Shown here piece after piece: positions 1 to 64,000 of a stretch of 64,000 nucleotides of DNA. The translations under genes and the position numbers were made by a program. The notes beneath the pieces were generated by a model. The model was not told where the DNA came from. It ran no database searches and worked only from the letters and a program-made list of their open reading frames with translations. Location: contig NZ_JDTH01000001.1 of the NCBI RefSeq assembly GCF_000710615.1, forward strand, positions 806,001 to 870,000. The letters are read 5' to 3'. How positions within the stretch are numbered: the stretch's first letter is position 1; each line of letters opens with the position of its first letter. The DNA is from Haladaptatus cibarius D43. GTDB taxonomy: Archaea > Halobacteriota > Halobacteria > Halobacteriales > Haladaptataceae.

Positions 1-440
1 GACTGCACTTCCTTCCGGCCACTCAGTTCGTCCGGAACGAGTCGAAAATGCCGAAATGGAACGTCCTCCGGCGGTTGGTCGAATATATCCACCACCGGAA
101 TTTGAACACCCCATAGCCGCTGTGCGGCGGCGGAGTCGTATGGCAACTCGTCTACCAATTCGAGTTGGCCACTCGCCACGACGCTCCGATAGCCTGCGTC
201 CGTTTTTTCGTGGACGACAAACGAAATCGGGTCGTCGAGCAGGGCTTCCTTCCCGCTTCCCTCCGGAAACGCGAGTCGGAAGTAGAAACTGCTCGTGTCC
301 TCGTAGTAGCCATACGACACCGGGAGCGTAAACGGCGGGTCGTCTGCGGGCGTCGAAAACGAGATGACGCCCGTGCCGCCGTCGCCGAGAAAGTCGTTCA
401 CCGCTTCGTCCGTCATCTGCACCCACCGAAGCCCCTGCAT
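1..440 (-). CDS. PPOX-family flavin-nucleotide-binding protein, 3' end outside window
   Basis: Only the first 146 codons lie in the window. The reading begins MQGLRWVQMTDEAVNDFLG and continues with GTGVISFSTPADDPPFTLPV and a later SYGYYEDTSSFYFRL stretch. This is the N-terminal half of the split beta-barrel of the pyridoxamine 5'-phosphate oxidase superfamily, which binds FMN or a related cofactor. The haloarchaeal members have no proven substrate. I took the ATG at 440 as the start; an in-frame ATG at 416 would give MTDEAVNDF and is the main alternative. The gene reads leftward out of the window, away from the tRNA-Gly genes, with no visible operon partner. The family call is fairly secure; the function is not. 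Confidence 0.75.
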   Translation of the reverse strand, partial: MQGLRWVQMTDEAVNDFLGDGGTGVISFSTPADDPPFTLPVSYGYYEDTSSFYFRLAFPEGSGKEALLDDPISFVVHEKTDAGYRSVVASGQLELVDELPYDSAAAQRLWGVQIPVVDIFDQPPEDVPFRHFRLVPDELSGRKEVQ

Positions 441-533
441 AAATGGCTGTACGACGCGCCGATAGAAAACGAATCGGTGCGTTTCAGGATGTGTTCTGGA
501 TGATGTTGGGTGATTTTCGTGGCGAAAAACCGT

Positions 534-567
534 TTCGTGAGCGACGCAGACCGGCGTCGCTCACGAA
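534..567. repeat. Perfect hairpin, 14-bp arms and 6-base loop
   Basis: Bases 534-547 (ttcgtgagcgacgc) are the exact reverse complement of 554-567, separated by agaccg. It lies downstream of the leftward tRNA-Gly at 631-701 and upstream of the leftward PPOX gene. It could be a processing or termination structure for the tRNA transcript, or a relic of the palindromic repeats common between haloarchaeal genes. There is no T-run next to it, so a classical terminator is not supported. Confidence 0.6.
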
Positions 568-630
568 CTTGTCCCGTTGAGAAATGCGCACAGACAACTC
601 GCTTCGCTCGCCGTTGTGAGTTCGCAAAAA

Positions 631-701
631 TGCGCTGGCTGGGATTTGAACCCAGGTTGTGACCATGGCAAGGTCACGTGATACCACTACACTACCAGCG
701 C
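631..701 (-). tRNA. tRNA-Gly(GCC), copy 1
   Basis: Read on the minus strand, the 71 bases fold into a complete tRNA. The acceptor GCGCTGG (701-695) pairs with CCAGCGC (638-632) and A (631) is the discriminator. The anticodon arm is TGACC-TTGCCAT-GGTCA with anticodon GCC, and the T arm has the GGTTCAAATCC motif. No CCA is encoded. A TATA-like element (tttata on the minus strand, about 740-745) lies some 38 bases upstream of the 5' end, a usual distance for an archaeal tRNA promoter. An identical copy lies at 1047-1117. Confidence 0.97.
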
Positions 702-838
702 GTGGTGTTTTTCGACAATACAATCTTGCCACGGCTGGGTATAAATGTATTACGCAAGCGGGGTGGCGAGAGCAAGCCGAGAATAAATTTAATTGTTCTC
801 GCGCGCGGGTGACTGTAGGATGATTATCACACGAAGTC

Positions 839-860
839 GAGCGACGGTCAGCCGTCGCTC
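839..860. repeat. Palindrome gagcgacgg-tcag-ccgtcgctc
   Basis: Two 9-bp arms flank a 4-base centre. The inner 20 bases (840-859) recur exactly at 2272-2291 inside rpl3. It sits just left of the broken tRNA-Gly fragment. The shape recalls short palindromic repeats between haloarchaeal genes; no function can be read from it. Confidence 0.6.
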
Positions 861-882
861 AACGGTTTATGTTCGGGAAAAG

Positions 883-971
883 TGCGCTGGCAGGGATTTG
901 AACTCGTCAAGACATTCCTGCTCGGCTCACTTCGTTCGCCTGCGCGGGCTGTGACTTGTCTGCTCAAATCC
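883..971 (-). other. Broken tRNA-Gly 3' fragment attached to an 8-bp inverted-repeat-bounded segment
   Basis: Bases 883-903 match the 3' end of the flanking tRNA-Gly genes (T-arm distal strand, acceptor and discriminator) with one mismatch. The homology stops there and no body of a tRNA follows. The adjoining segment runs to 971 and is bounded by ggatttga (894-901) and its reverse complement tcaaatcc (964-971). Truncated tRNA 3' ends of this type are what site-specific recombinases leave when an element integrates into a tRNA gene and later decays. The 345 bases between the two tRNA-Gly genes contain this fragment, the palindrome at 839-860 and no credible protein gene. Confidence 0.6.
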
Positions 972-1046
972 ACAGGACGATTTCCACTGACGCGAGTAGC
1001 GAACGACACTTAGCGGCGTCGCTCATGAGTTTGCGTCAGTGAGAAA

Positions 1047-1117
1047 TGCGCTGGCTGGGATTTGAACCCAGGTTGTGACCATGGCAAGGTCACGTGATAC
1101 CACTACACTACCAGCGC
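1047..1117 (-). tRNA. tRNA-Gly(GCC), copy 2
   Basis: The sequence is identical over 71 bases to the copy at 631-701, with the same anticodon GCC and a complete cloverleaf. A TATA-like stretch on the minus strand (about 1151-1157) lies some 35 bases upstream of the 5' end, so this copy appears to have its own promoter. The downstream flanks of the two copies are also related (gcgtcgctca ... gagaaatgcg at about 1016-1050 and 555-590). Duplication of a tRNA-plus-flank unit therefore explains the pair better than two independent genes. Confidence 0.97.
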
Positions 1118-1261
1118 AGGTTGCTTGCACTTCCTCGTATTCCCGACTACAGTATAAGACTTGCGAGTCAGAATGCCTTCGTGTGGGAATCACTCTCTCA
1201 CTTCTCTTGATTCGGAGGGTTTCAGGCGTGTGAATACGTCACGCTCCCGAATCGGAAGCGT

Positions 1262-1275
1262 CACCCTTTTAACCA
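1262..1275 (+). promoter_or_regulatory. Possible promoter of the ribosomal superoperon
   Basis: An AT-rich run (cacccttttaaccatc) stands out of GC-rich sequence about 55-65 bases upstream of the first start codon at 1329. It resembles a haloarchaeal TATA box with a preceding purine/C-rich BRE. The transcription start would then fall near 1295. This rests on composition and position only. Confidence 0.35.
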
Positions 1276-1328
1276 TCACTGAGAAAATTTCGCTACAGTC
1301 TAGTGATGAGGCGTCGAAGCGTCACGGT

Positions 1329-2171
1329 ATGACCGTCAATATACTCGTCCCGTCGTCCCTCGTCCGGGAAGCCGAAGACAAACGCGAGGCAACTCGCAAA
1401 ATCGGCTACGTCGCCCGCGCGGCGACCATCTTCCGGGCAGATAACCTCATCGTCTTCCCCGATTCGGAAGGCGAGCGAAAATGGGGCGGCGGATTCGTCG
1501 AAACCGTACTCCGGTACGCCGCAACCCCGCCATACCTCCGAAAGGAGGCGTTCGGGAAGCAAGACGAGTTGGAGTATGTTGGCGTCCTACCGCCGCTCCG
1601 CGCACCATCGCAGACCGGCTCCGAATCCGACGATTCGGGGTCGTTAAGACAGGGAATCGTGACCGAGGTCGGACCTGAAGGGCGCGTCCGGGTCAATTGC
1701 GGATTGCAACACCCGATTTCGCTCGTCGTCCCGTCGCAAATGACGGTCGGCGAGGGGGAGCGCGTTACCGTCAGGATCTCTTCGAGAAGACCGGTTCGTG
1801 CGAAGCTCGTGGACGCCCCGCAGTCGGGCTACACAGTGATGCGCATGAACCTCTCGGCGGCCCTCGACCGCGACGATGCTGGCGTTCGAATCGCCACGTC
1901 TCGCTTCGGAGAATCGCTCTCCGTGGCGCGACTCGACGAAATCGTTGCGCAAACCGAACGCGACGGCATGACCGTCGTGTTCGGCTCGCCCGGTCGGGGA
2001 CTGCCGGAGATACTCGGGGTTGAACCCGAGCGTATCTCCGCGGTCGAATCCGGCGTACCAGCCCGGTTCGACCTCTGGCTGAATACGGTTCCGAACCAAG
2101 GCAGCGAGGTCATACGAACTGAAGAAGCGATGTTCGCTTCCCTCGCCTGCCTCAACCTCAACAGCGAGTGA
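1329..2171 (+). CDS. Putative RNA methyltransferase, SPOUT fold (DUF171 / COG2106)
   Basis: This 280-residue protein begins MTVNILVPSSLVREAEDKRE. It has the DUF171 arrangement of an N-terminal SPOUT half, an inserted OB-like beta domain around residues 100-170 (GIVTEVGPEGRVRVNCGLQ), and a C-terminal SPOUT half with the cofactor loop VVFGSPGRGLPEILG near residue 220. Related proteins are RNA uridine or SAM-dependent methyltransferases, and the archaeal gene commonly lies just before rpl3, as here (4-base spacer). That position suggests rRNA modification coupled to ribosome synthesis. I chose ATG 1329 because the upstream in-frame sequence is unlike the family and lies over the promoter. The exact target base is unknown. 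Confidence 0.85.
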   Translation: MTVNILVPSSLVREAEDKREATRKIGYVARAATIFRADNLIVFPDSEGERKWGGGFVETVLRYAATPPYLRKEAFGKQDELEYVGVLPPLRAPSQTGSESDDSGSLRQGIVTEVGPEGRVRVNCGLQHPISLVVPSQMTVGEGERVTVRISSRRPVRAKLVDAPQSGYTVMRMNLSAALDRDDAGVRIATSRFGESLSVARLDEIVAQTERDGMTVVFGSPGRGLPEILGVEPERISAVESGVPARFDLWLNTVPNQGSEVIRTEEAMFASLACLNLNSE

Positions 2172-2175
2172 TACG

Positions 2176-3192
2176 ATGCCACAAACAAGCAGACCACGAA
2201 AAGGTTCGCTGGGCTTCGGCCCCCGTAAGCGTGCAACCAGCGAGGTTCCACGCTTCAACTCATGGCCCGACAGCGACGGTCAGCCGTCGCTCCAAGGCTT
2301 TGCGGGCTACAAGGCAGGAATGACCCACGTGGTGATGGTTAACGACGAAGCAAACTCCCCCCGCGAAGGGATGGAGGAAACCGTTCCCGTCACCATCGTC
2401 GAGACGCCCCCAATGCGGGCCGTCGCTCTCCGAGCCTACGAAGACACGCCATACGGGAAGAAGCCGCTGACGGAAGTGTGGGGAAGCGAGTTCCACGACG
2501 AACTCGACCGCACGCTCAACGTGCCGGAAAACCACGACGCCGACTCCGCGGAGGACGAACTCCGCACCGCCATCGAGGCAGGCGACGTGGCAGACCTCCG
2601 GGTCATCACCCACACCGTCCCAAGCGAGCTGAAGAACGTACCGAAGAAACGACCGGACGTCATGGAAACGCGCATCGGCGGCGGCTCCCTCACGGAGCGC
2701 GCCGACTTTGCGCTCGACGTACTCGAAGACGGCGGGGAACACGACATCACTGACGTGTTCCGCGCAGGCGAGTACCTCGACATCGGTGGCGTCACGAAAG
2801 GTAAAGGAACGCAGGGTCCCGTCAAACGATGGGGCGTCCAGAAGCGGAAGGGCAAACACGCCCGCCAAGGCTGGAGACGCCGCATCGGGAACCTCGGCCC
2901 GTGGAATCCGTCGCGCGTTCGCTCGACGGTTCCACAGCTGGGTCAGATGGGCTACCACCAGCGCACCGAACTTAACAAGCGCCTCATCTCCCTCGGCGAC
3001 GACGACGAAGCCTCCGTCGACGGCGGATTCGTCAACTACGGCGAGGTCGATGGCTCGTACGCGCTCATCAAGGGTTCGGTTCCGGGGCCGAACAAGCGCC
3101 TCGTGCGCTTCCGCCCTGCGATTCGACCGACTGACCAACCGCGCCTCGACCCCGAGGTGCGCTACGTAAGCACGGAGTCTAACCAGGGATAA
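2176..3192 (+). CDS. rpl3: 50S ribosomal protein uL3
   Basis: uL3 (338 residues) binds 23S rRNA near the peptidyl-transferase centre and starts large-subunit assembly. It opens MPQTSRPRKGSLGFGPRKRA, the archaeal/eukaryotic N-terminus, and has the GFAGYKAGMTHVV segment and the glycine-rich central loop around GGVTKGKGTQGPVKRWG that reaches toward the catalytic centre. Its length is normal for haloarchaea. It begins 4 bases after the SPOUT gene and is followed by rpl4 after 3 bases. A 20-base palindrome at 2272-2291 lies in its coding sequence but encodes residues (SDGQPSL) that fit the family. Confidence 0.98.
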   Translation: MPQTSRPRKGSLGFGPRKRATSEVPRFNSWPDSDGQPSLQGFAGYKAGMTHVVMVNDEANSPREGMEETVPVTIVETPPMRAVALRAYEDTPYGKKPLTEVWGSEFHDELDRTLNVPENHDADSAEDELRTAIEAGDVADLRVITHTVPSELKNVPKKRPDVMETRIGGGSLTERADFALDVLEDGGEHDITDVFRAGEYLDIGGVTKGKGTQGPVKRWGVQKRKGKHARQGWRRRIGNLGPWNPSRVRSTVPQLGQMGYHQRTELNKRLISLGDDDEASVDGGFVNYGEVDGSYALIKGSVPGPNKRLVRFRPAIRPTDQPRLDPEVRYVSTESNQG

Positions 3193-3195
3193 CCC

Positions 3196-3942
3196 ATGCA
3201 GGCAACAGTACGTGACCTGAATGGCGAGGAAGCTGACACGGTTGACCTTCCGGACGTGTTCGACACGACTGTCCGGACGGATCTCATCAAGCGTGCAGTG
3301 CTCGCCGCACAGGCAAACCGGAAACAAGACTACGGCACCGACCCGCACGCCGGAATGCGGACCTCCGCCGAGTCGCCGGGCAGTGGCCGCGGTATGGCCC
3401 ACGTCCCGCGAACGAACGGAAAGGCCGCTCGCGTTCCATTCACCGTGGGCGGGCGTGTCGCACACCCGCCAAAGGCGGAGAAAGACCGAACGCTCTCCAT
3501 CAACAAGAAAGAGCGAAAGCAGGCAATCCGAGGCGCCATCGCGGCGACGACGGATGCAGAGCGCGTCTCCGAGCGCGGACACCGCTTCGACGAGGACACC
3601 GAACTGCCGCTCGTCGTGAGCGATGAGTTCGAAGACCTCGTCAAGACGCAGGAAGTCGTTTCCTTCCTCGAAGCGGTCGGCATTGATGCCGACGTCACGC
3701 GCGCGGAAGAAAACAAGACGATTCGCGCAGGGCGCGGGACGACCCGTGGCCGCAAGTACAAGACGCCGAAGTCGATTCTGTTCGTCACCAGCGAAGAACC
3801 ATCGCGCGCGGCGCGCAACCTCGCTGGCGCTGACGTTGCGACGGCGCGTGAGGTCAACGCGGAAGACCTCGCACCCGGCACGCAAGCAGGACGACTCACC
3901 GTCTGGACGGAGAGCGCACTCGAAGAGGTGGCTGACCGATGA
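3196..3942 (+). CDS. rpl4: 50S ribosomal protein uL4
   Basis: uL4 (248 residues) lines the polypeptide exit tunnel. It begins MQATVRDLNGEEADTVDLPD and carries the tunnel-loop region PHAGMRTSAESPGSGRGMAH near residue 50, followed by the archaeal-type globular domain. There is no C-terminal eukaryotic extension. Its stop overlaps the rpl23 start by four bases (ATGA), which predicts translational coupling. Confidence 0.98.
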   Translation: MQATVRDLNGEEADTVDLPDVFDTTVRTDLIKRAVLAAQANRKQDYGTDPHAGMRTSAESPGSGRGMAHVPRTNGKAARVPFTVGGRVAHPPKAEKDRTLSINKKERKQAIRGAIAATTDAERVSERGHRFDEDTELPLVVSDEFEDLVKTQEVVSFLEAVGIDADVTRAEENKTIRAGRGTTRGRKYKTPKSILFVTSEEPSRAARNLAGADVATAREVNAEDLAPGTQAGRLTVWTESALEEVADR

Positions 3943-4190
3943 GCGTAATAGAGTATCCGTGGGTTACGGAGAAGGCGATGAACAAGATGGACTTCGACAA
4001 CAAGCTCCAGTTTATCGTTTCGCTCGACGCCACGAAGCCAGAGATTCGAGACGAAGTCGAAGAGCGCTACGAAGTCACCATCGAGAAAATCAACACCCAA
4101 GTGACGATGAAAGGGAAAAAGAAGGCGACCGTCGCGCTGTCGGACGATGACGACGCGCAGGACGTCGCCTCCCGAATCGGGGTGTTCTGA
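3939..4190 (+). CDS. rpl23: 50S ribosomal protein uL23
   Basis: This 83-residue protein starts MSVIEYPWVTEKAMNKMDF and has the family's beta-alpha-beta fold with the conserved VTEKAM and EERYEVTIEKINT segments. uL23 sits at the tunnel exit and is a docking site for SRP and the translocon. Archaeal versions are short, as here. It overlaps rpl4 by four bases and precedes rpl2 by two. Confidence 0.98.
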   Translation: MSVIEYPWVTEKAMNKMDFDNKLQFIVSLDATKPEIRDEVEERYEVTIEKINTQVTMKGKKKATVALSDDDDAQDVASRIGVF

Positions 4191-4192
4191 CA

Positions 4193-4915
4193 ATGGGACG
4201 AAGGATTCAGGGACAGCGACGTGGTCGCGGTGGACCGACTTTCCGCGCACCGTCGCACCGATACAAGGCTGAACTGAGCCACAAGCAGAACGAAGACAAC
4301 GACTTGGTCACTGGCACGGTCGTCGGCATCGAACACGACCCTGCTCGCAGTGCCCCAGTCGCGGCCATCGAATTCGACGATGGCGACCAGCGACTCGTCC
4401 TCGCGCCGGAAGGCGTCGGAGTGGGCGAGGAGATTCAGGTCGGCGTCTCCGCCGAAATCAAGCCCGGCAACACGCTCCCGCTCGCCGAAATCCCGGAAGG
4501 GGTTCCGGTGTGCAACGTCGAGCGCCAGCCCGGTGACGGCGGAAAGTTCGCGCGCGCCTCCGGCGTCAGCGCGGATCTCATCACGCACGACCGAGAGGCC
4601 GCAGTCGTCGAACTCCCGAGCGGCGAAATCAAGCGCTTGTCGCCTGATTGCCGCGCCACCATCGGCGTCGTCGCCGGTGGCGGACGAACGGAGAAACCGA
4701 TGGTCAAGGCCGGTAACAAACATCACAAAATGCGAGCACGCGGCACGAAGTGGCCGAACGTGCGTGGTGTGGCGATGAACGCCGTTGACCACCCATTCGG
4801 TGGCGGTGGCCGCCAGCACCCCGGCCGACCGAAAAGCGTTTCGCGGGATGCCCCGCCGGGACGAAAGGTCGGAGACATCGCGTCCAAACGAACCGGACGT
4901 GGAGGTAACAAATGA
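4193..4915 (+). CDS. rpl2: 50S ribosomal protein uL2
   Basis: uL2 (240 residues) is essential for subunit association and peptidyl transfer. It begins [20 protein letters not shown]. The C-terminal signature around residues 190-215 contains [20 protein letters not shown], including the histidine implicated in peptidyl-transferase activity. Size and domain order (OB fold, then SH3-like) are normal. It overlaps rps19 by four bases. Confidence 0.98.
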
Positions 4916-5337
4916 GCGGAAACGAATACCGAACCGGACGCGAAGGTGAGTTCACCTATCGCGGCTACGACCTTGACGAACTGCAGGACATGAGCCTGGA
5001 GGAAGTCGCAGAACTGCTCCCCGCACGCAAGCGGCGAAGCATCCTTCGCGGGTTGACCGTCGAGCAGGAGAAATTGCTCGAAAAGGCCCGGAACAAAACC
5101 GAGGAAGAATCGGCAAACAGCCCGATTCGGACGCATCTGCGCGACATGCCGGTGCTTCCATCGTTCGTTGACAAGACGTTCGCCGTCTACAACGGCAGTG
5201 AGTTCGAACGTGTCCGCATCGAGCCGGAGATGTTGGGCCACTACCTCGGCGAGTTCCAGCTGACCCGCAATTCAGTTGAACACGGACAAGCAGGAATCGG
5301 TGCGACCCGCTCCTCGAAGTTCGTGCCACTCAAATAA
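4912..5337 (+). CDS. rps19: 30S ribosomal protein uS19
   Basis: uS19 (141 residues) is part of the head of the small subunit. The N-terminal half is an archaeal/eukaryotic extension ([20 protein letters not shown]). The conserved core follows, with [20 protein letters not shown] and [20 protein letters not shown], and the protein ends [11 protein letters not shown]. Three bases separate it from rpl22. Confidence 0.98.
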
Positions 5338-5340
5338 ACC

Positions 5341-5802
5341 ATGGGAATCAGCTACAGCGTCGATGCCGACCCGGACACCACCGCGAAAGGGATGCTTCGG
5401 GAGCGGCATATGAGCCACAAGCACAGCAAGGCGATTGCCCGCGAAATCAAGGGCAAAACTGCCGAGGACGCGAAAGCGTACCTCCAGCAGGTCGTGAACG
5501 AGGAGCGGTCGGTGCCGTTTAAGCAGCACAACAGCGGCGTCGGCCATCGCTCGGACATCGACGGCTGGGACGCAGGTCGCTACCCAGAGAAGGCGAGCAA
5601 GGCGTTCATCGAACTCCTCGACAACGTCACCGCCAACGCGGATGCGCAGGGCTTCGACGGCGAGTCGATGGAAATCATGCACGTCGCCGCCCATAAGGTC
5701 GGCGAAGTGCAGGGCCGAAAGCCTCGCGCATTCGGCCGTGCAAGCGCCTGGAACACCCCTGAAGTGGATGTCGAACTCATCCTTGAGGAGGTCGAAGAAT
5801 AA
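5341..5802 (+). CDS. rpl22: 50S ribosomal protein uL22
   Basis: uL22 (153 residues) contributes to the tunnel constriction. It begins MGISYSVDADPDTTAKGMLR, has the early helix with MSHKHSKAIAREIKGK, and near the C-terminus the GRASAWNTPEVDVELILEEV tail of archaeal versions. The conserved beta-hairpin region is near QGRKPRAFGRAS. Its stop codon shares one base with the rps3 start. Confidence 0.98.
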   Translation: MGISYSVDADPDTTAKGMLRERHMSHKHSKAIAREIKGKTAEDAKAYLQQVVNEERSVPFKQHNSGVGHRSDIDGWDAGRYPEKASKAFIELLDNVTANADAQGFDGESMEIMHVAAHKVGEVQGRKPRAFGRASAWNTPEVDVELILEEVEE

Positions 5803-6692
5803 TGGCAGACGAACATCAATTCATCGAAGACGGGCTTCAGCGCTCGCAGATAGACGAGTTCTTCTCGGAAGAACTCGGTCGCGCGGGCTACGGCGGCATG
5901 GATGTCGCCAAGACGCCGATGGGGACACAGATCGTTCTCAAGGCCGAAAAGCCCGGTATGGTTATCGGAAAGGGCGGAAAGAACATCCGGAAGATCACCC
6001 GAGAACTCGGCGAGCGGTTCAATCTCGACGACCCGCAGATCGACGTTCAAGAGGTTGACGAACCGGATCTGAACGCCCGAATCGTCGCCGACCGACTCGC
6101 CAACGCGCTCGAACGCGGTTGGTACTTCCGGAAGGCAGGTCACACGACCATCGACCGTATCATGGATTCCGGCGCACTTGGTGCCGAAATCGTCCTGTCC
6201 GGGAAAGTCACGGGCGCACGTTCGCGCGTGGAGAAGTTCAACCGTGGCTACATCAAACACAACGGTGAACCCGCACAGGAAATCGTCGACCACGGTCAGG
6301 GCGTCGCAGTGATGAAACTCGGCACCATCGGCGTGGACGTCAAAATCATCCCGCCGGGAGCCAACCTGCCCGACGACTTCCACATCGAGGAGGGTGCGAA
6401 CCCAGAAGAACTCGTCCCGGAAGCCGTCGAGGCAAACGAACAAGCGACTCTCATCGAGGAACCCGACGAGGAAACCCTCGAAGAACTCGAAGCCGACGAG
6501 GAATCGCCGGAACCCGGCGAAACCGAAGTTGACGAAGAAATCGTCGAAGAAGTCATCGAGGAAGAGTCGGCAGAGGCAGACGACTCCGAACCCGAGTCCG
6601 TCGAAGAAGAACTCGACGAACTCGAAGAGGAAGTCGAAGCCGAAGCCGAGGAACTGCTCGAAGAGATGGAAGACGAGGAGAGTGAAGAATAA
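5802..6692 (+). CDS. rps3: 30S ribosomal protein uS3 with long acidic tail
   Basis: uS3 forms the mRNA entry channel. Residues 1-200 contain the KH domain ([18 protein letters not shown]) and the C-terminal uS3 domain ([20 protein letters not shown]). About 90 further residues are almost entirely Glu/Asp. Such acidic tails are a haloarchaeal feature, and the total of 296 residues is on the long side for archaea. The tail probably keeps this RNA-binding protein soluble in molar salt. Overlaps with both neighbours are one base. Confidence 0.97.
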
Positions 6693-6904
6693 TGGCGATT
6701 CTTCACACTGGAGAAATCCGCGACATGACGCCTGCCGAGCGTGAAGCAGAACTCGAAGAACTCGAGACGGAACTGCTCAACACGAAGGCAGTCAAGGCCG
6801 CGGGTGGTGCACCCGAAAATCCGGGTCGCATCAAGGAACTTCGCCGAACTATCGCTCGAATCAAGACGATTCAGCAAGAAGAAGGGGACTCTACGGAAGA
6901 GTAA
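6692..6904 (+). CDS. rpl29: 50S ribosomal protein uL29
   Basis: This 70-residue two-helix protein begins [20 protein letters not shown] and ends in the [20 protein letters not shown] helix typical of uL29. It lies near the tunnel exit next to uL23. The start overlaps the rps3 stop by one base. Confidence 0.96.
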
Positions 6905-6906
6905 CC

Positions 6907-7290
6907 ATGCCACTGACAGCCGAGACGCTCACGAAACACGAACTCGCCGGTCTACCCGTGCGAGTCGTTTCAGCCACGAATCCCGCTCTCGAAGGTATCG
7001 AGGGTCAGGTCGTGTCCGAAACGATGCGCACGCTTACCGTCGAGTCTGCGTCTCGGTCGTGGCAGGTACCAAAGCAGGGCACGAGATTCGAGTTCAGACT
7101 CACAGATGAAGCCGCCGTTTCCTGCGAAGGAACGGGGACTCCGTCCAAACGGGAGTCGGAAACTGCCGGAGGGAACTCCGGTCAGTCTGGCTTCTGCGAG
7201 GGCGGAGCCTACGTTACGGTGGATGGATTCACACTGCTCTCACGACCCGCATTGCGTACCGAAGCAGGAGGTAATTCGAAATGGCGTTAG
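6907..7290 (+). CDS. rnp1: Ribonuclease P protein component 1 (Rpp29/Pop4)
   Basis: This 127-residue protein has the Sm-like barrel of archaeal Rpp29, with [20 protein letters not shown] near residue 12 and [14 protein letters not shown] near residue 54. It is a subunit of RNase P, which matures tRNA 5' ends. The gene lies between rpl29 and rps17 in most archaea, which confirms the call. Its 3' end overlaps the rps17 start by ten bases. A low-complexity Ser/Gly/Glu stretch around residues 72-97 interrupts the barrel and is probably a loop insertion. Confidence 0.93.
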
Positions 7291-7625
7291 GATTGAACGT
7301 ACCAGAACCGGAGGAGACATGCTCCGACGAGGACTGCCCGTTCCACGGAACGCTTTCCGTGCGCGGACAGATTCTCGAAGGAGAGGTCGCCTCCACCGAC
7401 ATGGAAAAGACCGTTGTCGTCGAGCGAGAGTACGACGTTACAGTGCCGAAATACGACCGGCAAATGAAACGTCGCTCCCGCGTTCCGGCCCACGCGCCGG
7501 AGTGCCTGACTCTCGAAGTCGGCGAAACGGTTCGTATCGCAGAAACCCGACCGCTCTCGAAGACGAAATCACACGTCGTCATCGAGACCGTGGCGGACGA
7601 CGCCACGGAGGGAGGTGACAACTAA
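7281..7625 (+). CDS. rps17: 30S ribosomal protein uS17
   Basis: uS17 (114 residues) binds 16S rRNA helix 11. It has the archaeal N-terminal extension with [20 protein letters not shown], then the OB-fold core [20 protein letters not shown] and the family motif [10 protein letters not shown]. It overlaps rnp1 by ten bases and rpl14 by one. Confidence 0.97.
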
Positions 7626-8023
7626 TGGAAGCGCTGAAAGCTGACGTGACGCAGGGCGTCGAGAAAGGCTCCCTGCTCAACTGTGCCGACAACACCGGCG
7701 CACGCGAGCTGAAAGTCATCAGCGTCTCCGGCTACCACGGCACGAAGAGCCGCCACCCGAAGGCAGGCATCGGTGACAAAATCACCGTGTCCGTCACGAA
7801 GGGGACGCCCGAGATGCGGCGTCAGGTGCTGGAAGCCGTCATCATTCGACAGCGCAAATCCATCCGCCGACCGGACGGCACGCGTGTCAAATTTGAAGAC
7901 AACGCTGCCGTCGTTATCGACGACGTCGAAGAGCCGCGAGGGACGGAGATCAAAGGTCCCATCGCGCAAGAAGTCGCCGAGCGGTTCGGAAGTATTGCAA
8001 GCACAGCTACGATGATAGTATGA
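7625..8023 (+). CDS. rpl14: 50S ribosomal protein uL14
   Basis: uL14 (132 residues) forms an intersubunit bridge. Diagnostic parts are [20 protein letters not shown] near residue 17, the [12 protein letters not shown] region near residue 75 and the C-terminal [12 protein letters not shown]. It overlaps rpl24 by four bases (ATGA). Confidence 0.98.
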
Positions 8024-8376
8024 CCCGACAACCACGCAAACAGCGAAACCAGACCGAACGCGCCCCGCTTCACCAGCGGCATCAGCAGGTCAAAGCGACG
8101 CTGTCCGACGACCTCCGCGAGGAGTACGGTCAGCGAAGCGTCCGCGTCAACGCGGGCGACACGGTCGAGGTCATGCGCGGCGATTTCGCCGGCGAAGAGG
8201 GCGAAGTGCTCGAAGTGGATATGAAGAATTCAGTCATCCACGTCGAGGAAGTCATCCTCGAAAAAGCAGACGGCGAGGACGTTCCGCGTCCGCTCGACAC
8301 GAGCAACGTTCGCGTGACCGACCTCAACCTCGAAGACGACCGCCGCGAGGCGCGTCTGGAAGGTGATACCGAATGA
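8020..8376 (+). CDS. rpl24: 50S ribosomal protein uL24
   Basis: uL24 (118 residues) is an assembly initiator. It begins [20 protein letters not shown] and has the KOW motif [20 protein letters not shown] near residue 43. The C-terminal archaeal section ends in an acidic tail. It overlaps its neighbours by four bases on both sides. Confidence 0.98.
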
Positions 8377-9074
8377 GCAACCATCAGAAACGACTCTCCG
8401 TTCCGAACTCCTGGCCGGTCGAACGAAAGACCGCCACGTTCACCGTGAAGGCCGGCGCTGGCCCGCACGGGCGTGACGGTGTCCCGCTCCTCATCATTCT
8501 GCGGGACGTACTGGGCTACACGAACTCGAAGAAGGAAGCCCGCTACGCGCTCAACCAGGATTCCGTTCTCGTGAACGGCGAGGCAATCAGCGACGAACAG
8601 CGACCCATCGGCATGTTCGACATCATCGCGTTCACCGAACGCGAAGAGTACTACCGCGTCTTCCCCGACGAAGGTGGACGCCTCGCGCTGACCCCCATCG
8701 ACGCAGATGCGGCGGACGGCCGACTGGCGAAAATCGACGACAAGACGCAGGTGTCCGGTGGCGAAACGCAACTCAACCTCCACGACGGAAGCAATCTCCG
8801 CGTGGACGACGCCGACGACTACAGCACGAAAGACTCCATCGTCGTGGGAACCGAGGAGAAAGACATTCTCGCTCACTTCCCATACGAGGAAGGCTGTCTC
8901 GTCACTGCCGTCCGCGGTCAGCACGCGGGCGAAATCGGCGAAGTCACCGACATCACGGTGACGCCCGGAAGCGGTTCGAACACCGTCACCGTCGACGGTG
9001 ACGACGCCACGTTCGAAACCGTCGAAGAGTACCTCGTCGTCATCGACGAGAACTTCACGGGTGATGACGAATGA
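8373..9074 (+). CDS. rps4e: 30S ribosomal protein eS4
   Basis: eS4 (233 residues) is specific to archaea and eukaryotes. It shows the S4-like RNA-binding segment with [20 protein letters not shown] near residue 55, a central barrel ([20 protein letters not shown]) and a C-terminal KOW domain ([20 protein letters not shown]). It overlaps rpl5 by four bases. Confidence 0.97.
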
Positions 9075-9595
9075 GCGAAGCCGAGGCCGACTTCCACGAG
9101 ATGCGAGAGCCGAAAGTGGAGAAAGTCGTCGTCCACATGGGCGTCGGTGAAGGTGGTCGAGAACTCGCCAACGCCGAGGAAATCTTAGAAGACGTGACCG
9201 AACAGGAGAGCGTCCGCACGCTGGCGAACTCCACGCTTCCGGACTTCGGCATCCGTCAGGGCGACCCAATCGGTGCGAAGGTCACGCTTCGTGGCGAAAC
9301 CGCACACGAGTTCCTCGACACTGCACTGCCGCTTTCCAGTCTCTCGAAATCGCAGTTCGACGAGACAGGGAACTTCAGCTTCGGTGTCGATGAACACACC
9401 GAGTTCCCGAGTCAGGAATACGATCCGAACGTCGGAATCTACGGGCTTGACGTGACCGTCAACCTCGTCCGACCGGGCTACCGCGTCGCAAAGCGCGACA
9501 AGGTGTCCCGCCAGATTCCGTCGAACCACCGACTGACGGCTGAGGACGCAACGGCGTTCATCGAAGCCAACTTCGACGTTGAGGTGGACGAATGA
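9071..9595 (+). CDS. rpl5: 50S ribosomal protein uL5
   Basis: uL5 (174 residues) binds 5S rRNA with uL18. It starts [20 protein letters not shown] and has the [20 protein letters not shown] motif and the [20 protein letters not shown] stretch of archaeal L5/eukaryotic L11. It overlaps rps14 by four bases. Confidence 0.98.
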
Positions 9596-9768
9596 GCGAA
9601 AGTGAGAACGACGCGACCGGCGAGCAGACGGCCAAACGCACTGGACAAATCGAAACGTGCCAGCGCTGCGGTCGAAAGCAAGGTCTGGTCGGAAAATACG
9701 ACATCAATCTGTGTCGCCAGTGCTTCCGCGAGATTGCACGCGACATGGGATTCAAGAAGTACCGATAA
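9592..9768 (+). CDS. rps14: 30S ribosomal protein uS14, zinc type
   Basis: A short gene of 58 residues starts at the ATG that overlaps the rpl5 stop. The zinc site is C23-x2-C26 and C41-x2-C44 (ETCQRCGRK and [11 protein letters not shown]), and the protein ends DMGFKKYR as uS14 proteins do. It lies exactly where rps14 is expected between rpl5 and rps8. The acidic N-terminal 18 residues are a haloarchaeal extension. Confidence 0.97.
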
Positions 9769-9770
9769 CC

Positions 9771-10163
9771 ATGGCAGGAAACGACCCACTCAGCAACGCA
9801 CTCTCAGGCGTGGACAATGCCGAGAGTGTCGGTCATCTGTCCCACACGGTACAGCCCGCCTCGAACGAGATCGGCAGCGTACTTGAGGTCTTTTACGACC
9901 ACGGGTACATCGACGGCTTCGAGTTCGTCGACGACGGCAAAGCCGGTCACTTCGAGGTCGAACTAAAAGGCGCAATCAACGAATGTGGCGCGGTCAAGCC
10001 CCGGTACTCCGCGGGCAAAGACGACTTCGAGAAGTGGGAGAAACGATTCCTCCCGGCCCAAGATTACGGGTCACTCGTCGTCACGACCAGCCACGGCGTC
10101 ATGAGCCACTACGAGGCCCGCGAACAGGGAATCGGTGGCCAAGTCATCGCCTACGTCTACTAG
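9771..10163 (+). CDS. rps8: 30S ribosomal protein uS8
   Basis: uS8 (130 residues) organises the central domain of 16S rRNA. The start at 9771 follows the rps14 stop by two bases and gives [20 protein letters not shown]. Later segments [20 protein letters not shown] and [20 protein letters not shown] match the C-terminal signature. A longer in-frame reading from 9657 exists but overlaps rps14 and is not used. Confidence 0.97.
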
Positions 10164-10167
10164 AACC

Positions 10168-10704
10168 ATGCCACGAGTAGAAATCGAAATTCCGGACGAG
10201 GTGACCGCTGACGTAGACCACCTCGACCTGACCGTTGATGGACCGGAAGGAACCGTTACGCGACGGCTCTGGTACCCAGACATCACTGTCAGCGTTGAGG
10301 ACAACGCAGTAGTCATCGAGAGCGATTCCACCGACGCCAAAACGAAGGCGACGATGGGAACGTTCGAGAGCCACGCACGAAACATGATTCACGGCGTGTC
10401 CGAGGAGTGGGAGTACAAGATGGAAGTCTTCTACTCTCACTTCCCGATGCAGGTTCGTTCCGAGGGCGACGCAGTCGTCATCGAGAACTTCCTCGGTGAG
10501 AAAGCGCCCCGTAAGACGAACATCCACGGGGACACCACCGTTGAAGTCAGCGACGAGGAACTCTCCCTGCGCGGCCCCAGCATCGAAGACGTGGGCCAGA
10601 CCGCCGCGGACATCGAACAACTCACTCGCGTGAGCGGCAAAGACACGCGCGTGTTCCAAGACGGCGTCTACATCACGGAAAAGCCGTCTACAGGAGGTGC
10701 CTGA
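10168..10704 (+). CDS. rpl6: 50S ribosomal protein uL6
   Basis: uL6 (178 residues) has two related domains and sits near the factor-binding site. The start MPRVEIEIPDEVTADVDHLD is the archaeal form. The second domain has VEVSDEELSLRGPSIEDVGQ and TRVSGKDTRVFQDGVYITEK. It begins four bases after rps8 and is followed by rpl32e after three. Confidence 0.97.
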   Translation: MPRVEIEIPDEVTADVDHLDLTVDGPEGTVTRRLWYPDITVSVEDNAVVIESDSTDAKTKATMGTFESHARNMIHGVSEEWEYKMEVFYSHFPMQVRSEGDAVVIENFLGEKAPRKTNIHGDTTVEVSDEELSLRGPSIEDVGQTAADIEQLTRVSGKDTRVFQDGVYITEKPSTGGA

Positions 10705-10707
10705 TAG

Positions 10708-11409
10708 ATGGCAGACGAACCAGAACAGATAGAAGACGTCAGCGGTGTTGGCGATAGCAAGGCCGAGTCGCTCCGCGACGCGGGCTACGAGTCCGTCAAG
10801 GACATCGCCAGTGCCAGTCAGGACGACCTCGCCGAAGTCGATGGAATCGGCAACGCACTCGCCGCCCGTATCAAAGCGGACGTCGGTGCCCTCGAAGTCG
10901 AAGAGGAAACCGAAGCCGAAATCGAGGACGACGAGGCAGAGGAAGAGGAACCGGACGAAGATGTCGAAACCGAACTGCAACCACGCGGCCTGACCGAGAA
11001 GACGCCAAGCCTCGAAGACGAGGAAGCGCGACTTCTCCAACAGCGCAAACGCGAAGGCAAACCGCAGTTCAATCGACAGGACTACCACAAGAAAAAGCGG
11101 ACGCCCAAATCGTGGCGCAAGCCCCGCGGTGCGCTGAGCAAGCAACGCCGCGGCATCAAGGGCAAAGGCGACATGGTCGAGGCGGGCTACCGCACGCCGA
11201 AATCCGTCCGGGGCAAACACCCGAGCGGATTCGACGAGGTTCACGTCCACAACGTCGACGACTTAGACGGCGTGGACGGCGACACGGAAGCGGTTCGTAT
11301 CGCCTCGAAAGTCGGTGCTCGCAAACGCGAGCGTATCGAGGAAGTCGCCGAGGAAGAGGGCATTCGTGTCCTCAACCCGACCTACGTCGAAGTGGAGGTA
11401 GAAGAATGA
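10708..11409 (+). CDS. rpl32e: 50S ribosomal protein eL32 with N-terminal helix-hairpin-helix extension
   Basis: The last ~125 residues are eL32 ([20 protein letters not shown] onward). The first ~60 residues are a separate helix-hairpin-helix module ([12 protein letters not shown]-like; actual [20 protein letters not shown] and [20 protein letters not shown]), joined by a very acidic linker. The fusion makes the protein 233 residues, nearly twice the size of non-halophilic eL32. The HhH part resembles DNA/RNA-binding modules. Its role in the ribosome is unclear to me. The stop overlaps the rpl19e start by four bases. Confidence 0.95.
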
Positions 11410-11846
11410 GTGACCTGAGTGCACAGAAGCGACTCGCCGCTGACGTGCTCGACGTCGGGAAGAACCGCGTTTGGTTCGACCCCGACGCGCAGGGTGCCAT
11501 CGCGGACGCGATTACCCGCGAAGACATCCGCGAACTCGTCGACGACGGGTCGATTCAGGCGAAAGACGCAAAGAGCAACTCCCGCGGCCGCGCCCGCGAG
11601 CGCAAAGCGAAGCGCAAATACGGTCACCGCAAGGGACCGGGCACCCGGAAGGGGAAGAAGGGCGGCCGCAAGGACTCCAAAGAGGAGTGGCAGAACCAAA
11701 TCCGCGCGCAGAGACGCAAACTGCGTGAACTCCGTTCCGAGGGCGAAATCACGAAGTCGCAGTACCGCGACCTCTACGACAAGTCCAAGGGTGGCGAGTT
11801 CCGTAGCGTGCAGTATCTGCTCAACTACATCGAGAACAACTACTAA
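11406..11846 (+). CDS. rpl19e: 50S ribosomal protein eL19
   Basis: eL19 (146 residues) starts [20 protein letters not shown] and continues with the basic linker [20 protein letters not shown], which threads into rRNA. The start at 11406 overlaps rpl32e by four bases; a much longer in-frame reading upstream runs antisense to family expectation and over rpl32e, so it is rejected. Confidence 0.97.
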
Positions 11847-11848
11847 CA

Positions 11849-12403
11849 ATGGCAACTGGACCACGATACAAGGTGCCGATGCGCCGACGCCGCGAGGTCC
11901 GAACTGACTACCATCAGAGGTTGCGCCTGCTGAAATCGGGCAAGCCCCGCCTGGTCGCTCGGAAGAGCAACCAGCACGTCAGGGCGCAGCTGGTCACGAT
12001 GGGTCCCGACGGCGACAATACGGTTGCAAGTGCGTTCTCCGGCGATCTGGAGGAGTACGGCTGGGAAGCCCCGACGGGCAACCTCCCCAGCGCGTACCTC
12101 ACTGGATACCTGCTCGGCAAACGCGCACTTGACGCCGACTACGAGGAAGCAGTCCTCGACATCGGCCTCAACACGGCAACCCCCGGTAGCAAGGCATTCG
12201 CAGTACAGGAAGGTGCAATCGACGCTGGCCTCGACATCCCGCACAACGACAGCGTGCTGGCTGACTGGTCGCGTAACCGCGGCGAACACATCGCCGAGTA
12301 CGCAGAACAGCTAGACGACTCGCTGTACGGCGGCGATTTCGACGCCACCGAACTACCTGAGCACTTCGACGAAGTGCTCTCTACCCTCCAGGAGGACGAA
12401 TAA
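11849..12403 (+). CDS. rpl18: 50S ribosomal protein uL18
   Basis: uL18 (184 residues) binds 5S rRNA. It opens [20 protein letters not shown] and contains [20 protein letters not shown] and the central [20 protein letters not shown]. The length matches archaeal L18/eukaryotic L5 rather than the short bacterial form. It is separated from its neighbours by 1-2 bases. Confidence 0.97.
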
Positions 12404-12404
12404 T

Positions 12405-13052
12405 ATGTGTGCAAACTACAACGACGGCTGGGAACCCCAGACCCGTCTCGGCCGTAAGGTCGCCGAGGGCGAAATCGACACGATGGAAGGCGCCCTCAAT
12501 TCCGGACTCCCGCTGAAGGAGCCGGAACTCGTTGACCAGCTCCTTCCCGGACTCGAAGACGAAGTGCTGGACATCAACATGGTTCAGCGCATGACTGACT
12601 CCGGGCGGCGTGTCAAGTTCCGCTGTGTCTGTGCAATCGGCAACCGCGACGGGTTCGTCGGCTACGCAGAAGGACGAGACGACCAAGTCGGCGGCGCAAT
12701 CCAGAAAGCAATCGAGATTGCGAAGCTGAACATCGTCAACGTTCCTCGCGGCGCAGGCTCGTGGGAAGACCGCAGCGACCGACCGCACTCGCTCACCCAC
12801 CGGACGACCGGCAAGGCGGGCAGTGTGGAAGTTGAACTCATTCCGGCACCGGCCGGATTGGGGCTTGCGGCGACCGACACCGTGCGTAAAATCCTCGAAC
12901 TCTCGGGTATCGAGAACGCATGGACGAAGAGCCACGGCAACACGCGAACGACGCTCAACCTCGCCAAGGCGACGTACAACGCCTTGGAGAACGCATCGCA
13001 GGCACGCGGCCCGCGCGCCCGCCCCGATGAAGAGCCGGAGGTGGCCGACTGA
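12405..13052 (+). CDS. rps5: 30S ribosomal protein uS5
   Basis: uS5 (215 residues) shapes the decoding site and mRNA entry. It has the dsRBD-like motif [20 protein letters not shown] and the C-terminal [20 protein letters not shown]. The segment [20 protein letters not shown] is the archaeal insertion. Its stop shares one base with the rpl30 start. Confidence 0.97.
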
Positions 13053-13516
13053 TGAAAGCAGTCGTCCAGATTCGCGGCGAGGTAGACATGACGCAGGGTG
13101 TCCGTGACACGCTGAGCATGCTCAACCTCCACAAGGTCAACCACTGCGCGCTGGTTCCGGAGACGGAAACCTACCGCGGCATGGTGACGAAGGTCAACGA
13201 CTGGGTCGCACACGGCGAACCAGAACGGGACGTTCTCGAGACGGTTCTGTCGAAGCGCGCACGAGTGCTCGACGGAAACGAGGACGTTGACGAGGAATGG
13301 CTCGCAGAGAACACAGAGTACGCCGACTTCGCCGAACTCGCGGAGGCGCTCCTCGACGAGGAGACGACGCTCCGAGAACAGGGACTGACGCCCGTCCTTC
13401 GACTCCACCCGCCACGCGGTGGTCACGACGGCATCAAACACCCCACGAAAGAGGGCGGCCAACTCGGCAAACACACGACTGAGGAAATCAACGAACTCCT
13501 CAAGTCGATGCGATAA
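13052..13516 (+). CDS. rpl30: 50S ribosomal protein uL30
   Basis: uL30 (154 residues) starts [20 protein letters not shown], with the conserved LNLHKVNHCALVPETETYRG. It is of the longer archaeal/eukaryotic L7 type. The C-terminal segment contains LHPPRGGHDGIKHPTKEGGQ. It is followed by rpl15 after two bases. Confidence 0.97.
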   Translation: MKAVVQIRGEVDMTQGVRDTLSMLNLHKVNHCALVPETETYRGMVTKVNDWVAHGEPERDVLETVLSKRARVLDGNEDVDEEWLAENTEYADFAELAEALLDEETTLREQGLTPVLRLHPPRGGHDGIKHPTKEGGQLGKHTTEEINELLKSMR

Positions 13517-13518
13517 CC

Positions 13519-14001
13519 ATGAGTAAGAAACGACGCCAACGTGGCTCGCGCACGCACGGCGGCGGGACGCACAAGAACCGCCGCGGTGCGGGTAACCGCG
13601 GTGGACGCGGACGCGCAGGCCGCGCCAAACACGAGTTCCACAACTACGAACCGCTCGGAAAGCACGGGTTCAAACGACCCGAAGACGCAAAGGAGACGGT
13701 GCTCACCGTGTCCGTGCAGAAACTCGACGAAGACGCCATGCTCTTCGCGGCAGAGGGCATTGCCGAGGAAACCGACGACGGCTACGAAATCGACGCACGC
13801 GACGTCGTCGATGACGGCTGGGACGCCGACGCCGTCAAGGTGCTCGGCGGCGGTCAGGTTCGCAACAGCCTCGACGTGACCGCGGACGCCTTTTCGGCAT
13901 CCGCAGTCGAACTCATCGAGGAAGCGGACGGCGACGCCGTCCTTAGCGACCGCGCCGAAGCAGAAGAAGACGAGTCGGACGACGAAGACGAAGCCGAGTA
14001 A
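13519..14001 (+). CDS. rpl15: 50S ribosomal protein uL15
   Basis: uL15 (160 residues) has the Gly/Arg/His-rich N-terminus RQRGSRTHGGGTHKNRRGAG that penetrates rRNA and the VLGGGQVRNSLDVTADAFSA C-terminal core. It ends in a run of Glu/Asp residues, as often in halophiles. It closes the tightly packed part of the superoperon; the next gene, secY, starts 314 bases downstream. Confidence 0.97.
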   Translation: MSKKRRQRGSRTHGGGTHKNRRGAGNRGGRGRAGRAKHEFHNYEPLGKHGFKRPEDAKETVLTVSVQKLDEDAMLFAAEGIAEETDDGYEIDARDVVDDGWDADAVKVLGGGQVRNSLDVTADAFSASAVELIEEADGDAVLSDRAEAEEDESDDEDEAE

Positions 14002-14315
14002 TCTTCCCCGAACATATTCCGTTTCTTGACGCCGATTTCTTTGCTACCGACTGGTTTGTTTACTCTGCTGTCTTGTTCGAACTGACAAATTGTACTGTCA
14101 TTGAAAAGGATAGTATGTGACTGACGGACACATATCGATTCGACGGTCGTCCTCGACTGGTCGAGGACGACTGAAACGTTCCCGTGATTCCGATTTTGAT
14201 TTTCCGTTCCCGGTTGGACAACGTTCGCTCGACGCGAGAAAACAGGGGAAACTCCGCTGACTGTCACATTGCGAAGTCGAAGGAGATACGTGTGATGAAG
14301 TCAGAGGCATAGTCA
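14002..14315. other. Intergenic gap between rpl15 and secY with a strong hairpin
   Basis: This 314-base stretch has no credible gene. It begins with a T-rich section (about 14020-14075) that could end transcription of the ribosomal operon. It then contains a perfect hairpin: gtcgtcctcga (14146-14156), loop ctgg, tcgaggacgac (14161-14171). Because secY is otherwise packed against rpl15 in many archaea, this gap probably gives secY its own promoter, although I cannot point to an unambiguous TATA box. Confidence 0.5.
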
Positions 14316-15779
14316 ATGGGTTGGAAAGAAACCGCAGAACCGGTTTTAACACGGATGCCCACCGTCCAGCGCCCGGAGGGGCACGTCCCCTTCAAGCGCA
14401 AGCTAACGTGGACGGCAGGCGTTCTCGTGTTGTATTTCTTCTTGACGAACGTCACTCTGTATGGAGTGGATACGAGTACAGACCTCTTCGGTCAGTTCCG
14501 CTCGCTACTCGCGGGCGCACAGGGGTCTGTGTTACACCTCGGTATCGGGCCGATAGTCACCGCGAGCATCGTCCTCCAACTGCTCGGCGGTGCCGACCTC
14601 CTCGGACTCGATACGAACGACCCGCGCGACCAAGTACTGTATCAGGGCCTCCAGAAGCTGCTGGTGATCGTGATGATCTGTTTGACCGGCCTGCCGATGG
14701 TGTTCGTCGGCGGGTTCTTCCAGCCACAGGAAGCGCTCGTCGCCGCATTTGGCTCCACGATGGCCGTGCAGTGGCTCATCTTCGGGCAGATATTCGTCGG
14801 CGCGATTCTCATCCTGTTCATGGACGAAATCGTGAGCAAATGGGGCGTCGGGAGCGGTATCGGGCTGTTCATCATCGCCGGAGTCAGCCAGAGCCTCGTC
14901 GGCGGATTCATCTCGCCCGGAATGGAGGGACAGACGGGTATCATCCCGCAGTGGATTGCCATCATCACCGGCAGCGCGCAGAACATTCCGTCGCTGTTGA
15001 CGGGTGAAGGTATCCAGTATCTCCTGTTCGGCGGCGGCAGTCTGCTCGCCCTCGCGACGACGCTGTTCATCTTCGCCATCGTCGTGTACGCAGAAAGCGT
15101 GCGCGTCGAGATTCCGCTTAGCCACGCGCGAGTGAAGGGTGCCCGCGGTCGCTTCCCCGTGAAGCTCATCTACGCGAGCGTCCTGCCGATGATCCTCGTC
15201 CGCGCCCTGCAAGCGAACATCCAGTTCCTCGGGCGCATCCTCTACAATCAACTCGGTAGTCTTCCAGCATGGCTCGGCAGTTACACCAACGGACAACCCA
15301 CGAGTGGGTTCTTCTACTATCTCGCACCCATCCAGCAACCGGGCGATTGGATGTGGTGGGCTGGTGGTCCCGCTGCGACACACGAGGCGTGGCAAGTGCT
15401 CCTCCGCGTCGCGGTTGACCTCGGCTTCATGGTCGTCGGTGGCGCAATCTTCGCCATCTTCTGGGTCGAGACGACGGACATGGGGCCGGAGGCGACCGCA
15501 AAACAGATTCAGAACTCCGGGATGCAGATACCCGGCTTCCGTCAGAACACTGGCGTCATCGAGAAAGTGATGGAGCGGTACATTCCGCAAGTCACCGTCC
15601 TCGGCGGCGCGCTGGTCGGCCTGCTGGCCGTCATGGCGAACATGCTCGGCACCATCGGCGCAGTGTCCGGTACCGGACTCCTGCTGACAGTGTCCATCAC
15701 GTACAAGCTCTACGAGGAAATCGCAGAAGAGCAGTTGATGGAGATGCATCCGATGATGCGCGAGATGTTCGGCGGATAA
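14316..15779 (+). CDS. secY: Preprotein translocase subunit SecY
   Basis: SecY (487 residues) is the channel of the Sec translocon in the cytoplasmic membrane. It starts MGWKETAEPVLTRMPTVQRP and shows ten hydrophobic segments. The plug and first loop follow TM1 (LVLYFFLTNVTLYGVD). The cytoplasmic loops ESVRVEIPLSHARVKGARGR and FWVETTDMGPEATAKQIQNS are the ribosome- and SRP-receptor-contacting loops, and the C-terminus is EEQLMEMHPMMREMFGG. Its position downstream of rpl15 is standard. Confidence 0.98.
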   Translation: MGWKETAEPVLTRMPTVQRPEGHVPFKRKLTWTAGVLVLYFFLTNVTLYGVDTSTDLFGQFRSLLAGAQGSVLHLGIGPIVTASIVLQLLGGADLLGLDTNDPRDQVLYQGLQKLLVIVMICLTGLPMVFVGGFFQPQEALVAAFGSTMAVQWLIFGQIFVGAILILFMDEIVSKWGVGSGIGLFIIAGVSQSLVGGFISPGMEGQTGIIPQWIAIITGSAQNIPSLLTGEGIQYLLFGGGSLLALATTLFIFAIVVYAESVRVEIPLSHARVKGARGRFPVKLIYASVLPMILVRALQANIQFLGRILYNQLGSLPAWLGSYTNGQPTSGFFYYLAPIQQPGDWMWWAGGPAATHEAWQVLLRVAVDLGFMVVGGAIFAIFWVETTDMGPEATAKQIQNSGMQIPGFRQNTGVIEKVMERYIPQVTVLGGALVGLLAVMANMLGTIGAVSGTGLLLTVSITYKLYEEIAEEQLMEMHPMMREMFGG

Positions 15780-15866
15780 TCTCCACGAAACACACTCGTT
15801 CCTTTTTCGCGGTCGTGCTATCCGAATCACAGAAGGGTCTTGAGTGAGACCTTTGAGCCACGGAAT

Positions 15867-18776
15867 ATGCCGTCGAAGTCCTCCTTCCACGCACGTCTTT
15901 GTTCGGCGATAGAGCAACACGTCTCTACACACGACACTCACTTCGAGACGCCCGGCAGAGAGAAAGAACCAAACGACGCAACTGGCATCTTCGTTCCCTC
16001 CACCTCGCGCGATGGCATCCCTATCGAGATTACTGACAAAACTGTAGACCCGCACTCTGTGGACGTGCGACGACGGGGTGACCGATACGCCCGAAAAAAC
16101 GGTGCGAGCCTGTTCGTCACGGCGAACGAACACGACGCGTTCCTGTTTCGGCGAACCGAATCCGCGACGGATGGTGTCGAATCTACTACCGACGAAACTG
16201 AATTTGCCCGACGACATTACGACCTTCGCACCCAATCCGTGGAGGAGTTCGTCGGGAAATTCATTGCAGACGTCGTCGAACTGCAGGACGGTTCCGAAGT
16301 TTCCACCACATTCGACGATATCGTCGTCCTCCGTCTCCGGAGTTTTCACACTAGCATATTTCCGCTGTACGAATCGCTCATCCGCGAGAAATTCGATGAC
16401 TGCGACCGATTTCGGGAGTTGTTGGTCGAGTGGGCGCGGAAAAACGACTATCCGTTCGAATTTCCCGACCTGAACCAGACGTTCCGAATCGCCGCCCAGC
16501 AGTACGCGTATCTGCTGCTGAACCGAACCGTGTTCGCCGAACTCGGCCGTGCGGCCGAGTTCGGCGATAACCGAGCGCCGGATGTATCGATGCAGTCCCT
16601 CGACCAACGGGTTTCGGGGTGCGTTCAGTCAGCGGGTGGCGAACACGGCTTCGACCCACTTTTCGAGACCGATAGCGAATTTTTCGCCGCGATTCCGAAC
16701 GACGACCGAACGCGGGAACGGTTGTTCGACTTCATCAACAGTATCGAAGAAGAGCCGTTTTCGGCCATCGACACCGATGTCGTCGGGCAGTTGTACCAGC
16801 AACTCATTCCAGTCGAGGAGCGCAAAACATTGGGGCAGTTCTACACGCCGGATGCAATCGGGCGACTGCTTTCTCGGTGGGCGATTCGGTCACCCGACGA
16901 CCGATTTCTCGACCCGGCCAGTGGCTCCGGAGCGATTGCGATAGAGGCGTACAAACGACTGGACGAGTTGGGAACTCTTTCCCATCAGGAGATTCTCCGG
17001 CGTATCACGGCGGTCGATATAAACGAATTTCCGCTCCATCTCACCGCGCTCAACCTCGCGACTCGGAACGTCCGCGAACCGACGACGGAACGATTTGCGT
17101 ACCACGCCGACTTCTTCGACCTCGAACCGGGTGCGAGCCGGTCGAATACAGTGGAGAGGGGGAGAGGAGCGACGGAAAACGAGGAAGAACCCACGGCGGG
17201 CGACCCGATCGGGACGTTCGACGCGACGGTGGCAAATCCACCCTACGTCCGACAGGAGTTTCTGTACCCGAACCGCGACCATTTCCGCGACCATCTGAAA
17301 CGGTTCGAACCGGATTCGGCGCGAAACTACTCCGACGGCGAGAGAGCAATCGACGGGCGAAGCGACCTCTACTGCTACTTCCTCACGAACGTCACCCGAT
17401 TTCTCCGCGAAGGGGCGCGATTGGCGTGGGTCATTCCGACGAAGTGGATGTCCGCGGATTACGGCCCGTCGCTCCGTCGATTTCTCTACGACCAGTACAA
17501 AGTCGAAGCGGTGGTCGGGTTCCGAAACCGCCTCTTCGAGGACGCATTGGTCGATACGGTGTTGTTGCTGATGGAGCGAACGGACGACGCGACGGCGCGC
17601 AGAAACACGCAGACGAAGTTCATCCGCCTTAACGAACGGATGGACGAAGACGATGTGTTGGCACTCATCGACAGAACCGAGGACGTTCCGGACGGGAGTT
17701 ACATGACGATTCGAGGGGATTCGGCGTATCGAACGATTACTATCTCACAGTCGTATCTGGCGAACTATCCCGAAGCGAAACTCCAGCAGTACATCACTGC
17801 CCCGACGCTTTACACGGCGGTTTTGGAACACGACAATACGGTTTCGCTGTCCGACGTCGCTACGATAACGCGCGGGAAGAAAACGGGTGCGAACCCGATT
17901 TTCATCCTCGATGCGGAAACCACTCGTGCGCGAACCATCGACGACCGATTCCTGCGGCCCGCCGTAAAGAGCGTGAAGGAGGTCGATGGGTACGAACAGA
18001 CGGCAACGGAGGCAGAACAGTGGATGCTCGACATGAGCGAGTACGTTTCGGCGGTCGAATCCGATATTGAAGCCACGGCCGAATCGGCGGGAGAAACCAC
18101 GAACGACCTCGCAGAAAACGTCGTGTCTGCACTACAGCGCGACGGCTACGACGGCGTGCTGTCGTATCTTCGCTGGGCAGAGACACATCCTGCTCGGTCG
18201 AACAAGTCGGTGAACCTCAACGACCCGTGGTTCGATATGGGTTCGTTGGACGACAACACCGCCCCAATCGTCTGTCCGCAGGCGATGGACACGCACCGGT
18301 TTTTCGCCCGAACCGACGAGAAAATCGTCGCCAGCAACCGGTTTCTGTTGGTGCGACCGACGACGGTCGATTCGACGCTCCTCCTCGGACTGCTGAACGC
18401 CAGTCTCTCGAAAATCGTCATCGAAAGCCACGGCAGGGTTACCGGCGGCGGCGCGATAAACCTCTCAAGTTCCGACCTTCGCACACTTCGCGTCGTTGAC
18501 CCGGACAGCTTGACCGACGAGCAAAAGGAGACCGTTCGGAACGGATTCGAAACGCTGGCAGGTGGCGACGAACGTGGACGCGACGACATCGATAACGTCG
18601 TCGCGTCCGCCCTCGATTTCGACCTCGACAACGGTGAAATACGCGAAATCGCACGAACGCTCAAATCGACGCGGCGGAAGAAAGGACAGGAAGTGGCCGC
18701 ACTGATTCGGAACGTAGACGAGTTAGAGAGCGGTATCGAGGTGGCATTCGGCGACACTCGGGGACGGAACGAGTAG
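15867..18776 (+). CDS. Adenine-specific DNA methyltransferase, type IIG/Eco57I-like
   Basis: The 969-residue protein contains the N6-adenine methylase core: GQFYTPDAIGRLLSRW, the SAM-binding loop DPASGSG near residue 349 and the catalytic NPPY near residue 455. Target-recognition-like repeats follow (SVATITRGKKTGANPIF-type; actual LSDVATITRGKKTGANPIF near residue 655). The first ~300 residues could be a nuclease domain (PIEITDKTVDPHSVDVRR near residue 52), but I cannot point to a convincing PD-(D/E)xK set. No separate restriction or specificity subunit is adjacent. It may be a single-chain restriction-modification enzyme, a BREX-like modification protein or an orphan methylase. A TTG at 15840 would add nine residues; I prefer the ATG at 15867. 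Confidence 0.85.
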   Translation: MPSKSSFHARLCSAIEQHVSTHDTHFETPGREKEPNDATGIFVPSTSRDGIPIEITDKTVDPHSVDVRRRGDRYARKNGASLFVTANEHDAFLFRRTESATDGVESTTDETEFARRHYDLRTQSVEEFVGKFIADVVELQDGSEVSTTFDDIVVLRLRSFHTSIFPLYESLIREKFDDCDRFRELLVEWARKNDYPFEFPDLNQTFRIAAQQYAYLLLNRTVFAELGRAAEFGDNRAPDVSMQSLDQRVSGCVQSAGGEHGFDPLFETDSEFFAAIPNDDRTRERLFDFINSIEEEPFSAIDTDVVGQLYQQLIPVEERKTLGQFYTPDAIGRLLSRWAIRSPDDRFLDPASGSGAIAIEAYKRLDELGTLSHQEILRRITAVDINEFPLHLTALNLATRNVREPTTERFAYHADFFDLEPGASRSNTVERGRGATENEEEPTAGDPIGTFDATVANPPYVRQEFLYPNRDHFRDHLKRFEPDSARNYSDGERAIDGRSDLYCYFLTNVTRFLREGARLAWVIPTKWMSADYGPSLRRFLYDQYKVEAVVGFRNRLFEDALVDTVLLLMERTDDATARRNTQTKFIRLNERMDEDDVLALIDRTEDVPDGSYMTIRGDSAYRTITISQSYLANYPEAKLQQYITAPTLYTAVLEHDNTVSLSDVATITRGKKTGANPIFILDAETTRARTIDDRFLRPAVKSVKEVDGYEQTATEAEQWMLDMSEYVSAVESDIEATAESAGETTNDLAENVVSALQRDGYDGVLSYLRWAETHPARSNKSVNLNDPWFDMGSLDDNTAPIVCPQAMDTHRFFARTDEKIVASNRFLLVRPTTVDSTLLLGLLNASLSKIVIESHGRVTGGGAINLSSSDLRTLRVVDPDSLTDEQKETVRNGFETLAGGDERGRDDIDNVVASALDFDLDNGEIREIARTLKSTRRKKGQEVAALIRNVDELESGIEVAFGDTRGRNE

Positions 18777-18831
18777 GTCGCATCAAAATTCGAGGGCGTC
18801 GATTTATGCGCCATCGCGCTGTCGTACTCCT

Positions 18832-19833
18832 ATGAACAGGGAACGTGGGTTTTTGCTGTTCCTCATCGCCGTGTTCGGCCTCCTCGCCGGACTCCTCATC
18901 AAGCCGTTTCTCCAGTTCGTACTGGCCGCAATTCTCCTGAGCTACGTTCTCTATCCGCTCCAAAAACGGCTCGCGCCACGAATCGGCCCGCGGATTTCGG
19001 CGCTGTTGCTTCTCGTCACGACCACGCTCGTGATACTCGTCCCCATCGCGACGTTCTTCGCTATCGCCGCCCAGCAAGCGGCAACGATTCTTCAGGCAAT
19101 CCTCCGCGGCGACCCGCAGGTCTTCGAACTGCTCGACCTCTTCGAACGGTACACCGGTATCACCATCGAAGGGCGAAACATTCGGGAGTTCATTCCGGAG
19201 GATAGCACGTCCCAAATCGTGGACAACGCGATGAGTATCTTCGGCGGGATTTCGGACGCCCTCATCGGAATCACGATTCTGGCGTTTCTCCTGTACTACC
19301 TCCTCGTAGACGGTGAAACCTTGCTCCGCTGGATTCGCCGAAGCACGCCGCTTCCGGCGTCGGTACAGGACGAACTGTACGGCGAGATGAATCAGGTCAT
19401 GTGGGGCGTGCTGGTCGGCAACGTCCTCGTGGCGGTCGTGCAAGGCGTGCTGACGGGTATCGGCCTCGCCATCGCGGGGGTTCCGGGCGTCGTGTTTTGG
19501 ACGGTCGTCACGACGCTTCTCTCGCTCCTTCCGATTATCGGCGCGTCCGTCGTCTGGCTTCCGGCGTCGGGGTATCTGTTCGTCGTGAACCGCCCGATAC
19601 CCGCCCTGTTTCTGTTCGTCTACGGAACGCTCGTCATCAGTCTCTCCGACAACTATCTGCGCCCCGTGGTCAGCGGCCGCGAGGCGCGACTGAATCCCGG
19701 CCTACTCGTCGTCGGCATCTTCGGCGGCGTCTACGCGTTCGGCTTCATGGGCCTCTTTTTCGGCCCAATCGTTCTCGGCGTATTTCGCTCCCTCGTCACG
19801 GTGTTCGCCCGCGAATACGCCCCTCGGGTGTGA
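18832..19833 (+). CDS. AI-2E family (PerM/UPF0118) membrane transporter
   Basis: The 333-residue protein has about eight hydrophobic segments arranged as in the AI-2E/PerM family: two at the N-terminus, an extracytoplasmic stretch around residues 85-130, then a cluster beginning LIGITILAFLLYYLLVDGET. The C-terminal family signature NPGLLVVGIFGGVYAFGFMG leads to FFGPIVLGVFRSL. Bacterial members export autoinducer-2 or act as Na+/H+ antiporters. Substrates in haloarchaea are unknown and no quorum-sensing gene is nearby. It is convergent with the NosD-like gene, 19 bases away. Confidence 0.88.
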   Translation: MNRERGFLLFLIAVFGLLAGLLIKPFLQFVLAAILLSYVLYPLQKRLAPRIGPRISALLLLVTTTLVILVPIATFFAIAAQQAATILQAILRGDPQVFELLDLFERYTGITIEGRNIREFIPEDSTSQIVDNAMSIFGGISDALIGITILAFLLYYLLVDGETLLRWIRRSTPLPASVQDELYGEMNQVMWGVLVGNVLVAVVQGVLTGIGLAIAGVPGVVFWTVVTTLLSLLPIIGASVVWLPASGYLFVVNRPIPALFLFVYGTLVISLSDNYLRPVVSGREARLNPGLLVVGIFGGVYAFGFMGLFFGPIVLGVFRSLVTVFAREYAPRV

Positions 19834-19852
19834 GTCCCGCTTCTACGGCGAG

Positions 19853-20908
19853 TTATCCCTGTTCCCCCACCGAATTGTTCAAGAGGGTGTTACCCTGCGA
19901 CGACTCCGAGACGATGATGTCCCGTCGGTTGTTCGCTCCGGTGTTGCCGACGACGCGATTGTTGTTGCTCGAAATGAGCAGGATTCCCGTGTCGCTGCTG
20001 TTCGAAACGCGGTTGCGGAGGACGGCGTTTTCGTCGCTCGCCCGGAGGCGAACGCCTACGGAGTTCCCCAGTGCGGTGTTCGATTCGACCGTGTTGTTTC
20101 GCGCGTTGTCCGCGAGATAAATTCCGTAAAATCGGTTCGTCACTCGATTGTTGCGAATGCGGTTGTCGGCGGCGGCCGAAAGCCACAGTCCCGCGATTTC
20201 GTTTTCGCTCGCCACGCTTCCGCGAACCGTGTTCTCGCTCGCACCGAGCAGGGCAACTCCGAACTCGTTGCCGCGGGCGACCGTATCGACGATGCTGTTC
20301 CCCTGCGCTTCGACGAGTTGCACGCCGACCAGCGCGTTCTCGTTCGCCGTCGTGTTCCGGAGCGTGTTGTTCTCGCTCGCACCGACGAGGAAGACGCCAG
20401 CCACTGCGTTTTCTCGGGCGGTGTTGTTCAGGACGGTTCCGCCGCGAAGCGAAACCAGTGAGAGGCCGACGCGGTTTCGGGCCGTCGTGGTATCCCGGAC
20501 GGTCGCGTTCTGTATTCCCGTGAATCGAATCCCGTCGTCCCAGTCGGTCGCGGTCGCGTTCCGAACGGTCACGTTTTCGCCGCTCGTGACGAGGACACCA
20601 GCGGAACCGAACGCGCCGACGCCGTCAATGTCGTTTCCTCGCCCGTCGAACACCACGTCGTTCGCCGTGATGCGGATACAGGTGTCCACCGTCGCGTTCG
20701 TCACGTCGCTCGTCAGGGCGTAGCGACCCGGATTCGAAATCGTCGTGCAGGAATCGATTGCGGTGACCGAGTCACCAGTTTGCGCTCCGTGCTCGCGCAC
20801 GGAGTCGGCGTGCTGCGGGACAGCGGCCTGTTGGCCCGTTGTCCCGCCGATACCCGGAACCAGTGTGAACGCCAGCACGACCGAAAGGACGACCCAAACT
20901 GTTCGCAT
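19853..20908 (-). CDS. Exported NosD-like right-handed parallel beta-helix protein
   Basis: A 351-residue protein starts MRTVWVVLSVVLAFTLVPGI, a Sec-type signal peptide. From about residue 55 it is built of ~23-residue imperfect repeats with the pattern N.(T/V).(R/N)N.....G(V/I).L..., for example ENTVRGSVASENEIAGLWL and NNTVESNTALGNSVGVRLR. These are NosD/PbH1 repeats, which form a right-handed beta-helix. Such proteins bind carbohydrates or help copper loading of nitrous-oxide reductase. No nos genes are near, so a cell-surface role is more likely. I used the ATG giving the signal peptide rather than longer readings. Confidence 0.85.
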   Translation of the reverse strand: MRTVWVVLSVVLAFTLVPGIGGTTGQQAAVPQHADSVREHGAQTGDSVTAIDSCTTISNPGRYALTSDVTNATVDTCIRITANDVVFDGRGNDIDGVGAFGSAGVLVTSGENVTVRNATATDWDDGIRFTGIQNATVRDTTTARNRVGLSLVSLRGGTVLNNTARENAVAGVFLVGASENNTLRNTTANENALVGVQLVEAQGNSIVDTVARGNEFGVALLGASENTVRGSVASENEIAGLWLSAAADNRIRNNRVTNRFYGIYLADNARNNTVESNTALGNSVGVRLRASDENAVLRNRVSNSSDTGILLISSNNNRVVGNTGANNRRDIIVSESSQGNTLLNNSVGEQG

Positions 20909-21026
20909 GCTTCGGTTCTCGTGACCCTCGCAGTTCGTTATTCGCCCCAATCGTGTCGGTATTCTCGATTGTCGGGGGATACGTTTGCGTTTCCGCGGTT
21001 GTCGCCCCCAAGTAGTCGCCGTCTGC

Positions 21027-21731
21027 TTACGATTGCAGTCGCCCGAGAAGCGGAATTTCCTCGATTTTCTCCTTGGGAATCGACTCCCAGTCGATTCCCG
21101 ACGGACGCGGAAACGGCGTTTCCGTGCGGATTTCTCGGTCAGGTGTGACGAGTACGTCCATCGGCACGTCGTGGGGTTCGAGTCGAATCTCGTCTTCGAC
21201 CACCTGCATCTCGTGAACCGTCGAGGCAATCGTCGTTTGCTCGTCCACCAATCCCATCTCGTGTAAAACCGCGTATTCGAGGTCGCTGTACCCTTCTCCC
21301 TTCCCGACTCGCGCGCCGTCGTCCGTCACTGCGACGCTTCCCGAAACGACGAAATCGATTGACGGCATCTCCTCCGGGGCGACTGGTTCGGCGTAGTCGT
21401 CCATCTTCGAAACCGTGGCGGCAGAATCGGTGTCCTCGATTTCCGCCGGGTCGAGTTTCATGAACGGTTTTTCGTCCCGCAGTCGCGGCTGAGCCATGTA
21501 GACGACTTTTCCTTCGCGGAGCGCGCGCCGCCGGACGGGGAGTTGTGGCGAATCCGGATTTGCTTTTATCACGCTCGCCTCCCTCCACTCCGGCAGTTCA
21601 GCGAGTCGCTCCGCTGCCTCCTTCGCACCTGCGAAGTTCGGAATTCGACCGTGTGGCGGAAACGGAAATCGCGCGACACCCTCGTCTTCCAACTGCGTCC
21701 AGATTCGTTCGCGGAGGTCGTCTTTGGTCAT
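21027..21731 (-). CDS. 5-formyltetrahydrofolate cyclo-ligase family protein
   Basis: The 234-residue protein begins MTKDDLRERIWTQLEDEGVA. It has the arginine-rich region LPVRRRALREGKVVYMAQPR near residue 60, which in the family contacts folate and ATP, and the loop GARVGKGEGYSDLEYAVL near residue 150, equivalent to the G(K)GxGYYD signature. Enzymes of this family convert 5-formyl-THF to 5,10-methenyl-THF; the divergent MTHFSD-like branch is common in haloarchaea and its activity is less certain. The promoter appears as tttttatac on the minus strand at 21753-21759, only 22 bases from the ATG, so the mRNA is probably leaderless. Confidence 0.8.
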   Translation of the reverse strand: MTKDDLRERIWTQLEDEGVARFPFPPHGRIPNFAGAKEAAERLAELPEWREASVIKANPDSPQLPVRRRALREGKVVYMAQPRLRDEKPFMKLDPAEIEDTDSAATVSKMDDYAEPVAPEEMPSIDFVVSGSVAVTDDGARVGKGEGYSDLEYAVLHEMGLVDEQTTIASTVHEMQVVEDEIRLEPHDVPMDVLVTPDREIRTETPFPRPSGIDWESIPKEKIEEIPLLGRLQS

Positions 21732-21752
21732 ACCGGGACTGATTCGTCTCCG

Positions 21753-21759
21753 TATAAAA
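21753..21759 (-). promoter_or_regulatory. TATA box of the cyclo-ligase family gene
   Basis: The stretch tataaaa on the plus strand (ttttata on the minus strand) is the only AT-rich block in the 107-base divergent spacer. It lies 22 bases from the minus-strand ATG at 21731, the spacing expected for a leaderless haloarchaeal transcript. Confidence 0.55.
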
Positions 21760-21838
21760 AGCGATGGTGTGTAAGTTCTCCGCCAGGGGTAACGTAGTTG
21801 CCACAACGGCTTTGCCGGTGACCCCCGTCACTCGTTCG

Positions 21839-22120
21839 ATGGCAAAATACGTTTCACTGGTGAAAATCCGCGGTTCCGTACAGAACGCCCAGAAATTGGC
21901 CTCGTCGCTTGGAAACCTCGCCAGCGAAGTCGAGGAGTACGAGGCAGAAATCGACGCGAGTTACGCGATTCTCGGCGAGTACGACTTCATGGTCGTCTTC
22001 GACGCGCCGGACAGAAACGCCGCGTTCCGGGCGTCGATAGCCATCGAGAATCAGGGCCTCGACACGCAAACGATGGAAATCGTGCCCGTGGAGGAGTTCG
22101 CAGGCCTCGTGGAGGACTAG
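21839..22120 (+). CDS. GYD domain protein
   Basis: This 93-residue protein begins MAKYVSLVKIRGSVQNAQKL and contains ILGEYDFMVVFDAPDRNAAF, where GEYD corresponds to the GYD motif that names the family. It has a ferredoxin-like alpha/beta fold by family analogy. Function is not established. The start at 21839 is preceded by acgta/gttgcc sequence without a clear ribosome site, which suits short-leader haloarchaeal genes. It is divergent from the cyclo-ligase family gene. Confidence 0.8.
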   Translation: MAKYVSLVKIRGSVQNAQKLASSLGNLASEVEEYEAEIDASYAILGEYDFMVVFDAPDRNAAFRASIAIENQGLDTQTMEIVPVEEFAGLVED

Positions 22121-22223
22121 GTAACCCGTCGTCTAAAATTTCTCCTACACAAGCGCGGATTTTTGTCGAACCTGACAGAGCAAAACGGTTGGTACGAATC
22201 CACTGTTCGGCACCGAATCCGCA

Positions 22224-22240
22224 GGAAAGCAGTGCTTTCC
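22224..22240. repeat. Palindrome ggaaagc-agt-gctttcc
   Basis: Two 7-bp arms flank a 3-base centre in the spacer upstream of the signal peptidase gene. The arm-triplet-arm form is the same as in the arrays at 24632-24729 and 55685-55748 and in the tRNA-Pro region, so it is probably a member of that palindrome class. Confidence 0.55.
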
Positions 22241-22290
22241 AGTTCACAGGCGGTCGATAACAAAGCCGACACACTCCGTTTCGATGGGTC

Positions 22291-23052
22291 GTGTTCAGGT
22301 TCCGAAGATTGGTCGCGCACACGATTACCGTCGTCCTCGTCGTTAGCCTGTTAGTCGTGGCGATGATGGGTGTCTGGCCGCCAGCCTACACGGTCATTAG
22401 CGGGAGCATGGCCCCGAACATCGAACAGACGGACGTCGTCGTCGTCATGGAAGAACATCGGGTGACGCCGCCCGGGAGTCGCTCCGGCGTCGTTTCCGCT
22501 CGTGCTGGCAGGAACCAAAGTTACCGCTCGCTCGGCGATTCGGGCGACGTGCTCGTCTTCCAACCGAACGGCGACGATTCCGCGATACCGATTCTTCATC
22601 GCGCCCGATTTTGGGTCGAAAGGGGCGAAAACTGGTACGGGAAGGCGAATCCGGCATATCTCGCGCAGGCGGACAACTGCGCCGAACTGAGAAACTGCCC
22701 GGCACCACATTCCGGATTCATCACGAAAGGCGACGCTAACGGCTACTACGACCAAGCGGTCACGATTTCGAAACCGGTGCGTCCCCAATGGATTGTCGGC
22801 GTCGCCGTCACCCGAATTCCCGGACTCGGAAAAATCAAACAGATAGTACCGGGCTTTGTCGCGCCGGGATTCCTTTCTCCGGAATCTCCAGAAGCCTTGG
22901 AACACCCAACGCTCGCCACTCAGTCCCGGAGTAAGGCAACGCTCAGCAGTTTGCCGCCGCCGCAAACCGTCGCTTCGCGGGTCAGCGCGTACAACACGCC
23001 AGCGCGGTCGGTTTCGACTTCCTGCAACACCTCGTACGTCGCCGGGTCGTAG
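22291..23052 (+). CDS. Signal peptidase I (Sec11-type)
   Basis: The protein has one N-terminal membrane segment (ITVVLVVSLLVVAMMGVWPP) followed by the catalytic serine in VISGSMAPNIEQTDVV near residue 38. The catalytic histidine of the archaeal/eukaryotic Ser-His type is in AIPILHRARFWV near residue 102, and the conserved ITKGDANGYYD box is near residue 142. It cleaves signal peptides outside the membrane. The only plausible start is the GTG at 22291. The last ~44 codons run antisense over the 3' end of the neighbouring aspartoacylase gene and look non-native, so an ancestral stop near 22850-22900 may have been lost. Confidence 0.88.
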   Translation: MFRFRRLVAHTITVVLVVSLLVVAMMGVWPPAYTVISGSMAPNIEQTDVVVVMEEHRVTPPGSRSGVVSARAGRNQSYRSLGDSGDVLVFQPNGDDSAIPILHRARFWVERGENWYGKANPAYLAQADNCAELRNCPAPHSGFITKGDANGYYDQAVTISKPVRPQWIVGVAVTRIPGLGKIKQIVPGFVAPGFLSPESPEALEHPTLATQSRSKATLSSLPPPQTVASRVSAYNTPARSVSTSCNTSYVAGS

Positions 23053-23885
23053 AGGGTTCCGATTCGTTCCCCGGCGGCCACTTCGTCGCCAAGTTCGTGA
23101 TTCGATTCGACCACGAACAGGCCCGAATCGGTGGCATCCACCCGACCGAGGTGGTTTCGCGCGAGTTCCCAATCACCGTTTTCGACGGGCGACCGCTGGA
23201 ACATACCGAGTTCTCGGCAGACGTTCAGCAGGCCGGTCAGACCGGTTTCGACCGCATCCTCCACGATTTCCTTGTTGTGCGCGAGTTCCGGCGTAATCGA
23301 GGGGATTCCTTCGCGGGTGGCCGCGACGCGGAACTTTCCGCCGAAATCGCGCTCGCTCCACTCTACGTCGGCGTCGTCGCCCGCCTGCTCCGACAGGAGG
23401 AGGTCGGTACCGAACGCTTCCGCCAGCGCACGCGATTCCGCGTCGTCCTCCATGAACACGACGTGAGGCATCATGTTCGGACTGCCCGTGTGGAGGTCTA
23501 CGATGGCGTCCGCTCCCGTCGCGTACTCCCAGAGGGTTGCTGCCATGCGCTCGTGGAGAGTGCCTTCCTCGTCACCCGGCCAGACCCGGTTCATGTTCGG
23601 ATTGATGCTGTCTAACTGCTCGGGCGTGGTGTAGGACACGCGGTCGAACGTGAGGGGGTCTGCGACCGGGACTGCGACGATTTTTCCGGCGAGTTCGTCG
23701 GGGTCGATTGCTTCGTGGAAGCGCCGAAGCACCTCACTCCCGTTGATTTCCCGGCCGTGCTGTGCCGCCTGCACGTACAGGGTCGGGCCGTCGTCCGCGC
23801 CATCGTAGGTGTGAACCGTCGTTTCGAGTTCGACGCCGGAAGGGAGTCGAGCGAGCGGTACGCGTTCCGCGCTGTGTCCTGCCAT
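22920..23885 (-). CDS. Succinylglutamate desuccinylase/aspartoacylase family protein
   Basis: The 321-residue protein belongs to the M14-like aspartoacylase group. The zinc site is visible as QHGREINGSEVL (His and Glu, near residue 45) and DLHTGSPNMMPH (His, near residue 137); NPNMNRVWPGD lies between. The C-terminal ~90 residues form the beta-rich domain of this family. Substrates are N-acyl amino acids in studied members, but haloarchaeal ones are untested. A second relative lies at 38139-39197. It converges on the signal peptidase gene with a 133-base overlap. Confidence 0.87.
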   Translation of the reverse strand: MAGHSAERVPLARLPSGVELETTVHTYDGADDGPTLYVQAAQHGREINGSEVLRRFHEAIDPDELAGKIVAVPVADPLTFDRVSYTTPEQLDSINPNMNRVWPGDEEGTLHERMAATLWEYATGADAIVDLHTGSPNMMPHVVFMEDDAESRALAEAFGTDLLLSEQAGDDADVEWSERDFGGKFRVAATREGIPSITPELAHNKEIVEDAVETGLTGLLNVCRELGMFQRSPVENGDWELARNHLGRVDATDSGLFVVESNHELGDEVAAGERIGTLYDPATYEVLQEVETDRAGVLYALTREATVCGGGKLLSVALLRD

Positions 23886-24091
23886 CGCGTAAACTACTGC
23901 GGTGGAGGCAGTATGAACGTACCGAACTTCGAAAGTGATTCACACGCAAGGTGTTCGGGGTAACGAACGAATCGATAGATTTAGTATAAAAATCCGAGCC
24001 ATCTGGTGAAAGTGAACAGGGGGGAGAAAACCGTCCCGAATTCGCGGCGGGACGCTACCTTTTACTCCCGTCGCCGTATCGGATTCGATAG

Positions 24092-24505
24092 ATGTACTCG
24101 CGGGAGCATTTCCTCATCGGCGTAGTTGTGTCGGGCCCTCTCCTCGTACCCCTTTCGGAGCGGTTCGGAACCACGCTTCTCGCCGGACTATTCGTCTACG
24201 GCGTCCTTCTTTCCGTTTTCATCGATTTAGACCACTTCGTCCTCACCCGGATTCGAACCGGGAGTTGGCGACATCTCGCGGCCTGCCTGAAAAACCCGGT
24301 CGCCGCCTTCGGTGACCAAGACTGGGTGTTCGAGGACGTGGATAGCACGGATTTAGAGCACGAACGTATCTTGTCGCACGTTCTCCTCGGGGGTGTTCTG
24401 GTGGCACTCTTGGTCTTCGTTTCGCCAGCAGTCGCGGTGTTTTCGGCTGTCGTCCTCTACTTTCACATTCTTGCTGACTTGCTTCGGGATACTGGTGTGT
24501 TGTAG
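24092..24505 (+). CDS. Small membrane protein of the YdjM/DUF457 metal-dependent hydrolase type
   Basis: The 137-residue protein begins MYSREHFLIGVVVSGPLLVP. It has about three hydrophobic segments. Potential metal ligands sit at the membrane edge: SREHFLIG at the start, FIDLDHF near residue 46, LEHERILSHVLLGG near residue 88 and HILADLLRDTGVL at the end. The H, DxDH and HxxxD pattern is that of the YdjM/DUF457 hydrolases, and the clearer relative at 56532-57026 shares it. Function in the family is not well proven. Confidence 0.65.
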   Translation: MYSREHFLIGVVVSGPLLVPLSERFGTTLLAGLFVYGVLLSVFIDLDHFVLTRIRTGSWRHLAACLKNPVAAFGDQDWVFEDVDSTDLEHERILSHVLLGGVLVALLVFVSPAVAVFSAVVLYFHILADLLRDTGVL

Positions 24506-24601
24506 AAATTTGATGGAAATCGGATTTTTGGAGATTTACGAGCACCATGTGGCGCACACTTGATGCGAGTCGGAGGGCGTGGTCAGTTGCGGTTCCTCGG
24601 T

Positions 24602-24729
24602 GGATGAAGGGCGAGCGAAGCGAGGGATGGAGAAAATCGAAGATTTTCACGGGTGAGCAAACGCGAAGCGTTTGCGAGCCACGGAAAACCGGCGGTTTTC
24701 CGGTGCCTCGGAAGAGCAAAGCTCTTCCG
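24602..24729. repeat. Regular array of four different short palindromes
   Basis: Four perfect palindromes follow one another, each with two arms and a 3-base centre: gaaaatc-gaa-gattttc (24632-24648), gcaaacgc-gaa-gcgtttgc (24657-24675), cggaaaacc-ggc-ggttttccg (24682-24702) and cggaagagc-aaa-gctcttccg (24709-24729). Their starts are 25, 25 and 27 bases apart. A GA-rich unit (gcgagcgaagcgaggg, about 24611) precedes them with the same spacing. Arms differ completely between units, so this is not a simple tandem repeat. A diverged copy in opposite orientation is at 55685-55748. Confidence 0.8.
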
Positions 24730-24788
24730 GTGGCTTCGTTTGGAGTTGTGATTTGCTTCTTCCCATTTGACTAGATTGTGTTTCAGCA

Positions 24789-24951
24789 AATCACGACACC
24801 ACTGAAAACCGCCACCACCTCCGCACCGCAACCGGCCACACGCCTCCCCAACCGATTTCCTCACTCGCTGACACTCAGTCGGTCATCCCTCGCACGCTGT
24901 CAGTGCAAGCCTCCGGGCGAGATGCCCTTCGGCTCGCACCAGCGCGCGCCG
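24789..24951 (+). repeat. Dispersed intergenic repeat, copy A
   Basis: The element begins aatcacgac, has a C-rich middle and then the core cctccccaaccgatttcctcactcgct, followed by catccctcgc and ends near gcgcgcc. The same order of blocks is found at 34404-34568 (plus) and 34610-34761 (minus). It has no coding potential that fits a family. It is probably a non-autonomous haloarchaeal intergenic element, but no terminal repeats or target duplication can be recognised by eye. Confidence 0.6.
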
Positions 24952-25076
24952 AATTGTTTCTGTCCCACTCGTCATGCATGACTACATTCTCCCCAGTTGA
25001 ACAATCTCGTTTCTCCATTCTCCGTATCTCGTTGGCAACAAAATATTTCGCTTATCCCCCCGTTGATTCCACTGGA

Positions 25077-25283
25077 ATGACGGAAATCTACCAGCGGTTG
25101 GAGTCGGAGCTGAAAGAAAAGGGCGAAATCATGGTGAAGACGGCTGGTGGTGAGGAACTCGAACTCCACACCCACAACGTTGAGTTCGAGGAAGACCCGT
25201 ACATCAAAATCGAGGCCGACGACGAGGTTCACTGGGTGGACGCGAGCCACATCGCCCACTACTGGATTCACGAGGAAATTTAA
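25077..25283 (+). CDS. Small acidic conserved-looking protein, function unknown
   Basis: The 68-residue protein begins MTEIYQRLESELKEKGEIMV and ends HWVDASHIAHYWIHEEI. It is very acidic, has no membrane segment and contains an alternating pattern suggestive of beta strands (LELHTHNVEF, PYIKIEADDEVHWVD) plus four histidines in the C-terminal third. It has haloarchaeal codon use and an AT-rich promoter-like block about 30-40 bases upstream, so I take it as real. I used the ATG at 25077, because the sequence upstream in frame is repeat-derived. I do not recognise the family. Confidence 0.65.
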   Translation: MTEIYQRLESELKEKGEIMVKTAGGEELELHTHNVEFEEDPYIKIEADDEVHWVDASHIAHYWIHEEI

Positions 25284-25340
25284 GCCGAATCTCGACCCGA
25301 TTCGCTCGAATCGAAACGAAAACCGATTCGAACTCCGTTT

Positions 25341-26291
25341 TCAGTTCGAACTCGGTTTCGGTGCGTGACCACGGCGGAATTTTTTGAGCGTTCGATAGAC
25401 CGGGAACAGCGCGTCCTCCAGTCGTCCCGAAACGCCAGTCGGGTGCGAACAGACGATGACCGGAACGCCCGCGAGTTTAGCGTAGGAGACGACGCGGTCG
25501 GGCGTACTGCCGAACACCCGACGTTTCAGCAGGCGGGTTCGGGACGCGCCGATGACCAACACGCTGTCGTGTTCGTCGGCGGCGTCGACCAACCCCTCGG
25601 CGACTGTGTCGGCCTGCCTATCGTGTGTCTCCACGGCCGGAACGTCCCCGAGTTCCGACAGCGTCCCGTCAAGGTCTTCCGCCGTCCCACCCTCACCTCC
25701 CGGGGTCACGTTGGTGACGTGAACCTCGGAACCGCTTCGTCCGAGTTCGTTCACGAGCGAGAGCGCGGATTGGTGGTGTGGCCCACCGCCGGTTCCGACC
25801 GTGACGCTGTCGAGGGTCGGCGCTTCTTCGCCGAATCCGTCCACGAACAGCACGTCGCAGGGCGAGTCGTACTCCACGGCCTCCGCGATGTCCTCGTGTT
25901 CTTTCGGATACCCCATTAGGATGAGGTCGGCCTCGTCCTCACGAGTAGTGTTCAGAATGTCGAAGGAAACGCTCCGACAGATGTGTCCTTCGACGGTGTA
26001 GTCCACGTCGAGGTTCGCCTCGCCGAGGGTGTCGAGCAGGCGGTCGTCCTCGAACGTCCGCGAGGAAAAGAGGTAGCCGCCGCCGTTTTCCGCGTAAATC
26101 GATGCAAATTCGGAGTAAGAGGCCGCAGTTACGCCCCCAATCGCCGCCGTGATGACGAACGAGATAACTGCGTTACTACCGACTTGGGCGATTGCAGTTC
26201 CCGAGAGCGAGAAGATACCCGCGGCAATCATCGTCCCTAATCCCAGTGCGAAAGCAACACGGAACCCCAACGTGCGGGTATGCTCTGCCAT
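25341..26291 (-). CDS. Internally deleted APC permease-UspA fusion
   Basis: Residues 1-78 are the beginning of an amino acid/polyamine permease: TM1 FALGLGTMIAAGIFSLSG, TM2, and the loop YAENGGGYLFSSRTF. At about residue 80 (near base 26050) the sequence jumps directly into the middle of a UspA domain (DEADLILMGYPKEHEDIAEA) followed by a second UspA domain with the nucleotide loop VIGASRTRLLKRRVFGS. The intact relative at 29914-32148 has about 470 more residues between these points. An in-frame deletion therefore removed TM3-TM12 and half a UspA domain. The remaining frame is open for 316 codons. It may be a decaying gene, or may now make a membrane-anchored UspA protein. It is divergent from trkA. 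Confidence 0.8.
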   Translation of the reverse strand: MAEHTRTLGFRVAFALGLGTMIAAGIFSLSGTAIAQVGSNAVISFVITAAIGGVTAASYSEFASIYAENGGGYLFSSRTFEDDRLLDTLGEANLDVDYTVEGHICRSVSFDILNTTREDEADLILMGYPKEHEDIAEAVEYDSPCDVLFVDGFGEEAPTLDSVTVGTGGGPHHQSALSLVNELGRSGSEVHVTNVTPGGEGGTAEDLDGTLSELGDVPAVETHDRQADTVAEGLVDAADEHDSVLVIGASRTRLLKRRVFGSTPDRVVSYAKLAGVPVIVCSHPTGVSGRLEDALFPVYRTLKKFRRGHAPKPSSN

Positions 26292-26525
26292 ATCCGGAAT
26301 CGTACCGTTCCGAGGTGGAGAAGGGTTGGAGCTGAATGTGCAAGCAACCGTACCCAATACTGTTACCCGACCATACCCGGCACTGTTACCCGATGAACAG
26401 CAAAACCGAGCTATCGCCGTTCTCTGGGTCGAATTGCTGAAAAGTGACTCTGGCTCCTTCCAAAGAGAAATATCCTTACGCTGTGGGTGAAAACACCTCG
26501 ACAAGAATGATACGGAGGGTAACGC

Positions 26526-27866
26526 ATGCGCGTCATCATCGTCGGTGCCGGTGAGGTCGGTTCGTCCATCGCTCAAAGTCTCGCCGACTCCCACGAAGTG
26601 ATCGTGATAGACCGAGACGGAGAGCGTGTGGACTCGCTCACGTACTCCATCGACGTCCTCGCAATCGAGGGCGACGGGACTTCGCTCGCCACGCTCCAAG
26701 AGGCGGGCATCGAAGAAGCGGACATGGTCATCGCCAGCACTGACGACGACGAGACGAACCTCGTCATCTGCGGGACGGCGAAAACCATAGACGACCCGTT
26801 CACCATCGCACGGGCAAAGAAGGTGGATTACCTCGATACGTGGGAACACGCAGAACAGGGCGCGTTCGGCGTCGATTTCATGGTCTGTACGAATCTTCTC
26901 ACCGCGATGGACATCGTCCGCGTCATCGGCCTGCCTGCGGCGCGCGACGTAGACCCCTTCGCAGGTGGCGAAGTGCAGATGGCCGAGTTCGAAGTTCGGG
27001 CCGAGAGTCCAGTGGCAAATCAGACAGTGCGGGAAGCAGACCGCTTCGAATCGCTCACCTTCGCCGCGATTATCCGAAACGGCGACGTGGACATTCCGGG
27101 CGGAGAAACCGTGATTCAGGCCGACGACAAGGTCGTCGTCATCGGCAGTCCGGAAAGCGTCCAGCAGTTCGCGCTCGAAGTCGCGCCCGATGAAACGCCG
27201 GACGCAGACAAGGAACTGGTCGTCATCGGCGGGAGCGAAATCGGCTTTCACACTGCTCGACTGCTCGAACAGCGAGATTTGCGCCCACGACTCATCGAAC
27301 AAGACGAAGAGCGCGCGCGGGAATTGGCCGAAGACCTCCCGAAAACCATGGTCATGGCGAGCGACGCGACCGATGCGGAGTTCCTCGCCCGCGAACACGT
27401 GGACGAGGCGGACGTGGTCGTCGCCGCCTTGGAAAACGACGAGAAAAATCTCCTCGTCTCGGTGCTGGCAAAGCAACTCGGTGCCGAACGCTCGATTGCA
27501 ATCGTCGAGGACGCCGAATACGTCTCGTTGTTCGAGGCGGTCGGCATCGACGTGGCAATCAACCCCCGCGAGGTAACCGCCGAAGAAATCACGCGCTTCA
27601 CCCGCGAAGACGGTGCCGAAAACATCGCACTCATCGAGAACGACCGCGCGGAGGTGTTGGAAATCGAAATCGACGCCGACAGCGTCCTCACCGGCCGCCC
27701 TATTCACGAGGCGGTCGCAGACCTTCCCTCGGGCGTCGTTATCGGCGCGATTACGCGGAACGGGAAGTTCGTCGTTCCCCGCGGTGATACGGTCGTGCAG
27801 GAAAACGACCACATCGTGCTGTTCGTCGATACGAACGTCCTGAACGAAGTAAACGACGTGATATGA
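26526..27866 (+). CDS. trkA: Trk potassium uptake regulatory subunit TrkA
   Basis: TrkA (446 residues) is the cytoplasmic NAD/ATP-binding gating ring of the Trk K+ channel. It has two RCK units: RCK_N1 with VIIVGAGEVGSSIAQSL and acidic VIDRD, RCK_C1 around residues 140-220, RCK_N2 with LVVIGGSEIGFHTARLL near residue 238, and RCK_C2 to the end. Length is normal for two-unit TrkA. The stop overlaps trkH by four bases, so the channel and its regulator are translated together. Confidence 0.97.
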   Translation: MRVIIVGAGEVGSSIAQSLADSHEVIVIDRDGERVDSLTYSIDVLAIEGDGTSLATLQEAGIEEADMVIASTDDDETNLVICGTAKTIDDPFTIARAKKVDYLDTWEHAEQGAFGVDFMVCTNLLTAMDIVRVIGLPAARDVDPFAGGEVQMAEFEVRAESPVANQTVREADRFESLTFAAIIRNGDVDIPGGETVIQADDKVVVIGSPESVQQFALEVAPDETPDADKELVVIGGSEIGFHTARLLEQRDLRPRLIEQDEERARELAEDLPKTMVMASDATDAEFLAREHVDEADVVVAALENDEKNLLVSVLAKQLGAERSIAIVEDAEYVSLFEAVGIDVAINPREVTAEEITRFTREDGAENIALIENDRAEVLEIEIDADSVLTGRPIHEAVADLPSGVVIGAITRNGKFVVPRGDTVVQENDHIVLFVDTNVLNEVNDVI

Positions 27867-29470
27867 ATCTCCGCGTCAACTGGCGGGCCAGCGTGAGCCT
27901 CGTCGGCACCGTCGTCAAATGGCTCTCGGTACCGCTTCTGTTTCCGCTCATCATCGCGGCCTACTACGGCGAGTTGGATGCGATTCGAACCTTCGTGACG
28001 ACCATCGTCATTGCACTGGTGGTCGGCAGTTCGCTCGAACGTCTCGAACCAGACCCCGACCTCGGTGCACGCGAGGGTTTCCTGATGGTCGCGCTGACGT
28101 GGTTCGCAGTGTCCATCGTCGGTGGCCTTCCCTACGTCATCGCTGGGAACCAAATCACCCTTCTCGGGCAGTTCCCGTTCATCAACGTCGTCTCCAGCCC
28201 CTCGACGCTCGCAGATCCAGTCAACGCGCTGTTCGAGAGCATGAGCGGCTTTTCGACCAGCGGAGCGACCGTTATGGGCGACATCTCCTTCGAAACACAC
28301 TCACGCGCACTGCTGATGTGGCGGCAGTTGACCCAGTGGCTCGGCGGGATGGGAATCGTCGTTCTCGCCGTCGCCATCCTCCCGGAGTTGTCGGTCGGTG
28401 GCGCGCAGTTGATGGAGGCGGAAGCGCCCGGCCCGGGCATCCAGAAGCTCACGCCGAAAATCGCGGAAACCGCGCGCGCGCTCTGGAAAGCGTATCTCGG
28501 TATCACGGCGCTGGAAATCGTCCTGCTGTACGGACTCCATCTTCTCGGCCCACTCGTCGGACAACCCCTCGCGCCCAACATGACGCTTTACAACGCCGTC
28601 GCGCACGGCTTTACGACGATGTCTACCGGCGGCTTCTCGCCGGAGGCGAGAAGCATCGAGGCGTTCTCCGCAGTGGTGCAGTGGCTCATCATCCCCTTCA
28701 TGGTCGCGGCGGGGACGAACTTCGCGCTGTTCTGGCACGTTTTGAGCGGCGACCCGCGAAAATTGATTCGTGACGCAGAGTTCAGATTTTACGTCGGCGT
28801 GATGGCCGTCCTCTCCGCGATTTTGACCGCCCTGCTCTTCACGCATCAGGAATTGGTGTTCGTCCCCGGCGGTGCGCCCGTCGCAGGTAACTTCGAATCG
28901 TCGCTTCGACACGCCGCCTTCCAAATCGCTTCCATCGTCACGACGACGGGATACGCGAGCATGGACTTCAACACGTGGAATAGTTCCGCGCAGTACCTCC
29001 TGTTCGCGGCGATGCTCATCGGCGGGAGCGCCGGTTCGACCGGCGGCGCAATCAAAATCGTTCGCTGGTACGTGATTCTGAAATCTCTTCGCCGGGAACT
29101 GTTTACGACGGTTCATCCCGAAGCGGTTCGACCGCTCCGTCTCGGCGGACGCGCGCTGGACGAACGCGCAGTCCGCGGCATTTACGTCTTCACTCTGCTC
29201 TACATGGTCATCTTCTTCGTCAGTGCACTCCTCTTGTTTCTCAACGCGGAGCGCGCTGGCGGGCCGAATCTGAACACGTTGGAGGCGCTGTCCGCGGTTG
29301 CCGCCACGCTCGGCAACGTCGGTCCCGGCTTCCAACTGCTCGGCCCGATGAACAGCTATCTGCCGTTTTCGGACACCTCGAAACTGTTCATGGTCGCGCT
29401 GATGTGGATTGGCCGACTCGAAATCCTGCCGGTGTTGGTTCTGCTGACGCCCGCCTACTGGCGGTCGTGA
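27863..29470 (+). CDS. trkH: Trk potassium uptake channel subunit TrkH
   Basis: TrkH (535 residues) is the membrane pore. It carries the four selectivity-filter loops of the SKT family: MSGFSTSGATVMGD near residue 130, TTMSTGGFSPEARS near residue 252, TTTGYASMDFNTWN near residue 355 and TLGNVGPGFQ near residue 480. The intramembrane gating segment contains GGSAGSTGGAIKI. K+ uptake is central for a salt-in halophile. It overlaps trkA by four bases. Confidence 0.97.
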   Translation: MNLRVNWRASVSLVGTVVKWLSVPLLFPLIIAAYYGELDAIRTFVTTIVIALVVGSSLERLEPDPDLGAREGFLMVALTWFAVSIVGGLPYVIAGNQITLLGQFPFINVVSSPSTLADPVNALFESMSGFSTSGATVMGDISFETHSRALLMWRQLTQWLGGMGIVVLAVAILPELSVGGAQLMEAEAPGPGIQKLTPKIAETARALWKAYLGITALEIVLLYGLHLLGPLVGQPLAPNMTLYNAVAHGFTTMSTGGFSPEARSIEAFSAVVQWLIIPFMVAAGTNFALFWHVLSGDPRKLIRDAEFRFYVGVMAVLSAILTALLFTHQELVFVPGGAPVAGNFESSLRHAAFQIASIVTTTGYASMDFNTWNSSAQYLLFAAMLIGGSAGSTGGAIKIVRWYVILKSLRRELFTTVHPEAVRPLRLGGRALDERAVRGIYVFTLLYMVIFFVSALLLFLNAERAGGPNLNTLEALSAVAATLGNVGPGFQLLGPMNSYLPFSDTSKLFMVALMWIGRLEILPVLVLLTPAYWRS

Positions 29471-29569
29471 GCCGGTTTCGACTCGGTCGAAATCTGTGAT
29501 CATTCGACCGAGACAGTTTCGAGCAACGACACACAAAAGTCAATACGAGAGAAAGTACACCATCTGATA

Positions 29570-29842
29570 ATGTCGTCTCGACCGTTTTTCACGTTTTCCC
29601 CGGATGAACTCGATACAGCGCAGATACTCAATGAAGCACTCCCGCTTGCAAAACTCATCGGAGCGGTTGGCGTGGCTGCCCTTATACCAATGCTTTTGCA
29701 ATTCTTTCTGATTGAGGTATTCGGACTAGTTCCGGTGTTCGGACTCCTGTTCACGCTTGCGACACAGTTCATCCTCGCGGTCGGAACTGGAATCGTTCTC
29801 ATCTACGTCATCGTTCGCGCAAACCAACTCGCCGACGAGTAA
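29570..29842 (+). CDS. Small two-span membrane protein, function unknown
   Basis: The 90-residue protein begins MSSRPFFTFSPDELDTAQIL. It has two or three hydrophobic segments (LIGAVGVAALIPMLLQFFLI and VFGLLFTLATQFILAVGTGI) and ends RANQLADE. It follows trkH on the same strand after 99 bases with AT-rich sequence in between, so it may have its own promoter. I do not recognise a family with a known role. Confidence 0.6.
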   Translation: MSSRPFFTFSPDELDTAQILNEALPLAKLIGAVGVAALIPMLLQFFLIEVFGLVPVFGLLFTLATQFILAVGTGIVLIYVIVRANQLADE

Positions 29843-29913
29843 TTGAGTCGGTCAAAAATGGCGTCCGTGGATCTCGACGGAGAAAGTGGTTCGACAGAAA
29901 ACCGTTCGGTTGC

Positions 29914-32148
29914 TTAGCCGAACAGTCGCTCTCGGAGCGACCGCGAGTGTGCTTTCTCGGCGAGGAGAACGGAACAGTCCACGTCGTTGACCACGTCGAG
30001 CGCGAGCGACCCGCGGACGAGGCGCGAGAGCAGTCCTTCCTCGGTTGCGCCGATGATGAGCATCGAACAGTCCTGCGCGGCCCGTTCGATTGCTGCTTCC
30101 ACATCGCCGGATTCGACGATGAGGTTCGCGTCGGCCAATTCGTGTTCGTCGGCCCAGTCGGCGAGGAACTGCTCGCCGTCTTCTTCGCCGTCGTCGGCGA
30201 CGTAGAGAAGCGACACTTCGGAGTCGTACTCCGACCGGAGCATTCGCGCGATTGCGGCGCTGAGGGCGGAGTCCGGCCCACCGGCGGTCGGAACGAGCAC
30301 CCTGCTGGGGTCGAATCCGCGGTCGCGGTAGACAACCACGTCGCAGGGCAGGTCGTTCGTCAGTTCGTCCATGGCGCTTTCTGCACGTCCGGGCGACCCG
30401 TGACTGTCTTTGCCCCAACCCATGACCACGAGGTCTGCATCGTGGCTTCGGGCGGCGTCGAAGATTTCTTCGAACGAGCGGTGTGAGAGGATGGTGTGAG
30501 TTTCGACCGGAACGCCGAACGTTTCGGCGTCCTCGCGGGCGCTTTCGAGCAGTTCCTTGGACTCTGAATCGAGTTTCTCGACGTGTTCGGCACCGCTCGC
30601 AAGCGGCGTCTGGTCTGGCACTTGCACGATGTGGGTTGCAACGACGGTGCCGCCGCGTTGGCTCGCAACCGCGCTGGCGAGCGAAATCAGGTCTTTTTCG
30701 TTTTTCGGATTCGCCAGCGGAACCATCACGCGGTAGTCGCCGCCGTCCGGTTTGACCGACGATGCCGCGGACACTGCGGGTTCCGGCATCTGTTCGGAAC
30801 GGCTAAGGATGTACTTGCTAAGGATGCCCTGTTTGTCGGTTTTCTCTCTGGCGTAGAAGAAGTACCAGAGCATTCCGACCGGAATCGACGCGAGTGCGAG
30901 GATGACGACATCCCTGTCGTTGAACCCGATGAGCGCGAACGAGAGGATGGCGCCCAGAATCGGCGTTATCGGATAGAGGGGCACCCGGAAAGAGGGTTCG
31001 TACTCGTCCACGTCTGCCTCGCGCATCACGATGAGGGCGATGTTGAGCAGGCCGTAAACGATGAGATGCAGGATGCTCCCGATGTTTGCGAGCAGCGTCA
31101 CGTTCCCGATGAGGATGAGCGCGAGGATGATGCCACCCGTCACCGCGATGGAACGGTACGGCGTTCCGAAGTTTTCGTGAATCTCGTTCAGCCACGGGGT
31201 GACGAGTTTGTCACGACCCATGGCGAAGTTGATGCGCGAGGACGCCAGAATCGAGGCGTTCGCGCTGGACGCCGTCGCCAACAGGCCACCGAACGTGATG
31301 AGTCCGGCACCGAGGGCGGCAAGCCCGACGGTGCCGAAGGCGATTTCGGCTACGTCGATAACCGGGGTTCCGGTCACGTCCGGAACGAGTTCCGTCCAGT
31401 TGACGATGCTCATCAGCACCACCATCACGATGGCGTAGATGATAGTCACGATGACGACGCTTCCCACGACGGCGAGCGGGAGGTTTCGTCCCGGATTTTT
31501 GATTTCTTCGCCGACAGTCGTAATCTGGACGAAGCCGAGATACGAGACGAAGATGAGCGCAGTCGCGGGCATGATTTGGTCAGTTCCTCGCGGGGCGAAC
31601 GGTTGGAGCGTCGAAAGATCGCCCTGCGTGATGCCGAGTATCGAGAACACGGTGAGGATACCGACGAGCGTGATGACGATGATGTTCTGGAGTCGTCCCG
31701 TCTCCTTCGCACCGACGTAGTTGACGAGGACGAACAGCGCGCCAGCGATAAGTGCACCCACTTGGTCGGGAGTGAGAATCCACAGTGATGGCACTGCGAT
31801 GAGCGTTTTCACGTAATCCCCGAAACCGAGCATGTAGAACGCCGAGGCGAAGGCGAGTCCTATCCAGTTGCCGAGTCCGGCGATGGAACCGAACAGCGGG
31901 CCGAGCGCGTGATTGATGTAGTAGTATGCACCACCGGCTTTCGGCATTGCCGTCCCGAGTTCGCTGGCCGAGAGCGCGGTAAACAGCGAAATGACGCCGC
32001 CGATGACGAACGACAGGGCGACTGCAGGCCCGGCCATCTGCGCGGCCTCGCCGGGGAGGACGAAAATCCCCGCACCAATCATCGTCCCGATACCGATTGT
32101 CAGGGCGGCCAGCGGGCCGAGGTCTTTGGCGAGTTCCTCGTCCGCCAT
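29914..32148 (-). CDS. APC family amino acid permease with two C-terminal UspA domains
   Basis: The first ~440 residues are a twelve-span APC transporter. The TM1 motif GIGTMIGAGIFVLPGEAA holds the unwound helix that binds substrate, and the protein includes SELGTAMPKAGGAYYYINHA. Two UspA domains follow: residues ~480-610 (DYRVMVPLANP, with VVMGWGKDSHGSPGRAESAM) and ~620-744 (RVLVPTAGGPDSALSAAIAR, with LIIGATEEGLLSRLVRGSLA). The UspA part probably senses ATP or AMP and regulates the transporter. Its substrate cannot be read from sequence. The start overlaps the stop of the upstream UspA gene by one base, forming an operon. Confidence 0.92.
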   Translation of the reverse strand: MADEELAKDLGPLAALTIGIGTMIGAGIFVLPGEAAQMAGPAVALSFVIGGVISLFTALSASELGTAMPKAGGAYYYINHALGPLFGSIAGLGNWIGLAFASAFYMLGFGDYVKTLIAVPSLWILTPDQVGALIAGALFVLVNYVGAKETGRLQNIIVITLVGILTVFSILGITQGDLSTLQPFAPRGTDQIMPATALIFVSYLGFVQITTVGEEIKNPGRNLPLAVVGSVVIVTIIYAIVMVVLMSIVNWTELVPDVTGTPVIDVAEIAFGTVGLAALGAGLITFGGLLATASSANASILASSRINFAMGRDKLVTPWLNEIHENFGTPYRSIAVTGGIILALILIGNVTLLANIGSILHLIVYGLLNIALIVMREADVDEYEPSFRVPLYPITPILGAILSFALIGFNDRDVVILALASIPVGMLWYFFYAREKTDKQGILSKYILSRSEQMPEPAVSAASSVKPDGGDYRVMVPLANPKNEKDLISLASAVASQRGGTVVATHIVQVPDQTPLASGAEHVEKLDSESKELLESAREDAETFGVPVETHTILSHRSFEEIFDAARSHDADLVVMGWGKDSHGSPGRAESAMDELTNDLPCDVVVYRDRGFDPSRVLVPTAGGPDSALSAAIARMLRSEYDSEVSLLYVADDGEEDGEQFLADWADEHELADANLIVESGDVEAAIERAAQDCSMLIIGATEEGLLSRLVRGSLALDVVNDVDCSVLLAEKAHSRSLRERLFG

Positions 32149-32579
32149 CAGTCGTCCTCTCCGTCCGGAAGAATAACGACTGGCCGATTCGTCTTCGTGG
32201 CGAGCGAGAGTGCCACGTCCCCGGTGAGGAGTTTCATCCAGCGACTACCGCCGCGAGGCGTGAATGCAATTGCCGTAGCCTCGACCTCGTCGGCAGTTTC
32301 GAAAATAGCGTCCGCCACGTTAGTGCTGTATGCGATTTTCGTCTCGACCGGAACGCCGAGCGCATCACAGCGTTCCGTAACGATTTCGAAAATCTCGTCC
32401 GCCTGTTCTTCGCGCTGTTCGACGGACGCCTTGTCCGGTGCACCGCCCGCTTTTTCGACGACGTGGAGGGCGATAACCCGACCGCCTGCCGACTCGACTC
32501 GCTCCAGTGCGGCATCGCAGGTAGATTCGGCGTCTTTCTCGCTGGCGACTGGGATAACGACGCGCTCTAACAGGCTCAT
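32148..32579 (-). CDS. Universal stress protein UspA family
   Basis: The 143-residue single-domain protein begins MSLLERVVIPVASEKDAEST. The C-terminal ATP-loop region is AIAFTPRGGSRWMKLLTGDV followed by NRPVVILPDG; the usual GxxGxnG(S/T) is partly degenerate (PRGGSRWMKLLTGD), so nucleotide binding is uncertain. It lies directly before and overlaps the APC-UspA transporter gene, so it probably works with it. Confidence 0.88.
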   Translation of the reverse strand: MSLLERVVIPVASEKDAESTCDAALERVESAGGRVIALHVVEKAGGAPDKASVEQREEQADEIFEIVTERCDALGVPVETKIAYSTNVADAIFETADEVEATAIAFTPRGGSRWMKLLTGDVALSLATKTNRPVVILPDGEDD

Positions 32580-32739
32580 GTGACGTACCACCCAGTGTCG
32601 ATTATCTGTCCTGTATGCCGCTGAATCGCATCCGTCCATCGTTCTCTGTCAAGGGAATCTCTAATGGCGTGTCTGTGCGTCATGTGGCGCAGTAGTTGCG
32701 TCCGATATTCATAACAGCTACGAAAATCGTGGCGGTTCG

Positions 32740-33210
32740 TTACACCTCGACCGCCCAAACCGTCGTTGATTTTGGACATTCGTACACCGTTTGGAGTGAT
32801 TGTTCCACGAACTGTGCAATTCTGTTCACGTCGGCCTTCGCGCTGATGCGGACGTTCGTTCCCTCCGCCTCTTCCGGACTTTCCAACTGCTCGATTTTGA
32901 ACGCCGGGAACTCGCGCAGGAGGTTTTTGAGACGGTCGAGTTCCTCGTCGGTGCAATCGAGATTGAGCGTTTGGTCGCCGAACTGTATCCACGGCGGGGC
33001 CTCCTCGACTTCGGCGTCGTCTTCACTGTCCCGTTCATCTTCACCTTCCCACTCATCGTCACTTTCCGGTTCGCCTTCCATTTCGGCGGGTTCGAAATCG
33101 TATTCGGCCAACAGCGTGCAGAACGGACTGCCGCGCTCTCGGTGGGCGGTGATGGCATCCATAACGAGCTTTCGGCGTTCTTTCGGCGTGTCGGCGCTGA
33201 ATCTGCTCAT
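32740..33210 (-). CDS. Acidic haloarchaeal protein, function unknown
   Basis: The 156-residue protein begins [20 protein letters not shown]. The middle (about residues 40-70) is a run of Glu, Asp and Ser. The ends look folded, with a C-terminal domain from [20 protein letters not shown] to [15 protein letters not shown]. The N-terminal helix resembles a short HTH-like or dimerisation helix. It is divergent from adk over an 86-base spacer. I do not recognise a function. Confidence 0.65.
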
Positions 33211-33259
33211 ATCGGGAGTTCGTGACCCGACACCAAAAACCCGAACGCTCGGACGGTTT

Positions 33260-33275
33260 CTTTAAGCCTTTATGC
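33260..33275 (+). promoter_or_regulatory. TATA-like promoter element of adk
   Basis: The run ctttaagcctttatgc stands about 30 bases upstream of the adk ATG at 33297 within a GC-rich divergent spacer. That spacing suits a haloarchaeal leaderless or short-leader transcript. Confidence 0.5.
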
Positions 33276-33296
33276 GATGGCGATGGAGGTGTGAGC

Positions 33297-33914
33297 ATGA
33301 ATCCGAATATCCTGATTCTGGGTGCGCCCGGTGCCGGGAAAGGAACTCAGAGCGTGCGACTCGCCGACGAGTTCGGTGTCGAACACGTCACAACGGGCGA
33401 CGCGCTCCGCGAGAACAAACACATGGAGACGGAACACGGAACTCCCGCGAGTTTCATGGACGCCGGGGAACTCGTCCCTGACCCAGTGGTCAACGAAATC
33501 GTCAACGCCGCACTCTCGGAGGCCGACGGCTACGTCCTCGACGGCTACCCACGAAACATCTCGCAGGCAAAGTATCTGGACGACATCACAGACCTCGACG
33601 TCGTCCTGTACTTGGACGTAAACGAGGAGGAACTCGTCCACCGACTGACGGGCCGCCGACTTGACCCCGAAACGGGCGACGTCTACCACGTGGAGTACAA
33701 CCCACCGGAAGACGAGGAAGTCGAAGCACGACTCATCCAGCGTGACGACGACGACGAGGAGACGGTTCGAGAACGACTGCGCGTCTACCGCGAAAACACC
33801 GAATCCGTCATCGACCACTACGAAGAGACGGGCGAACTCGTCCGCATCGACGGTGAGCAGACGCCTGACGAAGTGTGGGACGAGATTAAGGAGACGGTCG
33901 AACGCGAAGCCTGA
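33297..33914 (+). CDS. adk: Adenylate kinase
   Basis: This 205-residue enzyme (AMP + ATP = 2 ADP) is of the bacterial-like long type. The P-loop [19 protein letters not shown] is at residues 9-27, the AMP-binding [10 protein letters not shown] follows, then the [14 protein letters not shown] motif near residue 83. The LID begins [20 protein letters not shown] near residue 119 and is the zinc-free form. In many archaea adk is next to secY; here 17.5 kb lie between them. The ATG at 33297 is chosen because the P-loop strand begins right after it. Confidence 0.96.
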
Positions 33915-33932
33915 CGAAGCAAAAGCGGTTTG

Positions 33933-34286
33933 CTATTCGAACGACAGTTCTTTTTCGCGCGGCACAGGTGATTCCGTTTCGATGAGTCTATCCAGTCGTT
34001 GTTCGAACTCGGCCTCGCCGATGTCGCCGTTGGCGTAGCGCTTCCGCAGTGTTTCGAGTGCGTCCAACTCCTGTTCGTCTTCTATTTGCGCCGTCTCGTC
34101 GGCGGAGTCGCTCCACTGACCGACCACCCACGCCACGAATGCGAGAAAGACACCCAAGACGAGTGCTTCCGGTGCCAAGGCACCCGTAATCGCAACGAGG
34201 GGGACGAGAAAGACGAGGAAGACGCAGAACGTCGCCGTCCGCCAGAAGTCGTCTTCGGGAAGCAGTTGGTTCAACGTACCGCTCAT
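33933..34286 (-). CDS. SHOCT domain membrane protein
   Basis: The 117-residue protein has two adjacent membrane segments (ATFCVFLVFLVPLVAITGAL and ALVLGVFLAFVAWVVGQW) and a C-terminal SHOCT module (LDALETLRKRYANGDIGEAE, then FEQRLDRLIETE). SHOCT is a short helical oligomerisation domain found next to membrane or nuclease segments; its role here is unknown. It converges on adk with an 18-base gap. Confidence 0.82.
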   Translation of the reverse strand: MSGTLNQLLPEDDFWRTATFCVFLVFLVPLVAITGALAPEALVLGVFLAFVAWVVGQWSDSADETAQIEDEQELDALETLRKRYANGDIGEAEFEQRLDRLIETESPVPREKELSFE

Positions 34287-34403
34287 GTCGTACAGTTAAT
34301 GTGAATTCGACAAAAAGTTTTGGTTACCAACGATTCGGGATTGCGTGTGGATTTCGGTAACATCTGGATGGTGCAGTTGCGTTTGAATGGATTTCTGTGG
34401 ACG

Positions 34404-34568
34404 AATCACGACAACATATACCCCCGCCGCGCTCCCGGCGGTGCCGCTCGCCATCGAGATTTCGGAGAAATCTCGTTCGCCACCCCTCCTAACCGATTCG
34501 CTCACTCGCTGGCGCTCGTTCGCCCATCCCTCGCGCGGGCGACCTGACGGCCGCCTTCGCGCGCCATA
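34404..34568 (+). repeat. Dispersed intergenic repeat, copy B
   Basis: It begins aatcacgac like copy A (24789) and shares the core cctcctaaccgattcgctca, the block catccctcgcgcg and the end gcgcgcc. The middle has diverged and includes the palindromic gagatttc-gga-gaaatctc-like sequence near 34458-34475. It faces copy C. Confidence 0.55.
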
Positions 34569-34609
34569 TGGATTTCTCGGATTCCGAAACCGACACAAAC
34601 CCTCGTGGC

Positions 34610-34761
34610 GCGTGCGTCGGCAGGCCTGAGGAGTTCACTTCCGAAGGCCTGCCAGTTTTCGCGCGAGGGATGAGCGAAGCGAGTCGGTTGGGGAGGTGTG
34701 TGGGTGGGTGCGGGTGGGTGCGGGTGGGTGCGGGGCGTGCGGTTTCATTGAAGTCGTGATT
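34610..34761 (-). repeat. Dispersed intergenic repeat, copy C (inverted)
   Basis: Read on the minus strand from 34761 it begins aatcacgac, passes a C-rich tandem section, then cctccccaaccgactcgctt, catccctcgcgcg, in the same order as copy A. Its closeness to copy B in opposite orientation means that the pair could form a long imperfect stem. Confidence 0.55.
34697..34736 (+). repeat. G-rich tandem repeat, quadruplex-capable
   Basis: A 10-base unit gtgcgggtgg is repeated about three times, giving seven runs of at least three G within 36 bases (34702-34736). Four closely spaced G3 runs are enough in principle for a G-quadruplex. The tract corresponds to the C-rich middle of the dispersed repeat on the other strand. 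Copy A lacks such regular G3 runs. Confidence 0.7.
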
Positions 34762-34869
34762 TCCTCACGATTCATTTTCTCTCACAATCAGTTATGTACC
34801 TGGTCTGCTGTTCCTCGCCGCCAAAATCACAACTTCCAGTCTCCTCGTGTCGATGGCGAAGGTTGATTA

Positions 34870-35796
34870 ATGGCGAACGTCAAATTCGACGTAATGGCAC
34901 GGACAGCGCAGAAAGTGGAATCGCTTATCGCCGAGGATTCGGCGATGGCCGACGCTCTCTCGGTCGTCTACGAACGAACCGACGAAGGGTCGGACGAGGT
35001 CGAGTGGGGTGACGTAAGCGACGACATCACGAGCGGACAGTGGGGTCGCATGATAGAGAAGGGTATCCTTGTGGACGGGATTCACGGATTCGAACTCGCC
35101 AACCCCGATGCAGTCGAGAGCGCGCTCGACGATTCGACGGGTACCACTGCCGCGACCTCGTCCGCCGACGTGGACGACGTGGATGGCACGACGTGGTCGA
35201 AATGGGACAAACTCGCGGCAGTGGCCAGCATCGGCCTGTTCGCAGGGTACTCCATCAAATCGGTTCGCAGTGTCGTCGGCGGGGCCGTGGACGTATTCAT
35301 CGGCCCGATAGAATCGGCGGTTCCGTTTTACGTCGTCATCATGATTCTCGCGATGCTGACGGGACTGTACTCCACGCTCTTGCAGGACAACCTGATGGAT
35401 ATGGACAAAATGGGTGCGTACCAACAGCGGATGAAGGACATCCAGAAGCGTCAGAAGGAAGCCCGCGAGAAGGGCGACGAGCAGGAGATGGAGCGCATCC
35501 GCGAAGAGCAGATGGACGCGATGGGCGACCAGATGGGCATGTTCAAAGAGCAGTTCCGTCCGATGGTCTGGACGATGTTCCTGACCATCCCAGTCTTCCT
35601 CTGGATGTACTGGCGAATCGGTACCGGTGCAGTCGTCCCGCAGGAAATCATCATTCCGATGGCTGGCGGCCCACTCGCATGGCAAGAGGGCATCCTCGGC
35701 CCGATGCAGGCGTGGATCATCTGGTATTTCCTCTGCTCGATGGCGTTCACGCAACTCATCCGCAAGGCGCTGAACATCCAGACGACGCCGACGTAA
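34870..35796 (+). CDS. DUF106 / EMC3-TMCO1 family protein, Oxa1-like insertase
   Basis: The C-terminal ~190 residues carry the DUF106 fold: TM1 AVPFYVVIMILAMLTGLYST, a long coiled coil (QQRMKDIQKRQKEAREKGDE), a helical hairpin with QFRPMVWTMFLTIPVFLWMY, and a last TM WIIWYFLCSMAFTQLIRKAL. These proteins are archaeal members of the YidC/Oxa1/Get1 group and help insert membrane proteins, which suits a place in the secretion/translation neighbourhood. The N-terminal ~90 residues are an acidic extension with no clear domain. An alternative start is ATG 34894. Confidence 0.9.
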   Translation: MANVKFDVMARTAQKVESLIAEDSAMADALSVVYERTDEGSDEVEWGDVSDDITSGQWGRMIEKGILVDGIHGFELANPDAVESALDDSTGTTAATSSADVDDVDGTTWSKWDKLAAVASIGLFAGYSIKSVRSVVGGAVDVFIGPIESAVPFYVVIMILAMLTGLYSTLLQDNLMDMDKMGAYQQRMKDIQKRQKEAREKGDEQEMERIREEQMDAMGDQMGMFKEQFRPMVWTMFLTIPVFLWMYWRIGTGAVVPQEIIIPMAGGPLAWQEGILGPMQAWIIWYFLCSMAFTQLIRKALNIQTTPT

Positions 35797-35835
35797 GTTC
35801 AAAACCTCTTTCTTGGTGCCCGTTCGAGAGGGAAT

Positions 35836-36414
35836 ATGTTACTGACAGTCTCCGGTCCACCGGGGAGTGGAAAGAGTACGACTGCCGAGGGACTCGCCGA
35901 TATTTTCGGATTGGAACACGTGAGCGGCGGCGACATCTTCCGCGAACTCGCCGCGGAGCGCGATTTGACGCCGCTTGAGTTCAACAAACTCGCCGAGGAA
36001 GACGAGGAAATCGACCGCGATTTGGACAGGCGACTCCGCGAAATCGCCGTCGAACGGGACGACCTCGTCCTCGAATCCCGCCTCGCGGGATGGCTTGCCG
36101 GTGAGCACGCCGATTTCAGAATTTGGTTAGACGCTCCACTCGACGTTCGTGCGGCCCGAATCGCCGACCGCGAGGAAAAGACGGTGAAACAAGCCGCGAC
36201 GGAAACCCGCGCCCGAGCAGGCAGTGAGGCCCAGCGGTACGAGGAGTACTACGGCATCGACATCACCGACCTCACCATCTACGACCTGAGCGTCAACACG
36301 GCGCGGTGGAATCCCGAGGACGTACTCGACATGCTGACGACGGCCGTCGAGGATTACGACCCGGAAGCCGACGAGGGCAAGTATCCGATTACCGGCGTCT
36401 CATACGATTTCTGA
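35836..36414 (+). CDS. cmk: Cytidylate kinase, archaeal type
   Basis: Cmk (192 residues) phosphorylates CMP/dCMP. The P-loop [20 protein letters not shown] is at residues 6-25, followed by [20 protein letters not shown] that forms part of the NMP site. A D-rich segment and [20 protein letters not shown] follow. The gene precedes truB and overlaps it by three bases, as in many archaea. Confidence 0.94.
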
Positions 36415-37286
36415 TGACGCTTCGCGGCCCACCAGACGAGCGTTCGCCCGACGAACTGCTCGAATTTGGCGTCATCAACCTCGACAAATCGCCCGGCCCA
36501 TCGGCCCACCAAGTCGCGGCGTGGGTTCGTGACCTCTGTGGAGTCGAGCAGGCGGCCCACGCGGGAACCCTCGACCCGAAAGTCACTGGCTGTCTGCCGA
36601 CGCTGACCGGCACGGCCACCCGCCTCTCGCAGGTGTTTCTCGAAGGGTCGAAGGAGTACGTCTCCGTTTTGGAACTCCACGACGAACCGCCGGGGGACAT
36701 CGAAGCAATCGTCTCCGAATTCGAAGCGCCGTTGTACCAGAAACCGCCGCGAAAGAGCGCGGTTTCGCGCCGCCTTCGCGTCCGCGAGATTTACGAATTG
36801 GACGTGCTCGAAGTCCGGGACAGACAGGCGCTTCTCCGGATTCGCTGTGAGAGCGGCACCTACATCAGAAAGCTCTGTCACGACCTCGGACTCGCGCTGG
36901 GAACCGGCGCGCACATGGGTCATCTCCGTCGAACCGGAACCGACCCCTTCGACGACACCGACCTCGTCACCTTACACGACCTCTCGGATGCTCTTGGGAG
37001 ATGGCGCGAAGAGGACAACGACGACTGGCTGCGCGAAATCGTCCAGCCAGCGGAACGCGCACTGACACACCTTCCGAGGGTCACCATCGCACCGAACGCG
37101 GCCGAACAAGTGGCAAACGGTGCGCCGGTGTACGCTCCCGGCGTCATTGACGCGGAAGAGGCAGAGAAAAATCAGCTCGTCGCCTGCTTCACGCCGAACG
37201 GGTCGGCGGCCTGTCTCGGAAAGATGGTCGGCGATTCGGATGCGGAAACTGGCAAAGTCGTTTCGTTGGAACGCGTACTGGTCTGA
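36414..37286 (+). CDS. truB: tRNA/rRNA pseudouridine synthase, Cbf5/TruB type
   Basis: The 290-residue protein has the catalytic Asp in AAHAGTLDPKVTGCLPTLTG near residue 46, the RLRVREIYELDVLEVRDRQA strand, the GTYIRKLCHDLGLALGTGAH segment and a C-terminal PUA domain (ANGAPVYAPGVIDAEEAEKN). It is the archaeal Cbf5, catalytic subunit of H/ACA RNPs, which also can act on tRNA U55. The start at 36414 overlaps the cmk stop; an upstream reading is rejected since it lies within cmk. Confidence 0.94.
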   Translation: MTLRGPPDERSPDELLEFGVINLDKSPGPSAHQVAAWVRDLCGVEQAAHAGTLDPKVTGCLPTLTGTATRLSQVFLEGSKEYVSVLELHDEPPGDIEAIVSEFEAPLYQKPPRKSAVSRRLRVREIYELDVLEVRDRQALLRIRCESGTYIRKLCHDLGLALGTGAHMGHLRRTGTDPFDDTDLVTLHDLSDALGRWREEDNDDWLREIVQPAERALTHLPRVTIAPNAAEQVANGAPVYAPGVIDAEEAEKNQLVACFTPNGSAACLGKMVGDSDAETGKVVSLERVLV

Positions 37287-37475
37287 TTTCTGGATTCGAC
37301 ACGTTCACAGTTGATGTCTCTTCGCGGCACGAGTTCTCCTCTTCTCACAACCGCTCTTGCGGTATTGTTCCTCGTTCTGAATGAGAATACTCTGTCATTG
37401 AATGGCGTACTACACTGATAAACGCTGTCTCAATCCGCCAAAAGCGGCTTATCTATGTATATTATTTATGGTAGT

Positions 37476-38015
37476 ATGAATCGTCGGACATTCCTCGCCG
37501 GACTTCCCGCCGTGGTGACGACGATTGTCGGTTGTTTTAGCGTCGGTGCCCTCACCGCGGCGACCACCGACCATCAAACCCCGTCGATTGCCAGAGGTAA
37601 CCTCGGGAAGTACGACCCGGGAATGTCGCTTCGACCCGTGGAAATCGGGCGATTTGACGGCGACTCTCCACCTCACACAGTGAGTATTTGGAACGCGGGA
37701 ATCCGATTTCGAACCGCCGTCATCGTGGTCACCGACCTCGAAACCGACGAAATGGTGCTCGACAGGACGTTCGAGTTTCCGACGGATTCGGTGGTGGACA
37801 TCGCGTTCTACGAACCGTCCACATACGACCTGTCTATTCGAGTGTGGGACACGGGTGCGGAGGATTCGCTTTCGGTTCCGTCGCAACTGTTCGACTGTGA
37901 CCAGTCTCAAACACAAATCGGCATGTTCGATTACGGAGCGATTCGGTCGAGTCTCTCGACGACACAGGCGTCGTGTCTCGATTCCACGACGGGGTCGGAG
38001 ATGGACACTACGTAG
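37476..38015 (+). CDS. Exported Tat lipoprotein, function unknown
   Basis: The 179-residue protein begins MNRRTFLAGLPAVVTTIVGC. It has the twin-arginine motif (NRRTFLAG), a short hydrophobic stretch and a lipobox-like VGC with Cys20, so it should be a Tat-exported membrane-anchored lipoprotein. The mature part (about 160 residues) is beta-rich with strands such as TAVIVVTDLETDEMVLDRTF. An AT-rich TATA-like block (tatctatgtatattattt) lies just upstream. No family with a function is recognised. Confidence 0.75.
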   Translation: MNRRTFLAGLPAVVTTIVGCFSVGALTAATTDHQTPSIARGNLGKYDPGMSLRPVEIGRFDGDSPPHTVSIWNAGIRFRTAVIVVTDLETDEMVLDRTFEFPTDSVVDIAFYEPSTYDLSIRVWDTGAEDSLSVPSQLFDCDQSQTQIGMFDYGAIRSSLSTTQASCLDSTTGSEMDTT

Positions 38016-38138
38016 AGACCCCCCTTCGAAATCCACGATGTCGAACTCGTGGCTCCACTCGTTTCGAATCGTGGCGAGTTGGCTTCGACACATTGCTGAT
38101 ACACGCGAGTTTTTACCACCTGCCGAACACCTCTCGGT

Positions 38139-39197
38139 ATGAAACTCGGCACTGCAGAATCCGTCCCCGGCGAACTCGTCACCGGGTGGTTCGACGTAAC
38201 CGACCTCCCGACTGGCACTCCCGAACGACTCCCCGTCCTCATCGCGGAAGGCAAAGAAGACGGCCCGACGCTCTGGATTACGGCGTCGATTCACGGTAAC
38301 GAGGTCACCGCCCTCGCCACCGCACAGGACGTGATGCAGGAGAACCTCGAATCCGAAATTCGGGGTTCCGTAGTTTGTCTTCCGAACTTGAACCCCGCCG
38401 GTCTGCGCCAAACGTCCCGAACCTCCTACTACCACGGCGACGACCCGAATCGATATTTTCCCGACCCGGACGCAGACGGGTCGCGTCCGCCGCGCGTGCA
38501 AGAACTCATCGACGGGAGGATTTACGACGCCTTCGAAGACTCCGCAGACGCGCTCGTTGACCTCCACACCGCACAGGTCGGGTCGATTCCGTTCGTGATT
38601 CGGGACAGAGTGCTCTACGGAAGCGAGCGAACCGAGGCGGAAGCCAACGCACTCGCGGACGAACTCGAACGATTGGTGGATGCCTACGACTTCCCGTTCA
38701 TCAACGAGTACGCCGCCGAGGAGTACGTCGAGCAGAACCTCCAGCGTTCGACCGCCGGGGCCGCGCTGAACAACGCCGGAATCCCCGCGTTCACGGTCGA
38801 ACTCGGCGGCTTCGAAGTGGTCGAGGAGGATACCCGCGAGAAGGGTGTTATCGGCCTGCTGAACGTCATGCGCGAATTGGATATGCTCCCCGGCGACCCC
38901 GAACCGACCGGTCTCTCCGCGCCCGTCGATTTCCCGGTCAAGCGCGCGGTTCATCCACACACCGACACGGCAGGAATCGTCCGCCATCGCGTCGAGGCTG
39001 GCGACACCTTCGAGCAGGGTGACGTTATCGCGGACATCGTAACGCCACACGGCGAGGAAAAGGCGACGGTCGAGAGCGACCACGACGGCTACGTGGTCGG
39101 GCGCTATCACGGCGTTTCGGCCTACGAAAACGACCCGCTGGCCAGCCTCGCGGTGCGGGACGACGGCGACCTCGTCGTCCCGCGAGAACAGGAGTGA
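38139..39197 (+). CDS. Succinylglutamate desuccinylase/aspartoacylase family protein
   Basis: The 352-residue M14-like protein has zinc ligands in TASIHGNEVTALATAQDVMQ (His and Glu, near residue 50) and VDLHTAQVGSIPF (His, near residue 141). NLNPAGLRQTSRTSYYHGDD includes the substrate-side Asn/Arg. The C-terminal domain of about 90 residues is beta-rich (biotinyl-like, GDTFEQGDVIADIVTPHGEE). It is a paralogue of 22920-23885. It has its own TATA-like sequence (cgagtttttacc) about 25 bases upstream. Confidence 0.87.
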   Translation: MKLGTAESVPGELVTGWFDVTDLPTGTPERLPVLIAEGKEDGPTLWITASIHGNEVTALATAQDVMQENLESEIRGSVVCLPNLNPAGLRQTSRTSYYHGDDPNRYFPDPDADGSRPPRVQELIDGRIYDAFEDSADALVDLHTAQVGSIPFVIRDRVLYGSERTEAEANALADELERLVDAYDFPFINEYAAEEYVEQNLQRSTAGAALNNAGIPAFTVELGGFEVVEEDTREKGVIGLLNVMRELDMLPGDPEPTGLSAPVDFPVKRAVHPHTDTAGIVRHRVEAGDTFEQGDVIADIVTPHGEEKATVESDHDGYVVGRYHGVSAYENDPLASLAVRDDGDLVVPREQE

Positions 39198-39203
39198 AAC
39201 GAA

Positions 39204-39212
39204 GGGCTTAAC
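39204..39212 (+). promoter_or_regulatory. Possible TATA element of tRNA-Pro
   Basis: The stretch gggcttaac lies about 35 bases upstream of the tRNA-Pro 5' end. The same distance separates TATA-like elements from the two tRNA-Gly genes, which supports the assignment though the match itself is weak. Confidence 0.35.
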
Positions 39213-39240
39213 TCACGCACTCGCCTTTTCCGAAATGCGC

Positions 39241-39311
39241 GGGACCGTGGGGTAGTGGTATCCTCTGCGGATGGGGTCCGTAGGACTCGAGTTCGACTCT
39301 CGGCGGTCCCA
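39241..39311 (+). tRNA. tRNA-Pro(GGG)
   Basis: Acceptor GGGACCG (39241-39247) pairs with CGGTCCC (39304-39310), with A39311 as discriminator. The anticodon arm is TGCGG-ATGGGGT-CCGTA with anticodon GGG, and the T arm contains GAGTTCGACTC. No CCA is encoded. It lies 43 bases after the aspartoacylase relative and is followed by repeats of its own 3' end. Confidence 0.97.
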
Positions 39312-39700
39312 TGATTTTACGACGAACGGACGTGAGGAGAAAAATCAGTCGAGCGCCGAGCGTCGCATTCGCGCTTGCGCGATGTCGGACGAGCGTAGCG
39401 AGTCCGAAGCTCGTCGTGGAGCGAAGCGGAACGACGGTGTTCGACTCTCGGCGGTTCCACTTTTTGCGGAGCAAAAATGGGAGTATGGATGGCGAGCGAA
39501 GCGAGTCTTCCGGTAGTCCCACTTTTACGAAGTAAAATGGATGACGGAAGACGACCGACGCTGGTCAGCGTCGGTCGTCTTCCGGTAGTCCCATGATTTT
39601 GCGACGGGTTTGCGAACGTAGTGAGTGAACTCTCGTGACGAGCGTGCGAAGTCACGGTGAACGGACATGAAGAGAAAAATCAGTCGAACACCGAACGTGG
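39291..39700 (+). repeat. Repeated tRNA-Pro 3' end and flank: probable integration scars
   Basis: Bases 39291-39311 (tRNA T arm and acceptor) recur at 39439-39459 with one mismatch. The tRNA end plus flank (gtcccatgattttNcgacg, 39306-39324) recurs at 39587-39605. The flank gaacggacgtgaggagaaaa and onward (39324-39352) recurs at 39659-39687 with two G-to-A changes in 29 bases. A third partial end, cggtagtccca, is at 39511-39521. The region holds no integrase or other gene. Serial integration at the tRNA with loss of the cargo explains this best; local tandem duplication is the alternative. Confidence 0.65.
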
Positions 39701-39869
39701 CAAACCCAATGAGAACCACGCATCTGTGGATAAAATCGCGCCACGATGTACGACTCTGTTGAAAACAATTAATAAATAATTCGTTAACCTTCATGTTTTG
39801 TGTGGGCAGATATTCAAAAGTTATAATTTAAAACAAAGGTTGAAGTAATGGTGCTCTTTTTTAGTATTT
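39312..39869. other. Intergenic region behind tRNA-Pro: repeats then AT-rich promoter region
   Basis: These 558 bases contain the tRNA-derived repeats, hairpins at 39461-39477 (tttttgc-gga-gcaaaaa), 39523-39537 (ttttac-gaa-gtaaaa) and 39546-39583, and then an unusually AT-rich stretch (39765-39870) before the BKACE gene with ttataatttaaaac at about 39820-39834, a likely promoter. Possible short reading frames pass through the tRNA and the repeats and have no family features. Confidence 0.6.
39546..39583. repeat. Perfect 18-bp inverted repeat with 2-base spacer
   Basis: The arms ggaagacgaccgacgctg (39546-39563) and cagcgtcggtcgtcttcc (39566-39583) are exact reverse complements separated by gt. 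It lies between two of the tRNA-Pro end copies. It has no adjacent T-run. It could be a recombination site, a relic of an element end or a large palindromic repeat. Confidence 0.75.
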
Positions 39870-40934
39870 ATGTCTGGAAATAAAACTGCGAAGACGGCCG
39901 AAAACGCCGGTCGGCGCGACGCTCTCCATCAGAATCTCTACGACGACCTCGCGTTCAACGAACTGGAATCCTCCTCGACGTTCACGCCGGAAATGGCGAA
40001 GGAGTTCTTCCCGGTTCACCGCGAAGATTCCATCGACACGATGGACGGTCCGGTCATCATCGAATGCGCCTATCCCGGGTGGCAGGCAGGTGGCGACCAC
40101 TATCCGGCGGTGCCGGACACCAAAGAAGAACAGAGTGTGGAACTCGTCGAAAGCGTGGAAGCGGGTGCCGCGGCGGTACACGTCCACCCACGAAACGAAG
40201 CACGACGCCCGCAGTGGGAAGACCCGGAACTGCTCGCCGAGATTTTAGACCCCGTGTTCGAGGAATGCGGCGAAGTCGTCACGACGAGTCAGACGTGGAC
40301 GACCGGGCCGCACGCCGACTACGTCACGGCGACGGAGAAACTGCTCCGACTGGGCGAGGGCAACAAATACTGTCAAGGGTCGGTCGTCCTCCCGATAGGA
40401 CTGTTCGGTGCTGGCACCTACCACTCTCCGTCGTCCATCAAGGAAGGGGTCAGATTCTTCGGGGAGAACGGTATCAAACCGGTGTTCCAACTGTACGATA
40501 CGCACGTTCTCTACGATTTGAAACACCGACTGTTCGACAAAGAGGAGATGAACGAAGATTCGCACATGCTCAACCTCTACCTCGGCGCGCATCACGCGCA
40601 GACGACGAACAACGACCCGTGGTCGTATCTCAACGTCATCTCCTCTATCTACAACACCCGCGAAACCATTGAGGACTCCATCGTCGGCGTCAACCCCGGC
40701 GGGAGAAACTGGCTTCCGACGCTCATTCTCGGCCTGCTCGCTGGCGCAAACGTCGTCCGCGTCGGTATCGAGGACGCCTACTGGAAGTATCCGCACCGCG
40801 ACGAGGTGATTCAGAAGAACTCCGAGGTCATCGAACTCGCCGTGGAGTTCGCGGAGATGCTCGGTCGGCGAGTCATCACCGACCCCGACGAAGCGCGGGA
40901 GTTCCTCGGCATGGAGTACACGTCGCCGCGCTGA
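39870..40934 (+). CDS. Beta-keto acid cleavage enzyme (BKACE, DUF849)
   Basis: The 354-residue protein is a TIM-barrel Zn/Co enzyme of the family of 3-keto-5-aminohexanoate cleavage enzyme (Kce), which condenses a beta-keto acid with acetyl-CoA to give acetoacetate and a new CoA ester. Family marks: VIIECAYPGWQAGG near residue 53, the metal-binding AAAVHVHPRNEARRPQW near residue 92, and the C-terminal ANVVRVGIEDAYWKYPHRDE with the metal-ligand Glu. No lysine fermentation genes are near, so the natural substrate is unknown. The first ~50 residues form an extension relative to bacterial Kce. The upstream AT-rich region suggests an individually regulated gene. Confidence 0.87.
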   Translation: MSGNKTAKTAENAGRRDALHQNLYDDLAFNELESSSTFTPEMAKEFFPVHREDSIDTMDGPVIIECAYPGWQAGGDHYPAVPDTKEEQSVELVESVEAGAAAVHVHPRNEARRPQWEDPELLAEILDPVFEECGEVVTTSQTWTTGPHADYVTATEKLLRLGEGNKYCQGSVVLPIGLFGAGTYHSPSSIKEGVRFFGENGIKPVFQLYDTHVLYDLKHRLFDKEEMNEDSHMLNLYLGAHHAQTTNNDPWSYLNVISSIYNTRETIEDSIVGVNPGGRNWLPTLILGLLAGANVVRVGIEDAYWKYPHRDEVIQKNSEVIELAVEFAEMLGRRVITDPDEAREFLGMEYTSPR

Positions 40935-40980
40935 GGTCGAATCTGCGATAGCAAATCCCGTCTCCCACCTCGAAAACGAA

Positions 40981-41817
40981 CTATCGAATCTTTCGGACGT
41001 TGCTGATGTCCAACCCGTCGCCTTGAATCTCGATTTCGAAGCGGATGATGTTCTCGTCTTCGATGCGCGAGAGGACGCCCCGGAACTCCCGGACGAACAT
41101 GGTTCGGGCGCGCTCGTTGCCGCCGCTTTCCCACTCGAAGCTGATGGTACCATCCGTCGCGCCCATCAGTTCTCCCATTTGCGTGTCCGTGATGCTCTCT
41201 TGGTCTACGAGGGCGAGAATCAGCCCGCCCCACGATTGGGATGCTTTTTTCATCCCTTTCAACAACATCGAGATTTCGTGCCAGTCCGCCTGTTCGTCTG
41301 GCAGAGAGATGAGGTCGGTGAGCGAGTCGATGACGACGAGGTTACCCGAGGCGTGGTCGGTGAGGTACTCTCCGAGGGCTTCGAGGATGTCCCGACGACT
41401 GTGACTCTGCCCGAGGTCGGTGATGGTTCTTCGCTTTTCGACGTACCAGTCGTGGGGAATCGGACTCAACTGGAAGTATTCGGTCGAGAGGTCTTCGAAC
41501 GCCATCAGTTCCGATGCTGGCGACACCAGTTCCTCGTCGATGGCGTGCGTGATTTCGGCGTGGATTTCCTCTGCGCTGGCGGTGAACGACACGTAATGAA
41601 TCTCCTCGGGAAGGTTCGCACGGGAATCAACTTCGCCGTAGTGCAGGTCGAACTGGTCGGTGTCGGCGTGTCCGAGAGCGTTTATCGTCGCGCTGGTGTA
41701 CGCGAACTCGCGCGCACCCGCCCCGGCGTCGCCCGCCAGCAGGACGACGCTCCCCGGCGGGGAGCCGCCGCCGATAAGGGAATCGAACTGGGAGACGCCG
41801 AACGGGATTCGGTTCAT
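40981..41817 (-). CDS. HTR-like protein, KaiC/RadA-superfamily ATPase relative
   Basis: The 278-residue protein begins MNRIPFGVSQFDSLIGGGSP, the KaiC-like entry, followed by the position of the Walker A loop, LLAGDAGAGAREFAYTS (residues 27-43). The usual GKT/S lysine is replaced (GAGARE). The Walker B-like strand is NLVVIDSLTDLISL near residue 158. Haloarchaeal HTR-like proteins share this. It probably binds nucleotide weakly or acts as a regulator. It lies 17 bases after the GHMP gene on the same strand, so it is likely the last gene of that operon. Confidence 0.82.
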   Translation of the reverse strand: MNRIPFGVSQFDSLIGGGSPPGSVVLLAGDAGAGAREFAYTSATINALGHADTDQFDLHYGEVDSRANLPEEIHYVSFTASAEEIHAEITHAIDEELVSPASELMAFEDLSTEYFQLSPIPHDWYVEKRRTITDLGQSHSRRDILEALGEYLTDHASGNLVVIDSLTDLISLPDEQADWHEISMLLKGMKKASQSWGGLILALVDQESITDTQMGELMGATDGTISFEWESGGNERARTMFVREFRGVLSRIEDENIIRFEIEIQGDGLDISNVRKIR

Positions 41818-41834
41818 ATCGGTGACACTCGGGC

Positions 41835-42806
41835 CTACTGCTTACCGTTTACGCTCGCACCCGTGTTTCTCGGCCGAGCGACCAACACGTCACCGCCGAC
41901 GCTCGCGGAATCGAGCGCCATTTCCGCCGCCTCAACCGCGCTGTCTGCGTCTTTTTTCGTCGTTACGCCGTACACGGCAGGCCCCCACGAAGATTGCCCT
42001 GCGCCGAAAATTGCGGGTGATTTTTCCATTTCGGTCACGAGTTCGCCGACTGGCGGTCGATAGACGCCTCCCTGCTCGTCTGCGTACCACGCGCCGTTCA
42101 ATCGCCCGATTTCGGCGACTCCGCCCCCGAATGTCTCCGGGTCATCTCCCGCGATTGCCGGAAGCACCTGACGGAGCAGTACGGCCGAAATATCGTCCGC
42201 AATCGCGGGGTCTGCTCGTTCGACCACCGTTCGCATACTTTCGTCCTCGTTGTCGCCGCTTCGTCCGGGTTCCGCCTCCGGAAGCACGACCACGAAGCGC
42301 CACGCCTCGGGAATCGTGTGCTGGGCCACGACGGGCGGAACCGACCACTCGCCGCGGGAGGGACGGTCGGTGGTGAACCGTTCGGTAGGGTGTCCTGCAT
42401 CGACCACGAATCCGCCCCGCTCGAACGTCGAAACGCCGACACCGCTTCTCCCGCCGCGGTCGAGTGCGGGCGCGTTGTCGCGGATTTCGGGTCGGCAATC
42501 GTATGCTCGCGCAGTTGCGGCGAGAACGGTAAGCGCGAGTTGCGTTCCGCTTCCGAGTCCGACGTGACCCGGGAGGGTTTCTCGGACTTGCAGGTCGATA
42601 CCCGGAACGCCCAAAATATCCGTCGCACAGCGTGCGTACTCTCTCTCGCGAAAATCCTCGCATCGTATTTCGTCCGCGGGCAGGGCTTCGACCGAGACGG
42701 TCGGCGATTCGAGTGCGACTCCAAGCCCGCCGTACAGTCGCTCGTAGGCGAGCGAGAGGTTCTGAAATCCGAAGTGGAGTCGCGCGCCAACCGTCACCTG
42801 TGCCAT
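41835..42806 (-). CDS. Beta-ribofuranosylaminobenzene 5'-phosphate synthase family protein (GHMP superfamily)
   Basis: The 323-residue protein begins MAQVTVGARLHFGFQNLSLA, which is typical of beta-RFAP synthases, and has the GHMP nucleotide loop LPGHVGLGSGTQLALTV at residues 78-94. The C-terminal GHMP motif region is SPAIFGAGQSSWGPAVYGVT near residue 272. The studied enzyme makes the first committed intermediate of methanopterin from PRPP and p-aminobenzoate-type substrates. Haloarchaea use tetrahydrofolate-type C1 carriers as far as known, so the real product is an open question. The glycosyltransferase gene is 47 bases upstream and the HTR-like gene 17 bases downstream. Confidence 0.85.
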   Translation of the reverse strand: MAQVTVGARLHFGFQNLSLAYERLYGGLGVALESPTVSVEALPADEIRCEDFREREYARCATDILGVPGIDLQVRETLPGHVGLGSGTQLALTVLAATARAYDCRPEIRDNAPALDRGGRSGVGVSTFERGGFVVDAGHPTERFTTDRPSRGEWSVPPVVAQHTIPEAWRFVVVLPEAEPGRSGDNEDESMRTVVERADPAIADDISAVLLRQVLPAIAGDDPETFGGGVAEIGRLNGAWYADEQGGVYRPPVGELVTEMEKSPAIFGAGQSSWGPAVYGVTTKKDADSAVEAAEMALDSASVGGDVLVARPRNTGASVNGKQ

Positions 42807-42853
42807 ACGTACAGGTCAGTGGTGGCAAAAAAGCCGATTTCGGCAGTGGCAAA

Positions 42854-43834
42854 TTACCGCGGTATCGGGGCCGTTTCTCGTTCCATATGGTCGAGGACGA
42901 ACTCCGCGGCCCGTTCCGCTCCGTTTTCGTGGCTGGGCGATTCCGGCGGGTGGCGCACAGCACGGACGACGTGCGGAATCGAGTGTTCGACTTGGAACCC
43001 GCGAAGCCCTCTGCGCTCGATGACGCGCGAAACGCCGTGCTGTTCGTCCGTGAAGGGATAGATGATACAGGGCGTTCCGCCCACGGCGGCCTCCATCACG
43101 GTGGAGTAGCCCGAACAGACGACCACGTCGGCCGACCGAATCCACGGCAGGAGCGAGGCGGCGCACTCCCAGTTGTCGTCGCCGACGAGCGTGACGGTGT
43201 GGCCTTCCGCCCGAAGCGTTCGCGCGAGTTCGTCGAAGTTCGTTGAGTACGTACTGGGAACCACGAGGACGCCCACGTCGTCCGGTGCCTCAGCGCCGTT
43301 CGGTTCGAGCGCGATTGGAGGGATGTGGACGACGCCCGGTGGGTCGCCCCTGTCTGGCGGCCAAACTGCAGGATAGAGGAACGCATGGGCCACCGACAGT
43401 TGGTATCGGTTGAGCAACCACGTGAACGCCTGTTCGACCGCGGCGTCGTAGTAGGACGCGGCGTTGTGGGTGAGCACGTACAGTGGCGTATCGGTCAGTT
43501 GGGCGGCCATCGCGGCGAACATGTCGTCCGTAATGAGCGCGGCGGGGTCTTCTCGTCGAAGCCATCGAGCGAAATCGAACACCCGTTTCGCGCTGTTCGG
43601 AACGCTCCGTGTAAGCACGTCGAAAAGAGAGCCTCCTTGGTAATCACCGATGTAATCGACTGTCGCGGGGTGGTAGGCCTCGTAGCCGTTGTATTCGATG
43701 AACTGCGACCCGGGACCCCCACCGGCAAGGACGACATCTGTTTCCGGCCCTTCCAGTGCTTGTGCCACGGCGAGCATCCGGGTCGCGTGACCAGCACCCT
43801 CCGGATAATGTGCGACGGCGACGGTCCGACTCAT
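42854..43834 (-). CDS. Glycosyltransferase, GT-B fold (MurG/GT28-like)
   Basis: The 326-residue protein begins MSRTVAVAHYPEGAGHATRM, where EGAGHATRMLAVAQAL is the N-terminal donor/acceptor loop of the MurG/GT28 group. The C-terminal half contains VVCSGYSTVMEAAVGGTPCI near residue 240, the nucleotide-sugar binding signature (E in STVMEA), and IIYPFTDEQHGVSRVIERRG. It should transfer a sugar from a nucleotide-sugar to a lipid or small molecule. I preferred the ATG at 43834 over the one at 43861, because the glycosyltransferase strand begins directly after it. It heads a probable operon with the GHMP and HTR-like genes. Confidence 0.85.
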   Translation of the reverse strand: MSRTVAVAHYPEGAGHATRMLAVAQALEGPETDVVLAGGGPGSQFIEYNGYEAYHPATVDYIGDYQGGSLFDVLTRSVPNSAKRVFDFARWLRREDPAALITDDMFAAMAAQLTDTPLYVLTHNAASYYDAAVEQAFTWLLNRYQLSVAHAFLYPAVWPPDRGDPPGVVHIPPIALEPNGAEAPDDVGVLVVPSTYSTNFDELARTLRAEGHTVTLVGDDNWECAASLLPWIRSADVVVCSGYSTVMEAAVGGTPCIIYPFTDEQHGVSRVIERRGLRGFQVEHSIPHVVRAVRHPPESPSHENGAERAAEFVLDHMERETAPIPR

Positions 43835-43969
43835 GGAAAACTCTCTACGGTGCCGCGGCAAGTATATTTGGATTTTATGATTGCAGTGGATAAATAGTAG
43901 ACAATAGAATCGATGGGGGATGGAGGCGAGTGCGTCAACGGGAACCAGTCGAAAGACGAGTAACTGAAC

Positions 43970-44701
43970 TCAAGCGCAGTCGATGACGAGGATGTCGCTG
44001 GCACCGCGCTGGAACTCGAACGGGACGGATTCGATTTCGACGCCGTGACCGTCTTCTGCGAGTGTTTCGAGAATCTCGTCCAGTCGCGGATACGGCGTGC
44101 CTTCGAAGTCTGCGAGGGGGTAAACGCGGACTTCGTCCTCGGTGACCCGAGCGAGTTCGCGCAGGGATTCGACGTGGAACTCGTGGCTGAGTCGCCCGGC
44201 GTACAGGAACAGCAAGTGTGCCGAAAGCGTGAGGGTGAACTCGTCGTCCTCGAAGGGGAGGTTCGGAAGTTTCGCGGGGACGTACCGACCAGAGGAAAGC
44301 CCTGCGGAGTAGTCACCGAGGAACGTTTCGTAAGCGTTCGTCCAGTGTTCTCGAACACCATCCACGTCGCCGTAGAACTCCCATTCGAAGAGGTCTTCGA
44401 CGCCGTCGAAGCCGTCGAGCGCCATTTCGATATCCACCTCGCCGCGTTCGTCGAGGTCGCCGTAGTCGGACTGATACATCACGTCCGCGCCGACCGCGGA
44501 AATGCCGCGTTTGGTCGCCTCGGCGACGAACGCGCAGGCACCCGACGGACAGTCGAGAATCGCGGCGTCATCGAGTTCCGCTAAGTCGAGGTCGAACATA
44601 CGCACGTACTCTTCGAGTGTGCGACCGATGAAAGCCACATCCTCGATTTCGTAGGTTTCGTGCGCTGTTTCGGATTCGGAAGATTTGTCTTCGACGCTCA
44701 T
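43970..44701 (-). CDS. Probable SAM-dependent methyltransferase, divergent
   Basis: The 243-residue protein has a motif-I-like segment AAILDCPSGACAFVAEATKR near residue 45 followed by the acidic VGADVMYQSD, the expected SAM-binding arrangement of class I methyltransferases. Motif IV/VI equivalents are KLPNLPFEDDEFTLTLSAHL, and LRELARVTEDEVRVYPLADF is the next strand. It is on the same strand as the glycosyltransferase group but 135 bases upstream, so co-transcription is possible but not certain. AT-rich sequence at 44710-44730 (tttaaaaataataaac) is a probable promoter. Confidence 0.75.
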   Translation of the reverse strand: MSVEDKSSESETAHETYEIEDVAFIGRTLEEYVRMFDLDLAELDDAAILDCPSGACAFVAEATKRGISAVGADVMYQSDYGDLDERGEVDIEMALDGFDGVEDLFEWEFYGDVDGVREHWTNAYETFLGDYSAGLSSGRYVPAKLPNLPFEDDEFTLTLSAHLLFLYAGRLSHEFHVESLRELARVTEDEVRVYPLADFEGTPYPRLDEILETLAEDGHGVEIESVPFEFQRGASDILVIDCA

Positions 44702-44875
44702 ATTTAGATGCAATAGTTTAAAAATAATAAACTTATGGGTGGTAACATACGACACGATTTACCAATAACTAACTAAACATTTCTGGCGGATATACGACGG
44801 TGTCGTCGTCTACCTCTGGTATTTTCCCGCCAATCTATTAACTCCTTCTCCAATTATTTAAACTGATAATAGTAA

Positions 44876-44888
44876 CCTATTTAATATA
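44876..44888 (+). promoter_or_regulatory. TATA box of the gene at 44908
   Basis: The block cctatttaatata lies 20-32 bases before the ATG, with only tgcgagacaggtttttt between. The distance predicts a leaderless transcript. Confidence 0.55.
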
Positions 44889-44907
44889 CGTGCGAGACAG
44901 GTTTTTT

Positions 44908-45429
44908 ATGGCTCAGATGGCAACAGCAGGTACAGAAGTACAAGGTGATTCACTCTCATCCCTCGTGGAGGGCGTCTCACGACTATCGGACGCGTATCGA
45001 AAGCGCGTTATCGACGTACTCGACAGTCACGGAATTCCGGAACCACAGCAAGGCGAGTGGTACTCCCTCGAAGACGCGATTGACGCGCTCGATGAACTCG
45101 TGGACGCGATTGGCCCGCGAACCGTGAAAACGATTGGCAAAGAGATTCCGGAAACCGTCGAATGGCCGCCAGCAATCGACAACGTCGAAACCGCCTTGAC
45201 GGCGCTCGACGACGTGTACCAGATGCACCACCGAGGCGATGTCGGTCATTACGACTTCGAGAAAACCGGCGAAACCAGCGGCCGAATGGTGTGCGAAACG
45301 CCATATCCAGCGTCGATGGATCAAGGAATCGTCGAAGGAATCGTCAAGAAGTTCAATGACAGCGGCGCGTTCGTCCAAGTCGAAGAGGACGAGACGGCGA
45401 CCGAGCGAACGTTCGAAGTTTCTTGGTAA
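44908..45429 (+). CDS. Conserved-looking haloarchaeal protein, function unknown
   Basis: The 173-residue protein begins MAQMATAGTEVQGDSLSSLV. It has a helical N-terminal half (SLEDAIDALDELVDAIGPRT and later ALTALDDVYQMHHRGDVGHY) and a beta-rich C-terminal part with GETSGRMVCETPYPASMDQG and a final strand ERTFEVSW. The YDFEKTGETSGRMVCETPYP region with a single Cys recalls the haem-NO/4-vinyl-reductase-like small-molecule-binding fold, but the resemblance is weak and I would not name a function. It is transcribed from its own promoter. Confidence 0.65.
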   Translation: MAQMATAGTEVQGDSLSSLVEGVSRLSDAYRKRVIDVLDSHGIPEPQQGEWYSLEDAIDALDELVDAIGPRTVKTIGKEIPETVEWPPAIDNVETALTALDDVYQMHHRGDVGHYDFEKTGETSGRMVCETPYPASMDQGIVEGIVKKFNDSGAFVQVEEDETATERTFEVSW

Positions 45430-45502
45430 AAAAGAAGAGTCGGTCGAAGACGACTTTTGAGAACGCTTTGACACGTATCCCGAACCCTGTTTTTACTCCA
45501 AC

Positions 45503-46183
45503 TTACTTCTCGATTCGCGTCGGTGTCCGAACCTGAAACTCCATTCGTGGACAGTACCGAACTCGGGGTTCCCGGTTCGGTTCGGACAGTCCAACCGCTT
45601 CGAACAGCGATTCCGCGCTCACGTCGGCAGTCGCGGGATACAGATACCACGGGTCGTGCTCGATTCTGGTCGTGAGTCCCGCCTGCGGGACGAACAGACG
45701 ATAGCGTTCCGAGAGGAACGCGGAGAGCGTCCCCGATTCCGGCGTCTTTGCAGACCCTTCCGGTTCGTAGGTCGCTTCGAACTCGACTGGGGGTGCGCTG
45801 CGTTGCATGCGCCGACTCCGAAATCGGTGGCGTGACCCGGAATCCACGACGGTGTCCGCGTAGTAGTACGGCAGTCGGTAGAGTGACCGGGCGACACGAA
45901 CCGCGAGGCGACTGCTGGTGTCGAGGCTCAGAAAATAGACGCCTGCCGTCTGACCGAGGCGGACGTAGGTTCGGAAGTTGACCTGCGGGAACGTCATTCC
46001 GAATCTGGTTGGCACACCCGGCGGTCTGGCGTTTTCGATGGTGGAAGCGAGGACGCTGACCCACGCCTGTCCCTCGTCGGTATCGAGCGCCAGAGAATCC
46101 GGGACGACGGTTCGAAGCGCATCTCGTTCGACCGGCCAGTGGACGAACAGGCAATCCTGCCACGTAAACTGGAACGCACGCAT
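45503..46183 (-). CDS. DUF2071 (YqjF-like) protein
   Basis: The 226-residue protein begins MRAFQFTWQDCLFVHWPVER, the characteristic start of DUF2071 (W...LF.HW.V....LR..VP). Then come LALDTDEGQAWVSVLASTIE and VNFRTYVRLGQTAGVYFLSL, also family marks. The fold resembles acetoacetate decarboxylase; catalytic function is not known. It ends convergently with the gene at 44908, with 73 bases between them. Confidence 0.85.
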   Translation of the reverse strand: MRAFQFTWQDCLFVHWPVERDALRTVVPDSLALDTDEGQAWVSVLASTIENARPPGVPTRFGMTFPQVNFRTYVRLGQTAGVYFLSLDTSSRLAVRVARSLYRLPYYYADTVVDSGSRHRFRSRRMQRSAPPVEFEATYEPEGSAKTPESGTLSAFLSERYRLFVPQAGLTTRIEHDPWYLYPATADVSAESLFEAVGLSEPNREPRVRYCPRMEFQVRTPTRIEK

Positions 46184-46187
46184 GACC

Positions 46188-46439
46188 TTACGACCGCACG
46201 ACGCGCCAGCAGGCGAAACAGCAGAGCGCGACGCTGGCGGACATTCCCCCGATGAACAGCAGTTGGAGTGCCTGAAGCGAACCAGTGCCAGCCACGGAGA
46301 ATCCGAGGCGCGAGAGCGTTCCGGACACGACTGCGTCCGCGAAGGGCATCGTCACCGCGAACAGGGCGACCATGACAAGCACCTGCACTGCACGACCGGC
46401 AGGAAGGGGAAGGGTGTTTCGAACCGTCTTCGTCTGCAT
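46188..46439 (-). CDS. Small two-span membrane protein, function unknown
   Basis: The 83-residue protein begins MQTKTVRNTLPLPAGRAVQV. Two hydrophobic segments (VQVLVMVALFAVTMPFADAV and LQLLFIGGMSASVALCCFAC) are visible, with two adjacent Cys in the second. It is immediately upstream (4 bases) of the DUF2071 gene on the same strand, so the two form an operon. No family is recognised. Confidence 0.6.
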   Translation of the reverse strand: MQTKTVRNTLPLPAGRAVQVLVMVALFAVTMPFADAVVSGTLSRLGFSVAGTGSLQALQLLFIGGMSASVALCCFACWRVVRS

Positions 46440-46523
46440 TACTCGTGCCGAGTATGTCACAATAAATTAGTGTTGTGGCCGAAAACCGACGGTGTAATAA
46501 GATTCAGTCAAAGATTAATAACC

Positions 46524-47354
46524 ATGTCACGGCTGTCTCGAATCGGACTCCTCGGATTTCTCGCCCTCGTCGTGCTGTCGGGCTTTGCTGTGTCCGCGGA
46601 GTTGGACAAGGTGCTCGCAATCGCGTGGGTCGCGTTCGCCGCGATGGCAGGGGCCGCCGCGCTCGGGTCGCGTTCGGGCGAGTCTACGCACGCGAGAAAA
46701 CTCGTCTGGGCGTTCGGTCTAGCCAGCGGCGCGATGATAACTAGCGCCGCGGTGTTCCTCGTTCCCAACGCAATCGGCCACCATCCACAGTTCGGCGGGT
46801 TCGGTATCGCCTTCGGTATTTTGACCGGCTTCGGCGCGCACACCATCGGCCATCGACTGATGCACTTGGACGTTCCCTTCGACCACGCCGCGCTCGAACT
46901 GACTGCCCATTCGCTCACCGCAGGGGCCATCATCGGACTCGTGTACGGCAACATGCCGAGCCTCGGCCTCCTGCTCGGACTCGCCATCGTCTCCCACAAA
47001 GGCCCGGCAGGCTACGTCGCGGCCCACCGCCTCCAGCGCGCTGGCAAACCCGTCTCGGTTCTCCTGCTCCCCGCGGCGGGCGTCGGCATCACGGCAATCC
47101 TTTCTGCGCTTCTCAACGTTCCGTCCAGCGACGCGGTCAACGGCATCGTCTTCGGCTTCGCCGCGGGCGTCTTCCTCCACGTTGCGATGGACTTCCTTCC
47201 GCGCTGTGAACTCGGCGGCGAGGTGTACGAAGTTGCACAACTCTCTGACGACGCACACCACCTGCTCGACAAACTTCGTACCCACGCCGTCGCCAGCACG
47301 ACGCTCGGCGGCGTGGTCGTCTTCGTCTTCTGGTTAACCATCGCACAGCCCTAA
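46524..47354 (+). CDS. ZIP family metal transporter, divergent
   Basis: The 276-residue protein begins MSRLSRIGLLGFLALVVLSG. It has about eight hydrophobic segments. ZIP-like features are ELTAHSLTAGAIIGLVYG in the fourth segment, where the histidine is a transport-site ligand, and AIVSHKGPAGYVAAHRL in the fifth, where HKGP stands in place of the usual HExP. It therefore lacks the second glutamate ligand of typical ZIPs. The late segment FLHVAMDFLPRCELGGE resembles the last ZIP helices. Substrate is probably a divalent metal but uncertain. A second, more standard ZIP lies at 58784-59398. Confidence 0.8.
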   Translation: MSRLSRIGLLGFLALVVLSGFAVSAELDKVLAIAWVAFAAMAGAAALGSRSGESTHARKLVWAFGLASGAMITSAAVFLVPNAIGHHPQFGGFGIAFGILTGFGAHTIGHRLMHLDVPFDHAALELTAHSLTAGAIIGLVYGNMPSLGLLLGLAIVSHKGPAGYVAAHRLQRAGKPVSVLLLPAAGVGITAILSALLNVPSSDAVNGIVFGFAAGVFLHVAMDFLPRCELGGEVYEVAQLSDDAHHLLDKLRTHAVASTTLGGVVVFVFWLTIAQP

Positions 47355-47368
47355 ACCGTATCTGTTTT

Positions 47369-48259
47369 CTATCCGATTTCGACATCGCGGTCGATAGTTC
47401 CATCTTCCCACACGAGAGCCAGTTTTTCGGCATGGTGACGATAATCGTACCGCCACGTTCGGGTTTCTCCGGCGGGCACAGAAAGCGTAAACCACGTCAG
47501 TACCATGTTGCCGCGCTGATTCAACACGCCCCGAAACGACCCGTCTCCGTCACCGACGTTCCGAACAGTTACGCTCATTTCGAACGGGATGGATTCGGCG
47601 CGCCCCGGCACGTCGAACGAGACGATTTCGAACTTCGGACGCGGTGCGGTGAATGCGGAAACCTGATTGTCGGTTAGCGACCATTCGGCGGTGGCATCCT
47701 CACCCTCCCATCCAATCGCCATCTCTCCCGCTGTCTCGTCGGGAATTTCGAACAGGAGCCATCCGTTGCCGTAGCTACTCTGCCTTTCATTTTGCGTCTG
47801 ATACGGTTTCTCGTCGTGGTCGGAATCGACCAGTTCGAGGGGTTCGTTTTCGAACTCCGATTTCGGCCAGTAGGTCGTCCCGTCGAGTGAAAGAGTGAAC
47901 GCAGACCGTGGCGGTGGCACGTCGCCCGTCCCCGAAACGAGGACGAAAACGAACTGCTTCCCCTCGTGTGCAGTAACCGTCAGTGCGTCGGGGAAGTTTG
48001 CCCAGATGAGCGAGTGCTGTATCCAGCAGTCAGAAATCGTGAGTTTCAGTCCGGATTCCGCGGAAATCGTCTCGCCGACAGTTCGACTGAACGATTTAGA
48101 AATCGTCGTTTCTGTCTCCTTCGTCGTGTTCGTTACCGTATTCGGTTTGGGGGTCGTATTCGTCGTCCGTGTGGTTCCCGTCGCTTTCCTGTCGGTCGAC
48201 AGACTGGCGCAACCGGAGAGTGCGAATGCGGCACTGGAGAGCAAACGACGGCGTTTCAC
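47369..48259 (-). CDS. Exported lipoprotein, function unknown
   Basis: The 296-residue protein starts at GTG 48259 with MKRRRLLSSAAFALSGCASL. It has a basic N-terminus, a short hydrophobic stretch and the lipobox LSGC. A Thr/Lys-rich linker follows (residues ~22-50), typical of haloarchaeal anchored proteins. Two beta-rich domains follow, the second with PKFEIVSFDVPGRAESIPFE and a CARDB-like strand order (SVTVRNVGDGDGSFRGVLN). There is no ATG at this position, so the GTG start is an inference from the signal. It is convergent with the ZIP gene. Confidence 0.72.
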   Translation of the reverse strand: MKRRRLLSSAAFALSGCASLSTDRKATGTTRTTNTTPKPNTVTNTTKETETTISKSFSRTVGETISAESGLKLTISDCWIQHSLIWANFPDALTVTAHEGKQFVFVLVSGTGDVPPPRSAFTLSLDGTTYWPKSEFENEPLELVDSDHDEKPYQTQNERQSSYGNGWLLFEIPDETAGEMAIGWEGEDATAEWSLTDNQVSAFTAPRPKFEIVSFDVPGRAESIPFEMSVTVRNVGDGDGSFRGVLNQRGNMVLTWFTLSVPAGETRTWRYDYRHHAEKLALVWEDGTIDRDVEIG

Positions 48260-48308
48260 ACGTCGTTTCGCGCGCCATCGGATAAATACTTTCAGGGAAA
48301 CAACTCTT

Positions 48309-48818
48309 TCATCCCACGCCCTCCTCGTTGCCGGAAGGCGTCTCGATTCGAATCCCCGGAATCTGATTCGCTTCGACGCCCACCAACCCATCTGGACAGC
48401 GAACGACGTTGCTGATGATGAACGGCGTGCCGAGTTCGACCGGCGTTTCTCGGCGTTCGACAAAGAGGTGGCGTCGAACGAGTTTTTCCGCCCGAACTCG
48501 TCTATCCGTCCCGAACAATCTGGCCGTGTCCCGATTTCGCCACTCCACTACCAGGCCCTGAAATGCGTCCACGTTCTCCGGCGGCCACGGGTCGTCGAAT
48601 CCGCACCTACCGACGGATGGCACGTTCGCTTCGGCTTCCGACGTATCCGTGACGAGAACGATGCGGTTTAAATACGCATCCGACAGCACGTCAGGGTCTT
48701 CGAACACCATTCTCCGATTGAACCGGAACGCCCCTTGGGTCGCTCCGTGTGAAGTGCCAGCGAGTCCGACCGTTCCTGCCGCTAGTTCGAGAAATCGTCG
48801 TCTGTTGACTCCGTCCAT
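48309..48818 (-). CDS. Tat-exported protein, function unknown
   Basis: The 169-residue protein begins [20 protein letters not shown] with a clear twin-arginine signal ([11 protein letters not shown]). The mature part begins after about residue 30 and has two Cys ([10 protein letters not shown] and [10 protein letters not shown]). It lies just upstream of the lipoprotein gene on the same strand (49 bases), so the two are likely co-expressed. No family recognised. It is divergent from the HemAT gene. Confidence 0.72.
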
Positions 48819-48922
48819 ACTTTCCCGAACCAGCGCACGGCACGAACACCCCTAACGTTTGCCCCGTAATTTTCATTGATGAGAACGGTAGTAACTTAAA
48901 GACGTTCGACCGAATTTCGAAC

Positions 48923-50491
48923 ATGGACGACACGGACGAAATATTTGGCAATTCGGAACTCGGCGCACAGGTGGACATGGACGCGCAACTCGCCGAAATG
49001 GGTATCGATGCGGCGGAAATCGACCGACGAAAATCGTTGCTGGATTTCGACGGCGAAGACGCGGAGCGACTCACGTCGCTTCGCCCGGCGTTTGAAGCCA
49101 ACCGCGAGGAAATCGCCGACCGGTTCTACGAAAACGTACTGAAACACGAGGAGACGAGCGAGATTCTTGCTGATTCTACGCGAGACATCGAGTCGCTGAA
49201 AGCGACCCAAAGCGAGTACCTCGTCACGCTCGCGGACGGTACCTACGGTGAGGAGTACGTGAAAAACCGGGCGCGAATCGGCAAACTCCACGACATGCTG
49301 GATATGCCGCTCAACTTCTATCTCGGCCAGTACGGCGTCTACTACGACCTCATTTCCTCCGTGTTGAGCGAGCGACTGGAAGACGACATGGAATCTCTGA
49401 TTCGTGACCGAGTGTCGCCCGCGGCGACCGACGGCGGACAACTTGCCAAACCGAAAAACGACGTTGACGAACTGGTGTCTTCGGTGCAAGACGCCGTACA
49501 GGACAGTTTCGAGGACGTGCTGTCCGTCCTCCGGGTTCTCAATCTCGACATGCAAATCACGGCAGACACCTACGTTCATTCCCATAGCCAGCAGATGAAG
49601 CGGGAAATCGAACGCTCCCGTGGACTCAGGCAATCGACCGAAAACCACGTCATGGATGCGCACGAATCCGCCGGAGAAGTCGCGGAGAGTTCGGCAGAAA
49701 TCAGCCTGCTCACCGACGAGATGTCAGACAACATGGAGCGAATCGCCAGCGAAGTGTCCACTCAGAGCGCGACGGTCGAGGAAATCGCGGCCAGCGCGAA
49801 CGAAGTGGAAAAGCAGAGCCGAGAATCCCAGTCACTCGCCGAGGAGGGCCAAGAACTCGGTCAGCAGGCCATCGGCGCGTCGAAAGCCACCGACGACGCC
49901 CGCGAGAGCATGGTCGTCGATGCCGAGGAACTCCAGAATGCCGTTCACGAAATCGGTGACGCGGTCGATATGATAAACGACGTGGCCGACCAGACGAACC
50001 TCCTCGCGCTCAACGCGTCCATCGAGGCCGCTCGCGCCGGAGAAGCGGGCAACGGGTTCGCCGTCGTCGCGGAAGAGGTCAAATCGCTCGCCGAGGAGTC
50101 GAAAGTTCGCGCCTCGGAAATCGAATCGATGGTCGAACGCATCGAATCCCGAACCGCAAGCACGCTCGACAGTCTCGCCGAAAGCGAAACCAGTATCAGC
50201 GAAACGGTCACCGCCGTCCGGCAAACCAGCCAAAAACTCGAACGAATCGTGGATTCGGCCACCGAAACCGCAATCGGCATGGAAGAGATAACCGCCGCGA
50301 CGGACGAACAGGCATCGAGTACGCAAGAGGTTGCAACGATGATAGACGATGCCTCAGAGACGGCGACTCGCGTGTCGAACGAGGTATCGTCCATCGCGGG
50401 CACGAACGAGGAACAGGCGATGACCATCAAGGAACTGGACGAAATCGTCACCTATCTCGGTGAAAGCGATAGCGACATCAATAGAGTGTAA
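48923..50491 (+). CDS. hemAT: Globin-coupled aerotaxis transducer HemAT
   Basis: The 522-residue cytoplasmic protein has an N-terminal globin-sensor domain (about residues 40-180) with proximal His123 in [21 protein letters not shown] helical linker follows, then the methyl-accepting signalling domain whose hairpin tip is [20 protein letters not shown] near residue 353. It has no membrane segments, as expected for HemAT. It senses oxygen and signals to CheA/CheW, which are not in this window. A TATA-like run (taacttaaag) is about 30 bases upstream of the ATG. Confidence 0.93.
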
Positions 50492-50556
50492 CCTCGATAG
50501 CACCGATTGAAACGGCCATATTCGAGGTGGCTACAATTTTATTTTCTTTCCTCCAA

Positions 50557-53241
50557 CTATCCTGTGTTTTTCATCCCCGCTGCAACGCCGGTTACCGTGA
50601 GACGGAGCGCCCGACGCTCCGTCTCGGTAAGGTGGGTTTGACGAAGGAGGTTCACTTGAAGCAGGTTGAGCGGGTCAACGTAGGGATTTCGCCGTTCGAG
50701 GCTGTTTTGAAGCCACTCTCGTTCGAGCAGTTCGTCCCGGCCTGTGATTTCCGTAACGAGCTCGACACAACGCTCGTGTTCCGCCTCCAATCGCGGGAAG
50801 AACTCCTCGCGCAGGTCGTCCTCCGCGAGGGTCGCGTACTCCGCCGAAATTTCGAGGTCGGTGCGGGCGAGCGCCAACGTGGCGTTGTCCAGCGTCGTGC
50901 GGAAGAAGGGCCACTCCTCGTACATTTCTTTCAGAGTGTCCATCTTTCCGTCCTCGATGACGGAGTCCAATCCGGCCGCGAGGGCGTACCACCCCGGCAG
51001 GATACAGCGCGATTGCGTCCACGAGAACACCCACGGAATCGCCCGGAGGTCTTCCACGGTTCGCTCGCCGGAACGGGAGGCGGGGCGCGACCCGAGATTC
51101 AGGTCTTCGATGACCTGAATCGGCGTCGTCTGCTCGAAGTAGGAGACGAATCCCTCCGATTCGAGCAGGTCGCGGTAGGCGTCACGGGCCGTATCCGCCG
51201 CCACGTCCATCGTTTCCGTCCACTCCTCGGGAAGCGATTCGGAGCCTTCGTCTATCGCGTCGTAGCGCGCGCGAATCTGGGCGTCCAACATCTGTTCGAC
51301 GTTGCGCTCGGCAATCGCAGGATTGGCGTACTTCTCGGCGATGGCCTCGCCTTGCTCGGTGAACTTCACCTGTCCGGAGACAGTTTCACGCGGAAGCGCG
51401 AGCAGGGCTTCGTTCATCGGCCCGCCGCCGCGGGAAATCGACCCGCCGCGCCCGTGGAACAGGCGAAGGGTCACGTCGTACTCCTCGGCGATTTCGGCGA
51501 GTCGCTTCTGATTCTTGTAGAGGCTCCAGTTCGCCGCCAAAAAGCCGTTTTCCTTGTTCGAATCGGAGTAGCCGAGCATGATTTCCTGACTGCCGCCGCG
51601 GGCCTCCAATGCCGCGGCGTAGGCTTCGTTTTCGAACAGCGTCCCGATGATACGCCGGGCACCCGAGAGGGCGTACTCGGTTTCGAGCAGGGGAACCACG
51701 TCCAGTCCGGAGTAGCCGGGCAAATCAACGATTCCGGCTTGGTCTGCCAGAAACAGCACTTCGAGGACGTGGCTCGCCTCTTCGGTCATGCTGATGCAGT
51801 AGGTGTCGATTGCCGTTTGTCCGTACTCCTTCTGCCAGTTCGCGGTTTCCGAAAACAGCGTCAGCACCCGACCAGCCGTCTCCGAAAGCCCCTCCGGGTC
51901 GAGGCTGATAATCGGTTCGTCCTGCAAAATCGCGTCCGTGAGCAATTCGACGCGCTCCTCCTCGTTCATCGAATCGTAGTCGAAGCCCTTGCGGGCCAGC
52001 GCCTCCGCAATCGCCGTTGTGTGGTTTTCCTGATGGTCGCGCAAATCCAGCGAGGCGAGAGAGAAATCGAAGGTTTCGACCTGCCGCAAGAGTGGGTCAA
52101 CTTCCGTCTCGACGACCGCCTCTCCGCCGTTTTCGCGGAGGCTGTCCGCGATGACGGTCACGTCGGTCAGCAGTTCCTCGGCGTCGGCGTAGCCACCGGG
52201 TCGCACGTCGCCCACGCGGTCGATTCGAACCCGCATCAGGGCGAGTTTCTGGCGGTAGGGTTCGTCGGGATAGCGGTCGGTCGCCCGCTCGGCGATGGCG
52301 GGAAATCGCTCCCGGTCGCTTTCGAGGCTCGATTTGAACTCATTGCTCGTCCGGGCTCGGTCACCGTCCTGACTTAGCACCCCAGAAAGTCGTTTCAGTT
52401 CGTCGCGGTAGCGTTCCAGCACGACCTCGCGCTGGTTGGCAAGCGTCTCCGCCGTGATTTCGGGCGTGACGTAGGGGTTGCCGTCGCGGTCGCTCCCGGC
52501 CCACGAGCGGAACGAAAATAGCTCCGGAACGTCGGTGTCGAACTCCTCGCCGACCGTGCGATCGAGTTCGTCGTACACCTCACCGACGATGTCGAACAGG
52601 ACGTTTTCGAGATACCAGAGCACGTTTCGCGCTTCGTCGGTCACATCCGGCCTGCGCTTTCTCACTTGGCGGGTTTCCCACAGTCCGGTCACTTCGCTTT
52701 CCAACTGTCGCTCCAGTTTCGCCTGCTCCCTGTCGGTCAGTCTGCGCTCGTCCAACTCGGACAGCAGGCTCGCAACCGACCGCAGTTTCGCCTTCACCGT
52801 CTTCCGGCGCGCTTCCGTCGGATGGGCGGTAAACGTCGGAACGACCGCTACGTCCGCAAGCACCCGCTGGACGGTTTCCGGGTCGGCATCCTCCTCGGCC
52901 AGCGTTTCGGCGGTCGCCCGAAGGCTATCATCCAAGGTGCCTTCCTGCGTTCCCTCCCGAATCGCGCGGACTCGCTGGCGCTCCTCCGCGAGGTTGATGA
53001 GTTCGAAGTAGGTCGCAAACGAACGGGCGACGTGCCCCGACAGTTCCGGCGACAGCCCACTGATTTCGCCCCGAACCGCATCGCGGGAATCGGTTTCCCC
53101 ACGCCGGTAGTCGATTGATTCGGTTCGCAGGGTTTCGACCGACTCGAACGCTTCCTCCGAGCCAAGCCGAGAAAGCACGTCACCGAGCAAACCGCCGAGT
53201 TCGCGTACGTCTTGGCTAACGTCGCGGGTATGTAATCGCAT
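50557..53241 (-). CDS. ppc: Phosphoenolpyruvate carboxylase
   Basis: Ppc (894 residues) makes oxaloacetate from PEP and bicarbonate to refill the TCA cycle. It is the bacterial-type enzyme: the catalytic histidine is in PTFTAHPTEARRKT near residue 138, the GYSDSNKENGFLAANW lysine segment near residue 545, and the glycine-rich loop FHGRGGSISRGGGPMNEALL near residue 582. It ends GMKNTG, the conserved C-terminus that carries the allosteric site. I took the ATG at 53241, giving MRLHTRDVSQ; the ATG seven codons upstream is possible. Confidence 0.97.
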   Translation of the reverse strand: MRLHTRDVSQDVRELGGLLGDVLSRLGSEEAFESVETLRTESIDYRRGETDSRDAVRGEISGLSPELSGHVARSFATYFELINLAEERQRVRAIREGTQEGTLDDSLRATAETLAEEDADPETVQRVLADVAVVPTFTAHPTEARRKTVKAKLRSVASLLSELDERRLTDREQAKLERQLESEVTGLWETRQVRKRRPDVTDEARNVLWYLENVLFDIVGEVYDELDRTVGEEFDTDVPELFSFRSWAGSDRDGNPYVTPEITAETLANQREVVLERYRDELKRLSGVLSQDGDRARTSNEFKSSLESDRERFPAIAERATDRYPDEPYRQKLALMRVRIDRVGDVRPGGYADAEELLTDVTVIADSLRENGGEAVVETEVDPLLRQVETFDFSLASLDLRDHQENHTTAIAEALARKGFDYDSMNEEERVELLTDAILQDEPIISLDPEGLSETAGRVLTLFSETANWQKEYGQTAIDTYCISMTEEASHVLEVLFLADQAGIVDLPGYSGLDVVPLLETEYALSGARRIIGTLFENEAYAAALEARGGSQEIMLGYSDSNKENGFLAANWSLYKNQKRLAEIAEEYDVTLRLFHGRGGSISRGGGPMNEALLALPRETVSGQVKFTEQGEAIAEKYANPAIAERNVEQMLDAQIRARYDAIDEGSESLPEEWTETMDVAADTARDAYRDLLESEGFVSYFEQTTPIQVIEDLNLGSRPASRSGERTVEDLRAIPWVFSWTQSRCILPGWYALAAGLDSVIEDGKMDTLKEMYEEWPFFRTTLDNATLALARTDLEISAEYATLAEDDLREEFFPRLEAEHERCVELVTEITGRDELLEREWLQNSLERRNPYVDPLNLLQVNLLRQTHLTETERRALRLTVTGVAAGMKNTG

Positions 53242-53309
53242 ACCATACCGTCGTCGTGGCAATACCTAAAACGTCGGTCTGGAGTCAAAAACTGCGAGAA
53301 CTGTGCAAG

Positions 53310-53639
53310 TTAGTTGTATCCCCGCCAGCGATAGCCACACTCCTTACATTTGAAAAATCGCGTCGGCGGTTCGTCGGCGGAGGCGGTCTGTTTGATGGTG
53401 TACCACGCTTCGCCGTGGCCGCATTTGTCACAGGTGATGTCCGTGGCGGTCGGTTTGCCCTCAAAATCCGCGCCCTCTTCCGTTTCGATGATTTCCGAAT
53501 CGCCCTGTTCTTCCGTGGAGACGAACTCCTTCGCGCGCTCTTCGTCCTTTGCGGTGGTCGCCTGACAGTCGCTGTTCGCACAGACCATCTTCGACCCCAT
53601 GGATTTCATCATGGAGCCGCAGTCGTCGCAGAATTGCAT
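53310..53639 (-). CDS. tfs: Transcription factor S (TFS)
   Basis: TFS (109 residues) is the archaeal homologue of RNA polymerase subunit Rpb9/TFIIS, which stimulates transcript cleavage in stalled polymerase. Two zinc ribbons are visible: C4-x2-C7 ... C20-x4-C25, and C70-x2-C73 ... C98-x2-C101. The second has the catalytic Asp-Glu pair (D89-E90, in TASADEPPTRFF) at the hairpin tip, so it should be active. The linker is acidic. Start at the ATG 53639 gives MQFCDDCGSM, the usual N-terminus. Confidence 0.95.
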   Translation of the reverse strand: MQFCDDCGSMMKSMGSKMVCANSDCQATTAKDEERAKEFVSTEEQGDSEIIETEEGADFEGKPTATDITCDKCGHGEAWYTIKQTASADEPPTRFFKCKECGYRWRGYN

Positions 53640-53712
53640 ACCCCGGAGTAGCGCGTGGAGGTTCAAAAGCGCCACGTACTGCGGGAGTGTGAAATCGCTG
53701 GAAACAGGCAGC

Positions 53713-54235
53713 CTACGGAAGCACCGAAAGCAGATGCAGGAGGTCGTCCCGGCCAACGTACACCAATCCCGTGACCAGCAAATTGAACGCGAGCGCGCCA
53801 ACCGTCGTGTAGACGACGAACTTCCGGAACTCCATCTCCGCGAATCCGGCGGGAATCGAGATGACGGAGCGCAAAACGGGCAGAAGTCGCCCCCACAGGA
53901 CGGAGTGTTTGCCCCATCTACGGAACCAGCGACTCGCACGGTCGGTTTCGTCCGGCGAAACACGGATAGCGACCGTACTTGTCTATCGCGTCGTGGCCCT
54001 CGTGGCCGACGAAGTACGGCAATAGACTGCCGACGACCGTTCCGACCGTCATCGCGATGACGAACAGGGCGAACAAAACCGGGTCGCGGACGAGCAGTCC
54101 CGCCGCCGTTGGAACGACAAATTCGCTCGGGAAGAGCGGAAACAGCATCGAGGATTCTAAAAACGCGAACACGAAGACGGCGAGGAAGCCGTACTGCTGG
54201 ATGAGCGACAGAGCCGTTTCGGTGAGTCCACTCAT
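53713..54235 (-). pseudogene. DedA family membrane protein gene with a frameshift
   Basis: The first 90 codons (54235-53966) encode a good DedA N-terminus: LTETALSLIQQYGFLAVFVF, the membrane re-entry motif FAFLESSMLFPLFPSEFVVP and PYFVGHEGHDAIDKYGRY. After Tyr90 the frame is wrong and stops at about 53918. One base later, at 53964, the expected continuation RVSPDETDRASRWFRRWGKH resumes, followed by PVLRSVISIPAGFAEMEFRK and a last membrane segment ending HLLSVLP at 53713. A two-base loss in an original tatatccgt (leaving tatccgt) would explain it. Either the gene is recently broken or this is a sequencing error. Its start overlaps the upstream gene by four bases. Confidence 0.85.
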
Positions 54236-54651
54236 TCGGTAAGTGGGGTTTCTTCGTCCACGACCATGGGGCAGTCGGCTACGCGGAACTGTTCCGTATC
54301 GACCATCGTGAGGACGTTCGTTCCCTCGTGCGTGCAGTGGACGCTCGGCGGGTCGCCGAAATTCGGACAGCCGTGGCAGGTTGATTTCGGAATCGTGCGA
54401 ACGTCGCGGTCGTCCTCGCTCTCTTCCTGCGATGCGGAAACGACGAGTTCGCCGCTGTCCTCGGCCTCTAAGTCGGCCCAGATGTCGCCCACGTCCACGT
54501 CGCCGACGCTCTCTTGGGTGAACGCGTCGTCCAACTCGCCGCGGTCGCGGCCCGGATTTCGATTCCGGCGCGACTCTACTCGTTCAGCGAGGTCAGAGAG
54601 TGGTTCGTCCCGCTTGCTCGTTTCGTCTTCCGGAGGCCCTCTGTCCGTCAT
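54232..54651 (-). CDS. Acidic protein with four-cysteine C-terminal motif, function unknown
   Basis: The 139-residue protein begins MTDRGPPEDETSKRDEPLSD. The first ~85 residues are acidic and probably disordered. The C-terminal part has KSTCHGCPNFGDPPSVHCTH and FRVADCPMV: three Cys plus His close together and a fourth Cys, a plausible metal site. It starts directly after the coiled-coil/zinc gene and overlaps dedA by four bases, so it is in one operon with both. Confidence 0.7.
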   Translation of the reverse strand: MTDRGPPEDETSKRDEPLSDLAERVESRRNRNPGRDRGELDDAFTQESVGDVDVGDIWADLEAEDSGELVVSASQEESEDDRDVRTIPKSTCHGCPNFGDPPSVHCTHEGTNVLTMVDTEQFRVADCPMVVDEETPLTE

Positions 54652-55458
54652 CTATTCGTCCTCGCTCATTTCTTCGGCGTCTCTCATCGCCTCGACTTCA
54701 TCCACCAGTTCGTCCACGTCGGAATCGAGCGTGTCCCCTTCGATTGCAGGCGGCCGACCGACGACGAGTCGATTCGACCCGAAAAAGCCCTGTTTCGGTT
54801 CGACGTCCTCGAACGTCACGCTACAGTGGGGACAGGACGGTTCGGTTAAAAGCGAGATGGTGACGCCCGTCCCACACTCGCCGCATTTGGCGCTCGTGAT
54901 GCCGTTTCGGTTCGCCGTGCGAGCGAGTTCCGCGGTCGCGGCCCGTGTCGCGTTTTGCGTGGCGAGCGTGCGCGTCTGACCGCGGACGGAGACAAGCGCG
55001 CGAGCGAGCACGTCGAGACGGTTTTCCAACTCGTCGGTCGTCTCGGTGAGGTACTCCAGCACCGATTCGTAGTTCTCGAACCCGTCGTCCGTGCGCTCGC
55101 GGTTCTCCGCAACGCGCTCGCGCAGGGCGTCAAGTTCCTCGGCCGCGCGCTGAATGTCGGCCAGTTCGTTTCGCAGGTCGGGATGGTCGTGGTCGGCGGA
55201 TGCTTTCCTGTCCGTTTCGCGTTTGACCTGCACGACGCGCTCTCGCACGTCGGCCAGTTTCGACATGAACTCCTCGCGAAGAGTGTCGAGTTCGCCGTCA
55301 ATATCGTCGTCCTCGTCCAGAGCGCGATGTGCAGTAAGCAGTTCCGAGAGCAGTTGCTGGCGCGAAATGTCGAGTTCGTCGGCTTTCTCGTCCAGCCACC
55401 GAGTTACCGAATCGGGCAACTCCGGCGTGTGCGTCTTCCCCACATCTTCACTCGCCAT
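54652..55458 (-). CDS. Coiled-coil protein with C-terminal zinc ribbon
   Basis: The 268-residue protein begins MASEDVGKTHTPELPDSVTR. A ribbon-helix-helix-like N-terminus (LPDSVTRWLDEKADELDISR) is followed by coiled coil from about residue 55 to 170 (for example LDTLREEFMSKLADVRERVV and YESVLEYLTETTDELENRLD). Then a zinc ribbon comes with CGECGTGVTISLLTEPSCPH and the final acidic tail. The arrangement suggests a DNA- or protein-binding scaffold but no function is known to me. Next gene starts without any gap. Confidence 0.72.
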   Translation of the reverse strand: MASEDVGKTHTPELPDSVTRWLDEKADELDISRQQLLSELLTAHRALDEDDDIDGELDTLREEFMSKLADVRERVVQVKRETDRKASADHDHPDLRNELADIQRAAEELDALRERVAENRERTDDGFENYESVLEYLTETTDELENRLDVLARALVSVRGQTRTLATQNATRAATAELARTANRNGITSAKCGECGTGVTISLLTEPSCPHCSVTFEDVEPKQGFFGSNRLVVGRPPAIEGDTLDSDVDELVDEVEAMRDAEEMSEDE

Positions 55459-55769
55459 CAGGTAGACACTATTTCTCACACTGCTGACTTAACGTTTCGG
55501 CTCTGAATGATGTGACCGAATGCAAATTAAGGAACTATTCTGCCATTTGCGTGGTTGTAATGGGGCAACGAAGAACGACGGTGTCGATAACTCGGTGCAG
55601 AGGTTGGCTTGCTACTGTACTGATTACTACTGTTAGGCGCAGGCCACGCCTCCGAAAGAAGAAGTTTCGCGGTACCTGACAATCCTTGGTTTCCGTAACT
55701 CGCAAACGCAAAGCGTTTGTTCACCTGTGAAAATCTCCGATTTCCTCGGCTCTCGTTCGTCCGGTTCCC
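55459..55769. other. Intergenic region with second palindrome array
   Basis: These 311 bases contain no credible gene. The right half holds a diverged, oppositely oriented copy of the palindrome array of 24602-24729 (at 55685-55748). The left part (55500-55560) is AT-richer and may include the promoter of the coiled-coil gene. Confidence 0.55.
55685..55748 (-). repeat. Diverged copy of the palindrome array (opposite orientation)
   Basis: Read on the minus strand, ggaaatc-gga-gattttc, then cacaggtgaa, then caaacgc-ttt-gcgtttgcgag and ttacggaaacc follow in the same order and spacing as in 24632-24690 (gaaaatc-gaa-gattttc, cacgggtgag, gcaaacgc-gaa-gcgtttgcgag, ccacggaaaacc). Arms are largely conserved whereas the three-base centres differ. 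The third and fourth palindromes are decayed. Confidence 0.65.
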
Positions 55770-56459
55770 CTATCTCGTCGCTTCTCGCCACTGTTTCAGC
55801 CCGACGATTTCGCCGGTCACGTCCTCCACGTCCGTTGCTGCCCAGACGAACATCCCCGTGATTTCCTCGGGGTCGCGGCCCTCTCCGTGCATCATTTTCG
55901 TGGCGACGACACCGGGGTCGAGTCCCATGACTGGCTGGTCGATTTCCGCGGAAAACCCGCGAACAACTGCCTCTGCCCCGGCTTTTGAGACAGCGTAAGA
56001 ACCGTATCCGGCCTCCGTTTTGTGGCCAATTCCGCCAGTCGGAACGACGATTCTGGCGTTTTCGGTGAGATGGGGGAGCGACTCCCGAATCGTGGTGAAC
56101 ACGCCCCGGCAGTTCGTCCGGAACGTGTCGTCGAACGCGGCGTAGGGTTCGGCGGTGAGCGGCGTCTCACCCGGCGCTCCGTGGTAAATTCCGGCGTTCG
56201 CCACGACGATGTCGATACCGTCGTTTTCGAATCTGGCCGCGGTTTCCATCAGTCGCTCCACGTCGAACTCGTCGCGCACGTCGGCCCGGAGGCCGACGGC
56301 GCTCCCGCCCGCGTCTTCGATGTCGGCGACGGTTTCGTCCACTGCATCCGCCTCGCGCCCACAGAGGGCGACGTTCGCACCTTCGTCCGCAAATGTGCGT
56401 GCAACCTGCCGACCGATTCCTCGTGTCCCGCCCGTGACGACCGCCGTCAATCCGTCCAT
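55770..56459 (-). CDS. Short-chain dehydrogenase/reductase (SDR) family
   Basis: The 229-residue protein has the cofactor loop VVTGGTRGIGRQVARTFADE (residues 7-26), the acidic RADVRDEFDV and the structural NAG (IVVANAGIYHG). The YxxxK pair is in GYGSYAVSKAGAEAVVRGFS near residue 160. The catalytic serine position reads VVPTGGIGHKTEAGYGSY, with Thr or Gly in place of Ser, so activity may differ. An Arg rather than Asp pattern after beta-2 (LCGRE) suggests NADP preference. No pathway partner is adjacent. Confidence 0.85.
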   Translation of the reverse strand: MDGLTAVVTGGTRGIGRQVARTFADEGANVALCGREADAVDETVADIEDAGGSAVGLRADVRDEFDVERLMETAARFENDGIDIVVANAGIYHGAPGETPLTAEPYAAFDDTFRTNCRGVFTTIRESLPHLTENARIVVPTGGIGHKTEAGYGSYAVSKAGAEAVVRGFSAEIDQPVMGLDPGVVATKMMHGEGRDPEEITGMFVWAATDVEDVTGEIVGLKQWREATR

Positions 56460-56531
56460 GCTGGGTCTGACGAGTGGGTTCGTGAAACCGGTTTCCGTCG
56501 GAGTTAACCCTGCTCGGTACCTGCAAAAACT

Positions 56532-57026
56532 ATGTACCAACCGGGTCATTTCGGCGTCGCACTCGCGCTCTACGCGCCGATTGGCGGTGTTCTTGTCGCC
56601 GCCGGACTGCCAAACCACGCGTTTTTGGGTGTCTGCCTCTCTCTTTCGCTGGCGATGCTTCCCGACCTCGATTCGAAGACGAGCAGACTCCAACATCGCG
56701 GCCCCACACATTCGATTCCGTTCGCGCTCCTCGTCGGATTACTCTTGGGTGCTGTGGCGGGCGTTCTCGCTGGAATCGAGGCTGGTGCTTCTGCCGGACT
56801 GTGGTTTGCCGGATTCGGACTGTTGGTCGGGACGCTCGCCATCGTTTCCCACCTCCTCGCGGACGTGCTGACGCCGATGGGGATTCGCCCGTTCTGGCCG
56901 GTTTCGGACAGGCATTTCACGCTCGACATCACGCTGGCCAGCGACACGAAGGCGAACTACCTGCTGTTCGCGGGCGGAACCGTCATCATCACTGGCGCGT
57001 GGTTCCTCGGCCACGCTTTCGGCTGA
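56532..57026 (+). CDS. Membrane-bound metal-dependent hydrolase, YdjM/DUF457 family
   Basis: The 164-residue protein begins MYQPGHFGVALALYAPIGGV. Family features are the early His, LAMLPDLDSKTSRLQHRGPT with the DxD and HRGxTHS metal-binding box near residue 45-60, and AIVSHLLADVLTPMGIRPFW near residue 110 with HLLxDxxTxxG. It has about four membrane segments. Bacterial YdjM is induced by the SOS response; the reaction is unknown. A smaller relative is at 24092-24505. Confidence 0.87.
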   Translation: MYQPGHFGVALALYAPIGGVLVAAGLPNHAFLGVCLSLSLAMLPDLDSKTSRLQHRGPTHSIPFALLVGLLLGAVAGVLAGIEAGASAGLWFAGFGLLVGTLAIVSHLLADVLTPMGIRPFWPVSDRHFTLDITLASDTKANYLLFAGGTVIITGAWFLGHAFG

Positions 57027-57066
57027 GGGATGTCGGGACGAGGAAGAATCGAGGGGCTATCGTCGG

Positions 57067-57465
57067 CTAAGCAGTCCGCTCCGACGTAGTTGCGTCTTCT
57101 GAACACGCTTCCATTTCGTCCGCCGCCGTGATTTGAAGATACCGCTTGAGTCGCCGTGGTAGTCCATTTGCCGTCACCGTGTTCGAATCGCGGTCATACT
57201 CGACGAGCGAAAACTGTTCGAGCTTTGGCAGATGGAGGTGATGAAGGGACGTAGCGATTTGTTCCGACGAATCCTGTATGAAATCGATTTCGTCCGACGC
57301 CACGTAACTACTCAAATCGTCTACACTCATGGTGTTCTCTCGTTTGCACAGGACGTACAGCACTGCGCGCCGTTCCGGAGCAGTGAGAACGTCGAAGATA
57401 TGTTCCACCGAGAGGATTTGTCCATCCACCGTTTCACAGTTGTTTAGTGAGCCTGATATCTGCAT
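57067..57465 (-). CDS. HTH domain protein (DUF7344-like)
   Basis: The 132-residue protein has a winged-helix region: LSVEHIFDVLTAPERRAVLY, the ENTMSVDDLSSYVASDE helix, and SLHHLHLPKLEQFSLVEYDR, which is the recognition helix and wing typical of many haloarchaeal DUF7344 regulators. It probably controls a nearby or distant gene; its target is unknown. AT-rich sequence after 57466 (ccaagacaacaccatacgatataaaatc) could hold its promoter. Confidence 0.8.
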   Translation of the reverse strand: MQISGSLNNCETVDGQILSVEHIFDVLTAPERRAVLYVLCKRENTMSVDDLSSYVASDEIDFIQDSSEQIATSLHHLHLPKLEQFSLVEYDRDSNTVTANGLPRRLKRYLQITAADEMEACSEDATTSERTA

Positions 57466-57540
57466 TGTCGGGTATTATCCAAGACAACACCATACGATAT
57501 AAAATCAATCTATTTTTCCCGGAGAAAGTCACCCGCGTTG

Positions 57541-58488
57541 TCAATCACGAAGATGTTGGTCGAGAAACGCCATTTCGTAGCCCAGAACCTCCTCCGACGC
57601 CGAATCGTACACGTCGAAATGACCGATTGGAAGTTCGACGTAGGTCGCGTCGGCTTTCTCCGCGGCTTCTTGTACCGAGGAGGCGGAGACGACTTCATCG
57701 TCCCGCCCCGCCAGCAAGAATAGTGGACATGGCACATCCTCGATAACCGAAATCGGGCGGTAACGCGGAATATCGAGGAACACGCGCGCCGGAACCTCGT
57801 TTTCCCACACCGGCGGGTCGGGGACAATGTCCATGTATCCCGCTTTTGCACCCGGCGCGTTTATTACTGCAAACTCGTCAGGGTCGCCGACGATTGGGAC
57901 GGTTCGCGGGCTCCGGAACGTGTACTTTCGGACGAGGTCGCGCACTCCCGAAATCGTCCCTGAAAGCGACTTCTTGATTCCTGCCGACCGCGTCACTGCT
58001 CGCCCGTCGAGGAAGGGAGTCTGCGCGACGACGGCGGAAATTCGGTGGTCGTCCGCCGCCGCTTCGATGACGTGGCCACCGCTGTACGACGTTCCCCACA
58101 GTGCGATTTTCCGCCGGTCGATGGCGTCGAGTCCCCGGACGTGGTCGATGGCCGCTTCCCAATCTTCGACATGTCGGGAGGAGTGCACGAGGGTTCTCGG
58201 TTCGCCGTCGCTGTCGCCGAAATTTCGGTAGTCGAACAGAAACACTGCAAATCCGCGGGCGACGAACCGCTTTGCGATTTCCGGCAAGCCGAACGTCCGT
58301 TCCGCGCCAAACCCGGGGGCCATCAGGATAACCGGCGGTTTCGTTTCACCTTCCGGCGTGTACAGCCATCCGGCACAGCGCGTTCCCTCGCTCTCGAAAT
58401 CGGCGTCGTTCTTCGCGTACCGCAACCGCGACAGTTCGGGTTCCTCCGACGACTCCTCGAACGTCCCGCGTGCCCGTGTGCTCGTCAT
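57541..58488 (-). CDS. Alpha/beta hydrolase
   Basis: The 315-residue protein has the oxyanion region VILMAPGFGAERTFGLPEIA near residue 52, the nucleophile elbow ALWGTSYSGGHVIEAAADDH (Ser in GTSYSGG) near residue 130, a late acidic residue in LFLLAGRDDEVVSASSVQEA, and the catalytic His in ELPIGHFDVYDS. It resembles the DUF1100/acetyl-xylan-esterase-like hydrolases whose substrates are unknown. It lies 75 bases from the HTH gene, on the same strand. Confidence 0.88.
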   Translation of the reverse strand: MTSTRARGTFEESSEEPELSRLRYAKNDADFESEGTRCAGWLYTPEGETKPPVILMAPGFGAERTFGLPEIAKRFVARGFAVFLFDYRNFGDSDGEPRTLVHSSRHVEDWEAAIDHVRGLDAIDRRKIALWGTSYSGGHVIEAAADDHRISAVVAQTPFLDGRAVTRSAGIKKSLSGTISGVRDLVRKYTFRSPRTVPIVGDPDEFAVINAPGAKAGYMDIVPDPPVWENEVPARVFLDIPRYRPISVIEDVPCPLFLLAGRDDEVVSASSVQEAAEKADATYVELPIGHFDVYDSASEEVLGYEMAFLDQHLRD

Positions 58489-58526
58489 TGCGTTTCACCA
58501 CGGTGACGAACGACATAAAACTCGGC

Positions 58527-58667
58527 TTAGTGCATGAACGACAGTTCCTCTTTCTTGCCGGTGACGGCCCGCATCATACAGCCGCGACACACCCACAACT
58601 CCCCTGTTCGCCCGACCAACTGCGTCCCCTTCGATTTACGTTTTTCGCAGATGTCACAAAATCCCAT
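58527..58667 (-). CDS. Small double-CxxC zinc finger protein
   Basis: This 46-residue gene has the sequence start MGFCDICEKRKSKGTQLVGR and ends KKEELSFMH. Cys4-x2-Cys7 and Cys27-x2-Cys30 (LWVCRGCMMRAV) form one zinc knuckle pair, as in the many small haloarchaeal zinc-finger proteins. The ATG at 58667 and the taa at 58527-58529 give an intact frame. It sits between the hydrolase and ZIP genes and is transcribed with the hydrolase (38 bases upstream of it). It is easy to miss in automated annotation because of its size. Confidence 0.75.
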   Translation of the reverse strand: MGFCDICEKRKSKGTQLVGRTGELWVCRGCMMRAVTGKKEELSFMH

Positions 58668-58783
58668 ACACGCCCGTCAACCTCGGTGAATTTCAATCCC
58701 CCTGCCCGTCCACGCCCGAAATGGCGGCGTTTCGACCGCGGCTTTTTGTTTTTTTCGATTCGTCTGACAGGACGAGTTGCGCT

Positions 58784-59398
58784 ATGCTGGAAGAGCTGTT
58801 CGTTCGAATCCTGGGGCAAAACCGTGTCCTGTGGGGACTCGCTGGTGGCCTCATTATCGCGGCGCTCAACACGCTCGGTGCACTGCTCGTTCTGGTCTGG
58901 CAAAACCCCTCGGAACGCTCGCTGGATTCGGCGCTCGGATTCGCCGCGGGGGTCATACTCTCCGCGAGTTTCACGAGCCTCATCCTCCCCGGCATCGAGA
59001 TTGGTGGCGTGTTTCCAGTCGGTGTCGGCTTCGGTGCGGGCAATCTCGGCGATGCACTCGCGCTGACGCTGGCAATCGGGATTCAGAACGTTCCGGAGGG
59101 GTTGGCCGTCTCCGTCGCGGCGCGAAACGCCGGATTCGAGTCGCTCTTTTACGCCGCAATCGCGGGCATCCGAACCGGACTGGTCGAGATTCCGCTAGCC
59201 GTTTTCGGTGCCTTCGCGGTACAGGTCGCCACGCCGATGCTTCCCTACGCGATGGGGTTCGCCGCAGGCGGCATGCTGTTCGTCATCAGCGACGAAATCG
59301 TCCCCGAAACGCACGCTCGCGGAAACGAGCGTGCGGCCACCCTCGGGATGATGTTCGGCATCGTCGTGATGCTCGTTCTCGACGTGTTGCTGGGTTAG
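58784..59398 (+). CDS. ZIP family metal transporter (ZupT-like)
   Basis: The 204-residue protein begins MLEELFVRILGQNRVLWGLA. It has the standard ZIP segments: GFAAGVILSASFTSLILPGI for TM2-3, the metal-transport helix LAIGIQNVPEGLAVSVAARN (HxxxExxE-type position, with N/E ligands) near residue 103 and YAAIAGIRTGLVEIPLAVFG. The last segments contain GMLFVISDEIVPETHARGNE. It probably takes up Zn2+ or another divalent metal. It is shorter than most ZIPs, with about seven spans. Confidence 0.88.
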   Translation: MLEELFVRILGQNRVLWGLAGGLIIAALNTLGALLVLVWQNPSERSLDSALGFAAGVILSASFTSLILPGIEIGGVFPVGVGFGAGNLGDALALTLAIGIQNVPEGLAVSVAARNAGFESLFYAAIAGIRTGLVEIPLAVFGAFAVQVATPMLPYAMGFAAGGMLFVISDEIVPETHARGNERAATLGMMFGIVVMLVLDVLLG

Positions 59399-59488
59399 TT
59401 ACACGCTCTCGATTTTCGTCTCTGTCTCTTTTCGCTGCCGACACGGAATATCGCATCCGAGCAACCTCACTAATCGAGTGACATTCGA

Positions 59489-59494
59489 TTTATA
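59489..59494 (+). promoter_or_regulatory. Possible TATA box
   Basis: The run gatttatacg (tttata at 59489-59494) stands out in the spacer before the membrane-protein gene at 59570. It would place the transcription start about 50 bases upstream of the ATG. Evidence is composition and position only. Confidence 0.35.
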
Positions 59495-59569
59495 CGTTCA
59501 CTCGTCGTGTTTCTCCGGAAGGGTACAGAATCCGCCGAGCGGTGTAGCTATCCTTGTTTGGGGGAAAAG

Positions 59570-60163
59570 ATGACACAATTGGAGAACTGGTTTGTCCGGG
59601 ATACGGCAACGAACGCCGCGCTGGCGTGGTTATTGTTGGGAATCGTCATTTCGTTTGCCATCACGAGCATCGTGTTTGAGCAACTGGTCACCGCGGGATT
59701 CGCAATCGCGGTTGTTGGAGTCGGAATCGCACCGATACTTTCGGGCAGGTCGTGGCGGGAGATGCTTCCGTTTCCGTTCCTGCTGGTTGCCGCGCTTCCG
59801 CTCGCGGTCAGCGTTTTTCAACCGGATTTCGCCACGGAGTTCGTCTCTGCGCTGTCAATCGCAACGCTGGCACTGCTCCTCGTCGTTGACCTGCATCTGC
59901 TCACCGAAGTTCGAATGACGCCGTGGTTCGCGGTGTTTTTCGTCGTCATCACGACGATGGCAGTCGCGGGCTTCTGGGCCGTCGGAGCCGGGTTTGCTCA
60001 CGGCATGTGGGGAACGCCGTTCGTCCGGACGAATACGCAGTTGATGTACGTCTTCATCGCTGCGACTGCGGGCGGACTCGTCGCTGGCGGGGTTTTCCGC
60101 TGGTACTTCCGGCGGCGCGAGCGTGCGGATGCCCGATTCGCAGAGGAGGCGAAGTACGCATGA
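59570..60163 (+). CDS. Multi-span membrane protein, function unknown
   Basis: The 197-residue protein begins MTQLENWFVRDTATNAALAW. It has six hydrophobic segments, for example LLGIVISFAITSIVFEQLVT and YVFIAATAGGLVAGGVFRWY, and a short Arg-rich C-terminus. It overlaps the following membrane-protein gene by four bases (ATGA), so the two products probably work together. No family with known function is recognised. Confidence 0.7.
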   Translation: MTQLENWFVRDTATNAALAWLLLGIVISFAITSIVFEQLVTAGFAIAVVGVGIAPILSGRSWREMLPFPFLLVAALPLAVSVFQPDFATEFVSALSIATLALLLVVDLHLLTEVRMTPWFAVFFVVITTMAVAGFWAVGAGFAHGMWGTPFVRTNTQLMYVFIAATAGGLVAGGVFRWYFRRRERADARFAEEAKYA

Positions 60164-60825
60164 AAATCCGCGACCATCTCCACCTCTCGAAGAAACGACA
60201 GTCCCAACTGGTTCGTGTGATGCAGGTTGGACTCGTCGCCATCTTCATCGCCGGACTTTGGGAGAGGAATACCGGAATCATCGTCAACGCATTCGTCGGG
60301 TTAGTGGTCACACAACTGCCCGCCCTGCTCAAGCGCGACTACGGCATCACGATGGACGTTGGTCTTGTGCTATGGATTACGACTGCGATGTTCCTCCACG
60401 CATTCGGAACGCTCCAAATTCCCGGAATCATCGACCTGAGCCCGTACAAATCGCTCTGGTGGTGGGACCATATGACACACGCCCTGTCGTCCTCGCTCGT
60501 TGCGGCGACTGCCTACGCTACGGCCAGAGCAATCGACGGATACACCGAGGGACTGAACCTGACGCCGCAATTCATGTTCGTCTACCTGCTGCTCTTCGTC
60601 ATGGCGTTCGGTGTCGTTTGGGAACTCATCGAGTTCTTCGTCGGTGAAATCGGGCGTCTGCTCGCTATCGGCAAAATCCTCACCCAGTACGGATTGGACG
60701 ACACCGTCCTCGATTTGTTCTACAACACGATGGGGGCGCTCGTCGTCGCTGTCTGGGGTACGGCGTATCTCTCGGGAGTGAGCAAACAACTTTCAGATAA
60801 ACTGTCACTCCGAACTGCGGAGTGA
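60160..60825 (+). CDS. Multi-span membrane protein, DUF2238/YjdF-like
   Basis: The 221-residue protein has about six hydrophobic segments. A striking motif KSLWWWDHMTHALSSSLVAA lies near residue 97, and VWELIEFFVGEIGRL near residue 150. The WDxxTH and WE(L/I)xE motifs are those of YjdF/DUF2238 proteins, and conserved Asp, His and Glu suggest a metal or substrate site at the membrane face. The function of the family is unknown. It is translated together with the upstream gene. Confidence 0.75.
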   Translation: MKIRDHLHLSKKRQSQLVRVMQVGLVAIFIAGLWERNTGIIVNAFVGLVVTQLPALLKRDYGITMDVGLVLWITTAMFLHAFGTLQIPGIIDLSPYKSLWWWDHMTHALSSSLVAATAYATARAIDGYTEGLNLTPQFMFVYLLLFVMAFGVVWELIEFFVGEIGRLLAIGKILTQYGLDDTVLDLFYNTMGALVVAVWGTAYLSGVSKQLSDKLSLRTAE

Positions 60826-60831
60826 ACCAGC

Positions 60832-62475
60832 CTAGTCGTCGCTGGTCACGTCCGGCCTCGACTGTCGCTTTGCCGCCGGTTTCGACGGGACGTTCTTGCG
60901 CTTTGCGTCCCACTCCGAAAACAGGTAGACCAGTGCGACCAGCACCACGACACCGACCGGAAGCAGGATGAGCGGATTGATGTTCGTGAGTCCGTACAAC
61001 AGGTACATGACCGCCGTTGCGATGAGGACGGTTCCCGCGTAGTACATCTGGGTACGAACGTGGTCGATGTGGTCAGACCCGGAGAACGTCGATGCGAGAA
61101 CAGTGGTGTCGGAAATGGGCGAGCAGTTGTCGCCGAAAATAGCGCCGCTGAACATCGCACCCACGGCCATTGCGATGAGTTGCGACGACTCGCCGCCGAT
61201 GCTCCACGCCATCGGAACCACGATTGGCGTCATTATCGACATCGTTCCCCACGACGTACCGATTGCGAGGGAGATGAACGCGGAGATGAGGAAGATGACG
61301 ACCGGAAGCATGAGCGGCGAGACGACTCCTTCCGCGTATGCCGTGACATACGCGCCGGTTTCCAGCGCGGTGGCGACAGAACCAATCGACCACGCCAACA
61401 CGAGGATACTGACTGCCGGAAGCATCGTCCCGAATCCGTCGAGAACGGTTTCCATCGTCTCGTCTAAACTCATCGCGCCGTGAACCTGCGACAGGACGAT
61501 GCCCGTCGCGACCATGGCGAACGAACCCCAGACGAGCGCGCCAGCGACGTCCGTGTTTTCGAACATCTCGACCGGTGTCCGCCCGGGGGCGTATCCCGTT
61601 ATCACGGCTCCAGCGATGACGACGCTGACGAGCGCAAAGACCGGCAAAACGAACATCCTGAGGGGTGCGTTTTCGAGTGCGGGTTCGCCCAAATCCTCCT
61701 TGATGCTTTGCAGTGGCTGGGCGTCTTCGCGAATGACGTTTCCAGTTTGCTGAGCGCGGTTTTCGGCGGTGAGCATCTCGCCGAAATCGCGCTGTGTGAT
61801 GACGATGATACCGACCATCGCCAGCGCGAGAATCGCGTACATATTGAAGGGGATGCTCTGGAGGAACGTCGTGGCCGCGGTGGGTGTCTCTCCCTGAATG
61901 CCGAGTTCCTCGTACTGGGTGTGTATCAGTCCGATTTCGAACGCCACCCAACTGGAAAGTCCGATGGTCGCCATCGGCGCGGCGGTCGAATCGAGGATGT
62001 ACGCCAATTTCTCGCGAGACATCTTCATCTCGTCTGCGATGTCCTTCATCGAACTGCCGACGATGGCGTTGTTGGCGTAATCGTCGAAGTTCCAAAGAAG
62101 GCCGAGGAGCCACGTCGTAATTCCCGCCCTACGATGCGAGTCGATTCGCCGAGTGGCGAATCGCGTGATGGCAAACGCACCACCCAATTGCCAGATAAGT
62201 GCAATCCCGGCCCCTATCAGCAGGGTAAAGACGAGAATTTTCGCGTTGAACGTACTATTGCCGATCGAATTGATAACCCAATCGAACATCTGCGCGACCC
62301 CCGGACTTGTGGGTTCGAAATGGAAACCACCGACGAAGCTGACTTCGTTGACTATGATGATGGCGCCGACCCAGATGCCGATGAACAGCGACAGCATCGC
62401 TCGGCGCGTGACGACGGCCAGTACGATGGCAAGTAGCGGCGGTACCAGCGACAGTGCTCCAAATTCCGATGCCAT
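60832..62475 (-). CDS. Na+/H+ antiporter, NhaC family
   Basis: The 547-residue protein has about twelve hydrophobic segments. NhaC-group marks include LLGLLWNFDDYANNAIVGSS near residue 125 (conserved D), YILDSTAAPMATIGLSSWVA near residue 160 and LAIGTSWGTMSIMTPIVVPM and IFGDNCSPISDTTVLAS in the second half. This subgroup, like MleN, can exchange organic acids with ions. It exports Na+ or takes part in pH control in this halophile. The ATG at 62475 gives a start near the first helix; an ATG at 62490 would add five residues. Confidence 0.9.
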   Translation of the reverse strand: MASEFGALSLVPPLLAIVLAVVTRRAMLSLFIGIWVGAIIIVNEVSFVGGFHFEPTSPGVAQMFDWVINSIGNSTFNAKILVFTLLIGAGIALIWQLGGAFAITRFATRRIDSHRRAGITTWLLGLLWNFDDYANNAIVGSSMKDIADEMKMSREKLAYILDSTAAPMATIGLSSWVAFEIGLIHTQYEELGIQGETPTAATTFLQSIPFNMYAILALAMVGIIVITQRDFGEMLTAENRAQQTGNVIREDAQPLQSIKEDLGEPALENAPLRMFVLPVFALVSVVIAGAVITGYAPGRTPVEMFENTDVAGALVWGSFAMVATGIVLSQVHGAMSLDETMETVLDGFGTMLPAVSILVLAWSIGSVATALETGAYVTAYAEGVVSPLMLPVVIFLISAFISLAIGTSWGTMSIMTPIVVPMAWSIGGESSQLIAMAVGAMFSGAIFGDNCSPISDTTVLASTFSGSDHIDHVRTQMYYAGTVLIATAVMYLLYGLTNINPLILLPVGVVVLVALVYLFSEWDAKRKNVPSKPAAKRQSRPDVTSDD

Positions 62476-62687
62476 GCCAATTGCGTACACAGGGCATGGT
62501 TAAAAACAATTATTCATGTCAAACTTACCAATTTTATTCAACAAATTGAAATAACGACCGAATCAACGCGCAGTGAAAAAGGGAGTTCAGTAAAAGATAA
62601 CAAAGTATGCTCAAACCAAAACCGTGGTACGCGGTACGATGGTTTCGCAGTGAAACAGCGTGACAGACGCGTGAACTGCTGTTCTTC

Positions 62688-63671
62688 TTACTTTCGACCG
62701 CGCGCCGCGAGTTGGTACGCCAGCACCGTCCGCATCCCATCGACGAATGCATTGAGGTCGATGCTGTCCGCCTGTTCCTGTCGCTCCCGCACAGCCTCGT
62801 ATCGCCGTTCCCATTCGTTTATAAACTGGTCTTCGATGTCGTGTGACCGAATCTGTTCGGTCACTCGTTCGATGGCGTCGTCGTCGGTGGCATCTAAATC
62901 TTCCAACGAGATGAAACCCTCTTGCAGACTGTAGATGACTGGCCCGGCCGTGTAATCTCCCTCGCCGAGTTCGCGCTCCCACGTCGTCGTCCAGTTGCCG
63001 ATTCGGGCCATCCGCTGTAACTCCCAGATGACCGACCGCAGTGTGGAAAGGTCGTTCGCGTCGAACGACGGCGAGAACATCAAATCGACGCCAGCGTACG
63101 GAAACATCAACATGTTGTGCGGATCATAATGCTCTATTCCCGCCATGTTGGCGATTTCGACGTGGTCGTTCAACACGCGAGAGTAGTCGATAGCAGTCAG
63201 TGTTTGGCGGAGGTCGCAGTCGAAAATGTCCCTGTGCTCGTCGTGTTTTGGTGCAACTTCGATACCTTCTTCGAACGCCGCCCAAACGCGTTTGATGAAC
63301 CGTAACTGCTCCGTTTTTACCCCCTCTCTGCCGGGGTTCACAGTTTCGGGACGATACGGAATCTGACACGCCTCTTCGAAGGTTTCTCGGTCGTTGCCCT
63401 TCTCCGCGAGGTCGTCCAATAGGGTCACGAACATCGTCAGAATTGTCTTCTGCGTCCGGGCCGTCTCCGCGTATTCCGCCGGAACGGACGAAAGGGTAAA
63501 CGATGGAAACAGCGTGTATATCCATTGCCAGAGGAACTCGTCTCGGTCACCAACGATAGTGTCGTATTCCTTCGATAGCGCCGCAATCGGCTCGGGAAGC
63601 GTCACCGCCGCAATCTCAGTCAGATGGTTTGAAGGAATTGGTAGCTCGTCGATGAGCTGTTGGCGGGGCAT
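62688..63671 (-). CDS. Probable class I terpene synthase-like protein
   Basis: The 327-residue, almost all-helical protein shows both metal-binding motifs of class I terpene synthases in the right order and spacing: TLLDDLAEKG (DDxxE, residues 86-90) and ARIGNWTTTWERELGEGD, where N226, T230 and E234 fit the NSE pattern N(D)xxSxxxE. An RY dipeptide (INEWERRYEAVR, residues 290-291) follows about 60 residues later, as in bacterial terpene synthases. Helix spacing and length fit the fold. These enzymes ionise prenyl diphosphates with three Mg2+. The second NSE residue is Trp rather than Asp, and the pyrophosphate-sensor Arg is not clear, so this may be a new subfamily. It has no prenyltransferase neighbour. 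I cannot exclude another isoprenoid-synthase-fold function. Confidence 0.6.
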   Translation of the reverse strand: MPRQQLIDELPIPSNHLTEIAAVTLPEPIAALSKEYDTIVGDRDEFLWQWIYTLFPSFTLSSVPAEYAETARTQKTILTMFVTLLDDLAEKGNDRETFEEACQIPYRPETVNPGREGVKTEQLRFIKRVWAAFEEGIEVAPKHDEHRDIFDCDLRQTLTAIDYSRVLNDHVEIANMAGIEHYDPHNMLMFPYAGVDLMFSPSFDANDLSTLRSVIWELQRMARIGNWTTTWERELGEGDYTAGPVIYSLQEGFISLEDLDATDDDAIERVTEQIRSHDIEDQFINEWERRYEAVRERQEQADSIDLNAFVDGMRTVLAYQLAARGRK

Positions 63672-63793
63672 TCTCGTGTCTTCTTTACTGTATGGATAAT
63701 AAAAACACTTCTGCTACATTTTCTAAGAATTGTCTAAAAGATGCCTACTCTCGGTACAAATATATGGTCAGCCTCTCGACTGTTTATCGAGAC

Positions 63794-64000
63794 ATGGTGT
63801 CCTCCGACCCAGCCATCTACAAGACCGCGTTTCGGGAGACGAGAAATCCCGCCGTCATCACCGACGCGAATTTCGTCATACAGGATGTAAATGAGGCCTG
63901 CGTCGATTTCACCGGCTACAGCAGGGACGAACTCGTCGGGGACACGCCGATGAGTCTGTTTAGCGAACCAGCCGTGTACGAAGCAATGATAGAATCGTTG
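63794..64000 (+). CDS. PAS domain sensor protein, 5' part only
   Basis: The 69 codons visible begin MVSSDPAIYKTAFRETRNPA. The segment AVITDANFVIQDVNEACVDF is the start of a PAS domain, followed by TGYSRDELVGDTPMSLFSEP, the most conserved PAS helix and strand. Haloarchaeal proteins with this start are usually PAS/GAF sensors ending in a bacterioopsin-activator HTH or a histidine kinase. The type cannot be decided, since the gene leaves the window. It is divergent from the terpene-synthase-like gene over 122 bases, with AT-rich sequence in the spacer. Confidence 0.8.
   Translation, partial: MVSSDPAIYKTAFRETRNPAVITDANFVIQDVNEACVDFTGYSRDELVGDTPMSLFSEPAVYEAMIESL

Follow-up and report, generated by a model that had tools for sequence, protein, structure and literature searches.

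The four-hairpin array at 24632-24729 of the window, the 64,000-nucleotide stretch of Haladaptatus cibarius D43 DNA that was analysed, is on balance best explained as a set of nested double-hairpin modules (M1+M4 and M2+M3, each of about 53 bp) lodged in a transposase-free palindromic intergenic repeat of Haladaptatus. This reading is drawn from directly observed features, namely the anatomy of the array, its copy number, its size classes, sites with and without it, the reuse of its arms across genera and a structural rule at the hairpin turn. The unit would be a short, perfect stem ending in a triloop of the form C-GNA-G, or in the complement of that form, and this turn folds very stably in single-stranded DNA. 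The four hairpins, none of which is assigned to a strand, are the following.

24632-24648, no strand: hairpin M1, GAAAATC-GAA-GATTTTC, outer pair
24657-24675, no strand: hairpin M2, GCAAACGC-GAA-GCGTTTGC, inner pair
24682-24702, no strand: hairpin M3, CGGAAAACC-GGC-GGTTTTCCG, inner pair, present in 18 of 18 aligned copies
24709-24729, no strand: hairpin M4, CGGAAGAGC-AAA-GCTCTTCCG, outer pair

The observation made in a preliminary description of this DNA is confirmed, and its interpretation is partly supported. Four perfect palindromes with three central bases each are present at 24632, 24657, 24682 and 24709, with the start intervals (25, 25 and 27 bases) and the centres (GAA, GAA, GGC and AAA) given there, and the similar triplet-centre hairpins that it placed at 22224, 39461 and 39523 were found in the sequence. 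Shuffled sequence yielding equally dense arrays had been named beforehand as the outcome that counts against the description. With arms of at least 7 bases required, the window has 29 triplet-centre palindromes, where 60 first-order Markov shuffles average 6.9; it also has two groups of at least three such palindromes within 110 bases, and no shuffle (0/60) produced one. The arms were said to be unrelated, which is true of the four among themselves, but M1, M2 and M4 recur as modules, each in many copies at other places. Haladaptatus copies are the only ones in which M3 was seen, the order-wide pattern searches having taken in M1, M2 and M4, and the M4 position is occupied in many Haladaptatus copies by GCGAAAGAC-nnn-GTCTTTCGC instead of the arms found in the window. 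Two of the four hairpins in the window have GNA centres, while GGC and AAA do not fit, and GCGAAGC itself is contained in M2.

The host of the array is a multicopy, gene-free, intergenic palindromic repeat that occurs in dozens of copies in Haladaptatus. Its parts in the window are as follows.

24591-24626, plus strand: leader module of the host half-element, GGTTCCTCGGTGGATGAAGGGCGAGCGAAGCGAGGG, with the other side, CTTCGTTTGGAG, at 24734-24745
24627-24733, plus strand: 107-bp insert with the four hairpins; the same junction elsewhere holds 0, 52-54 or 105-107 bp
24746-24756, plus strand: left-half end motif, TTGTGATTTGC
24757-24785, plus strand: spacer of 29 bases between two facing ends
24786-24797, minus strand: right-half inverted end motif, GCAAATCACGAC
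24798-24950, minus strand: right half-element B', ACTGAAAACCGCC..CTCCCCAACCGA..CATCCCTCGCACGC..GCGCGCC, profile match 24767-24951

Module order is constant, running from the leader (GGATGAAGGGCGA...GAGGG) through M1-M4 to CTTCGTTTG or a variant end, and none, two or four hairpins stand at the leader junction, depending on the copy. The leader is joined straight to CTTCGTTTG in array-less copies, such as L023, L040, L126, L145 and L147. Filled and plain copies at the GAGGG/CTTCGTTTG junction, which are paralogous copies and not a strict before-and-after pair, differ by the insert and have no end repeat longer than GG. The insert starts with CCGGAG or CCGGGG and ends with CTTCCGGTGG or CTTTCGCAGG, forming a short imperfect inverted repeat only. 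With the 151-base region as query, 9 of 20 genomes were matched, including eight matches in H. cibarius itself (genome G000); a search with the leader-bearing half-element gave 24 matches in G000 and reached 7 of 9 genomes of the genus. A landmark expression returned 39 matches from 40 loci fetched around half-element matches, and on reading, 13 of the 39 contain the leader module, whole or as a remnant, and 7 of the 13 carry further hairpins. The exact end form GTCGTGATTTGC occurs in 37 copies in G000 and 42 in the related Haladaptatus genome G005 (reversed control, 0 and 1), and reading of the 37 positions in G000 revealed no pair of ends that could enclose a transposase at 1-3 kb, as would be expected of an autonomous partner of a MITE. 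Among the matches listed, the right half-element repeat occupies at least 18 further places in its own genome, and several of these places hold a complete inverted element some hundreds of bases long. At 12 fetched places, facing ends surround related spacers of 28-30 bases. In the window (24746-24797) and at L087 and L090, facing inverted 12-base ends enclose a spacer of 29 bases, and its orientation with respect to the arms varies among G000, G005 and another Haladaptatus relative, G006; the spacer looks like an invertible or switched segment.

Hairpin number rises in twos from one size class to the next. A single regular expression requiring M1-like and M4-like ends, which leaves decayed copies outside the count, identified 14 distinct copies: five with M1 and M4 only, spanning 47-50 nt, nine with all four hairpins, spanning 99-102 nt, and none (0/14) with three. 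Growth therefore proceeds by double-hairpin units of about 53 bp, and the difference between the two span classes is thus the contribution of the inner pair M2+M3, about 53 bp. The outer pair M1+M4 forms a 52-54-bp insert in four cases with a clean junction, and L013, a copy with M4 alone, lies outside the 14-copy count. The even spacing of hairpins in the window is the packing of two double-hairpin units.

Comparison with Haladaptatus relatives (G005, G006 and G008) showed that the double-hairpin unit is present or absent as a whole. At the window site, for which G005 and G006 were compared with G000, both relatives have retained the flanking genes together with an element, and neither has the four-hairpin array. 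Relative to G000, the element in G005 has its arms swapped and a spacer that points the same way, and the element in G006 is reversed. Two further places in the window were compared.

34392-34777, no strand: complete inverted B'-B element without array, profile matches 34392-34539 (plus) and 34605-34777 (minus)
55651-55750, minus strand: second four-hairpin array, partly decayed, with an orthologous array in G005

The G006 ortholog of the element at 34.4 kb has an extra double hairpin compared with G000, and G005 lacks the element. Over 34343-34840, the palindromic element is found in G000 and G006, and an unrelated stretch of about 870 bp occupies the same intergenic site in G005. No array was seen at the site orthologous to the 55.7-kb array in G006 or G008. 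Since states with and without the modules occur at orthologous sites, modules have been gained or lost at fixed sites. The idea of a modular element with the hairpin as its unit is supported, and the mobile-hairpin version of that idea gains support from orthologous absence, from inserts at one junction and from the two-hairpin size steps.

Within Haladaptatus, arm sequence and pairing are both conserved and the centre is free, as follows from the identity and pairing figures for 18 aligned copies: identity is 85% in arms, 83% in linkers and 42% in centres, and 91.4% of pair cells hold standard pairs, compared with 25-55% for slid partners. The suggestion that selection acts on pairing agrees with these values, but two-sided changes are few, affecting only 4 of 36 pairs, a number equalled by 104 of 500 shuffles; counted by cells there are 13, equalled by none of 500 shuffles. 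The copy at 55685-55748, from which that suggestion arose, does keep the order and spacing, and its hairpins 1 and 2 have kept arms and new centres, but hairpins 3 and 4 are broken, having lost pairing in the own genome without any compensating change, an outcome that the preliminary description had itself named as refuting and that applies to this copy. The earlier statement that the hairpin and not the sequence is the unit is not supported in its second half, as arm sequences are conserved and used again elsewhere.

The search for exact-arm patterns covered 146 genomes from 57 genera of the order, and the resulting counts are lower bounds because exact arms were required. The M1 pattern occurs in at least 72 of the 146 genomes and 36 genera (reversed control at one place), the M2 pattern in at least 22 genomes and 16 of the 57 genera (reversed control 0), and the M4 pattern in at least 36 genomes and 15 genera (reversed control 0). 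In a sample of the phylum, M4 was present in 5 of 43 genomes of the order compared with 1 of 203 others. By reading, M1 and M4 copies stand among other palindromes, several of them in elements with a recognisable leader or half-element. The leader GTGGATGAAGGGCGA is found in 16 of the 146 genomes, with 7-36 copies per matching genome of another genus (g8), and its reversed control gave three matches in total. A virus-borne element was considered and rejected, as the phage collection gave no match and two exact patterns occurred in only 1 and 4 stretches of viral contigs. A plasmid-borne element was likewise rejected, only short pieces being present, in records of Natrinema, Halobaculum and Halorussus. 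No published account of these hairpin modules was found in the open-licence literature.

The centres of these modules follow a C-GNA-G rule. Among the matches listed, GNA or TNC centres were found at 58 of 75 M4 places and 67 of 79 M1 places, where the random expectation for such a triplet is one in eight. The inner pairs of M2 are complementary at 23 of 29 listed places outside its own genome (GC/GC 15, CC/GG 6, AC/GT 2), and the centre is GNA or TNC at 22 of these 23; binomial values for M1, M2 and M4 centres are overstated because copies are related by descent. In an independent test that left out M1, M2 and M4 and applied one filter to all centre sizes (arms of at least 8 bases; 35 loci, all from other genera), the yield was 34 distinct palindromes with triplet centres, compared with 1-10 for each other centre size; closure by C-G was found in 33 of the 34 and a GNA or TNC centre in 23, so that palindromes other than the modules themselves also carry the C-GNA-G loop of GNA minihairpins. 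The same count at 27 tRNA-linked loci gave 13 palindromes, 9 of them closed by C-G and 7 with GNA or TNC centres, and a few of the 13 are tRNA anticodon stems. In 464 kb not chosen for elements, palindromes with arms of at least 8 bases show a weaker GNA excess, 12 of 45. The link to the C-GAA-G minihairpin drawn in the preliminary description is borne out by these centre and closure counts across haloarchaeal places, and the hairpin turn is, to judge from its sequence, that of the GCGAAGC minihairpin. In the part of PMC4686876 available to us, d(GCGAAGC) is described as very stable, with a three-base GNA loop, a G-A pair, C-G closure and a G-C stem. The modules share the loop and the C-G closure of such minihairpins, whereas the minihairpins in that part of the source come from chemistry and aptamer work and are not a genomic element (PMC4686876). 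The promoter hairpins of phage N4 virion RNA polymerase likewise have a short stem and a three-base loop; according to excerpts of PMC4496689, they extrude from the duplex at physiological supercoiling, and their stem bases may vary provided that pairing stays. Unlike the modules here, they are described there as a phage promoter read by a phage polymerase (PMC4496689).

Outside Haladaptatus, M2 adjoins tRNA genes at 25 of 27 loci by ARAGORN and at the other two by reading of the sequence. tRNA genes were rejected as a general site, since the association holds for M2 outside Haladaptatus and not for M1/M4 loci, which lie at tRNA genes in 3 of 35 cases outside Haladaptatus and 0 of 6 within it. 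At 14 of 16 loci examined, the final 13 bases of the tRNA occur at least once more downstream, with up to two mismatches; at some loci an inverted copy of the tRNA end makes that end an outer stem around M2, and some tRNA-Gly genes have a hairpin at their 5' end. In the window, a similar hairpin array stands after the tRNA-Pro gene at 39241, and its counterpart in G005 is shorter. Downstream of this gene, at 39312-39660, triplet-centre hairpins are interspersed in alternation with several copies of the tRNA 3' end, and the stretch is about 270 bp longer than in G005. At L178-L205, haloarchaeal tRNA genes are succeeded by units, every one of which is terminated by a copy of the tRNA 3' end; frequently an inverted copy is also present and encloses hairpins. 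These units could be relics of integration or tRNA-like minihelices.

The strongest competitor to the module reading, although a rather unlikely one, is a purely mutational origin, in which a nascent strand folds back on a C-GNA-G loop and primes itself, and recombination spreads the product with no function or machinery. The three central bases, the C-G closure and the GNA preference are what a self-priming hairpin needs, many different arms exist, and inverted repeats of all sizes are somewhat over-represented in the window (nested centre sizes being counted). Fold-back origin explains the three-base C-GNA-G turn well; it does not explain why identical arms turn up at unrelated places, in 22-72 of the 146 genomes, and conservation of arms while centres change, together with size classes rising two hairpins at a time, also argues against it. 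It is improbable that the arms are half-sites for chromosome-organising or regulatory DNA-binding proteins separated by a three-base spacer, with the hairpin incidental. Conserved arms and linkers around free centres do recall operators with spacers, but outside Haladaptatus the centres are mostly GNA or TNC and closed by C-G for many different arms, and the modules are absent at orthologous sites in relatives.

A transcribed structured RNA, a transcription terminator or a barrier is a very improbable source of the pattern. Of 18 copies, 17 have lower RNA folding on the plus strand, and there are more G-T cells than A-C cells (36 vs 18), but the strand difference over the M1-M4 columns is no more than dinucleotide shuffles give (observed -3.9, shuffles -4.7 kcal/mol), and the imbalance between columns with any G-T and columns with any A-C, 20 vs 14, is weak. 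Strand-specific conservation of RNA pairing was thus not detected in the 18 copies, the difference being equal to that of shuffles, and no Rfam family matches the array region at gathering score. RNA-level selection or an RNA gene was rejected as the main reading because shuffles match the plus-strand bias, and the array is therefore not read as RNA. The slimmest chance is given to miniature elements integrated by a tyrosine integrase that targets tRNA genes, with the hairpins spreading from them later: the M2 loci beside tRNA genes and the further tRNA-end copies downstream of them speak for such elements, but M1/M4 loci lie off tRNA genes, the Haladaptatus arrays are elsewhere, and simple integration leaves the inverted tRNA-end copies unexplained.

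Nested double-hairpin modules would spread as DNA that, once single-stranded or supercoiled, adopts a hairpin fold. Other palindromes might be the places where they are copied or inserted, whether through a trans-acting machine or through recombination and template switching among the copies. Neither a transposase nor an autonomous partner of the modules was found. A family search for the Y1 transposase (PF01797; IS200/IS605, RAYT) gave no match in G000, and this transposase was rejected as the mover on account of its present absence there, which is compatible with past action; 5 of 9 genomes of the genus have matches. REP sequences and BIMEs are extragenic palindromes that are paired, occur in many copies and are accompanied by RAYT transposases. 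The elements described here are like them in being paired multicopy palindromes, but have no RAYT counterpart, as PF01797 is missing from G000. A broader proposal, offered tentatively, is that haloarchaea may share a library of mobile DNA hairpins recognised by their shape, a stem closed by C-GNA-G, and not by any single sequence; they would be gained in twos, nest, capture the ends of tRNA genes and be moved in folded single-stranded form by an undescribed system.

We infer that the modules are best read as transposase-free mobile or recombining DNA-hairpin modules resembling the small mobile repeats of Haloquadratum. They are not filed as SMR-A, and the apparent likeness rests on description. 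The part of PMC3119063 available to us describes SMR-A of Haloquadratum walsbyi as about 110 bp long, with no transposase gene, no evident target duplication and many copies; it gives them prominent terminal inverted repeats and, as targets, near-terminal palindromes of IS605-type elements and PATEs. The same part calls the mobilisation of SMR-A and PATEs enigmatic and reports orthologous sites at which the repeat is switched or reversed (PMC3119063). The 107-bp insert is like SMR-A, as described there, in being haloarchaeal, transposase-free, located inside palindromes of other repeats and present in many copies (PMC3119063). Its length matches that of SMR-A (about 110 bp, too short for a transposase), and reading of paralogous filled and plain copies likewise revealed no target duplication. 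Unlike the prominent terminal repeats of SMR-A, its ends are only weakly inverted (CCGG-), and its unit is a hairpin pair under the C-GNA-G rule, whereas SMR-A is characterised, in the part of PMC3119063 at hand, by IS605-type and PATE targeting. Mitochondrial double-hairpin and repetitive hairpin elements are also similar, with one or two hairpins per unit in tandem or multiple arrangement; their numbers differ between related species, and excerpts of PMC2800124 report no flanking duplications for those of Allomyces. These elements are eukaryotic, the C-GNA-G rule was not seen in that portion of the source, and the likeness carries no claim of homology (PMC2800124).

How small transposase-free haloarchaeal repeats move is unexplained in the available part of PMC3119063, and the modules give a precise handle on it: a countable double hairpin of about 53 bp, a C-GNA-G rule that can be mutated, and natural pairs with and without the modules at the same sites. 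They also suggest that a DNA turn familiar mainly through chemistry and the promoters of phage N4 may occur naturally and genome-wide.

Three other places in the window are recorded. ARAGORN calls a tRNA-Leu at 24238-24322, within the ORF 24092-24505, and the call is probably spurious because there is no Rfam tRNA match at gathering score. A stretch of about 400 bp at 29470-29910, in whose place G005, G006 and a further relative, G004, have about 40-70 bp, may be a small gene gained in the own genome. At 1675-1774, the Rfam model of the Archaeoglobi L4 ribosomal protein leader (L4-Archaeoglobi) matches this haloarchaeal window with 71.9 bits (gathering score 34.5).

Follow-up and report, generated by a model that had tools for sequence, protein, structure and literature searches.

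Introduction

Integron attC sites are hairpins of a folded strand, with an outer stem, an inner loop and a variable tip, and they occur in arrays. The sequences described here, short units in the tails of haloarchaeal tRNA genes, likewise consist of a stem, an inner loop and a variable tip, are arranged in arrays, and have copies that start with G^TTC. Two differences are that tRNA-tail units carry no cassette genes and that their arms are derived from tRNAs. A second related group are the REP/REPIN sequences, described as short, gene-less and non-autonomous hairpin repeats that are present many times per genome, often paired or clustered, and thought to be moved as single-stranded DNA (PMC3733652). 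The tRNA-tail units resemble this REP/REPIN-RAYT system (IS200/IS605-like Y1) in being short hairpins without genes, numerous in a genome and placed in pairs or clusters. However, REP/REPIN sequences are scattered in extragenic DNA and tagged with GTAG or CGTC, whereas tRNA-tail units lie behind tRNA genes, have arms copied from the host tRNA, and occur in a genome in which we detected no Y1 transposase (see below). In comparison with the REP tags, the 5' junction is GUAGA in many units, and GCAGA, UUAGA, CUAGA and others are found too.

Two further systems are close to these units. The PATEs and MITEs of Haloquadratum walsbyi are also short, palindrome-bearing and non-autonomous haloarchaeal repeats; as far as the accessible text of their description goes, they derive from IS605-type or other transposons and have no tie to tRNA tails (PMC3119063). 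Integration of proviruses and integrative plasmids at tRNA genes by archaeal tyrosine recombinases resembles the present case in that the inserted stretch lies between direct duplications of the tRNA 3' end. In contrast to such insertions, tRNA-tail units are far smaller and gene-less, contain an additional inverted copy of the T-arm, and have a core that is common to different tRNAs. A search of the literature on tRNA tails, repeats and integration, by title and opening of the abstract and with most subscription journals outside its coverage, yielded no description of such units.

Here, we analyzed a window of 64,000 nucleotides from Haladaptatus cibarius D43 (genome G000 in our comparisons), to which all window positions below refer, and in which an initial annotation had described serial copies of the tRNA-Pro 3' end.

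Organization of the tRNA-Pro tail

The tRNA-Pro(GGG) gene is located at 39241-39311 on the plus strand (ARAGORN; Rfam tRNA model, G000:C1:845241-845311), and its 3' end is referred to as copy A. The initial annotation had recognized a further copy of the T-arm/acceptor end at 39439-39459, and our repeat comparison confirms it: this copy C agrees with the last 21 bases of the tRNA gene at 20 positions, while the best match in 3000 first-order Markov surrogates of the 400-base tail had at least five mismatches. A copy of the tRNA end with its flank, previously placed at 39587-39605, is real but lies one base further downstream, as the 19 bases at 39306-39324 recur at 39588-39606 (18/19 identical). 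The flank of 29 bases at 39324-39352 does recur at 39659-39687 as claimed (27/29); in its extended form, with 41 of 49 bases (84%), it is the longest direct repeat. Two features had been overlooked, namely an extra short end, GGTAGTCCCA, that ends at 39521, and the inverted repeats that make up the stretches between the copies of the tRNA-Pro end. Folded as single-stranded DNA, region 39312-39720 has a predicted energy of -93.1 kcal/mol, compared to a mean of -71.5 kcal/mol (s.d. 4.2) for 100 shuffled sequences, none of which was as low (z = -5.1).

On the basis of the repeats and the predicted folds, we distinguished four units, all on the plus strand. Unit 1 starts with a hairpin module, h1 (TGATTTTACGACG..GAGAAAAATC, 39312-39346), which recurs from 39654. 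It is followed by a short inverted copy of the T-arm, copy B (AGTCGA, complement TCGACT; 39347-39352), which is predicted to pair with copy C when 39312-39459 is folded, and by a core hairpin at 39353-39438 with a C-GTA-G tip at 39390. Copy C ends the unit. Unit 2 (39460-39521) is reduced and consists of a hairpin CTTTTTGC-GGA-GCAAAAATG, an inverted TGGGA, a GNA-tipped hairpin at 39493 and the short end mentioned above. Unit 3 (39522-39593), also reduced, comprises a hairpin CTTTTAC-GAA-GTAAAATG, a perfect inverted repeat of 19 bp and the same short end. The remnant of a fourth unit (39594-39702) has an h1-like start, a GNA-tipped hairpin at 39613 and the repeat of h1, B and the start of the core, without copy C. 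In unit 1, the parts thus follow one another as A, h1, B, core and C; B pairs with C, its short match being judged by eye, and the tip is of the GNA type. The covariance model R1 described below gave no match to this unit at E <= 1; since R1 misses it, the tRNA-Pro unit has to be regarded as divergent. We lean towards reading the tRNA-Pro tail as an array of tRNA-tail hairpin cassettes that belong to a haloarchaeal repeat family, non-autonomous DNA with the T-arm as its exchange point.

A gene for 354 amino acids follows the tail at 39870-40934 (plus strand); by eye, its product resembles a beta-keto acid cleavage enzyme. This gene also stands behind the tRNA-Pro tail of genomes G004 and G005. 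The tail leads toward a glycosyltransferase-like gene at about 43 kb in G001, G003, G007 and G002, and the content of neighbouring genes varies.

A common unit behind tRNA genes

We read 300 bases behind 30 tRNA genes of the window's genome, and then behind 13 more. Many of them show the same layout, which starts from the tRNA 3' end (A) and continues with hairpin h1, a T-arm copy of that tRNA in inverted orientation (B), the core hairpin and, finally, the 3' end once more as a direct copy (C). These units mostly measure 105-170 bp and contain no gene, and some tails hold two of them. Cores of the common layout contain words such as TAGACCAGACGCACGCCCG and GGAACGTCTGGGCGTGG. Behind Arg, Lys, Phe and Leu tRNAs of this genome, a second core type is present (TTAGACCGAGGTTCTGC...GCAGGTTCTCGG).

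R1 was built from an alignment of 17 cores. In this alignment, 88.6% of 272 cells of the outer stem (B with C) and the inner stem are paired, compared to 75.2% in shuffled alignments, with none of 500 shuffles as high, and pairing falls to 21-54% if the pairing partner is slid. Covariation was observed in the inner stem of the core. Two of the five measures were weaker, namely pairs with a change on both sides (22/500 shuffles as high) and further pair types (271/500). Applied to the window's genome (E up to 1), R1 gave 19 matches in 17 tails, 16 of them behind tRNA genes (one without an amino acid assigned by ARAGORN) and one behind a displaced 3' part of tRNA-Glu. The canonical member in the window lies in the tail of tRNA-Gly(GCC) (1046-1118, minus strand; ARAGORN), where B, core and C occupy 884-979 on the minus strand (G000:C1:806884-806979, 69.8 bits).

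Distribution and position of the units

R1 matches were obtained in 51 of 59 relatives (E up to 0.01), with a maximum of 38 in G004. At E up to 1e-4, 58 of 295 genomes of the phylum gave a match and all 58 are haloarchaea of the window's own order, the genomes without a match being 7 listed ones of the same order, 13 listed ones of other orders and 217 others of kinship not given. An alignment of 120 matches was derived from 90 of the 101 loci L118-L218 (11 overlapping ones omitted) and contains 116 distinct rows. Duplicate rows were collapsed for the pair counts and for the array-age, B-fit, nearest-core, junction and module tests, and they were kept in the count of positions, according to which 115 of the 120 matches lie 16-447 bases behind a tRNA gene on the same strand. 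Among the five exceptions, L165 and L217 are preceded by displaced tRNA ends, L179 and L191 have copies of tRNA-Val and tRNA-Phe ends and no tRNA gene on the locus, and L200 is oriented tail to tail with a tRNA-Ser on the opposite strand. An exact scan for the second core type found 15 stretches in Haladaptatus, Natrinema, Natronorubrum, Natronococcus, Halobiforma and Halostagnicola. All 15 have a tRNA gene upstream on the same strand within 500 bases, and near-identical cores of this type occur behind tRNAs of several kinds and genera. The units form an order-wide haloarchaeal repeat family that is located behind tRNA genes and varies between species.

Fit of the inverted arm to its own tRNA

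In 111 units, B is complementary chiefly to tRNA positions 54-65 and less so beyond. In an anchored test, 94 of 110 units had a B that matched its own tRNA more closely than it matched other tRNAs sharing the first six bases; an earlier, coarse local-alignment test of the fit on the acceptor side had been weak, with 8 of 111 in the top 5%. Where C deviates from the tRNA, B is closer to the tRNA in 25 cases and to C in 4 (8 ties), which is partly expected because C was the altered side. In these cases, no compensatory change between B and C was seen.

Structured RNA or DNA hairpins

The tails might be structured RNA, transcribed together with the tRNA as its 3' trailer or on its own, with hairpins that would act in tRNA maturation, in termination or as a small RNA. 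Judging from the available sequences, we consider this rather unlikely. The covariation in the inner stem and the orientation of the units, which in 115 of 120 cases is that of tRNA transcription, are consistent with such a function, and so is the excess of G.U over A.C pairs on the tRNA-sense strand, which amounts to 59:24 in the helices and 77:3 at junction pairs 1-2 (0:6 at pair 3, 3:2 at pair 4). This excess fits single-stranded DNA as well as RNA, however, and may be inflated by the kinship of the units. Moreover, the presence of units behind the same tRNA varies between species, which argues that they are dispensable for that tRNA, and B does not track the changes in C, even if this is partly expected as explained above.

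The hairpin tips also bear on this question. They are often C-GNA-G triloops with tandem G.A pairs, a signature of DNA hairpins. In 27,000 bases of tRNA tails we found 33 tandem-GA hairpins (X-GA-NN-loop of three-NN-GA-X'), 28 of which have GNA loops, while each of five shuffled versions that kept only the base composition contained 0-2 such hairpins with any loop. The GNA-tipped form was found 28 times on the sense strand of the tails versus 7 times on the antisense strand. Both strands of the 64-kb window together contain six, five of them on the tRNA strand in the Pro and Gly tails, including three in the Pro tail. The full tandem-GA form is carried by 28 of the 116 distinct units, and 84 of the 141 apical C-G-closed triloops shown are GNA. 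No GNRA tetraloop occurs among the tandem-GA hairpins of the tails, which likewise speaks against RNA. Mini-hairpins with GNA loops are exceptionally stable as DNA (PMC4686876). The tips suggest DNA, and leave room for a role as RNA.

The lone hairpin of this kind outside the Pro and Gly tails of the window lies at 24612-24624 on the plus strand (CGAGCGAAGCGAG). The word CGAGCGNAGCGAG, frequent in the tRNA tails of G000 and G005 (e.g., at window positions 39390, 39493 and 39613), is itself a tiny GNA-triloop hairpin with tandem G.A pairs; it may also be common in other haloarchaeal intergenic DNA.

A search of 20 loci against Rfam 15 at the gathering score gave no family over the units, a further point against an RNA function; it returned 19 tRNA matches and one L4-Archaeoglobi leader elsewhere, and no match over the tRNA-Pro tail of the window. 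The L4-Archaeoglobi ribosomal protein leader is located at L126:2292-2391 (approximately window 1675-1774, plus strand) and scored 71.9 bits against a cut-off of 34.5. Readings as a kink-turn, a bulge-helix-bulge or a primer-binding site were dropped on consideration by eye.

Variation between species and probable exchange of modules

Three of nine Haladaptatus genomes (G000, G001 and G003) repeat the tRNA-Pro end behind the gene with no more than one mismatch; the best matches in the remaining six have 7-9 mismatches. The initial annotation had named an arrangement shared by all relatives, with repeats arisen by tandem duplication and no empty-site variants, as the observation that would count against its reading; this objection does not arise, because the tRNA-Pro arrangement varies among the Haladaptatus genomes. 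In G005, tRNA-Pro joins directly onto the window sequence that follows the second copy (84% over 110 bases, E 1.9e-24), and G008 retains just a fragment of the left part of the Pro unit. A comparison of tails between G000 and G005 revealed whole stretches, each ending in a copy of the tRNA end, that are absent at exact boundaries in either direction, gain and loss being unpolarised. Sites filled in G000 and empty in G005 are those of Lys (110 bp), Val (273 bp, two units), Glu (126 bp) and Pro (148 bp); the Pro case depends on the 84% alignment over 110 bases, because its tail scored 15 against a 99% background of 18, whose upper tail is inflated since the random background includes some true partners. 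Conversely, the partners of L063 (170 bp), L066 (251 bp) and L080 (247 bp) are filled in G005 and empty in G000; the insertion in the L080 partner, with its longer piece of tRNA, may be of another kind. L079 has an additional 245 bp in G005, and the order of units in the tRNA-Phe tail (L055) is changed between the two genomes. In this comparison, no clear partner was found in G005 for L059, one partner served for two tRNA-Gly genes, and the tRNA-Leu called by ARAGORN at 24238 was omitted, as it is absent from the Rfam tRNA model list. This tRNA-Leu(CAG) (24238-24322, minus strand), which the Rfam tRNA search misses, is probably a false call.

Among 196 pairs of first units behind the same tRNA, 13 combine a like h1 with an unlike core and 7 a like core with an unlike h1, with similarity thresholds that were chosen after one swap was known; by eye, the 13 pairs represent about six distinct comparisons, some of them of multi-copy tRNA-Gly. 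At tRNA-Ser(CGA), G000 and G005 have h1 and the right flank in common, and the entire core between B and C is different. These sequence comparisons suggest that h1 and core can be exchanged separately. Of 72 units of G000, G004 and G005, 30 had their nearest core in the tail of a different tRNA within their own genome, 20 at the same tRNA in a different genome, 19 at a different tRNA in a different genome, and 3 at the same tRNA within their own genome; the corresponding shares of all pairs are 34.5%, 2.0%, 62.7% and 0.9%. The 20 nearest cores behind the same tRNA elsewhere mean that much has been inherited vertically, and cores are also shared between tRNAs. In a comparison for an age gradient along 23 arrays with several units, the distal unit was worse in 5 and the proximal one in 1, with 17 ties.

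Could these be passive repeats, ancient units without mobility that are inherited vertically and change only when sequence between A and C is deleted, when units are duplicated in tandem or when gene conversion occurs? The surplus of nearest cores behind the same tRNA elsewhere (20/72, compared to 2.0% of all pairs) would fit such a history, as would identical adjacent units (L175) and the direct copies A and C, which enable exact loss. We nevertheless consider it improbable: closely similar cores stand behind different tRNAs with arms that fit each own tRNA, unlike cores are found between like h1 modules at one tRNA, and 30 of 72 nearest cores lie behind another tRNA of the same genome, a slight excess over the share of 34.5% among all pairs. 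In addition, if tails underwent gene conversion with each other, this alternative would blur into the reading as cassettes. We are equally doubtful of an integron-like system, in which the T-loop (G^TTCRA) would be the attachment point and a putative host recombinase would insert and excise gene-less cassettes and exchange their cores as folded single-stranded DNA, the arms being rewritten for each tRNA.

Candidate movers and origins

Searching for Y1 (IS200-like) transposases (PF01797, E <= 1e-5) gave no match in G000, G004, G010, G011, G049 and G052, and the last five of these genomes carry 21-38 units each; PF01797 was found in 30 of 59 relatives. A Y1 transposase as a present requirement was therefore rejected, being absent from G000 and five unit-rich genomes. 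Tyrosine recombinases (PF00589) discriminate nothing, because they are found in 57 of 59 relatives.

On viral contigs, the first of three patterns gave 36 matches, none with the hairpin as judged by eye, and two core patterns gave none each. BLAST of one query unit against phage records found no unit, and a match of 31 bases in tail-protein genes of four records. The same kind of search with one query unit gave two hits on haloarchaeal megaplasmids, one behind an intron-containing tRNA-Glu-like sequence (by eye) and one behind tRNA-Val. We rejected a viral or plasmid origin of the core, as no units were found on viral or phage records in these searches and the plasmid copies adjoin tRNA sequences. 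The tRNA-Glu-like sequence is located on the Natrinema thermotolerans plasmid CP031304.1 (987 kb; L234:3853-3962), has an apparent intron, is not called by ARAGORN, and is followed by a canonical unit.

A large insertion is available for comparison at tRNA-Glu (C2:1015667; L282, G000:C2:1015500-1022000), where 5713 bp separate the gene from a displaced, exact copy of 42 bases of its 3' part; beyond this copy follows a hairpin unit. The insertion contains open frames, one with a TrmB-like and DUF7437 match; the first frame resembles the start of an integrase by eye, and Pfam gives no match for it. Since the unit sits behind the displaced copy, the simplest reading is that it was in place before the 5713-bp insertion, which would be a different thing. 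The 148-bp interval from A to C behind tRNA-Pro contains no integrase or element genes, and its open reading frames are overlapping and mechanical.

The initial annotation had taken the tRNA-Pro tail for the footprint of at least two lost integrase elements or for nested attachment sites of elements inserted at tRNA 3' ends, of which the variable arrangement among relatives stands, with filled and empty sites and direct 3'-end copies flanking the inserted stretch, and archaeal tyrosine recombinases do commonly target tRNA genes (PMC8371274), but the lost elements themselves are highly improbable, given that one architecture, mostly 105-170 bp and gene-less, is repeated behind many different tRNA genes, that no unit was found on viral contigs (three patterns) or phage records (one query unit), and that, at the 5713-bp tRNA-Glu insertion, a hairpin unit is still present behind the 42-base copy.

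Discussion

We favour, with a probability of roughly 0.55, the interpretation that the tails are arrays of non-autonomous DNA hairpin cassettes whose mobility we infer and for which the T-arm of the tRNA is the common exchange point. Units would be gained, lost and swapped at the DNA level, and the moving form would probably be a folded single strand, namely the tRNA-sense strand. The T-arm (about T54-C65), which is alike in all tRNAs, could serve as the shared exchange point, with a putative trans-acting recombinase or template switching driven by microhomology as the agent. Because a new unit leaves the sequence of the mature tRNA unchanged, tRNA tails would be safe harbours. It may be held against the cassette interpretation that copies A and C permit exact deletion, and that the differences between species are unpolarised.

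If the cassette interpretation is true, much of the sequence behind haloarchaeal tRNA genes, which is easily mistaken for scars of viruses, would represent an order-wide modular family of hairpins, each fitted to its host gene. This would be a warning against taking every repeated tRNA end as the footprint of a provirus. It would also make single-strand recombination at archaeal tRNA genes testable, and the units would provide natural exchange points for genetics.

Follow-up and report, generated by a model that had tools for sequence, protein, structure and literature searches.

A divergent family of probable class I terpene synthases in haloarchaea, frequently encoded beside sensor genes

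The synthase locus in Haladaptatus

The window, that is the whole 64,000-nucleotide stretch of the Haladaptatus cibarius D43 genome that was analysed, carries close to one end a gene for a very probable terpene synthase of divergent type, separated by a short intergenic region from a sensor kinase gene. The features of this locus are the following:

62688..63671, minus strand: gene of a probable divergent class I terpene synthase, 327 residues (intact ORF, 74-member alignment, PF19086 matches in relatives, profile match, dN/dS)
63402..63416, minus strand: codons of the predicted aspartate-rich metal motif DDLAE, residues 86-90 (conserved in 74 members, aligned to D80-D81 of pentalenene synthase)
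62970..62996, minus strand: codons of the predicted NSE-type metal motif N226-W-T-T-T230-W-E-R-E234 (conserved in 74 members, aligned to pentalenene synthase)
62799..62804, minus strand: Arg290-Tyr291 dipeptide, variable in 74 members and not counted as a functional motif
63686..63719, minus strand: conserved upstream block of 34 nt with a TATA-like TTTTTATTATC ~25-33 nt before the start codon (cross-species comparison)
63794..64000, plus strand: start of a divergently oriented PAS-domain sensor histidine kinase gene that runs past the window to ~64852 (the complete gene, at L113, matches Pfam PAS_9 and HATPase_c)

The reading frame that the original prediction had placed at 62688-63671 is intact and encodes 327 residues, but it is encoded by the minus strand; the plus strand is full of stop codons. 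The gene is present as a single copy in its own genome, and the closest named orthologue of its product, from H. litoreus, is 95% identical. Comparison with the intact Haladaptatus orthologues yields dN/dS values of 0.07-0.13, and the gene is therefore under purifying selection. Two species of the genus nevertheless carry pseudogenes, suggesting that the gene is dispensable in places: the H. pallidirubidus copy (examined at L003, L115 and L020) contains a stop codon exactly at W227, while that of H. halobius (L006, L118 and L022) exhibits two stops and a D86N or D87N change that alters the aspartate-rich motif (LLDN). Elsewhere in the window, positions 2001-14000 display an AT skew of +0.25 to +0.34 across 12 kb with few long ORFs, and probably correspond to a run of co-directional genes.

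The synthase gene is flanked on one side by a Na+/H+ antiporter gene and on the other by the kinase gene, whose start codon, picked from orthologues, is located ~120 bp from that of the synthase. The upstream block hardly varies among five Haladaptatus species, whereas the remaining intergenic region diverges, and it may represent a putative promoter giving rise to a leaderless transcript. The kinase is intact in five Haladaptatus genomes that possess the synthase, absent from three that are devoid of it, and reduced to a fragment in H. halobius, in which the synthase is broken too. Within the genus, the kinase is confined to genomes containing the synthase gene or its remnant, a co-occurrence that may be due in part to the two neighbouring genes having been lost together.

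Metal motifs and relationship to class I terpene synthases

Residue conservation was counted over 74 family members less than 85% identical to each other. Both metal motifs initially recognised in the window protein are present and conserved throughout. In the DDxxE motif (residues 86-90), D87 is found in 74/74 members, D86 in 70 (the other four having Asn), and position 90 is acidic in all of them (Glu in 62, Asp in 12). The NSE-type motif N226-x3-T230-x3-E234, located inside ARIGNWTTTWERE, retains N226 and E234 in 74/74 members and always a Thr (72) or a Ser (2) at position 230. R43, W48, W50, D196, R212, R223, W231 and D239 are likewise invariant among the 74, and R233 is kept in 72 of them. 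As judged from this alignment, the conservation of the metal motifs is far beyond chance.

The second position of the NSE motif is not a metal ligand. The Trp that occupies it instead of Asp, first regarded as an oddity of this gene, is indeed present but is not peculiar to it, W227 being invariant in the Halobacteria family (74/74). The C-terminal RY motif assigned to residues 290-291 does not hold, since these columns contain Arg in 30 and Tyr in 50 of the 74 members. As an RY dipeptide anywhere after residue 250 occurs in 31/74, a conserved RY motif is rejected for the family and the pair of the window protein looks incidental. The pyrophosphate-sensor Arg, ~46 residues before the NSE Asn, is absent at the aligned residue E180, which falls in a variable column (Glu 16, Trp 16, Thr 7 and Arg 7 among the 74 members).

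The most distant relative (L152:8611-9507), encoded by a methanogen-side genome of 4.2 Mb, displays DDSCD and NTVNTWKRE without Trp after the Asn. This protein does not return any Pfam hit, and it may be a bridge to other undetected archaeal synthases. The original prediction would have been refuted by close homologues in which the acidic and NSE positions are not conserved; close and distant homologues retain both, so the class I assignment survives.

Searches with the window protein alone against Pfam, NCBIfam and the PDB report no terpene family match, and a PF19086 search of the source genome does not return any hit either. The search against terpene synthase profiles suggested at the outset is therefore negative for the protein itself but positive for its relatives, as PF19086 (Terpene_syn_C_2) matches 56 of the 74 (best E 8.8e-8); PF03936 matches 13 of the 74 members. 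Taken one by one, sampled members score around the curated PF19086 cut-off, most of them below it and a few reaching 23.7 bits or more. The family profile was also compared with a reference profile of 17 class I terpene synthases, of which 14 come from plasmids and three are bacterial, one of the latter being identical letter for letter to PDB 4okm. The two profiles align over residues 22-322 with an E-value of 7.8e-6 and a score of 49.1, as compared with scores of at most 17.2 for the controls (12 column shuffles and a reversed profile); a profile of three synthases, too thin for this purpose, gave an E-value of 0.075. In this alignment, D86-D87 correspond to D80-D81 of pentalenene synthase, N226/T230/E234 to its N219/S223/E227, and R233 to its K226. 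Motif conservation, the PF19086 hits in relatives, the full-length profile match and the register of the motifs thus all uphold the assignment to class I terpene synthases.

Fold prediction points weakly in the same direction. Single-sequence folding of the window protein reaches a pLDDT of 35, and an AF2 model from a seven-row alignment a pLDDT of 54 and a pTM of 0.52, with residues 154-243 below pLDDT 50. Foldseek analysis of this low-confidence model reports isoprenoid-synthase-type proteins for 48 of the 50 matches listed, mainly polyprenyl and farnesyl diphosphate synthases, although the E-values are not significant (best E 0.039 among the matches listed, TM-scores of ~0.25). The model is thus suggestive of isoprenoid synthases and, given these values, the fold result is supportive only.

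Distribution and gene neighbourhoods of the family

A search with a 15-row profile places the family in 121 of the 394 Halobacteria genomes (40 of 86 genera), and a deeper profile extends it to further families on the methanogen side of the phylum. No relative was found on viral contigs; six are carried by haloarchaeal plasmids and annotated as "hypothetical protein". In the tree, the window gene belongs to a clade of 17 (98/95) and the Haladaptatus group is strongly supported. Most members are stand-alone proteins. At L090:7763-9280, the synthase shares one 505-aa ORF with a receiver domain and HalX, a single case for which a sequencing error is possible.

The lack of neighbouring tailoring genes, pointed out in the original prediction, applies to the window, within which no tailoring gene adjoining the synthase was found, but not to relatives in other haloarchaea. 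The L075:1-18001 locus comprises a synthase, a SnoaL protein, a P450, a class III aminotransferase, an alpha/beta hydrolase, two FAD monooxygenases and two methyltransferases, and looks like a complete terpenoid cluster of a haloarchaeon. At L122:5735-12228, two synthase paralogues enclose a P450 gene as well as genes for two small, related proteins of 180 and 205 residues; L087 possesses a related P450, and an FAD monooxygenase gene adjoins the synthase at L131 and L090. Proteins of 197-209 residues similar to the L122 small proteins, with no Pfam match, are encoded next to the synthase at L087 and L066. The P450, FAD-monooxygenase and methyltransferase genes around relatives support the idea that the family makes terpenoids. 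As for the source genome, it encodes two polyprenyl diphosphate synthases that are possible substrate suppliers, and four P450s located away from the synthase gene.

Sensor genes are the other recurrent neighbours, the window gene and many of its relatives adjoining PAS kinases or Bat regulators. Over 77 loci, PAS matches occur in 19 of the 121 nearest genes and in at most 2 of 143 genes more than 4.5 kb away (Fisher p ~1e-5, relatedness being ignored), these counts being approximate because the neighbouring genes were called as simple ORF picks. The genes beside the synthases are likewise enriched in Bat, metallo-beta-lactamase and HVO_A0261-type regulators, and sensor neighbours are found in at least four clades of the tree. 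In Haladaptatus, the adjacent PAS kinase probably controls the use of the synthase gene. More generally, such frequent environmental sensor neighbours suggest that these salt-loving archaea produce terpene-type small molecules in response to cues.

Proposed activity, alternatives and significance

The homology, motif conservation, selection and gene neighbourhood established here by computation are best explained if the window gene encodes, as we consider highly likely, a class I terpene synthase that depends on Mg and belongs to a divergent subfamily present mainly in Halobacteria. The two acidic residues of DDxxE together with the N/T/E triad would hold three Mg ions, and these would bind a linear prenyl diphosphate, possibly GGPP or FPP, through its diphosphate group. 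Once this group has left, the protein would steer the resulting carbocation towards a C15, C20 or C25 terpene or terpene alcohol, probably a cyclic one. Gripping of the diphosphate would probably dispense with the usual sensor Arg and RY pair and fall to other residues, the candidates being R233 as well as R43, R212 and R223, all three of them invariant.

Since the sensor Arg and the RY pair are missing, ionisation or closure may differ from those of canonical enzymes. Together with the many loci that display no obvious tailoring genes, this leaves some room for an unlikely scenario in which the fold and metal site are kept but cyclisation is lost. The protein would then be a prenyl-diphosphate phosphatase, would form an acyclic alcohol or olefin (e.g. 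geranylgeraniol), or would take an unusual substrate, for instance an apocarotenoid or an archaeal lipid diphosphate. However, both metal motifs are very strongly constrained, and the genes that relatives adjoin (P450, FAD-monooxygenase, methyltransferase and SnoaL) are typical of pathways leading to cyclised terpenoids. Even less probable, by a clear distance, is a signalling output domain with the terpene synthase fold that would serve PAS, Bat or response-regulator systems rather than produce a small molecule. The PAS enrichment among nearest genes, the single response-regulator-HalX-synthase fusion and the co-occurrence with the kinase within Haladaptatus would all fit such a role, whereas the invariance of the catalytic metal residues across the family, the biosynthetic clusters around other members and the stand-alone nature of most of them argue for an enzyme. 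Finally, a chain-elongating trans-isoprenyl diphosphate synthase or a head-to-head condensing squalene/phytoene synthase relative, towards which the Foldseek matches listed would lean, can practically be dismissed: an NSE-type triad replaces the second aspartate-rich motif in 74/74 members, relatives match Terpene_syn_C_2 in Pfam and not polyprenyl_synt or SQS_PSY, and the source genome contains separate members of both of these families.

As a divergent class I terpene synthase family, these proteins resemble the bacterial-type enzymes of PF19086 (pentalenene, selinadiene and epi-isozizaene synthases) in length, in the aspartate-rich motif, in an NSE-type triad whose Glu is preceded by a basic residue and in full-length profile similarity. 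They share with them ~12% identity in the profile alignment, and differ by the Trp replacing Asp at NSE position 2, by the absence of an aligned pyrophosphate-sensor Arg and of a conserved RY, and by individual scores that for most members lie below the curated Pfam cut-off. The sole solved structure matched by the family profile is Sat1646 (PDB 7e4n/7e4o), across the NSE helix; the match, to 7e4n, is marginal (E 0.054), and Sat1646, unlike the family, has the canonical ND in its NSE motif.

Plasmids of Halocatena marina (L154:5485-6924) and Actinarchaeum halophilum (L155:5470-6891) encode canonical class I terpene synthases (PF19086 E-values of ~1e-46 to 1e-49) that are annotated only as "SRPBCC family protein". 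They are haloarchaeal and class I like the present family, but they possess an N-terminal SRPBCC/polyketide-cyclase domain, the canonical ND..S..(K/R)E and an RY, belong to a bacterial-like lineage and are encoded beside polyprenyl synthetase genes. With them, haloarchaea have two lineages of terpene synthases.

According to a 2021 genome paper (PMC8600319), terpenes in archaea had been the subject of one earlier report only, by gene-cluster mining. The preprint of Samusevich et al. (bioRxiv 2024.01.29.577750), cited by a 2025 database paper (PMC12797696), has archaeal terpenoid biosynthesis in common with the present work, as far as its title indicates. On the basis of these sources, archaeal terpene synthases are a known kind of enzyme. 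This divergent, sensor-linked synthase family was not found described in the literature searched, the coverage of which excluded bioRxiv and most subscription journals.

A more far-reaching reading, which we hold to be doubtful, is that the synthases of haloarchaea and of some methanogens act as sensory effectors. Production of a terpene, serving as a signal or protectant linked to light, oxygen or stress, would be triggered by PAS kinases, by Bat-type regulators and, in a single genome, by a fused response-regulator domain, and the diphosphate-gripping residues of these synthases would differ from those of all canonical class I synthases.

If the family is active, about three in ten sampled Halobacteria genomes would carry a terpene synthase that is "hypothetical" in public annotation and scored poorly or missed by current models. 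It would represent a source of terpenoids in organisms from which lipids, carotenoids and quinones are the main isoprenoids known, as well as a test of which diphosphate-binding residues class I synthases can spare. The repeated pairing with PAS and Bat genes makes the use and timing of archaeal terpenes directly testable in haloarchaea.
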